Translations under genes and position numbers: made by a program
Shown: piece by piece, positions 1 through 36,523 of the stretch
Layout of the letters: each line of letters opens with the position of its first letter
Numbering within the stretch: position 1 is the stretch's first letter
Assembly: GCA_029547385.1 (NCBI GenBank)
Contig: JAKPPK010000175.1
Coordinates: forward strand, 1-36,523
Direction of reading: 5' to 3'
Length of the DNA: 36,523 nucleotides
From: Candidatus Latescibacterota bacterium
Lineage (GTDB): Bacteria; Latescibacterota; MWCZ01
Notes under the pieces: model-generated
Told to the model about the DNA's origin: nothing
Seen by the model: only the letters and a program-made list of their open reading frames with translations
Databases searched by the model: none

Positions 1-198
1 CGGGACGTTACCGACAGGGACCGCGCTCTCGCTCAGAAGTGCGTTGATTGTCCGGTATGCAGCCACGCGAGAAAAAAGCAGCGAGGCATCGCATTCTGGT
101 TCGTCAAACACGTCGAAGGCGGAATCTGCCCCTCGTGCAGAGCCTATGAACGCGTATACGGCCGCAAAGCGTACGAACCGGTTCCGCCGGGCGAGTGA
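1..198 (+). CDS. C-terminal fragment of an unknown protein with two CxxC pairs (partial, runs off left edge)
   Basis: Frame 1 is open from base 1 to TGA at 196-198: RDVTDRDRALAQKCVDCPVCSHARKKQRGIAFWFVKHVEGGICPSCRAYERVYGRKAYEPVPPGE*. Protein-like composition with CVDCPVC and CPSC motifs. Absent from the ORF track because it has no start in the window. Confidence 0.6.
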   Translation, partial: RDVTDRDRALAQKCVDCPVCSHARKKQRGIAFWFVKHVEGGICPSCRAYERVYGRKAYEPVPPGE

Positions 199-234
199 TC
201 CCGACAGACCGTGGTCAGGTCACGCCGGGAGCCG

Positions 235-1791
235 TCATCCCGCACCGGCACATGAGATCGGGAATGTTTTCTCCAGTGGAGCCTCCCGTCGCTCTCCGGG
301 CTGGATTATCACGTGTCGCGGAGTGGCGTCAGGCCTTGAGCCATCTACCCACGTGACAGTACGGGCAACCTCTCCCCTATTGAACCATTCCACTCCGGCG
401 TGGCCCGCCGAGTTGACCAGGGATGCAACTCCATCAGGCAGTCCGTAAGGGTAAATCACCAGCGGCTGTTCAGCAGAAAACACCCTGGACGATCCGATCA
501 CCAGAGGTCCCCAGACTGAGTTCACATGTCCGAACCGATCGGCTCTCCCGTGCCCGGAAGCGACCGCGCCGACGGTGTTCCCTCCGCACCCATGGTCGCG
601 CCCGTCGTGGAGTTTCTCCAATGCGAGCCGCAGCCGTTCACCCGCTAGGAACATCGCTCTCGCGGCGTATCGTTCTTCGCCAGTGATCTGCCACGCGAGA
701 GCCCACGCGGCGCCTGTCGGTTCGGTGACTTCCTGCCCTTCTTCGTCTGCCCACCTGACCTGGTCAAACCTGTGTCCGATGCGTTTGTTCAGCAGCATCG
801 ACTTCCCTTTGCGGGTTTCCTTGGAGTCCGTCCAATCTTCGCGCAGAACGATTCCTGCTTTGTCGTAGCGTGGGGGTTCTCCGAGCGACGCAATAATGGT
901 TTCGTCGAGGCTTCTGTCTCCTGTTACCCGACGGTATTTTGCGACAAGAGACGCGGCAACCGAGTTCCGGGGATCTGCCAGAACCGGCACGAGACCGGCC
1001 ATGACGACTCGCGAAGCCTCCGCGTAGGTGGGCTTTTCTGTGAGGTAGAAAAGATCCATGAGCCAGTCTGCAAGCCCTGACGCCACCACAAGTTCCAGGC
1101 GCAGTTGCAGATTTCCTGTAGCCTGATGGACGATCCTGTCGTTGTACAGGTCCTCGGCGCTCTGAAGAAATCGCACGCGGGGAAGAGGTGTTTCCAGCAG
1201 TGCCGCAGCCCACTTATCGGCGTAATCACAGCAAAACGCGAGATAGCGTTCCTTTCCTGTGACCGCGTATGTTGCCAGCGCGATGATCGCGGGTCGAACA
1301 GAATCCGGTTCCTCGTAATCGTCAGGGGGAGTGGTTTTGACCACCCGCGTACCGATGCGCCAGCTCTTCATGCAGTGGGCTTTCCAGTCGTACCAGGCTG
1401 GAATCTCAGGCACCCAGTTTCCCACGTGCTCGGCAGCATCTTCCAGCATATGGGCGGTCAGCGGGTCAGCCGGCACAAGCGTCCGGAACCGTGCGATGAA
1501 ATGCGTAAACGGCTCGGTGGCGTGGTGAACCTCGCCTTCGGGGTAATACCCGTGCAGGAGATTATCCTTCGTCCAATCCGCAAATCCGTCGCGGAGCCAC
1601 ACCAGAAAGTCGCGAATGCGGGCATCCCGCGTGGTGAAGTAAAACGCGTCCCACGAGGCCGTGAAACTCCCTTCGTCGTGGATGCCGTGGTACGGGATTT
1701 CAAGGTTCCTCGCGATGGAAGACGAAATCCAGCGTTCCAGAACACGTCGGGCGCTGGTCTGGGCCTTTGCCCATTCAGGAGTCTGTGGCAT
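235..1791 (-). CDS. Hypothetical protein, probably alpha/alpha-toroid (six-hairpin glycosidase/lyase-like)
   Basis: Long ORF. Likely start is MPQTPEWAKAQ (ATG at 1791) with a purine-rich RBS upstream. Helical, Trp/Tyr-rich sequence typical of toroid sugar enzymes. No confident family assignment. Confidence 0.7.
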   Translation of the reverse strand: MPQTPEWAKAQTSARRVLERWISSSIARNLEIPYHGIHDEGSFTASWDAFYFTTRDARIRDFLVWLRDGFADWTKDNLLHGYYPEGEVHHATEPFTHFIARFRTLVPADPLTAHMLEDAAEHVGNWVPEIPAWYDWKAHCMKSWRIGTRVVKTTPPDDYEEPDSVRPAIIALATYAVTGKERYLAFCCDYADKWAAALLETPLPRVRFLQSAEDLYNDRIVHQATGNLQLRLELVVASGLADWLMDLFYLTEKPTYAEASRVVMAGLVPVLADPRNSVAASLVAKYRRVTGDRSLDETIIASLGEPPRYDKAGIVLREDWTDSKETRKGKSMLLNKRIGHRFDQVRWADEEGQEVTEPTGAAWALAWQITGEERYAARAMFLAGERLRLALEKLHDGRDHGCGGNTVGAVASGHGRADRFGHVNSVWGPLVIGSSRVFSAEQPLVIYPYGLPDGVASLVNSAGHAGVEWFNRGEVARTVTWVDGSRPDATPRHVIIQPGERREAPLEKTFPISCAGAG

Positions 1792-1879
1792 AGAGATTTC
1801 CCTTCGCAGGATGCGGTACCCGGCGTGCGTCCCAAAGTTCGGGACGCTGTTTGACATAAGCGGCAAGTTCGCGGCCGCG

Positions 1880-1909
1880 TTGGACGGAAGAGCCGTTCCG
1901 TTGTATGGT
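1880..1909 (+). promoter_or_regulatory. Putative sigma70-type promoter (TTGGAC-N18-TATGGT) for the 1944 lipoprotein gene
   Basis: TTGGAC at 1880-1885 and TATGGT at 1904-1909, upstream of the GTG at 1944. Confidence 0.35.
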
Positions 1910-1943
1910 TAATGCATAATCTCATTTGCCGCAAGAGGTGGTC

Positions 1944-3788
1944 GTGAAATCGCTTAGTCGCGTTGTTCCTTACCTGCTGTTTCCCGCCGTTGTTCTTTTT
2001 TCCTGCGCACCGCAACCGGCTGTGTTGACAGCCGGCCAGCAACCCCCGGTGGCTCCGGCACCAAGAACATACTCGTATGCTCCCGATCCATACCCCGAGC
2101 GCGTGAAGACACTCGTGTTCACGACGATTGCACCGGAATTCCTTGCTGACAGCGCTGGGTATTTCGCAAGGAACGGGATCGACGGGTTCATGGTCGCCGA
2201 CATCATGCACAGCTGGGATAGCGACATTTGGAAACAACCGACAACGTTCACGCCCGATGAGCCCGCGGGCCGTGTGGTCGGAGAGGGTAACCCGTTGTTC
2301 CAGATCTGCAAGCGCATGAACGAGCAGTGCAGAGCGGCGGGAATGAATTCCAACAGCATCAAGGTTGCGTTCTATCGTCCTCTACCCGACTGGTTCGATG
2401 ACGCGGCATGGGACAGCCTCTGCGAGAACTTCCGTCAGTGCGCAATCTTCGCGCGAGACGCCGGTTTCGCCGGAGTGGCTCTGGATATCGAGTACATCTA
2501 TCCCACATACGAACTGACTTATGAGGCATACCTTCGGGAAGGATACCCTCGCGATCGATTGCCGGACCAGGCGCATCAACGGGGATACGAAATCATGTCA
2601 GCGATGATTTCGGAATTCCCTGACATGGTGAACTGGCATCTGCCGGAAACGGTGTGGACGTACGGCCCGCTGGGTGTCCAGCTTTTTGCCGGCATGGTAG
2701 ATGCTTTGGCGGAGGTTGACGCACCGGGGGGCATCCACATGTGTGTCGAGAACATGTATGACGTTACCGACCCGGAGCGGATACTGAACAACACTTTGTC
2801 CATTGATCTGGCGGTTCGGAAAGCGTTGAACCAGTCGAGAGACAAACGCGCGTTCGAATACTGGATGCGACGCGGCTCGATCGCAACGGGAATGTGGCCG
2901 CTCGGGTACTACAGGATGGTCATGGATGCGTCCGGGCGGTTCATGGGTTACTCAGGCAAAACGGAGACCTTCGGAGATCGGATCGTGGGATCGTACGCCG
3001 ACAAGAGCGCCAATTTCCCGCCGGAGGAATTCCGCAGGCAGTACGCGGCTGTGCGACAGTTAAGCCGTGAGTACGCGTGGATTTACGGGCATGGGCCGGT
3101 TCTGTGGCAGATGAGCGAGACCGCAATGAGAAGGTACCACGCAGCATACAATGATACTCTGCCGACGGATGTCAACCTCGAGGCGTACCTGGCAGTTCTG
3201 CGGGAGAAACCCGTGATCACCGACTCGGCGTTCGCCACGCGCGCCGAGCTCGTGCGGAATCGCTTCCCTGTGGTGTTCCCCGGGACTCCGCCGCGATTAT
3301 GGCATATTGGACCTTTCCCCTGCCGGAAGAACGAATTTTCGGTTGTGTACCCTCCTGAACGAGGCGTTGATCTGGCCGCCGTGTATTCGGAGTACGATGG
3401 GTACGACGCGCCGGGAGGAGACCTGCGGTGGAAACGAGTGGATCTGGACGCGACGGGATTCGTTGATCTGAAGGAAATCGTGAGCGGGCAGGACAGCGTG
3501 CTCGCGTACAGCGTCGCGTGGGTGGACGTCCCGACGTTGACCCGCGCAGAGTTGCGGGTCGGGAGCAACGACTATGTTGCGGTGTTTGTGAACGGAAGGG
3601 AGGTGCTCCGGTCGACCCGCGGGCGGGTCGCACTGCGCGACGAAAACGTCATCCCCGTCCAACTTACTCCCGGTTGGAGCGAGATCATGGTCAAGTGTGG
3701 TAACGTCCGGAGGGCCTGGGGCTTCTACCTTCGCGTAACCGACGAAAACGGCAATGAGGTCCCGGGTTTGCGATGGGTGGAGCCGTAG
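1944..3788 (+). CDS. Secreted lipoprotein, TIM-barrel glycosidase-like with C-terminal beta-sandwich-like region
   Basis: GTG start after AGAGGTGG RBS. Signal peptide MKSLSRVVPYLLFPAVVLFSC with an LFSC lipobox. Barrel-like GVALDIEYIYP segment. The C-terminal NDYVAVFVNGREVLRS...GWSEIMVKCGN segment resembles a carbohydrate-binding jelly roll. Confidence 0.7.
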   Translation: MKSLSRVVPYLLFPAVVLFSCAPQPAVLTAGQQPPVAPAPRTYSYAPDPYPERVKTLVFTTIAPEFLADSAGYFARNGIDGFMVADIMHSWDSDIWKQPTTFTPDEPAGRVVGEGNPLFQICKRMNEQCRAAGMNSNSIKVAFYRPLPDWFDDAAWDSLCENFRQCAIFARDAGFAGVALDIEYIYPTYELTYEAYLREGYPRDRLPDQAHQRGYEIMSAMISEFPDMVNWHLPETVWTYGPLGVQLFAGMVDALAEVDAPGGIHMCVENMYDVTDPERILNNTLSIDLAVRKALNQSRDKRAFEYWMRRGSIATGMWPLGYYRMVMDASGRFMGYSGKTETFGDRIVGSYADKSANFPPEEFRRQYAAVRQLSREYAWIYGHGPVLWQMSETAMRRYHAAYNDTLPTDVNLEAYLAVLREKPVITDSAFATRAELVRNRFPVVFPGTPPRLWHIGPFPCRKNEFSVVYPPERGVDLAAVYSEYDGYDAPGGDLRWKRVDLDATGFVDLKEIVSGQDSVLAYSVAWVDVPTLTRAELRVGSNDYVAVFVNGREVLRSTRGRVALRDENVIPVQLTPGWSEIMVKCGNVRRAWGFYLRVTDENGNEVPGLRWVEP

Positions 3789-3809
3789 CGCCGGAACGCA
3801 TCGAATCAT

Positions 3810-4778
3810 TTATCCGACAGGAACCAGTTCCCCACCCGCAAGTTTCGCATCCAGTATCTCGGCGCAGACGCGGTAAAGGATGCGGGTGTCCGCCAGTCGC
3901 ACCTCCGCATTTCCTATCTTCCCGTGTGTCTGCCCGCCTGCCGCATCAAGAGGTGCTTCAATGTTCATGAAGTGCCCGAGGTATTCGTGGGGAACTTTGA
4001 CGCCCTTCGCTCTCACTGCAGCTTCTTCGGCGACGTGAATTGTGGAGTTGTTGCCGTGGTTTATTCCCAGAAGAAGGATTTTTCCCCCGATTTCCTTCAT
4101 CCGGTATAAGGGATGGTCTTCGAACACCCTCGGCGAGTAGTTGTCGTGCCCTTTGAGGACGAAATCCGTCATGGAGCCCCACGCTGCGAACGATCCTGAA
4201 TAATGCTGACTCCTGCGCACATCGGGTTGTTTCCTGAACGTCTCAGGGATGATGCCGACCGTTCCGGCGATGCACCACGGGTGCAATTGATCCGGTGGCA
4301 ACGGTCGACCGTGCTTCACGATGTGCACGAACTCGTCGTCCGGCAGGGGAAAAATCTGGGGGGAAATCTCCCAGTTTTTCCAGTGAGTGAACACACCTTC
4401 GTCATGGAAGCGTTTCCAGAGGGCCGCAGGCGTATCGAACGGAACAATTTGAAAGCCCGCATCCAACCAGATCTGCCGAACGGTGTCGTAAAGTTCCGCT
4501 ACTGTGCCATGAAAGCCATCCTTGCCCTGAGCCACACAGCGGGCGACGAGAGCTTCGGCGAAGAATTCGATACGGCTTGTGAAGGTAGGCATGACCACGG
4601 TCCCTTCAGGCGTGATAATCTCTTTGAGCGCCGCAATCACGGTTTCGGCACCGCCTTCCACCCTGCCGAACCGGCTAAGGGAGCTGTGGACGACAACATG
4701 CTGGCCTCTCGAAAGACCAACTGAGCGCAAACCGGTGACCAAATCGTTTTTCGTCACGACAGGGATTTCTGTTTCCAT
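3810..4778 (-). CDS. AAC(3)-fold N-acetyltransferase family protein
   Basis: VVVHSSLSRFG, EGTVVMPTFTSR and LLLGINHGNNSTIHVAEEAA segments are typical of the aminoglycoside N3-acetyltransferase/YokD family. Confidence 0.8.
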   Translation of the reverse strand: METEIPVVTKNDLVTGLRSVGLSRGQHVVVHSSLSRFGRVEGGAETVIAALKEIITPEGTVVMPTFTSRIEFFAEALVARCVAQGKDGFHGTVAELYDTVRQIWLDAGFQIVPFDTPAALWKRFHDEGVFTHWKNWEISPQIFPLPDDEFVHIVKHGRPLPPDQLHPWCIAGTVGIIPETFRKQPDVRRSQHYSGSFAAWGSMTDFVLKGHDNYSPRVFEDHPLYRMKEIGGKILLLGINHGNNSTIHVAEEAAVRAKGVKVPHEYLGHFMNIEAPLDAAGGQTHGKIGNAEVRLADTRILYRVCAEILDAKLAGGELVPVG

Positions 4779-4796
4779 CCGTGTTCCCTCAGGAAT

Positions 4797-7157
4797 TCAG
4801 CGTGTAGGGTGGTTATCGAAAGTGAGGTGTACCAACGCGTAAACACCGAGTTCAGGCACACTGAACATCACTCGATCAGCCTTGACGCACGCGTCGACGA
4901 TCTCCACTTCTTTGCCAGGCCGAGCGCAGCGGGCATCTCGAAGAACAAGTCCGTGTCCGACCGGAAGCGAAATAGCGACGTCCCGCATGATCTCTGTGGA
5001 CCTTGCTCCCGCGGGCAAGGTCAGATCGACGTTGTAATTGAGCAGATGGACACTCAGCTCACGGCGGCGTCCGCTGACCTTCGAATACGGAACCACCCTC
5101 AGACCATTGCACGCGTGGGGATCGGCAACCTGGAAATTCGACCATCCCGGAATGCGCGCTCCAATAGCTCCGGGATCAACGAATCGTTCGATTTTGACTG
5201 CATAGTCTCCGGCGTTAATCAGCGGCCATTTTGTGACGGACCAGTTAAGATATCGCCAGATGTTTGTAACGAATTCCAGAGCGTCCTCTCGCGAAATCTG
5301 TCCCGGTGGGAGCACATCATTCAAACGGTTGTAACGTATCAGGTTCTCTCCAGATGTCCCGGCGAGAAATCCCGATCTCGGTGCCCCGAATTCGTCGGTG
5401 GTGCCGAGGGCTCCGCAACCGAAAAGAATCCCGCCGCCATTGACGTATTCTTCAAAAGCTGCAGTCGCTTCGTCGCTCAAAGCCGCAAGCTCCGAACACA
5501 CAAGCAGCGAGTAGCTGCGAAGCAGCACTTTGTCGGGAAGCTGGGTATCCACGATGATGTCAAAAGGCACCTGCTGGTCGTTGAGGAACTGAAAGAGGCG
5601 GAACGTGTCGCGAATGTGCGTATTTCCCCCCAGACGGTACGTCTGGAATGAAAGGACGAGACCTACCCGCGCGGCCGACACATGTCCCTCAAACCAGTCT
5701 CGATGCTCCGAAAGAAACCGGTTGAAATCTCCTCTCAGATCGGCGAATTCGGGACCGCGCTGAATAAACGCCCCACCATGGGCGACGGCTTCACCATGCG
5801 CGAGGGCGCAGGTACCGTGGTCGCCGGGCAACGCCGCCATTGCGCCGCTTCGGACACCAGCCGCGTGCGCCAGTTTGTACTCAAGGCTGTAGTCAAAATA
5901 GAGGCCTTCAGCGGTTCTGCCCGGATCCCGGTTGTCCTCCCAGAACACAATGTCTGTTGCAGGCGCCCACTCTTCAATATCATGCCCCATGTCTTCTCGG
6001 AAGGCGAGTTCCTGGAAGGTCAGCAACTCTCCCCAGTTGGGTACAACAAGGAAATCCTTTCCGGAGACCTCTTGCCCGTACCCCTTTATCTTTCGCAGGT
6101 TCTCGCGGATGCACGATGCCCAGAAACGTGACGTTTCTGCCCACAGGAGCCGGTCACGCTCGTCGCGGATTCCCCACGAGTCCTCGATGTGTTCCACGCC
6201 CCACGTCTTTCGGCGTTCTTCCGGAGAAATGCGAACATAAACCCAGCTCAGGAATTCGTTACTGCGTCCCCACAGCCAACCGCTCCCTGCCTCCTGAAGC
6301 TTGATTTCCTTCATGTCGTCCGTCTCAAACCACTTGATTTTCTCCTGGGAGGTGAGAGTGTCCCCCACGAACCTGCGAAACAGAGGGTCGTACTTGACCC
6401 AGTCCATCCGGTTTCCGCGCCAGCCGAGGTGGACCTCGTCGTACGTGCTCCAGCCGAAACGCTCATGCAACTGGTCCAGCGTGTGCCTCTTGCTCATCCA
6501 ATCTTTGAACAGCTTCTCGCAGTGCTGGCAGTAGCAGTTGATGTTGTTGTTATCCACGAACACGCCATCGTATCCGGCCAGCGCAATGGTGCGAACGTTG
6601 GCTCGTTGGTAGATATTGAAATGCGGGTTATTCAGGCAGGGCGTGTACTTGTACCACCCGCACGACGTGAAGCCGGGGTGGCGCTTCTCATAGGAGTAAT
6701 GAAGTTGTCCGTCACGTTCCCTGGCCATCCATTCGATGGGGTCTGCTTCCGGCCGCGGACCGATGCCGAGAAAGGCGTAATCATCCCAGTGGTCGTAGAA
6801 CTTCCAGATGCCCTTCCGGCCTTCGTACTTTCCGCCCAGCTTCACGTTACATGTGTACGGAATTACCCACCGGATGCCGATTCCGTGCAGCTCACTTACC
6901 CATTTTCGGGCTAGATTGAGGCGCTCCCGGATTTCGTGAGGGGAACAAAACCTGTCCGGGTCGGTGGGAGTGGCGATGGCAGCACCCGCGGTGTTTGGCA
7001 GCGGCGTTGCCGTGCTGCTGCACTGGTAAAGAACCGGTGGCGCCGGTCTCAGTTCCGCGATGATCGGCTCAATGTCACCCTCGAGCGTGTACGCGCCGTG
7101 ATGCACGTGGGTTATCGGTATATCCATTTGCCTGCGCGGCATTTCCGTCTCCGTCAT
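4797..7157 (-). CDS. GH42-like glycoside hydrolase-related protein with beta-galactosidase trimerisation-like domain
   Basis: TIM-barrel-like N-terminus, NCYCQHCEKLFKDWM Cys cluster as in GH42-type proteins, then a flavodoxin/GATase-like region (VPFDIIVDTQLPDKVLLRSYSLLVCSELAALSDEATAAFEEYVNGGGILFG). Start chosen at MTETEMPRRQ; MDIPITH is an alternative. Confidence 0.7.
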   Translation of the reverse strand: MTETEMPRRQMDIPITHVHHGAYTLEGDIEPIIAELRPAPPVLYQCSSTATPLPNTAGAAIATPTDPDRFCSPHEIRERLNLARKWVSELHGIGIRWVIPYTCNVKLGGKYEGRKGIWKFYDHWDDYAFLGIGPRPEADPIEWMARERDGQLHYSYEKRHPGFTSCGWYKYTPCLNNPHFNIYQRANVRTIALAGYDGVFVDNNNINCYCQHCEKLFKDWMSKRHTLDQLHERFGWSTYDEVHLGWRGNRMDWVKYDPLFRRFVGDTLTSQEKIKWFETDDMKEIKLQEAGSGWLWGRSNEFLSWVYVRISPEERRKTWGVEHIEDSWGIRDERDRLLWAETSRFWASCIRENLRKIKGYGQEVSGKDFLVVPNWGELLTFQELAFREDMGHDIEEWAPATDIVFWEDNRDPGRTAEGLYFDYSLEYKLAHAAGVRSGAMAALPGDHGTCALAHGEAVAHGGAFIQRGPEFADLRGDFNRFLSEHRDWFEGHVSAARVGLVLSFQTYRLGGNTHIRDTFRLFQFLNDQQVPFDIIVDTQLPDKVLLRSYSLLVCSELAALSDEATAAFEEYVNGGGILFGCGALGTTDEFGAPRSGFLAGTSGENLIRYNRLNDVLPPGQISREDALEFVTNIWRYLNWSVTKWPLINAGDYAVKIERFVDPGAIGARIPGWSNFQVADPHACNGLRVVPYSKVSGRRRELSVHLLNYNVDLTLPAGARSTEIMRDVAISLPVGHGLVLRDARCARPGKEVEIVDACVKADRVMFSVPELGVYALVHLTFDNHPTR

Positions 7158-7380
7158 AGTCGGGTTTGGAGAGAGGTGCTCCAGGTTGTGAGAGTTCGTG
7201 GCGCCGTTTGTGCCCCCTTTTGAGCGGTCGGGACAGGGACGGTTGACGTCCGCGAGTGATGGCGAGGGGGCCTTCGCTGGAAAATGATAGGGATGGTGGG
7301 AGGATTTCCCAAACCGGCTTTCCACGCCTCAGAACCGGTGACATACCAGCGCGTGCACATACTCGGAGGCTTTTCCGGCT

Positions 7381-7416
7381 TTGATAGCTTGGATAGCGGC
7401 CGGATATTTGTACAAC
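7381..7416 (+). promoter_or_regulatory. Putative ilvD promoter (TTGATA-N17-ATATTT or TTGGAT-N16-TACAAC)
   Basis: Two overlapping sigma70-like matches upstream of ilvD. Confidence 0.35.
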
Positions 7417-7477
7417 ATGGAATCCGCGCGTGGCAGGCACAACTTGTGGAGCTCAATCCCCTACGGGAGGTCAAACC

Positions 7478-9154
7478 ATGGTACTGAACAAATACAGTCG
7501 GCGCATTACGGAACCGCTTTCGCAGGCGGCTTCTCAGGCGATGTTGTACGCAATCGGGCTCAAGGAGGAAGACCTTTCCAAGCCTCAGGTTGGTATCGCG
7601 AGCATGGGATACGATGGCAATCCCTGCAACATGCATCTTAACAAGCTCGCCGGATACGCGAAGGAATCAGTCTGGGAAAACGGCATGGTCGGGCTTGTGT
7701 TCCACACAATCGGGGTGAGCGATGGGATTGCGATGGGAACCGACGGTATGAATTACTCCCTCCAGTCCCGGGAAATCATCGCCGATTCCATCCAGACGGT
7801 GGTTGCCGCGCACTGGTACGACGCAGTCATTGCCCTTCCGGGATGTGACAAAAACATGCCCGGCTCGATCATCGCGATGTGCAGGCTTAATCGCCCCGCC
7901 CTGATGATTTACGGCGGAACGATAGCTCCGGGATACTGGAATGGTAAGAAGCTCGACATTGTGTCATCATTCGAGAGCTTCGGGCAGTATCTCTCCGGCC
8001 AGATCACCAAAGAGGAACTCAAAAACATCCTTCAGCACGCCTGTCCTGGAGCAGGTGCCTGTGGAGGGATGTATACTGCGAATACCGTGGCCTCAGCGAT
8101 CGAGACGTTGGGGATGACCGTGCCGGGCAGTTCATCGAGACCGGCGGAGAGCCCTGAGAAAACGCAGGAGTGCCGGACAATAGGCGCGACAGTCAGGAAC
8201 CTGATCGAAAAGGATATCAAGCCGAGGGACATCATCACGAGAAAAGCCCTTGAGAATGCGATCACGATGGTCATGGCGCTGGGCGGGTCAACGAATGCCG
8301 TCCTGCATCTTATCGCCATTGCGAAGGCTGCGGGGGTTCCGTTGACGGTAGATGACTTCCAGCGCATAAGCGACAGAACCCCGTACATCGCGGATCTGAA
8401 ACCAAGCGGGAAATACGTGATGGAAGAACTGCATACCGTTGGAGGCGTTCCGGCCGTGCAGAAGCTTCTTCTGAGAGAAGGATATCTCGATGGCAGTTGC
8501 CTGACGGTGACCGGAAAGACGCTCGCTGAGAATCTCGCCGAGGCAGACGATCTCAAACCGGGGCAGACGGTTATCATGCCTTTGAGTAACCCGATAAAGA
8601 AGACCGGGCACATACAGATTCTCTACGGCAACCTTGCCCCCGGAAGTGCGGTCGCAAAGATAACCGGCAAAGAGGGCGAAGTGTTCAGCGGCCCGGCAAA
8701 AGTGTACGACGGAGAGGAAGAGACTCTCCGTGCTCTGGAAAGGGACGAGGTCAAACCGGGCGACGTCGTGGTTATCCGTTACGAAGGGCCGAAAGGCGGA
8801 CCCGGTATGAGCGAAATGCTCACCGTTACCGCCACGATCATGGGAAAGGGTCTCGGAAGCAGCGTAGCTCTCATCACCGACGGGCGCTTCTCCGGTGGGA
8901 CGCACGGGTTCGTCGTGGGGCATGTGACACCGGAAGCACAGGACGGCGGACCTATCGCGCTGGTTCGGACCGGTGACAAAATCACCATTGACGCACGTTC
9001 GAGGCAGCTCATCGTGCACATCTCCGATGATGAGATGAATGCTCGTAGGAACGCCTGGGTTGCCCCGCCTTACAAGGCAACCAATGGCACACTGCGCAAA
9101 TTCATCGAAAACGTTTCGCCCGCATCAGAAGGCTGCGTGACGGATCAGTTCTGA
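7478..9154 (+). CDS. ilvD: Dihydroxy-acid dehydratase
   Basis: Full-length IlvD/Edd family. Fe-S cysteine motifs GCDKNMPG and [43 protein letters not shown] preceded by CGGGAGG RBS. Confidence 0.97.
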
Positions 9155-9167
9155 GAGCAGGACTTGA

Positions 9168-9515
9168 CCGGGCGTATCCCGGCGCAAGACGCACAGGAGG
9201 ACGATTCACGTCAGAGTGTCCGGGCGACGTGTTCCAAACCGCGCACTGCCGTACGGAATCGTACGGTAAAGAAGTCCGCACACGGGCGTTCGGAACAGCG
9301 AATCGGCCGCATCCGATTAGCACGGGTATGATTGTTGCTATTGGTTGGTTCGGTGGCTTGTCTGCCGGGGAAAAACCCTTGGCGCGTATGCCGCTTTCGT
9401 CACCCGGATTCCCTTGACGGGGTACCCGCGGAAACTCCGCGGGCGTTGGCGGTGCGGAACAGGGAACGGGTGGCGGATGACCAATTTGCGCCGGTGGACG
9501 GGAGGTGTCCCTCCC
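9168..9515. other. Hairpin-rich intergenic region (candidate structured leader or ncRNA)
   Basis: Perfect inverted repeats: CCGGG/CCCGG 9168-9182; CCGTAC-6-GTACGG 9249-9266; AATCGG-6-CCGATT 9301-9318; CCCGCGGA-AAC-TCCGCGGG 9425-9443; GGGAGG-TGTC-CCTCCC 9500-9515. No convincing ORF in the gap. Confidence 0.4.
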
Positions 9516-9650
9516 TTCCGCCGGCGTTTCATTTGTGCCGCTGCTCCGGAACAAACTGTGCCTACCCCTCGGTTGCGCTCTAGAGGCCGGATGATTTAGG
9601 TTCAGATTACTTTCCCTCTGCTTCCGGCATTGTTTCCTGTGGAGCTTCCC

Positions 9651-10703
9651 ATGACTTCCCGCGAGCGCCTTCTGACTGCTATCCACAATGATACTCCAGA
9701 TCGTGTCCCGGTCGGCCCTTTTGACCTTGGGCGCCTTCCACGCGATTCTCCGATCGCGCGTGATCTGATACGGACCACTGATCCGTTCATCCAGTGCGGA
9801 TTGGGTGGGGATCCAATCTGGGGAAAAAACTGCCCGACCGAGCGAATTCAGGACGGAAGGGACCGTATCACGATAGTCCACACGCCGCTGGGGGATATGC
9901 GTTCCGTCTGGCGGAGTACCGACGTTGCGTCAGCAACCGTTGAGTACTTCTGCAGCACCCCGGAAGATGCAGAGAAATGGTTGTCGATTCCCTACACTCC
10001 GCCAGAGCCTGATCTTGCGGATTTCTATCGTGTCAAACAGGAAATAGGCGAGGAGGGCCTCGTCCTTGCGGGCATGGGCGACGCGATATGTCTTCCCGCA
10101 TCCCTTTATTCCCCCGAGGACTTCTGTCTCCTCTGGTTGGACGCTCCTGACGTCATGCGCAGGCTTGTGCAGACGGCTGCGAACCGGATCAACGCGTACA
10201 TAGAGCGTGCATGCGCCCAGGGTATGGATGCGTTCAGAATCGTTGGTGGCGAATATGCCAGCGTGCAACTGGGCCCCGAAGCGTTTCAGGAACTGGTGGT
10301 CGAACCAGACAGGGAGCTGTGCGACATCATGCGGCGCCACGGTGCGGTCGCGTACTATCACAACCACGGTCCGGTCACGCGCTTCTACGACCAGTTCGTG
10401 GAAATCGGCATGCACGCCCTCGATCCGATGGAAGCACCTCCCTGGGGGGATTGTAACCTCGAAGAAGCCAAACAGAAACTCGGAGGCAAGGTCTGTCTCG
10501 TCGGCAATCTGGACGACATGGAAATCATGGAATCGCTGGAGTGGAGCGAAATAGAACCTGTCGCTTCGGAACGCCTTCTGCAGGCGGGTCCTGACGGGTT
10601 CGTTCTCGGGGGTACGGCGTCGGGCACGTATGGCGAACACGCGGCGCGGATGTTCATGAAACTCGTTCCGCTCGCCGAAGCCATGGCTTCGCGCTGGAAC
10701 TGA
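9651..10703 (+). CDS. Uroporphyrinogen decarboxylase (UroD/MtaA-CmuA-like) family protein
   Basis: MTSRERLLTAIHNDTPDRVPVGPF N-terminus; YYHNHGPVTRFYDQFVEIGMHALDPMEAPPWGD; KVCLVGNLDD; FVLGGTASGTYGEHAARMF. Typical of the superfamily. Confidence 0.85.
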   Translation: MTSRERLLTAIHNDTPDRVPVGPFDLGRLPRDSPIARDLIRTTDPFIQCGLGGDPIWGKNCPTERIQDGRDRITIVHTPLGDMRSVWRSTDVASATVEYFCSTPEDAEKWLSIPYTPPEPDLADFYRVKQEIGEEGLVLAGMGDAICLPASLYSPEDFCLLWLDAPDVMRRLVQTAANRINAYIERACAQGMDAFRIVGGEYASVQLGPEAFQELVVEPDRELCDIMRRHGAVAYYHNHGPVTRFYDQFVEIGMHALDPMEAPPWGDCNLEEAKQKLGGKVCLVGNLDDMEIMESLEWSEIEPVASERLLQAGPDGFVLGGTASGTYGEHAARMFMKLVPLAEAMASRWN

Positions 10704-10739
10704 AGGACGCCAAATTCTCGTATTGGAGGGGTTTCTGGA

Positions 10740-12026
10740 ATGGTCAAAGCCGGGTTCGGCCTTATCGAAATCAGTCCGCTCGTCGGCACGCCTGTATCGG
10801 GGTATCTGAACGCGCGCTACGCGAGCGGCGTGCACGATCCTCTCTTCGCACGCGCACTGGCCCTGACCGACGGTCAGACGTCAGCGCTCTTAATCTCGTT
10901 TGATCTTATCGGGCTTGCGGATGCAGACGTCGCTGCCATACGAAAGGCCGTTGCGGAGCGTGTCCCCGTTGACGAGCAACATATCATCCTGTTTTGCACG
11001 CATACTCACACAGGTCCCGCACTGGTGGACTCTTTTGAGACACCCAGGAGTGACGAGTACGCGCGCTCTATCCCGGAAAAAACCGCAAGGGCGGCGGAGA
11101 CTGCATGGTATGACCTTGCCGAAGCCGGGGTGTCCTTCGCTCAGAGAGAGGTGCCCGGAGTTGCGTTTCAGCGCCGATACCTCATGAAAGATGGGACCGT
11201 TCGGACGAACCCCGGGAAGATGAACCCCGACATCGTAGGTCCCCAGCGTCGGATTCGGACACCGGTAACCCTGATAGGCTTTGAACGTGACAAAACACGA
11301 CTGCCGATCGTGGTTGCCAGTTTTCCGTGCCACGCAGACGTGGTCGGGGGGACGGAAGTGTCCGCCGATTATCCCGGGCGGGTGTGTGATCACATTACGC
11401 ACGAATTCCCGGGGCATCCGGAGACGCTGTTCCTGCGTGCTCCCGCAGGGGATATCAACCACCTGAACGTGTTCGACGCGTCTCCTCAGAGCGGGTACGA
11501 GTATGCAAAACACATGGCGAGAGCGATCACCGAGCAGGCCGTTCAGGCATGGCGCGTGCGTGTTTCAACTCCCGGCCCTCTGGCAATCGCGTGCGCTTCC
11601 GTCACCCTGGAACGCCGTTCCGTGGAACAAAGCGAACTCGCTTCTGCCCGCAGCGTGTTTGCACAATCCAAGATGCTTTCGCCGTTGCCGATCGATGCAG
11701 TCTGGGCGCGCGAGAAGCTTCTTCTTGCGGAAATGCCAGAACAAATCCGCGTAGAGGTGAACGGAATCCGAATCGGCGGGGTGAGAATACTGGGCGTGCC
11801 GGGAGAGTTGTTTTCGGAACTGGGGGACGCGATCATCGCTCGCTCTCCTGCCTCAAACACACTCGTGGCAGACTGCTGCGGGGGAAAACTCGGGTACCTC
11901 CCGACGAGAGAGGCGTACAGTCAGAACGGGTACGAGGAACGTCCCGCACGATCGAGCCCTTGCGCACCGGGTTCGGGGGAGGCGGTCGTCGAGGCTGCTC
12001 TGAGTCTTGCGGCCGAACTCGCGTGA
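10740..12026 (+). CDS. Neutral/alkaline non-lysosomal ceramidase-like hydrolase
   Basis: GFGLIEISPLVGTPVSGY; THTHTGP metal-binding motif; PIVVASFPCHADVVGG; FLRAPAGDINHL; GVPGELFSELG. Matches the ceramidase_alk-like family. No signal peptide. Confidence 0.8.
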   Translation: MVKAGFGLIEISPLVGTPVSGYLNARYASGVHDPLFARALALTDGQTSALLISFDLIGLADADVAAIRKAVAERVPVDEQHIILFCTHTHTGPALVDSFETPRSDEYARSIPEKTARAAETAWYDLAEAGVSFAQREVPGVAFQRRYLMKDGTVRTNPGKMNPDIVGPQRRIRTPVTLIGFERDKTRLPIVVASFPCHADVVGGTEVSADYPGRVCDHITHEFPGHPETLFLRAPAGDINHLNVFDASPQSGYEYAKHMARAITEQAVQAWRVRVSTPGPLAIACASVTLERRSVEQSELASARSVFAQSKMLSPLPIDAVWAREKLLLAEMPEQIRVEVNGIRIGGVRILGVPGELFSELGDAIIARSPASNTLVADCCGGKLGYLPTREAYSQNGYEERPARSSPCAPGSGEAVVEAALSLAAELA

Positions 12027-12051
12027 ACCGACGGTGTTTTGTTGCTGAAAC

Positions 12052-12828
12052 TCACATGCGGTAAATGTCCAGCGCGGAGGGTACCACACGTCGAACGGTC
12101 ACTTCGTCAACGCGTTCAGCCCCTGTTTGGACGCATCCGTCCGCCAGAGAGGTTTTTGTGAAGCGAACCCGGATTTCCACGGGAACCTCCACTCTGCAAG
12201 GTGCCGTGCGGATTGCGCCGCGGGCGGATTCCCGAGCAGCTTCGTAAATCGCTTTGTCTGCTTCAGCACGTGACAGACAGAGCGCACGCGTCGGAGAGCA
12301 CCCCTGCTTCACGGCGACGGTCTGCACTTCCCCGCACAATGCTCGTACCTCGGCACACGCCGCTCGATCGCCACTGAGGAAGATGACCGGCAGGTTGTAA
12401 TGCCCCGCAAAAATCGCGAATTGCCCGATCTCGCCAATCTCACGCCCGTTTGCCCAAAGACCCAGTACGTCCGTCCACGACTGTGTGTGGGGCCAGACTG
12501 CGTCGGGCGTACCCGCCATGGAATGCTGCCCTACAAACCCTACGGCGTCGAATGAGTCGTCCAGGAACGGGATTGGATCGCCGCCGCGGCCACAGATGTA
12601 TTCGGCTCCCGCGGGCAATTCGTCGTAAAGGAAGTTGTCTCCGCCGCCGTGTCCATCCAGCACAACTACTCGCGTTGCTCCGCCCGCTTTCAAACCTTCC
12701 ACCGCCGCCGCCACGTCGCGAGTCAACATGCGCCTTCCGAACTCGTACCTTTCCTGGCCCGGTTCAATCTCGGACCGCATAGTAACGCCGGACGCGCCTT
12801 CCATGTCTGTGCAAAGGTATATCTTCAC
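12052..12828 (-). CDS. dppA: M55 family D-aminopeptidase (DppA-like)
   Basis: TDMEGASG, LDGHGGGDN, GFVGQHSMAGT and NGREIGEIG, the M55 metal/active-site motifs. GTG start with GGGAGA RBS. Confidence 0.9.
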   Translation of the reverse strand: MKIYLCTDMEGASGVTMRSEIEPGQERYEFGRRMLTRDVAAAVEGLKAGGATRVVVLDGHGGGDNFLYDELPAGAEYICGRGGDPIPFLDDSFDAVGFVGQHSMAGTPDAVWPHTQSWTDVLGLWANGREIGEIGQFAIFAGHYNLPVIFLSGDRAACAEVRALCGEVQTVAVKQGCSPTRALCLSRAEADKAIYEAARESARGAIRTAPCRVEVPVEIRVRFTKTSLADGCVQTGAERVDEVTVRRVVPSALDIYRM

Positions 12829-12848
12829 GCCTTTTCTCCCTCAAAACG

Positions 12849-14858
12849 TCATTGCTTCAGGTATTTGTCGAACCAGCCAAGAATGCTCTTCAATCGCTCG
12901 ATTCGGCGATCCGTTCGCCCATTGCGGCTCATTCCATGGAACTCATCAGGAAAACGGATCATGGCAGTTTCGACGCCCAGTCGCTTGAGGGCCGTGAACA
13001 CCTGCTCGCCCTGTTCGATGGCGCACCTCAGGTCATTTTCGTTGTGGATGACCAGCGTCGGCGTTGTGGCGTTCCCGAGGTACTTCATGGGTGACTGCCT
13101 CCAGTAATTCTCCACACTATCCCACGGGGGGCGACCACCCATTTCCCTCTCGAAGCTCCAGTTGAAATCGCTCGTTCCATACATGCTGATCATGTTGCTT
13201 ACGCTTCGCTGGGTAACCGCGGCTTTGAATCGGTGTGTGTGACCGATGATCCAGTTCGTCATGAAACCACCGTAGCTGCCGCCGGTTACTCCGAGCCTTG
13301 CGGAGTCAACGTAAGGCTGCTGTGCAACGAAATCCGTCCATTTCATGAGGTCCCGGTAATCGGCACCACCCCAGTCATTCTCGATTGCACGGGCATGCGC
13401 TTCGCCGTAGCCCTGGCTGCCGCGTGGATTACAGAAAAAGACGATGTAGTTGTTGGCCGCGAGAAAATGGAACTCGTGCATGAAGAACCAGCCGTACTGC
13501 AGATGCGGACCGCCGTGAATCTCGAGAATGGCCGGGTATCTCTTTCTCGGGTCGAAATCCGGCGGTTTGGCGATCCAACCCTGTACGTTATGGCCATCGG
13601 CGCCTTTGAACCATACTTCCTCAATGGTTCCCCACGCGATTTTCTGGAGAAGTGCTGAATTCTCCGCCGTGAGCTGGCGCTCCGACCCTGTGCGAAGGTT
13701 CCGGACTTTCACCTGACCCGGCTCAACGTGATTGGCAAAGAAGAACGCCAGGCGCTTGAACCCCGCATCAAAAGAAAAAGCACCTACCACACCCGTTTCC
13801 GCAACGACGGTTTCGAAGTTGCTCCCGTCGATGCCGATACGGCAGAGGTTCGTGCACCCGTGGCGGGCGACCTGAAAGTAGATCGCCGCCGAATCAGGAG
13901 ACCATACAGGAGGCATCATCACCGCGCCGCCGAGGTCGTTTATTGTCCACCCCGGGACGTCCACGTCATACTCTCCTGTGAGGTTCCTGGGTGGAGCCGA
14001 TCCATCACTCGGGACCACCCATAACTTGCCGTTCTGTCCCCAGGCGCCCCTGCCCTCGGTTCCGAAATACGCGATCCAACGTCCGTCAGGCGAGAACACC
14101 GGATGGCTTTTCGCCCCGATGGGCGTATCGATTCTCCGTTCAGCGCCGCCTCGTGCCGGCATGACGAACAGGTCCACTGCCTCCGGATCGAGGTCGGGGT
14201 CATGGCTCCGGTTGGAAAGGAACGCCACCCGTTCTCCGTCCGTCGAGACGCTGGGATAGACCTCGTCAGCGATTTCTCCATGCGTCAGCTGGCGGGCTTT
14301 CCCAGTCTTTGTGTTCAGCGACCACACATGCCAGCGTTCTTTGGGAAGAAATCCGTGGCCATCTTCGCGGAAGAACACGCGTTCGATCTTCCTTGAGACG
14401 ACGCCCAGCTTTTTCGCTGTCTCATCTTTCTCGCGTTCGAGGACTTCGTGGTCGGTTTTGCGGAATGCGAAATACACCGTCTTGTTATCGTTTGCCCAGA
14501 CAAAGTCGCCGAACTCGCCGCGAAGATCCACGACCTTTTTCGCTTCTCCGCCCCCGACGGGGATCACATGCAAGTGCGGATTCTGCGCACCACCGCGGTT
14601 TGACAGGAACGCAATTCGCGATCCGTCCGGGGACCACCGGGGACTGGAATCGATCTGGTCGCCCTGAGTGAACTGCACGGGGTTGCCGCCACGGACCGGG
14701 ACCATCCAGAGATTCGCGAACTTCTTTTCCGTTTTGCGCTCGACCCGGTTGAGAACGTAGATAACGGAACTGCCGTCGGGGCTGATCCGGCAGTCACTGA
14801 TGAGCCTGAAGCGGTACAAATCTTCCGCTTCCATTCTGCGTTTGTTGCTTGCAGCCAT
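12849..14858 (-). CDS. S9 family peptidase (prolyl oligopeptidase/acylaminoacyl-peptidase type)
   Basis: N-terminal TolB-like beta-propeller (SPRWSPDGSRIAFLSNRGG). Catalytic region GVTGGSYGGFMTNWIIGHT, with D/H in NENDLRCAIEQGEQ and FPDEFHGMSR. Confidence 0.95.
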   Translation of the reverse strand: MAASNKRRMEAEDLYRFRLISDCRISPDGSSVIYVLNRVERKTEKKFANLWMVPVRGGNPVQFTQGDQIDSSPRWSPDGSRIAFLSNRGGAQNPHLHVIPVGGGEAKKVVDLRGEFGDFVWANDNKTVYFAFRKTDHEVLEREKDETAKKLGVVSRKIERVFFREDGHGFLPKERWHVWSLNTKTGKARQLTHGEIADEVYPSVSTDGERVAFLSNRSHDPDLDPEAVDLFVMPARGGAERRIDTPIGAKSHPVFSPDGRWIAYFGTEGRGAWGQNGKLWVVPSDGSAPPRNLTGEYDVDVPGWTINDLGGAVMMPPVWSPDSAAIYFQVARHGCTNLCRIGIDGSNFETVVAETGVVGAFSFDAGFKRLAFFFANHVEPGQVKVRNLRTGSERQLTAENSALLQKIAWGTIEEVWFKGADGHNVQGWIAKPPDFDPRKRYPAILEIHGGPHLQYGWFFMHEFHFLAANNYIVFFCNPRGSQGYGEAHARAIENDWGGADYRDLMKWTDFVAQQPYVDSARLGVTGGSYGGFMTNWIIGHTHRFKAAVTQRSVSNMISMYGTSDFNWSFEREMGGRPPWDSVENYWRQSPMKYLGNATTPTLVIHNENDLRCAIEQGEQVFTALKRLGVETAMIRFPDEFHGMSRNGRTDRRIERLKSILGWFDKYLKQ

Positions 14859-14899
14859 GATTCCTCCCGGGCGGTCCAGCGGGAACCCCGACGAAACGA

Positions 14900-14937
14900 A
14901 AAACGACAGGGGCTGGCGCTCTCGCTTACCAACCCCT
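14900..14937 (-). terminator. Rho-independent terminator downstream of pckA
   Basis: On the minus strand AGGGGTTGG...CCAGCCCCT, followed by GTCGTTTTTCG. Confidence 0.6.
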
Positions 14938-14960
14938 CCGTTGCCCAGTCAGGGAAAGTG

Positions 14961-16559
14961 TCAACCCGCCTTGGGTCCCGATTCTGTGACTTCTCGCGGA
15001 GCCATTCCTTCGTATTGTTTGAAGTTCTCCGAGAAGCGAGCCGCGAGTTCTTTCGCCTGTCGGTCATACGCTTCTTTGTCGGCCCACGTATTGCGCGGTT
15101 GCAACACATCCGAGGGGACGCCTTCGCATGACTCAGGGACAAGGAACCCGAAAAACGGGTCCGGTTTCGTCGCGACGCCGTCCAGCTTGCCTGAAAGGGC
15201 GGCGCGGATCAGCGCACGGGTGGTCTGGATCTTCATTCGTGACCCTACGCCGAACGGTCCGCCGCTCCACCCCGTGTTCACAAGCCAGCATTTGGTCTTG
15301 TGTTCGCGGACCTTTTTTCCGAGCAGGTCCGCATACCGTGTCGGCGGCAGCGCGAGGAAAGGAGCGCCAAAGCAGGTGCTGAAGGTTGCCTGGGGCTCGT
15401 TTCCCATATCCTTTTCCGTTCCGGCAACCTTGGCAGTGTATCCCGAAAGGAAGTAGTACCCTGCCTGATCCGCGGTCAACGCGGCAATAGGAGGCATTAC
15501 GCCGAAGGCGTCGCACGTCAGCATCAGGATGTTTTTCGGATGATCACCGACACTTGGGACAACGGCGCCCGGAATGTGACTCAAGGGGTACGCACCGCGC
15601 GTGTTCTCAGTAAGCCCATCGTCATCCAGATTGAGACGACGGGTGTTTGCATCCATCATGACGTTTTCGAGAATTGTGCCAAACTTTCGTGTTGTTTCGT
15701 AGATGTCAGGTTCCGCCTCGGCCGAAAGGCGGATCATTTTTGCGTAGCAGCCGCCTTCAAAATTGAAAATGCCGTGGTCGCTCCACCCGTGCTCGTCGTC
15801 CCCGATCAGGTTGCGACCTTTGTCAGCCGAAAGTGTGGTTTTTCCGGTACCGGAAAGACCGAAAAAGATGGCAGTGTCTCCGTCCGGACCGACGTTGGCT
15901 GAACAATGCATAGATAACACGTCGCCGCGAGGCAGCAGGTAATTCAGGAACGTGAATACCGATTTCTTGATCTCCCCGGCATAGGCGGTTCCGCCGATAA
16001 TAACGAGGCGTTTTCCGAAGTTCACGAGAATGAACACTTCAGAGCGCGTTCCGTCGACTTCCGGTATCGCGTGAAAACGCGGAGCTGCGATGACCGTAAA
16101 CTGTGGTACATGGGTGCGCAATTCCTCGCGAGGAAGCTGGATAAACATGTTGCGTGCAAAAAGGTTCTGCCACGCGTCCTCCGTAATAATGCGAATTGGA
16201 ATCCGGTAACGAGGATCGGCCCCAACCGCGCAATCCTGGACGAAGACGTCCCGACCTTCCATGTATGCAAGGAGACGGCGGTACATTCCGTGAAATTTCT
16301 TCTCTTCGTAGGGTTGATTGACCTTGCCCCACCAGATTTCTGATTCTGTGGATTCCTCTTGCACAACGAACTTGTCGTTCGGTGAGCGCCCGGTATGGTG
16401 TCCCGTTTTTACCACCAGGGGCCCGAGATGGGCGAGTTGTCCTTCTCTCCGTCTGATGGCTTCCTCGTAAAGCAATGACGTCGAAAGATTCCAGTGGACC
16501 GTCCCAAGGTTCGTGAAACCGTGCTGATCCAGTTGATACTCGGGAACAACCCCTACCAT
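14961..16559 (-). CDS. pckA: Phosphoenolpyruvate carboxykinase (ATP)
   Basis: FGLSGTGKTTLSADKGRNLIGDDEHGWSD P-loop, TGHHTGRSPNDKFVV, WLVNTGWSGGPFGVGSRMKI. Start MVGVVPEYQLDQHGF with AAGGAGAA RBS. Confidence 0.97.
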   Translation of the reverse strand: MVGVVPEYQLDQHGFTNLGTVHWNLSTSLLYEEAIRRREGQLAHLGPLVVKTGHHTGRSPNDKFVVQEESTESEIWWGKVNQPYEEKKFHGMYRRLLAYMEGRDVFVQDCAVGADPRYRIPIRIITEDAWQNLFARNMFIQLPREELRTHVPQFTVIAAPRFHAIPEVDGTRSEVFILVNFGKRLVIIGGTAYAGEIKKSVFTFLNYLLPRGDVLSMHCSANVGPDGDTAIFFGLSGTGKTTLSADKGRNLIGDDEHGWSDHGIFNFEGGCYAKMIRLSAEAEPDIYETTRKFGTILENVMMDANTRRLNLDDDGLTENTRGAYPLSHIPGAVVPSVGDHPKNILMLTCDAFGVMPPIAALTADQAGYYFLSGYTAKVAGTEKDMGNEPQATFSTCFGAPFLALPPTRYADLLGKKVREHKTKCWLVNTGWSGGPFGVGSRMKIQTTRALIRAALSGKLDGVATKPDPFFGFLVPESCEGVPSDVLQPRNTWADKEAYDRQAKELAARFSENFKQYEGMAPREVTESGPKAG

Positions 16560-16696
16560 TTTCCGTTCTCCTTTTCCCTGTGGCGCGGTCGGCGTGATTC
16601 TGTGCTGCGCTGCTTTTCTGGTGCAACCGGACCGATGCATCGCGTTCGCCTGCATGCGACGATCCCGGCGCCCCTGTCTGGAAAAACAGCGGGGAA

Positions 16697-16725
16697 AATA
16701 TACCGAAGGCGCAGGGCGTGGCCAA
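16697..16725 (-). promoter_or_regulatory. Putative pckA promoter (TTGGCC-N17-TATATT)
   Basis: Reverse complement of AATATA 16697-16702 and GGCCAA 16720-16725, spacing exactly 17, about 140 nt upstream of the pckA ATG. Confidence 0.5.
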
Positions 16726-16976
16726 CTCATAGCCCCATTCTGACACGCGTTTGCCTGTTCTCCCGCGGGCGATCGGGCACCCGCGAAATCAGGTGTGTCT
16801 CTCTCCTTCCGTGGAATATCGGCGTTGCTCTCGAACAGATTTCCGGCCTCAGAGTGGGATCTGAAATGCTGTCCCCTGCGTATGCACAGTCGGAACTGCT
16901 GTTCTTGCCTTCCGTTATGCCTGGTTGCACTCAGTGTACGCATGGCACAATGGCGTTGATGCAAACGCATGATAAC

Positions 16977-17005
16977 TTGGATTTTAGCGCCACGCAGGGT
17001 ACATT
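16977..17005 (+). promoter_or_regulatory. Putative promoter of the TPR/Crp/activator operon (TTGGAT-N17-TACATT)
   Basis: TTGGAT 16977-16982, 17 nt spacer, TACATT 17000-17005. GAAGGAGG RBS and ATG follow at 17050. Confidence 0.45.
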
Positions 17006-17049
17006 ATCTGCCATAATGGCCGCCCGTGAGAACGTTCGAAGGAGGTACG

Positions 17050-20000
17050 ATGTTTCGTCATCATGTTCGCAACCCGGGTTTGCGACTACTTGCTGCCATC
17101 CTCCCGGCGCTGCTAACCATGGGCAGAGTCGCGGCACAACAGGAGGACGGCGAATTCGCGTTTGCGCAGCACCTCATGCGCGACCGGATGTATGATCTTG
17201 CCAGCCAGCAACTGCAACAATACATCAGCAACTACCCGAACGCGGCCCGAACTCCGGATGCGTTTCTGCTCCTCGCGGAGGCTCATGCGGCGCGAGGTGC
17301 GTATGCGAAGGCGGCGGACACCTATCAGGGGTTCATGATCAAATACCCGCAGGATGTTCGTGTTCGCGAGCTTTGGCTGAAGCAGGCCGAGATGCGCGCA
17401 CGTGCAGGCCAGTTCGCCGAAGCGGCGAGAGCATACACAGAGCTTGCCGATTCGTACCCTGAAAGCGAATATGCCGACGACGCACTCATTGGAGCAGCGT
17501 CTGCCTTTCTCAAAATGAATCAACCGGACAGAGCGGAACGCGCTGTCAATCGTTTGATTACCCGGTATCCTCGTTCCCCTTTGCTGTCCGCCGCTCGAGC
17601 GTTGCTTGGTCGCGCCAAACTGGATTCTGGAGACCCGCAGGGCGCTCAACAGGCTGTGCAGGCGGTTCTCGCTGAGCGCCAGTTCTCCAATCCTGTGGGC
17701 GACGCGGTTCTGGTGGGCGTGGAAGCAGCAATTGCCCTCAACAAACCCGGCGAAGCCCGTGCATTGAGTGATCGCCTGGTTGCCCAGGCGCCCGGAGACG
17801 ATCGAACGTGGCTGGCTCGACGCACACTGGCAGAATACCTCCTCCAGACGGGGCGGAGGACACGGGATGCCGAAACCCTCAATCAGGCGGCGGACCTTTA
17901 CAAGGAAATCGCGCGTCGTGCAACGACACCTGCTGCTATGGAATCAGCGCTCTTCGATCTGGCTCTGGTCAGGGAACTGCAGGAAGCGCCGGCGCTCGCG
18001 ATCAGCAACTGGCAGGATTTTCTGCAACAATACCCTCAAAGCAGGCGGAAGCCGCGCGCGATGCTCGGCCTGGCCCGAGCGAATCTCTCCGGAGGTGATT
18101 CACGCGCCGGCGTGTTCGCTCTTGAAGAGCTTCTCGCGGCCTACCCGGATTCCAGCGAGAGCACCGAGGCGCTGGGGCTGCTCGGGGAGTATTACCTTTC
18201 CCGGAACGATCCATCAAGCGCCGTGGTGTACTTCGAGCGACAAGTTGCCCGTACCGCCGAAGGCCAGGCCAGACGATCGAGACTCCTGAACGTTGCGCGA
18301 ATACGTGAGACTCGCCTCGGCGAGCCCGAGCTTGCACGCACATTGTACGGCGAGCTCGCTGTTGGAGATGACAGCATAGCGGCGGAGGGGATGTTCGGTC
18401 TCGCGAGGTGTGAACGGACTCTCGGCAACCTTGACGCCGCAGAAAGCGCCTATTTCCGCGTAACCCAGCAGTTTCCGGCTCACGCCCTCGCGAATGCGGC
18501 GACGGATAGCCTGAACCTCATCAAGAATTACCTGCGTATCGATCTTCAAGGTGCCATCATCGCTACGATGGCGCTGGAAGGCGATCAGGTTCTTGTGCGA
18601 GGGAACGCGGATTCTCTTCTTCGAGAGAAGCCCCTGAGATTGGCCAAGATTCGGATCGAATATCTGAAAGACTATCCGGGCGGGATCGAACTCCTGAAGG
18701 CGTATTTGAACCAGCCCGGCGTCTCCTCCCCTGATATTGCCGAACACCTGCTCGCGCGCTGCTATTTCCGGCTGAGCACCCGCGCGGGATTGGAACGCAA
18801 TGTGGCAGAGCAGGAAAGGAACAGGGCGGAAGGCCTGGAGGCGCTATCGCGCCTCGCTTCGCAGTACCCGCAGAGTGCCCTCGCCGACGACGCGTACATC
18901 GAGACTGCCGAAGCAACCCTTGCCGCAGTCGATTCGGCGGCCCGCGCCGCAAGGACCCGTGAGGTATACCGCCAGTTCCTTGAACGGTACCCGCAGAGCG
19001 ACCGCCGGGATTACGCACTGGTCCGCATTGCCGAAAGCACAATCGCCCTCGCGAGAACCGGCTCCGGATCGCCCGACGAAGCGTTGCGGCAATTCGATGA
19101 AGCGCTCCAGATCGCGCCGCAGGGTGAAACTCTGGATCGTGCTCTGTTCGGCTCGTCGTTGATCCTGATGAACCAGGGGAAACAGGATGAAGCGCGGCTT
19201 CGACTGGAGCGATTGATCGCTGAACGCCCGTTGAGCCCGCTGGTTCCTGAGAGCAGATTCCAGTTGGCCGGGATCATGTATGAGCAGCGCCAGTACCGAG
19301 CGGCCGCCCGTGAACTTGAAAAGATGATTCGTCTTCGTCAGTCATCGCGTGATATTAACGAGATCAGGACCCGTTTGGTTCTGGCGTATGAAGCGGTCGG
19401 GGAATTCGAATCTGCCGCGCGGGTTTCTCAGGAGATCACGAAAGCCGCCAATGCGGACGCAGCCGCGTGGGGAGCGAGGCACCTCATCGCTGCCTACATG
19501 AACATGCGTCGCTTTGCGGAGGCCGAAGCCGCCCTTGGCGAGGAACTCGCCCTGCGCCCGAACGCTCCGGATGCCGACAGCCTCACGATGGTGCGCGGAA
19601 AAATCCTGATGGAACGAAATCAGTCGGGCAAAGCAATGGCTGTTTTGACGGGTTTTGAACGGAATTATCCAAGAAGCAAGTTCGTGCCGGAGGCGTGGAG
19701 AATGCTCGCGGATGTCCAGTTCGCGCAAGGATCGTCTGAAGAAGCGTTAGCCAATTACCGGAAAACGATCCAGGCGCGACCGTCCGACAAGCAGGCCAGG
19801 CTGGGCGAAGTTGCCGCACTGTACAGGCTCGGGAGGACGAGCGAGGCTCAGGGGAGGGAGCGCGCGCTCCGCGATCTGGGTCCAATTACCGAGGATGACG
19901 AAGTTCGCCTTGCCATCGAGCAGGGCCACGCGCTTGCCCGGTCAAACGACTATGTCGGCGCGATCAACGCATTCGCTCGGGTGGTTGAGAGGAATCCGCG

Positions 20001-20772
20001 AAGCGAATGGGCAGACGACGCACTTCTCGCTCAGGGACGCGTTGCGATTTCCAGTGGACGACTGGAACCGGCCGTCCAGGCGTTCGAACGGCTCGCCCAG
20101 CAGTATCCGGACAGTCCGTTGAGACAGGAAGCCCTTTTTGAACTTGCGAATGCCTATTTCCAGGCGGAGTTCTATGACCAGGCCGCTGACGCGTACAACC
20201 GGATGCTTGAGCAGGATACTACGAGCCAGTTTGCCGCCCAGGCGATGTGGAACCTGATTCTTTCGTACGAACAGATTCAGCGTCTGGATTCCGCCGTCCG
20301 CACGATGAGGGTTTTCCTCAGCAAGTTCCCTGACAGTCCGCACGTGGTGCGCGTCTGGGTGAAAATCGGGGACGATTTGAATCGTCTCGGTGAATTCCCG
20401 GCAGCAGTCGCCGCGTACAGGCAGGCGCTGGACAACGTTGCCGGAACGCCCGAGGAGCCAGACGCTCGTTTCGGTCTGGGAGAAGCGCACTTCAACGCGG
20501 GTCAGTACCGCGAAGCGGTGATCGAATGGCTCAAGCTGGCCTATCACAGTCAGTCCGGATCGCGATGGGCGGTTACCGCGTTATTCCGCGCGGCAAAGGC
20601 AAATGAAAAACTGGGTCAGTTGGAAGATGCCAAAATGCTGTACAGGAAAATCATCGCGATGGAAGGCGAGAGTGATCTGGGACGTGCAGCAGCCCTCCAG
20701 CTCATGAGCATCTCGGGCCAGAATCTTGATTCTGGGTCGGAATCCGGGTCGTCACCGACGGACACGAGATAG
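17050..20772 (+). CDS. Exported TPR-repeat solenoid protein (about 1240 aa)
   Basis: Signal peptide MFRHHVRNPGLRLLAAILPALLTMGRVAAQQ. Many YPxS...A...LG/LA..Y helical repeats (YPESEYADDALIGAAS, YPRSPLLSAARALLG, YPDSPLRQEALFELANAYF and others), BamD/YbgF-like. Confidence 0.9.
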   Translation: MFRHHVRNPGLRLLAAILPALLTMGRVAAQQEDGEFAFAQHLMRDRMYDLASQQLQQYISNYPNAARTPDAFLLLAEAHAARGAYAKAADTYQGFMIKYPQDVRVRELWLKQAEMRARAGQFAEAARAYTELADSYPESEYADDALIGAASAFLKMNQPDRAERAVNRLITRYPRSPLLSAARALLGRAKLDSGDPQGAQQAVQAVLAERQFSNPVGDAVLVGVEAAIALNKPGEARALSDRLVAQAPGDDRTWLARRTLAEYLLQTGRRTRDAETLNQAADLYKEIARRATTPAAMESALFDLALVRELQEAPALAISNWQDFLQQYPQSRRKPRAMLGLARANLSGGDSRAGVFALEELLAAYPDSSESTEALGLLGEYYLSRNDPSSAVVYFERQVARTAEGQARRSRLLNVARIRETRLGEPELARTLYGELAVGDDSIAAEGMFGLARCERTLGNLDAAESAYFRVTQQFPAHALANAATDSLNLIKNYLRIDLQGAIIATMALEGDQVLVRGNADSLLREKPLRLAKIRIEYLKDYPGGIELLKAYLNQPGVSSPDIAEHLLARCYFRLSTRAGLERNVAEQERNRAEGLEALSRLASQYPQSALADDAYIETAEATLAAVDSAARAARTREVYRQFLERYPQSDRRDYALVRIAESTIALARTGSGSPDEALRQFDEALQIAPQGETLDRALFGSSLILMNQGKQDEARLRLERLIAERPLSPLVPESRFQLAGIMYEQRQYRAAARELEKMIRLRQSSRDINEIRTRLVLAYEAVGEFESAARVSQEITKAANADAAAWGARHLIAAYMNMRRFAEAEAALGEELALRPNAPDADSLTMVRGKILMERNQSGKAMAVLTGFERNYPRSKFVPEAWRMLADVQFAQGSSEEALANYRKTIQARPSDKQARLGEVAALYRLGRTSEAQGRERALRDLGPITEDDEVRLAIEQGHALARSNDYVGAINAFARVVERNPRSEWADDALLAQGRVAISSGRLEPAVQAFERLAQQYPDSPLRQEALFELANAYFQAEFYDQAADAYNRMLEQDTTSQFAAQAMWNLILSYEQIQRLDSAVRTMRVFLSKFPDSPHVVRVWVKIGDDLNRLGEFPAAVAAYRQALDNVAGTPEEPDARFGLGEAHFNAGQYREAVIEWLKLAYHSQSGSRWAVTALFRAAKANEKLGQLEDAKMLYRKIIAMEGESDLGRAAALQLMSISGQNLDSGSESGSSPTDTR

Positions 20773-20784
20773 GAGTGGACCGCA

Positions 20785-21471
20785 ATGGATGCGCCTGGCA
20801 GCTACCTGAGGAACGTGCCATTTTTCGCGGGGTTGTCAGAGTCCGAGCTGGCACAAATTGGAACGCTTGTGACGCAGAGGGTTTATCCGCCGGAGAACCT
20901 GATCATCCTGGCAGAGGACGAGGGTGAAGCGCTGTTCACGATTCTCTCAGGCCAGGTCAAGGTTTCCATCCTGAATGAGGACGGGAAAGAAGTGATCCTG
21001 GCGGTGCTCGGGCAGGGCGATTTTTTCGGGGAGATGTCATTGCTCGACGGAAAACCGCGTTCTGCGAATGTGATCGCCACTGAAGAGACGACCGTGCTTA
21101 TTTTGAGGCGGCGGGATTTCCTGCGGTTGGTGGAGCGTTCTCCGCACATGGCGATCAAAGTTGTCGCCGCGCTTACTGCCCGCCTGCGAAAAGCGGATCG
21201 AAAGATAGAGAGCCTCGCCTTGATGGACGTGAGCGGAAGAGTGGCCTCGGTAATCCTTCAGATCGCGGAGGAACGCGGCGTGCCTTCACAACGGGGGATC
21301 TGTATCCACAACCCGCCGAATCAGCAGGCGATTGCGAATATGGCCGGCACATCTCGGGAAACGGTTTCGCGCGTCATGAAACGGCTCAAGGAGCGCGGTT
21401 ATGTTGCCATGCGCGGCAAAGACATACTGATCACGCGTGAAGCAGATCTGCGAGCTGACTACTCACTCTGA
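20785..21471 (+). CDS. Crp/Fnr family transcriptional regulator
   Basis: cNMP-binding fold (LSGQVKVSILNEDGKEVILAVLGQGDFFGEMSLLDGKPRSANV) and HTH (NQQAIANMAGTSRETVSRVMKRLKERGYV). Confidence 0.95.
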   Translation: MDAPGSYLRNVPFFAGLSESELAQIGTLVTQRVYPPENLIILAEDEGEALFTILSGQVKVSILNEDGKEVILAVLGQGDFFGEMSLLDGKPRSANVIATEETTVLILRRRDFLRLVERSPHMAIKVVAALTARLRKADRKIESLALMDVSGRVASVILQIAEERGVPSQRGICIHNPPNQQAIANMAGTSRETVSRVMKRLKERGYVAMRGKDILITREADLRADYSL

Positions 21472-21493
21472 ATTCGGGAACCGGATAACGTAT

Positions 21494-22753
21494 ATGGACA
21501 CATCGTTCCAGCAGGGTTTGCCAGAAGGGTACCCGCGGTCTGTCAGGAGGCCGGGGGACCGACAGGAATTTGCCCGGCGGGTTGGTCTGATAGGGCAATC
21601 ACCGGCGATTCAGCAGGTTCTCATAAGCATCGCGCAGATTGCACCGACCTCTACGACCGTACTCATCACGGGAGAGACCGGAACGGGGAAGGAGATTGTT
21701 GCGCGCGCAATCCATGAGTTGAGTCCGCGCCGTCGGGAGCCCTTCGTGGCGCTCAACATCAGCGCGTTGAACGAGGGGACCGTAGAAAGCGAGTTGTTTG
21801 GACATGAAAAGGGATCCTTCACCGACGCTGTTCGTGAAAAGAAAGGCATTTTCGAAGCTGCCGGGAAAGGTACGGTTTTCCTTGACGAGATCGGTGACAT
21901 AAGCCCGGCGCTTCAGGTGAGACTGCTCCGCGTCTTGGAAGAACGCGAGTTCAAAAGGGTCGGGGGAATCGAACCGTTGCGCGCGGAGGCTCGCGTAATA
22001 ACTGCTACCAATCGCGACCTGGCAGAACTCGTCAACGCGGGTACGTTCCGGGCGGACCTGTACTGGCGCCTCCACGTGTTTGAGATTCATCTGCCTCCCC
22101 TGCGGGAGCGCAAAGAGGATATTCCGCTTCTTGTTGAGCACTTCGTAGAACGGTTCTGCTCGGAGAATAACCGGGCTGTTCCGGTGATCAGTAAAGAAGC
22201 CATGGAATACCTCCTCTCGTACGACTGGCCCGGCAATGTCCGTGAACTCCGCACTGTCGTGGAACGCGTGCTCGTCCTCTCTGATGTGCCCATCATACGG
22301 CCCGAAAACCTGCCTGACATGGTGCGTGACAAGGTGTTTGCGAACCGGCTCCTTCCGGTAGCGTCGCGAGGATCGGGCGCCGAGAAGATGGAACTCGGGA
22401 TCATCTATCGCACGTTGCTGGAACTGCGGGCCGACATGGCAGATTTGAAACAAATCCTCACAGCGCCGGGGAACGGTGTGGCGAGCAGGAGCTGGTCCAG
22501 CGCTTCACTCCCTCCACAGGACGCTTCGTCGCCAGCTTCAAAACCGCACGTGGTGGATATCGAAGTCTCTGAAGACGATACTCCTTCCGGTGAGACAACA
22601 CCTGCCCGAACACTGACACTGAGGGATCTTGAACGCGACGCCATCCGGCAGGCACTGGCCGCAACAAAAGGAAATCGGCGGGAAGCCGCTCGTTCGCTGG
22701 GTATAGGAGAACGTACCCTGTACCGGAAACTACGGGAATACAATCTGTCCTGA
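21494..22753 (+). CDS. Sigma54-dependent-type AAA+ transcriptional activator with Fis HTH, no receiver domain
   Basis: Walker A GETGTGKE, Walker B GTVFLDEIGD, NVRELRTVVER. C-terminal Fis-like RDLERDAIRQALAATKGNRREAARSLGIGERTLYRKLREYNL. The GAFTGA loop position reads GSFTDA. Confidence 0.93.
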   Translation: MDTSFQQGLPEGYPRSVRRPGDRQEFARRVGLIGQSPAIQQVLISIAQIAPTSTTVLITGETGTGKEIVARAIHELSPRRREPFVALNISALNEGTVESELFGHEKGSFTDAVREKKGIFEAAGKGTVFLDEIGDISPALQVRLLRVLEEREFKRVGGIEPLRAEARVITATNRDLAELVNAGTFRADLYWRLHVFEIHLPPLRERKEDIPLLVEHFVERFCSENNRAVPVISKEAMEYLLSYDWPGNVRELRTVVERVLVLSDVPIIRPENLPDMVRDKVFANRLLPVASRGSGAEKMELGIIYRTLLELRADMADLKQILTAPGNGVASRSWSSASLPPQDASSPASKPHVVDIEVSEDDTPSGETTPARTLTLRDLERDAIRQALAATKGNRREAARSLGIGERTLYRKLREYNLS

Positions 22754-22761
22754 AGTCGTTT

Positions 22762-23457
22762 TCAAACGCCCGGATCAGCGTAACGTATCAGATCTCTTAC
22801 GCCGGCCTGCGCAAAACCCCGCAATCTCAGCCGGCAACTGTCGCATTCCCCGCAGGCCGTGTCCTCACGCCGGTAACACGACCAGGTTTTCTCGAATGGT
22901 GCTGCGAGACGTACACCGGTACGCACGATATCGGCTTTGGATAACCCGATGAGGGGCGTGATAATTCTGGGGTCGGAATGCTGGTCGTGGTTGCCCTCTG
23001 CTATCGCGCATTCTATCGCATCGCAGAAACTGCGGCGGCAATCTGGATAACCGCTGGAATCCTCCTCCACCAGCCCCGCCCAGATAGACTCGGCCCCGAT
23101 CACTTCTGCCCACGCAGCGGCGATGAAAAGCAGATTCCCGTTTCGTTGCGGAACGTACGTGCTGGGAATCATTCTCCGGTCGGAAAACGTGGGTTCGGGG
23201 AACGGGATGGTCGCGTCAGTCAGTGCGGACCCGCCGATCTGGACGAGATACCCGATATCGACGACGAGACGCAACGATTGCGGGACCCGATAGTGGTCGG
23301 CCACCGCATGGAATGCCTTAAGTTCGCGCCTCTCGGTCAGCTGACCATAATTCACGTGGAGCAGCGCGAGTTCGACACCCTGCTCGTTCGCCAGAGCAAC
23401 CGTAACTGTGCTGTCCATCCCGCCGGATGCGAGCACTATGGCACGCGGTTTGTTCAT
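22762..23457 (-). CDS. queC: 7-cyano-7-deazaguanine synthase
   Basis: PP-loop LASGGMDSTVTVAL; zinc motif CYRREDTACGECDSCRLRLRGF; FIAAAWAEVIGAESIWAGLVEEDSSGYPDCR. Confidence 0.96.
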   Translation of the reverse strand: MNKPRAIVLASGGMDSTVTVALANEQGVELALLHVNYGQLTERRELKAFHAVADHYRVPQSLRLVVDIGYLVQIGGSALTDATIPFPEPTFSDRRMIPSTYVPQRNGNLLFIAAAWAEVIGAESIWAGLVEEDSSGYPDCRRSFCDAIECAIAEGNHDQHSDPRIITPLIGLSKADIVRTGVRLAAPFEKTWSCYRREDTACGECDSCRLRLRGFAQAGVRDLIRYADPGV

Positions 23458-23511
23458 ACAGTCACCTCCAATTTGAAAATTTACGACACCAGGTGAAAGC
23501 TTGCATGGCGT

Positions 23512-23523
23512 CCTTGGCCAAGG
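23512..23523. repeat. 12-bp perfect palindrome CCTTGGCCAAGG upstream of queC
   Basis: Direct reading; lies in the divergent queC/sigma-factor intergenic region. Confidence 0.4.
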
Positions 23524-23826
23524 CTGCGGTGCGATGGACTGCGCAGAGAAAATCCGGGGGGTAACACAATCCCGGTTCGCCCGAACTGTGCAGGCCTGGC
23601 GCCGCGCTGCCCGTGAGGAATGAAGTCTCCGGCGTTAGCGGAACATTATGAATTGCAGTATATTCCAAATATTGTGCATCATCTCTCGTGACGCTTGCGG
23701 GAACCGTTTTCTTTACCCTGCAAGTGGTGCGAGAATATTCATTTGCGGCTCCGGCCACGTCGTGGAACCCCCTGACGTAGCTGTTTGTCGAAATGGAAAA
23801 AACTTCAATCAAACGGAGCGGAGCCT

Positions 23827-24684
23827 ATGACAACTAACACCGCCGGCGGTTCCAAACTCGATGATCAGGCCCTGGAAGCGTACCTCCGGGAGGTGCGTGA
23901 TTACGTGCTGCTCACGCGTGAGGAGGAGGTTCAACTCGCGCGCCAGATCAAGCGTGGGGACCAGAAGGCGCTGGAGAAGCTTACCAGTTCCAATCTTCGT
24001 TTCGTGATCAGTGTCGCTAAAAAATACCAGAACAGGGGTATGTCGCTTCTCGATCTCATCAGCGAGGGCAACGTCGGACTGATGGAAGCAGCGTACCGAT
24101 TTGACGAAACCAAAGGGTTCAAGTTCATCTCGTACGCGGTGTGGTGGATCAAGCAGGCAATACTCAAGGCGCTTTCGGAGCAGTCGCGGATTGTCCGAGT
24201 GCCGCTGAACAGGGTTGGAGATGCGCAGAAGGTTGACAAACGAGTAAGTGCGCTGTGTCAGTATTACGGGAGAGAGCCGACGATCGAAGAGATCGCAAGC
24301 TCTGCAGAAATGTCACCCGAGGACGTCGAAAAGGCGCTCGATATCTCGCGGCCCCATCTGTCCCTGGACGATCCGGGGCATCAGGAGGGGGGACGCACTC
24401 TGCTGGACACGATCCCTCTGGAAGATGAAGCATTTCAGGAATCCCCGTTCGAGCGGCGGTTCGGAATCGGGGTGGAAGAAACGTTATCCGAACTTGATGA
24501 ACGGGAAGCGGAGATCATACGACGCTATTTCGGGCTCGACAACCAGGACCCTGAGTCCCTGAAAGATATCGGGGCCTCCTTCGGAATAACGCGGGAGCGT
24601 GCCCGACAGCTCAAAGAACGTGCGCTCGCTCAGCTTCGAAAGACGCATAAGAAGGTCAACATGGAAAGCCGACGCGTGGTTTGA
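23827..24684 (+). CDS. RNA polymerase sigma factor, SigA/RpoD-like, lacking region 1.1
   Basis: Region 1.2 DQALEAYLREVRDYVLLTREEEVQLA; region 2 NLRFVISVAKKYQNRGMSLLDLISEGNVGLMEAAYRFDETKGFKFISYAVWWIKQAI; region 4 HTH ITRERARQLKERALAQLRK. Confidence 0.93.
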   Translation: MTTNTAGGSKLDDQALEAYLREVRDYVLLTREEEVQLARQIKRGDQKALEKLTSSNLRFVISVAKKYQNRGMSLLDLISEGNVGLMEAAYRFDETKGFKFISYAVWWIKQAILKALSEQSRIVRVPLNRVGDAQKVDKRVSALCQYYGREPTIEEIASSAEMSPEDVEKALDISRPHLSLDDPGHQEGGRTLLDTIPLEDEAFQESPFERRFGIGVEETLSELDEREAEIIRRYFGLDNQDPESLKDIGASFGITRERARQLKERALAQLRKTHKKVNMESRRVV

Positions 24685-24702
24685 GCGGCGCGTAATCACG
24701 CC

Positions 24703-24716
24703 TGCCAAGTTTGGCA
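24703..24716. repeat. Inverted repeat TGCCAA-GT-TTGGCA
   Basis: Direct reading, just downstream of the sigma factor gene. Confidence 0.4.
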
Positions 24717-24731
24717 AGGTATTTGCAATTT

Positions 24732-24765
24732 GAAGCCTCCGGTGCCATAACGCGCGGGAGGCTTC
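24732..24765 (+). terminator. Terminator-like hairpin downstream of sigma factor gene
   Basis: GAAGCCTCC (24732-24740) pairs with GGAGGCTTC (24757-24765), followed by TTGCGTTTC. Confidence 0.5.
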
Positions 24766-24879
24766 TTGCGTTTCGTGCAGAAAGGCTTGTTTGTTGGGAT
24801 GTTCCCCGGGCGTACCACAATACACACTGAGATGAAAATCGACAATCGAATTGAACAGCGCACCGAAGAGGAGATTACC

Positions 24880-25182
24880 ATGAAAATCGATGCTGAGGAG
24901 AGAGTCATACGGTATCTGCGGCACGTGCTGCAGGGACACCCGCGAAGCGGCCAGCAGTACGTTGACGGACTGGTCGCGAAAGGTATGACGCACGCCGAAG
25001 TTGTGTCCAGCGTCCTGATTCCCGCCCGTGCTCGGATCGCCGACCTGCGGAAAGCGCACTATGTCAACGCCATTGATGCGAAAAACGCGTTGTCCGTGAC
25101 AAATCAAGCGATCGCGCGTCTTTCGCCTGCGCAGAAAGCGTACAGAGTCACGTCACCGACTGCTGTTTCTGCGGCAATGTAA
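24880..25182 (+). CDS. Small protein resembling a stand-alone, degenerate B12-binding cap (four-helix) domain
   Basis: GAGGAG RBS before ATG at 24880: MKIDAEERVIRYLRHVLQGHPRSGQQYVDGLVAKGMTHAEVVSSVLIPARARIADLRKAHYVNAIDAKNALSVTNQAIARLSPAQKAYRVTSPTAVSAAM. Helix pattern is similar to cobalamin cap domains. Confidence 0.55.
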   Translation: MKIDAEERVIRYLRHVLQGHPRSGQQYVDGLVAKGMTHAEVVSSVLIPARARIADLRKAHYVNAIDAKNALSVTNQAIARLSPAQKAYRVTSPTAVSAAM

Positions 25183-25195
25183 TTCCCTGCTCAAC

Positions 25196-25242
25196 AAAAA
25201 GAGCCGGCAGGGTTCCGCGGAACCCCGCCGGCTCTTTCTTTT
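25196..25242. terminator. Bidirectional rho-independent terminator
   Basis: AAAAA-GAGCCGGC-A-GGGTTCC-GC-GGAACCC-C-GCCGGCTC-TTTCTTTT between convergent genes. Confidence 0.9.
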
Positions 25243-25254
25243 CCCACTCAGAGG

Positions 25255-27942
25255 TTATTTCAGCTCCTCAAACTCCGCATCCTCAACGTCCTCGACCGAT
25301 TCCGCCGTCGAAGTCACGGACTCGGCGCCGGGTGCAGCGGATCCATCCGGCTTTGTGGTACGGAACACGAGCGCGCCGTCGTGGACGTCGACGCTTACCA
25401 TATCGCCTTCCTTGATGCGCCGTTCCAGAAGCGCGATCGCCAGCGGGTTTTCGAGCTGACGCTGGATGACGCGTTTCAACGGGCGCGCACCGTACGCCGG
25501 GTCGTACCCGAGTTCCCCCAGCAGGTCGCTGGCGGCGTCTGTCAGTGTCAGCGTGACCCTTGCCTGCTCGAAGATCCTGTGGGCGAGCAGTCTGGTTTGG
25601 AGGCGTACTATCTCCCGGATGTGTTTCTTGTCGAGCCCGTGGAACACGATCGTCTCGTCCACACGGTTGACGAACTCGGGCCTGAATTCGGCTTTCAGAG
25701 CCTCGATCGCCTGCGCGCGCATTCTCGTGTAATCGGCGGTCTCCCCGAACGCGAAGTTCTGGCTTCCGACGTTGGACGTCATGATGAGGACGGTATTTCT
25801 GAAATCAACCGTCCGGCCCTGACCATCAGTGAGCCGACCGTCGTCCAGCACCTGCAACAGGGCGTTGAAGACGTCATGATGCGCCTTTTCGATTTCGTCA
25901 AGGAGCACGACCTGATACGGCCGCCGGCGGACGGCCTCCGTGAGTTGGCCCCCTTCCTCGTACCCAACGTAACCCGGGGGCGCTCCCACAAGGCGGCTCA
26001 CGCTATGGCGTTCCATGTACTCAGACATGTCCAGCCGAACCATCGCCCGTTCGTCGTCGAAAAGGAACTCCGCCAGGGCTTTTGCCAGTTCGGTTTTGCC
26101 GACTCCCGTGGGACCCAGGAACAGGAATGAACCGATGGGCCGGTTCTGGTCACTCAATCCCGCCCTTGCACGACGCACCGCATTCGCGACGGCCGTCACA
26201 GCTTCGTCCTGCCCCACGACACGTTCGTGAAGCCGTTCTTCCATGTGGAGGAGCTTTTCCATTTCGCCTTCTACCAGCCGGCTTACGGGGATTCCCGTCC
26301 ACTTGCTGACGATTCCCGCAATGTGCTCCTCTTCGACCTCTTCGTGCAGCATCTTCTGGTCTTTTTGGACACGTGCCAGCTCGTCTTGCGCCTGTGCAAT
26401 TTCCGCCTGGATGCGGGGGAGTTCGCTGTACTGGATTCGTCCCGCCAACTCAAGTTGCCCTGTTCTGCGTGCACGGTCGAGCTCTGTCCGAGCCTCTTCC
26501 GCCTGCTCCTTCAGTTTTTTGAGCGCGTTGACGATCTCTTTCTCTTTGAGCCAGTGAGATTTCAGCGCCGCACGTTTCTCCTGCAAATTCGCCAGTTCCT
26601 TTTCGACAGGGGCAAGGCGCTCCTCGGCGTCTTCCTCGCGCTTGAGGGCAGAGCGCTCGATTTCCAGCTGGACAATGCGCTGTTCAATGGCTTCCAGTTC
26701 AGGCGGCATGCTATCCAACTGAATCCGCAATTCTGCCGCGGCTTCGTCCACAAGATCGATTGCCTTGTCCGGCAGGAACCGATCCGATATGTACCTGTGA
26801 GACAGGCGCGCGGCGGCCACCAGCGCTTCGTCTTTGATTCGCACGCCATGGTGTACCTCGTACCGTTCGCGCAGTCCCCGCAGAATCGAAATCGTCTCTT
26901 CCACCGACGGTTCACCGACGTAGACCGGGGCAAACCGTCTTTCAAGTGCCGCGTCCTTCTCGATGTGTTTGCGGTACTCGTCGAGCGTTGTCGCGCCCAC
27001 GCAACGGAGGACGCCACGAGCCAGTGCGGGTTTGAGCATGTTTCCCGCATCCATCGCGCCTTCCGCCGCTCCCGCCCGCACAACCGTGTGCAACTCGTCG
27101 ATGAAGAGGATGATCTGACCTTCCGCCGCTTCAATTTCCTGGAGCACTGCTTTGAAGCGTTCCTCGAATTCGCCACGGAATTTCGATCCCGCGATCATGG
27201 AACCCAGGTCCAGCGAAACTACCCGACGCCCCTGGAGGGAGTCGGGAACCTCCCCGGCGACAATGCGTTGCGCAAGCCCTTCAACGATAGCCGTTTTCCC
27301 CACTCCCGGATCACCGATCAGGACGGGGTTATTTTTCCGGCGGCGTGAAAGGACCTTGATGACCCGACGAATCTCCTCATCTCTCCCGATCACGGGGTCA
27401 AGTTTGCCTTCTCGCGCCGCGGCGGTGAGGTCACGGCTGAACTTCTCCAGCGCCTGGTAGCGAGATTCTGCGTCGGGGTCGGTGACCCTCTGGCTCCCGC
27501 GGATTTCCTTCATCGCCTGGAGGAGCTTCTCCTGGGTGATGCCGTTTCGTTCGAGGATTTTCGCCGCTTGCGTGTGTTTCTGGTCGAGTATTCCGAGCAG
27601 GAGGTGCTCGACAGAAATGTATTCGTCCTTTAGTTCCTGCGCGCGTTTCCACGCAGCGGAAAGGACTCGCTGGACGTTCGGCGAAGCGTACACCTGTACG
27701 TTGTCCCCTTGGACACGCGGTAGCCTGTCGAGGGCTGAAACCACCTCGCGCGTGATGGTCTCGACGTTCCCGCCGCTTCGCCTCAGTAGCTCCTGCGGGA
27801 GATTCTGCTCCATCTCAAGCAGCGCCAGAAGGATGTGCTCGGGTTCCAACTGGTTGTGGTTCCGATTCAGCGCCGTCTGCTGAGCAGCAGCCAGCGCGTT
27901 CTGCGTGCTTTGAGTCATTCGGTTGGCGTCCATTGCTGCCAT
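25255..27942 (-). CDS. clpB: ATP-dependent chaperone ClpB (Hsp100)
   Basis: N-domain, [18 protein letters not shown], coiled-coil middle domain, [89 protein letters not shown]. Confidence 0.97.
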
Positions 27943-28092
27943 ATCGTTATTTCTCCTTCGTGAGTGTCCGGTTTTTTTTCGACGTGTTTTGCAAGAAGGA
28001 TACCACGAGGAAATGGGCAGCGATTTATGTCATAATGGCGCACTCTTACAGGAAAGATAGGCAGTGAGGCTGTTCGGGGTGCCACATTGGCA

Positions 28093-28998
28093 TTACAAAG
28101 CGAGGGAGCGAGCCAGAACAAACGTCTCCGGGCCGTCCGAGAATCCCAGGCGGTAATACAACGCTCGCGCAGGGCGGTTGCCGGGGCCGGTCCAGAGTGC
28201 TACTCGTGTGCGGCCTGCGCGCAGGTGATAGTGCATCTGTTTCACCAGTAGCCAGAACGCGAGCCCACGGCGCCGGAACGCTTCCTCCACACCAACCCAT
28301 TCCACGGTGATCCAGTCGTGGAAGCCGGGGCAGGAGGCGAGGTGCGGAGGCACGGCCCAGGTTTCGCACTCGCCAACGAGCTTGTCATCGTGGAAGAATT
28401 CAAGGCGCCATTCTCCCATGTTTTCGTTGTTGACGAACACACACGTAATCATTTCGTTCGCGGGCCGCGGTGGCTCAACCGGAATGGAGTCCGTCCTCCC
28501 GGTCAGAATGACCCACCCATCAGCAACAGAAAACCCCTCCTGGTGCATGGTTTCGAGGACGTGCGGCCAGGAATCGGGAACGCCAAACCATCCGATTCCC
28601 AAAGGATTGCGTTCGTCTGTGGCGACACTGGTGCACCCGCGGTCCCTCAACTCGTCAAAAATCCGACCGAGGAGCGCCTTCGCCGCACCCGGCGCGCGTG
28701 GTTCAAACACCAGGAGCGGAAGATGAGCGTGCTCGCCGCCGATCTCATGCCAGGCCACCGCGAGGCCAACAACCTCATCGTCAGAAATGGCGACCATTCG
28801 AACCAAAGCGGCATCGATGCTGTGCTCTCGAGTATGGTGCGCCCACAGCGCCTCGGGGCGGTTCACGATGGTCTCCAGCGCGGTTCTGTCAATCACACCG
28901 TCCTGTGGTGGCAATGCTGCAACGTGGGCATTGACAACCTTCAGAAGGGCTTCGAGGTGGCCGGGGGCATACGGGACGATGCGGTTTTCGTGTTTCAT
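28093..28998 (-). CDS. Tandem-domain GNAT family N-acetyltransferase
   Basis: The C-terminal half carries WVGVEEAFRRRGLAFWLLVKQMHYHLRAGRTRVALWTGPGNRPARALYYRLGFS, the GNAT acetyl-CoA motif. The N-terminal half is also GNAT-like. Start choice (MKHENRI) is uncertain. Confidence 0.75.
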   Translation of the reverse strand: MKHENRIVPYAPGHLEALLKVVNAHVAALPPQDGVIDRTALETIVNRPEALWAHHTREHSIDAALVRMVAISDDEVVGLAVAWHEIGGEHAHLPLLVFEPRAPGAAKALLGRIFDELRDRGCTSVATDERNPLGIGWFGVPDSWPHVLETMHQEGFSVADGWVILTGRTDSIPVEPPRPANEMITCVFVNNENMGEWRLEFFHDDKLVGECETWAVPPHLASCPGFHDWITVEWVGVEEAFRRRGLAFWLLVKQMHYHLRAGRTRVALWTGPGNRPARALYYRLGFSDGPETFVLARSLAL

Positions 28999-29031
28999 TC
29001 GGTCTTGTCGGGATTTCCAGTTCTCTTCTTG

Positions 29032-29063
29032 CCTGACAGGTCGGGCTCCCTCGGCCTGACAGG
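29032..29063. promoter_or_regulatory. Two copies of CCTGACAGG (within repeated GCCTGACAGG), candidate operator
   Basis: Copies at 29032-29040 and 29055-29063, 23 bp apart, between divergent GNAT and GT9 genes. Each is a CCTG-A-CAGG palindrome. Confidence 0.4.
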
Positions 29064-29116
29064 GATGAAATGTACGTTCCTGCGTAACCAGCGCAATCAA
29101 GCCTTCGGAGCATCCA

Positions 29117-30085
29117 ATGTCCAAGCCAATCGCCCTTCAGCGCGTCAGAGGAATCGTCGTCTACAGGAATGGAGCTCTCGGGGACACTATTGTCACTTTT
29201 CCGGTTCTCCAGAACCTGCGTCTTGCTTTTCCCCATGTACCCCTCCATTTCGTCGCTTCAAAAGAAGTGGGGCTCCTCGCGCAAACATGCGGGCTGACCG
29301 ACTCGGTGGTATCGGCAGATTCGGAATGGGCCCGGAAATGGTTTGCCGGTGACGCCGTCGGAATGCGCGCGCTGGTGGAAGGTGCGGATGCCCTCATCGC
29401 GTTCACTTCGGAAGATGACGATCTGAAAGAAACCGCGCGCGGCGCTGGATTCGGATTTATTCGTTTCCAGTCGCCCACACTCCCCGCGAATACGACCATC
29501 CATATTGTCGATCACCTTCTTAGTGCTCTGAACGGGCTGATTGACGGGCCGCTGGAGCGAATACCGTCAATACGTCTGCCCCGGGAACAAGTAGTACCGG
29601 CAAGGAGAATCCTGGATGAATCCGGCCTTCGGTCCGGTACGCCATATGTCTTCATCCACACCGGCGCATCCTCCCGTCAGCGAGTGTGGCCCTATGCCGT
29701 GGATTTCGCCAGATTGTTGCGGGAGAAAACGGGTTGCACACCGGTGTTGCACATGGGACCAATTGAGAAGGAAAACGCCGCGCTTGAACCACACGAAGTC
29801 GCTGATATGCCCATCCTTGGGCCTTTCACGGTACTCGAGCTGGCAGCGGCGTTGTCGTGCGCGGCGGCATATGTCGGCAGTGACACGGGCCCCAGCCATC
29901 TTTCGGCCGCTCTTGGTATTCTGACGTTTACGGTATTCAGTGGCAATGATGAGGGGAGAAAGAACGCCGTAGTATGGTCTCCCCGGGGGCAACGCGCGCA
30001 CGCATTATATGCTCAGGAAGGGCAGGAATGGCCTTCGCCGGAACAGGTGGTGCAGGCACTGATCCTGTCGGGAGTGCTCCCATGA
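29117..30085 (+). CDS. Glycosyltransferase family 9 (heptosyltransferase-like)
   Basis: GALGDTIVTFPVLQNLRLAFPHVPLHFVASKE N-terminus; YVFIHTGASSRQRVWP; YVGSDTGPSHLSAALGILTFTVFS C-terminal GT9 motif. Confidence 0.9.
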   Translation: MSKPIALQRVRGIVVYRNGALGDTIVTFPVLQNLRLAFPHVPLHFVASKEVGLLAQTCGLTDSVVSADSEWARKWFAGDAVGMRALVEGADALIAFTSEDDDLKETARGAGFGFIRFQSPTLPANTTIHIVDHLLSALNGLIDGPLERIPSIRLPREQVVPARRILDESGLRSGTPYVFIHTGASSRQRVWPYAVDFARLLREKTGCTPVLHMGPIEKENAALEPHEVADMPILGPFTVLELAAALSCAAAYVGSDTGPSHLSAALGILTFTVFSGNDEGRKNAVVWSPRGQRAHALYAQEGQEWPSPEQVVQALILSGVLP

Positions 30086-30220
30086 ACCCATACATCGGCG
30101 TACATGAACAAAGTTTCATGAGCTACTCATGCGCCGTTAACTCCGCCTGAGCAAACCGGTTGTACATTTTGTTGCAGAGAATTCGGACAACGGTAACGGG
30201 AAAGCTGAACGGATAGGGGC

Positions 30221-30478
30221 GTGACGGCCATGTTGTCATCACGGGATGTTCTCGATGTTCTGGACCACCTCAGGAAAGGGCTCCGCGGATTGCGCGATGC
30301 CGCGGAGATTGACCGGGATCCGTCTCTGCAGAAGGCTATCAATGCACTTCAAAGTCAGTTGTCGGGCGTGATCTCCTCAGTGGAGGCGGTGGCGAGGCGA
30401 AGCGGAATCATTCCCAAGGAAACGATCCTGCCGAGGCCAAGCCACGGCGAGAATCGTGAGGAGTCACCGTCCACCTGA
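30221..30478 (+). CDS. Small helical hypothetical protein
   Basis: GTG (30221) or ATG (30230) start; amphipathic helical composition; followed by a good terminator. Confidence 0.5.
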   Translation: MTAMLSSRDVLDVLDHLRKGLRGLRDAAEIDRDPSLQKAINALQSQLSGVISSVEAVARRSGIIPKETILPRPSHGENREESPST

Positions 30479-30522
30479 ATACCGCGTCCCGTTTGATCCT
30501 GACGGTGTTCTTGCGATACTAC

Positions 30523-30560
30523 AAACGAGGGCGAGAGCGACGCTTTTGCCCTCGTTTTCG
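30523..30560 (+). terminator. Rho-independent terminator
   Basis: AAACGAGGGC (30523-30532) pairs perfectly with GCCCTCGTTT (30548-30557), then T-rich TTCG. Confidence 0.7.
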
Positions 30561-30612
30561 TGATTCTGACAGGTGACGCCCCCTCCGCCGGGGTGGAATA
30601 GGGAGAGCGAAC

Positions 30613-31428
30613 ATGAATCGTGGCGCCGTTACGTCGGTCTCAATGCTTCTTGCAGCGTTGGCATTCTTGTCCCTTTCGTGCAGCCGCGGCCCCAAAGCGG
30701 GAGATGTGATCAAGGTCAAGGGCAAGGAAATGGTGTACATCCCGGGCGGAACCGTGACGCTCGGCGATTCGACAATGGGCCGGTTGACGGTTACGCTGAA
30801 GCCCTATCTTATCGACAAGCACGAGGTAACGAACGGGGAGTACCGCGAATTCGCGAAGGTATTCGGCTTACCGTTCTCTGTCGCTCCGGCGTACGACGAC
30901 CTCCCTGTTGTGAACATACCGTGGGAGACCGCCGATGCGTTTGCGGCGTGGAGGGGATGTCGCCTGCCGACCGAAGCCGAATGGGAGTTCGCGGCGCGGG
31001 GAACTGACGGAAGGCGGTACCCCTGGGGCAACTCGGCTGACGCGGAAAAGGCCAACGGCGACGACGGCGTCGACATCATGACTGTTCCCGATGGTTCCAA
31101 GGACGGGTTTTCAGGTCTTGCACCGGTGGGAATGTTCCCGAAATACGCAAGCCCGTTTGGCGTCGAGGATATGAGCGGGAACGTCTGGGAATGGGTTCAG
31201 GATTGGTATGCGCCATATCCGCCAAATGCGGTTTCTGACTACGCTGGCCCCGACAGCGGCGAGCAAAAGGTCGTGCGCGGGGGGAGCTTCAAGACGAATT
31301 TCCTCAATCTCCGCACGTTCCATCGGGCATACCGCGTTCCCGGAGCCGCGGCGGATGATGTGGGGTTCCGGTGCGCAAGCGACTACCCTCCGCGTGAACC
31401 GGGCGCGTTGCCTTCCACCGTAAGGTGA
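30613..31428 (+). CDS. FGE/SUMF1-fold (formylglycine-generating enzyme-like) lipoprotein
   Basis: Signal/lipobox MNRGAVTSVSMLLAALAFLSLSC; YIPGGTVTLGDS; KHEVTNGEYREFA; RLPTEAEWEFAARG; YPWGN; DMSGNVWEWVQDWY; VVRGGSF. Confidence 0.93.
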   Translation: MNRGAVTSVSMLLAALAFLSLSCSRGPKAGDVIKVKGKEMVYIPGGTVTLGDSTMGRLTVTLKPYLIDKHEVTNGEYREFAKVFGLPFSVAPAYDDLPVVNIPWETADAFAAWRGCRLPTEAEWEFAARGTDGRRYPWGNSADAEKANGDDGVDIMTVPDGSKDGFSGLAPVGMFPKYASPFGVEDMSGNVWEWVQDWYAPYPPNAVSDYAGPDSGEQKVVRGGSFKTNFLNLRTFHRAYRVPGAAADDVGFRCASDYPPREPGALPSTVR

Positions 31429-31440
31429 ATTGCAGCATTT

Positions 31441-31466
31441 GGCGGGGCAGTCGGTTCTGCCCCGCC
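31441..31466. terminator. Strong GC hairpin between convergent genes (terminator-like, weak T-tract)
   Basis: GGCGGGGCAG-TCGGTT-CTGCCCCGCC, perfect 10-bp stem. Confidence 0.55.
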
Positions 31467-31484
31467 GTCGTTACGCCGCGTCAC

Positions 31485-32717
31485 TCAGTCTTCGAGTTCG
31501 ATTCGATACTGAAGGCTGTCGGCGGTCCAGTCGATGGAGCCTCCCTCCCGGAAATCCCTGGCGAAGAGGCGCGCCATGTGTATCAGCACATGACCCGTCT
31601 CCCTGTCCTCCCGCGCATAGAAGTTGGACAGCGTAAGGAAGGGACTTTCGCCAGGCTTGCGGTCGTCAACTGCCCACACGCTTCTCCGTAGCAAGCGTCC
31701 CGTCACTTCGTCCACCTGACCAACGACGAGTGGGTACCGCGGGCTGTTTCCCTGCGGGTTTTCCTCGCAGATGTTCCCGATCCAGAACAACCTTTCGTCG
31801 CGGTGTCGGTATAGCTGCGAACAGGAACTCGGTGAATGGAACGTGGTCCCATCGTCATATGTCCACGGAGCGGGAACACTCCACGTTTGCCCGCCATCAC
31901 GGGATTCCGAGTACCATTTCCACCCAGGCAAGTCCGGACGCTTGTCGTTGCTGCCCCTCATCACCATGATAATGCGGCCGTCGGGAAGCTGCGCGATCGT
32001 TGGTTCGATGAGTCCCCTGGTTGTTCGTTCCGGATCCGCAATTATCTTGTCAGACGCCGTCCACCGGAGGCGCCCTCCCGGAAGCCAATGCCCGAACAAG
32101 ACCATGCAGTTCGTGTAGGTGAACCCCGCGCCGGGATTCAGATACATGCCATCCGGCCCGGCGGGGGTGTACTGGATGGGAACGAGGAGAACCCCATCCG
32201 CACGTGTGATCGGTCTCTGTCCCATATCTCCGATCATCGCACATGTCTTCCCGACCGAAATCCCCGGGAGGTGGTTGACTGCGTCGTACTCTTCTCCATC
32301 ATGGATAATCTGCTCGTCAACAAGGAAAGTCCTGCCACCATCTTCTGAAACCGAGTAGTGGAGTTTCCACTGACGCATCCCTTCAAGGGGATCATCCGTC
32401 GGCAGCACTCCCTCGTTACGCACGGTCAGGTACCTTCCCGTGAGCGGATCCACGTACCCTCCCGCAGGGTACCTGCGTCGCGTTCCTTTCGGGTCGGGGA
32501 ATTCGGTCTGAAACGTTTCTTCAGCGCTCCACGTTCTACCGTTGTCGTTCGAGAATCGAACAAACGCCACGTCCGTGGTGTCACTTCGACTTTCGTACCC
32601 GTGAATGCTCGTGAGGTTACCACCTTCACGAGTCGTGTAATACGAGGATGCGTGCGTTGCAACTCCTTTGCACGGACTGGGCATGAAGACGACTCTGTCG
32701 ATCACTTTTCCGGTCAT
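31485..32717 (-). CDS. BNR/Asp-box sialidase-like protein
   Basis: Asp boxes SNDNGRTW, SEDGGRTF, SRDGGQTW. AGGGGG RBS upstream of MTGKVIDRVVF (an ATG at 32723 is also possible). No signal peptide. Confidence 0.85.
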   Translation of the reverse strand: MTGKVIDRVVFMPSPCKGVATHASSYYTTREGGNLTSIHGYESRSDTTDVAFVRFSNDNGRTWSAEETFQTEFPDPKGTRRRYPAGGYVDPLTGRYLTVRNEGVLPTDDPLEGMRQWKLHYSVSEDGGRTFLVDEQIIHDGEEYDAVNHLPGISVGKTCAMIGDMGQRPITRADGVLLVPIQYTPAGPDGMYLNPGAGFTYTNCMVLFGHWLPGGRLRWTASDKIIADPERTTRGLIEPTIAQLPDGRIIMVMRGSNDKRPDLPGWKWYSESRDGGQTWSVPAPWTYDDGTTFHSPSSCSQLYRHRDERLFWIGNICEENPQGNSPRYPLVVGQVDEVTGRLLRRSVWAVDDRKPGESPFLTLSNFYAREDRETGHVLIHMARLFARDFREGGSIDWTADSLQYRIELED

Positions 32718-32800
32718 GCGCATGAACCCCCTGCTCAATTGTCCGCCTGCAGCACTTCGTTACGGGCTTTGATGGCTTCACAGATTGTTGCCGACGAGCA

Positions 32801-35800
32801 CTAATCGTTTCGTTCGGTTCTTTGTTGGCCGATCTCTGCGGCAAGAATTGCGCGAAGTTGACTTCTGACGCGCGTTACAACCCCTTCATCGCACCCGGAT
32901 TCCAGAACCTGTCGTATCATCGCTGCTCTGCTGCGTGTGAGTTCCATGGCGCGTGCGGTATCACCTCGCCCGCGCGCGTTGTCCGCCGCCCGCGAAAGCA
33001 ACCACAGGCGCGCGTAGTCCTCAATTCCAATCCGCACTCCCTGCCAGCGATGACTCGGTATCACAGAACCGCCCGCGCCGTGGTACACGAGCTCCCAATC
33101 ACAGCAGCCGTCGTGGGGGCCCTGCCAGAAATCGACGCTCCTCCCGGCATACGACCAGATGCCCAGACCAGAAAGGCCCATCTCTGTGCCTTGCCAGATT
33201 GGCTGCCAGTAGTAGCGCATCCGAGTGTTATCCTTCGCGCCATCGCCGCACTCATAGGTCCACGTGGGCTTGCCTTTGGCGAGAACCCGTTCGAGATGAG
33301 CGAAGTTCATGATGGGATCGAAGATGTCAACGACTTCGTTCAAATCGTCAACATGCTGCGCGGTCGCACCTCCCGCCGGGTTGGCGAAAATCCTCACCCG
33401 GGGATCGGCTGTTTTGTACAGGCGGGCAATACGTATCAATTCGTACACGCTGGGGCCGCCGTCGATACCGGGCTCGTCGAGGATGTAGTTTGCGTGGCGA
33501 TCTGGCAGCACCCCGCGCGCGGCCAGACCGTCCAACCACCGTGGCACGAAGGTCTGGAACGCTTTTTCCCACGCAGGAGAACCCGAGCCCGGGGCACCTT
33601 CCGCTGGTTGGACGATGGTTTCGCGACCGTGCCACAGGAAGAACGAGCCGCTCGGGGCGCGCCGAAGAACATCCTCCACGGCGGCCCAGTCCTCTGCGGC
33701 TATTTCCCCGTCAGCGTTGTAACGCACGGTGGGCACCGGGATATCGTACACATTCACGTAATGGGCCCGGAGGTCAGCCCAGACTGCGTCCCTTTCAAAG
33801 AAAGCGGGTTGTTCATATGCCCAGACGCGGAAAGCCAGTGGCATGGAATCCGGGAGGGCGACGGTGCTCACTTCCCATTGGAGCGGGATACGCAGTACGT
33901 CCCCTGCGACAGTCAGCGCACGCACGGAAAGCGTTGAGGAATAGACTCCCGCGGGTGTGTCGCCCGATGACCAGTCGAGCCACAATCGGAGCGTTTCGCC
34001 TGCAGGGATGGTCACCACGCCGGAAGGATCGAGCTCGGGTAACGCGTCAGGGGTGTACCCACCCCGGGCCGTCGCGACGAACACCCTGCGGCGAAGAGCA
34101 ACCGCGCTGAGTGGAGGGGCTGTTTCGCCCCCCCTCCAGGGATCCAACCATACGCGCACCGAAATCGTCTCGCCGGTAAGGTTGGCGACGGACACTGAGG
34201 TTGCTTCGTGCGCGCGTCGGTCTGTCGTTACCCGTATGGTATCAGTGGGTTCGGATTGAGGAGCGTCGGTATCGGGATCAAACGGCACCCACGGGTGACC
34301 CGGATCCCACGCGACTATCTCCGTTGTCTGCCCGGTGTGTTGGGCCGCTGTCCGCAAAGCGTACCGGCGGCGGGCCAGCTCAGCTCTCAGCCTGCCGATC
34401 TCTTTCTTCCCTTCCTCCGCGAGAAGCCTCTTTTCCTCCTCAGTCCCACGCGCAAGGCACTGCTCAGCCTGTATGCCAAAAAGCGTCTGTCGGGCGCGAA
34501 GATTGCCCAAATATGAGGCCGTCGGAGCCGCACTCCCAGACAGCCCTGACAACTCCTGAAGGATCGCTGCCGCGACCTGCTTCTCTCGGGCGAAGGGCAC
34601 GAATGGGACGCGCTCTGAGGTTTCACCCAGGATTGTCCCATCGGCCTTTTGGACCCGAGTTTTCAACGTGTATGTCCCCGGTTCGAACGGGGCGATCCAA
34701 CCGTGGTCAGGATCGTCCATACGGTTCACGAACACATTGCGATGCCCGACCGGGGGAGTCGCTTCCACCCAGACCCACGAATTGCCGGGAACGCTGGCTG
34801 AAGCAAACCGAACGTGTTGCTTGCCGGTGCCAACAAACTCAGGCTCCGCCCGCGTAATGCGCGCAGCTCCGATAGGGCGTGGAGCAAGGGTTCGAACGTG
34901 TCCCGCCTCGGTGAGGCGACTCCTCCGGCCGTCAAAATCCCCGCGGCTGGTCGGCCACTGGATCTCGCCGCCCGGCAACGCGCCCCGCACTTTGCGGGCA
35001 ATGACCTGACCATTGCCCGCTTCTACTGTGATGAACTCCGGGATACCGTCCCTATCGATGTCCGCTATGAGCGGCGCGCCCCAGGTTGTTCCGCCCAAGT
35101 CGATGTTGGTTTTCTCATTCCCGTCGGCGTCAAGTACGCGCAGCGTTCCGTGGTGGATCCGCGGCATGAGCAACTCCGGTTCCCCGTCACCATCCAGATC
35201 CGCCACGGTGGGACCGAAAAGCAGCCCGCTGCTGCCGCCGAAGCTCAACGAGCGAAGGACCTTCTTGTCTGTTCCCAGAATCTCCTGTCCTGTTTTGTTC
35301 CAGCCCACGAAAATCCGCCACTGGCCGTTGGTTCTGAACGGCACAACGGAGCAATGAAGTCCGATGTTGCAGTTTGTGCTCTGGTGCTTCCAGATCTCCC
35401 GTCCGGAGCCATCGAGGCAGCGGATCTGCCCGTCCGTATCGCCGAGTGCCAGTACGCGGGGGCCATCTCCCCAGTCAACGATGAGCGGCGAATGATAGCC
35501 GGCTTCGCCGTTCGTCATCGTCGGCGTCACCCAGCGGAGTGAAGCGTCGGCGCCGAAACAGTGGATGCGGCCGTCGAAACTGGACACCACTATCTCATCG
35601 GACCCATCGCCATCGAGATCACCGACCGCAGGCATCGCGATGAGGGGAAAGTGTGTGCGCTCGGAAAGATGAATCTGCCAGACGATGCTGCCATCCGCGC
35701 GCAAAGCTGACAGGCGCCCCCTGCGATCCGTCACGACCAGGACTGCATCGCCTCCCCTTACGAGAGGGGCAATGCCGCTCCACGGGCTGATCCCCGAATG

Positions 35801-36187
35801 CCCCCAGTCAGCGTTGGAAAGATTTCCCAGGGAAACGCGCCACCGAAGCGTTCCGTCCGGGGCGAACGCGTGCAGCGTCCCATCGCTGTCTCCAATCAGA
35901 ATCGTCTTGCCCACAGGCAGTTCGATGGTTGTAGGCCAGCCGTGAGCGCGCGCGTCGATCTTTGCACTCCAGCGCACCTCACCACCGCCGTTCAGCGCGA
36001 GGATGTCGCCGTTGTCGGTTCCGACGATTACCAGCGGGCCTTCGGGCGTGTCCACCAGCCCCGGGCAACCGCGGACCTGCGAATTGGTATCGTGGGTCCA
36101 CAGGACGTCAAACGACAACGGCCCGACGGCTGCTGCGGGGGAGGCAGCTAACGCCGCCGCAGCGAAAGCGCGAAAAGATCGACTCAT
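32801..36187 (-). CDS. Exported multidomain protein: FG-GAP/PQQ-like beta-propeller, Ig-like segment, GH123/DUF4091-like catalytic domain
   Basis: Signal peptide MSRSFRAFAAAALAASPAAAVG. Propeller repeats with calcium motifs DLDGDGSDE, DLDGDGEPE, DIDRDGIPE. C-terminal NYILDEPGIDGGPSVYELIRIARLYK, GIWSYAGRSVDFWQGPHDGCCDWELVYHG...SHRWQGVRIGIEDYARLWLL typical of DUF4091. AGGAAGGA RBS. Confidence 0.87.
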   Translation of the reverse strand: MSRSFRAFAAAALAASPAAAVGPLSFDVLWTHDTNSQVRGCPGLVDTPEGPLVIVGTDNGDILALNGGGEVRWSAKIDARAHGWPTTIELPVGKTILIGDSDGTLHAFAPDGTLRWRVSLGNLSNADWGHSGISPWSGIAPLVRGGDAVLVVTDRRGRLSALRADGSIVWQIHLSERTHFPLIAMPAVGDLDGDGSDEIVVSSFDGRIHCFGADASLRWVTPTMTNGEAGYHSPLIVDWGDGPRVLALGDTDGQIRCLDGSGREIWKHQSTNCNIGLHCSVVPFRTNGQWRIFVGWNKTGQEILGTDKKVLRSLSFGGSSGLLFGPTVADLDGDGEPELLMPRIHHGTLRVLDADGNEKTNIDLGGTTWGAPLIADIDRDGIPEFITVEAGNGQVIARKVRGALPGGEIQWPTSRGDFDGRRSRLTEAGHVRTLAPRPIGAARITRAEPEFVGTGKQHVRFASASVPGNSWVWVEATPPVGHRNVFVNRMDDPDHGWIAPFEPGTYTLKTRVQKADGTILGETSERVPFVPFAREKQVAAAILQELSGLSGSAAPTASYLGNLRARQTLFGIQAEQCLARGTEEEKRLLAEEGKKEIGRLRAELARRRYALRTAAQHTGQTTEIVAWDPGHPWVPFDPDTDAPQSEPTDTIRVTTDRRAHEATSVSVANLTGETISVRVWLDPWRGGETAPPLSAVALRRRVFVATARGGYTPDALPELDPSGVVTIPAGETLRLWLDWSSGDTPAGVYSSTLSVRALTVAGDVLRIPLQWEVSTVALPDSMPLAFRVWAYEQPAFFERDAVWADLRAHYVNVYDIPVPTVRYNADGEIAAEDWAAVEDVLRRAPSGSFFLWHGRETIVQPAEGAPGSGSPAWEKAFQTFVPRWLDGLAARGVLPDRHANYILDEPGIDGGPSVYELIRIARLYKTADPRVRIFANPAGGATAQHVDDLNEVVDIFDPIMNFAHLERVLAKGKPTWTYECGDGAKDNTRMRYYWQPIWQGTEMGLSGLGIWSYAGRSVDFWQGPHDGCCDWELVYHGAGGSVIPSHRWQGVRIGIEDYARLWLLSRAADNARGRGDTARAMELTRSRAAMIRQVLESGCDEGVVTRVRSQLRAILAAEIGQQRTERND

Positions 36188-36343
36188 TTGCAGTCCTTCC
36201 TGAGAGCTGAACCGATGGGAACCGAAGGGAGGATAACGCGCGGATTCGTGAAGCAATCGGAATCAAGGGTAAGCCTGAGGGACGTGCGCAGTCAACGCCT
36301 GTCCGGGCTTATACGGTTGCGAAGTCGTTGCAGGAAGCAGGGG

Positions 36344-36523
36344 TCAGTCGACGCGCTTCCAGCCCTCGTTTGCGGGTTCCAACAGGAATGGCGCGTGTTC
36401 CGTCCCACCCAGACCATTGAAGGAAGTCTCACCGAGAACTCCATTGAAGCGTGTTTTTGAGATCGCATCTCTGATTCGGCCACAACGAAGTGTCAGTTGC
36501 GGCGGCCGCTGCGTTTCGGCGTT
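36344..36523 (-). CDS. C-terminal fragment of an unknown protein (partial, runs off right edge)
   Basis: Minus-strand frame open from the window edge to TGA: NAETQRPPQLTLRCGRIRDAISKTRFNGVLGETSFNGLGGTEHAPFLLEPANEGWKRVD*. Absent from the ORF track because it has no start in the window. Confidence 0.45.
   Translation of the reverse strand, partial: NAETQRPPQLTLRCGRIRDAISKTRFNGVLGETSFNGLGGTEHAPFLLEPANEGWKRVD

Follow-up and report, generated by a model that had tools for sequence, protein, structure and literature searches.

The GH123 family was enlarged in 2024 through the DUF4091 domain and has been reconstituted by CAZy as one large family with subfamilies (PMC11087588). Nine residues are strictly conserved in all beta-NGA groups, D95, W115, D327, E328, Y392, G427, W431, Y466, and R478 in NgaLy numbering (PMC11087588), and mutations identify the DE pair as catalytic, Y392 and W431 as important for substrate recognition, and the other five residues as important for stability (PMC11087588, Sumida et al. 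2024). The closest described enzymes are NgaDssm (8k2j/8k2k), a deep-sea Group 3 OR/MR beta-N-acetylgalactosaminidase of 542 aa, and NgaCa (8k2f), a Group 1 oligosaccharide-releasing beta-NGA (PMC11087588); neither has a propeller. BvGH123 (5l7r) and the classic GH123 exo-beta-NGAs are described by PF13320 and PF22680.

Propeller modules at the N terminus are known from other glycan-acting enzymes. In the iota-carrageenan sulfatase CgsA, two propellers, as modelled, accompany a C-terminal TIM barrel of the amidohydrolase superfamily (PMC4144425), and the same source cites lambda-carrageenase, a member of an unrelated glycosidase family, for the same propeller-plus-catalytic organisation. The protein described here would share with both the combination of glycan-directed activity and an N-terminal propeller module, and a C-terminal TIM barrel, as in CgsA, is predicted for it, although the amidohydrolase-type catalytic module of CgsA is unlike GH123. 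A search of mainly open-access literature found no paper naming both GH123 and FG-GAP. The original prediction that no enzyme of this architecture had been characterised is borne out by that search and has to be qualified by the propeller-plus-barrel precedents: the principle is known, and what is new is its combination with a GH123-type domain and the size of the overlooked branch.

The gene lies in a window of 36,523 nucleotides, the whole stretch of DNA that was analysed, which corresponds to contig C58 in a genome of 3.5 Mb. It runs on the minus strand, from an ATG at 36187 to the stop at 32801, and all features of the gene given below are on that strand. The open frame encodes 1128 aa, close to the approximately 1130 aa originally claimed for 32801-36187, and those coordinates are right; a plus-strand reading of the same interval is ruled out by interrupting stops. 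A ribosome-binding site, AGGAAGG (36195..36201), is positioned 7 bases before the ATG. Residues 1–21, MSRSFRAFAAAALAASPAAAV (36125..36187), resemble a signal peptide, and this region (residues 1–22) is 95.5% identical in the orthologue of a sister genome. The claim of a single exported polypeptide thus stands directly for the one open frame, and the signal-like N-terminus suggests that the 1128-aa protein is exported after synthesis.

The N-terminal half of the protein (residues ~28–415; 34943..36106) is an eight-bladed propeller of the PQQ/FG-GAP type, as judged by Pfam, internal repeats, and PDB matches. Three Pfam families score above their curated cut-offs, PF25292 (Beta-prop_CGLA, 1.6e-15), PF13517 (FG-GAP_3, 4.5e-10), and PF01839 (FG-GAP, 2.2e-08), the first of which is the Pfam propeller of lambda-carrageenase. 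The blade unit GxhxAh...GxhxW occurs eight times, at residues 60, 103, 157, 206, 253, 300, 347, and 394, with a spacing of ~47 residues and with degenerate final copies. The calcium-type motifs on which the propeller had originally been proposed are all present: DLDGDG at residues 190–195 (35603..35620) and 330–335 (35183..35200), and DIDRDG at residues 376–381 (35045..35062). Repeats above the Pfam cut-off together with three DxDxDG motifs place this half among the PQQ/FG-GAP (VCBS-type) propellers. Its PDB matches are designed and natural PQQ-type propellers, and the window protein has no match to the PQQ quinoprotein dehydrogenase family beyond short repeat-type similarity. An identity as a PQQ-dehydrogenase or as BamB was rejected, as the similarity is at the level of the repeat and BamB falls far under its cut-off.

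Two segments follow the propeller. Residues ~440–530 (34598..34870) form strands in a low-confidence model and are a weakly supported beta segment; an Ig-like character, as first suggested, is weakly supported by a FlgD_ig match in one relative (E 0.007). The charged helical linker is directly visible in the sequence ahead of the enzyme half, at residues ~534–620 (34328..34588), and is helical in the same model. A further helical segment, the C-terminal tail (residues 1059–1128; 32804..33013), closes the protein, again from the sequence and from helices in a low-confidence model. That model, an AlphaFold2 prediction from an alignment of two sequences, one of them a near-identical relative, has a pLDDT of 34 and is not used here as evidence for the fold.

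The catalytic half is not visible to single-sequence searches. The Pfam run on domain architecture recognised the propeller half and not the C-terminal half, for which single-sequence Pfam, NCBIfam, and phmmer searches against the PDB gave no match. At E<=1, PF13320 (GH123_cat, formerly DUF4091), under which the classic GH123 enzymes fall, matched neither the window protein nor its C-terminal half, and it found no match in the window's whole genome. Relatives bridge this gap: L058, L059, L060, and L071 exceed the curated PF13320 cut-off of 23.1 bits, CBM9-fused relatives among them, and the propeller-fused relative L055 is marginal at 18.7 bits. A family profile aligned by hhalign with the Pfam-positive GH123 relatives gives E 6.5e-39 over 443 columns.

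Against the PDB, a profile of 13 relatives, all from the same phylum, matches NgaDssm best (8k2j, 4e-32), followed by NgaCa (8k2f, 4e-18), NgaP2 (8k2n, 2e-06), 8k2h (6e-06), and BvGH123 (5l7r, 1e-04); propeller-bearing members alone (A6) match 8k2j at 7e-28. The homology to NgaDssm extends over the beta-sandwich and the barrel, with no detectable similarity between the two single sequences; the match to NgaCa is weaker across the middle of the barrel, and that to BvGH123 covers the beta-sandwich. In terms of domains, residues ~630–780 (33848..34300), with D714 and W736, correspond to the predicted N-terminal beta-sandwich of a GH123-type enzyme by the profile matches to 8k2j, 8k2n, 8k2h, and 5l7r and by conserved-residue mapping, and residues ~785–1058 (33014..33835) to a predicted (beta/alpha)8 catalytic barrel that ends in a DUF4091-type segment.

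The catalytic pair, D904-E905 (33473..33478), lies in the DEPG motif of the original prediction (residues 904–907), is invariant in 13/13 relatives, and is aligned with the DE of 8k2j; the pair is also common to NgaCa and BvGH123. All nine group-invariant residues are present in the window protein, as they are in NgaDssm: D714, W736, D904, E905, Y978, G1007, W1011, Y1035, and R1047, a mapping made by profile alignments and spacing rather than by structure, with the G-W and Y-R spacings (427–431 and 466–478) kept. One relative has F in place of Y978. Together, the profile matches and the nine residues support the fusion of a propeller to a GH123/DUF4091-like catalytic domain that had been proposed from the sequence. 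Given the enlargement by CAZy, the protein can fairly be filed under enlarged GH123, but not under Pfam PF13320.

The modules can be compared with an orthologue in a congeneric genome, with which the window protein shares 91% amino-acid identity. The window and this sister genome are colinear over 13 kb at 89% DNA identity, a stretch that includes the gene, and dN/dS for the whole gene is 0.11. The conserved frame and this ratio identify a real single gene; a chance or artefactual fusion is excluded. By module, dN/dS is 0.09 in the propeller, 0.17 in the beta and helical linkers, 0.15 in the beta-sandwich, and 0.052 in the barrel, the most constrained module at 95.7% identity, a range of 0.05–0.17 across all modules past the signal region. 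Purifying selection thus acts on the propeller half, the catalytic half, and the junction. These values also bear on whether the C-terminal half could be a degenerate, non-catalytic relative, which would make the protein a glycan-binding or signalling protein. Its position under Pfam detection and the multi-copy expansion in some genomes would fit such a loss, but the barrel is the module under the strongest constraint, and the DE pair is kept together with the substrate-contact residues Y978 and W1011, so that we regard a non-catalytic role as very improbable.

Two further sequences of the window's genome resemble the gene. A 95%-identical fragment of residues 1–303 is present on a second contig (L002; C244:1-909) and has an internal TAA at the contig end, likely due to strain variation or a binning duplicate. 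A paralogue of 35% identity (L003/L066; C239) occupies a frame of 1322 codons that is interrupted within the match by a single in-frame TGA; the corresponding frame in the sister genome is open, and the TGA is probably a start-site or strain difference.

The protein is probably best described as an exported multimodular glycosidase of enlarged GH123 with an accessory propeller; its catalytic half would use substrate-assisted catalysis to hydrolyse linkages of beta-GalNAc, or possibly of beta-HexNAc. We hold this reading with reasonable confidence. After export, the propeller would tether the enzyme to a glycan polymer that may be sulfated, and the barrel, by homology to the solved enzymes, would cleave a beta-HexNAc bond, most likely beta-GalNAc; D904 would position the 2-acetamido group, and E905 would serve as the acid/base. 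The insert of ~20 residues that precedes the catalytic strand in NgaDssm is missing from the window protein, a weak hint at an open cleft and at a release of oligosaccharides.

To our knowledge, no member of this GH123 branch has been characterised, and its substrate could therefore differ. The GH123-type fold and active site might instead act on another 2-acetamido sugar or bond, as a beta-N-acetylglucosaminidase or hexosaminidase, or in an endo-acting manner on a repeating exopolysaccharide or glycosaminoglycan, with the propeller serving endo-attack. Precedent for such variation exists in the Group 2 beta-hexosaminidases and the oligosaccharide-releasing Group 1 enzymes (PMC11087588); the branch is remote from every characterised group, with no single-sequence PDB match, and the absence of the NgaDssm insert suggests a more open cleft. 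The shape of the cleft is, however, not readable from sequence alone, and by profile the best match is to an OR/MR beta-N-acetylgalactosaminidase, so that another specificity is conceivable and, in our estimate, distinctly the less probable outcome.

The propeller-GH123 architecture is not a one-off and recurs as a family in at least two phyla. Distant paralogues with this fusion are present in the window's genome and in its sister genome. The fusion also extends to G061, from another family of the phylum, and to a second phylum, where it was first found in genome G340. In this second phylum, the catalytic family has at least one match in 55 of 68 genomes at E<=1e-20, with up to seven per genome, and a propeller is present in 24 of 30 inspected loci (family propeller HMM); a sizeable glycan-degrading capacity may therefore be hidden. 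As the branch escapes the Pfam model, annotation pipelines relying on Pfam would call such a protein an "FG-GAP/PQQ repeat protein", and the enzyme would go unnoticed. In a viral collection, a single-protein query returned no match. A tree of 23 catalytic domains places the nine propeller-bearing ones on one side of a branch with support of 85/76, which is not decisive.

In relatives outside the propeller branch, the N-terminal position is taken by known or probable sugar-binding modules: F5/8C (discoidin), CBM9, or LamG. This swapping is the main reason, a circumstantial one, to read the propeller as a binding module; by analogy it is probably an accessory, glycan-binding module and is a candidate for a new carbohydrate-binding module. 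Targeting of the substrate by the propeller, as originally suggested, is an inference. Protein interactions are a frequent role of PQQ/FG-GAP propellers, as in BamB and integrins, and the propeller could accordingly be a structural, dimerisation, surface-anchoring, or protein-binding domain that takes no part in glycan targeting. Such a role can be rationalized with the BamB-like similarity of the window propeller and with family members that seem to lack a signal peptide (L105 and L111); against it stand the exchange with F5/8C, CBM9, or LamG in the same slot, a best Pfam propeller match that is defined on lambda-carrageenase, and the predicted export of the enzyme. We consider a propeller without a function in targeting to be unlikely.

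The two members just mentioned are propeller-GH123 paralogues (L105:5518-8799:- and L111:6558-9884:+) in which no obvious signal peptide follows the start; unless these starts are wrong, cytoplasmic as well as exported proteins may occur in the family. In another genome, a 1390-aa protein (L073:1100-5269:-) has a GH123_cat barrel preceded by a GDSL lipase/esterase domain, a possible fusion of an esterase with a beta-GalNAcase.

The neighbourhood of the gene fits a role of the glycosidase on sulfated or mucin-like glycans, without amounting to proof. A BNR_2 (sialidase-like repeat) protein (Pfam BNR_2, 1.3e-14) is encoded on the minus strand 62 bp downstream (31485..32738; 417 aa from a TTG), and a BNR_2 ORF likewise follows the propeller-GH123 gene in the sister genome. 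In the second phylum, a gene of the BNR_2 type directly adjoins a propeller-GH123 gene on the same strand. Other propeller-GH123 copies have an alpha-L-fucosidase or a DUF4838 protein as neighbour. In the window, the BNR_2/propeller-GH123 pair faces a convergent FGE-sulfatase gene (30613-31428); the two genomes of the genus contain 21–28 sulfatase-family matches, with fragments counted. Latescibacteria have been reported to carry sulfatases, to degrade algal and O-linked glycans, and to be capable of GalNAc catabolism (PMC4454575). A wider proposal is that this diverged GH123 branch, missed by Pfam and often fused to a propeller, forms a multi-copy glycan-degrading system in two phyla, and acts on a beta-HexNAc polymer new to GH123, the propeller being a carbohydrate-binding module of a new type; taken as a whole, we regard it as speculative and would sooner doubt it than adopt it.

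Two minor observations concern the sister genome. Its BNR_2 ORF (L070:10456-11859) opens at an ATG that overlaps the end of the propeller-GH gene, in contrast to the TTG in the window, and the true BNR_2 start is therefore uncertain. Upstream, a protein (L070:2-856:+) matches HZS_alpha, the hydrazine synthase middle domain, at 1.8e-18 and adjoins a Lactonase/cytochrome D1-like propeller protein.
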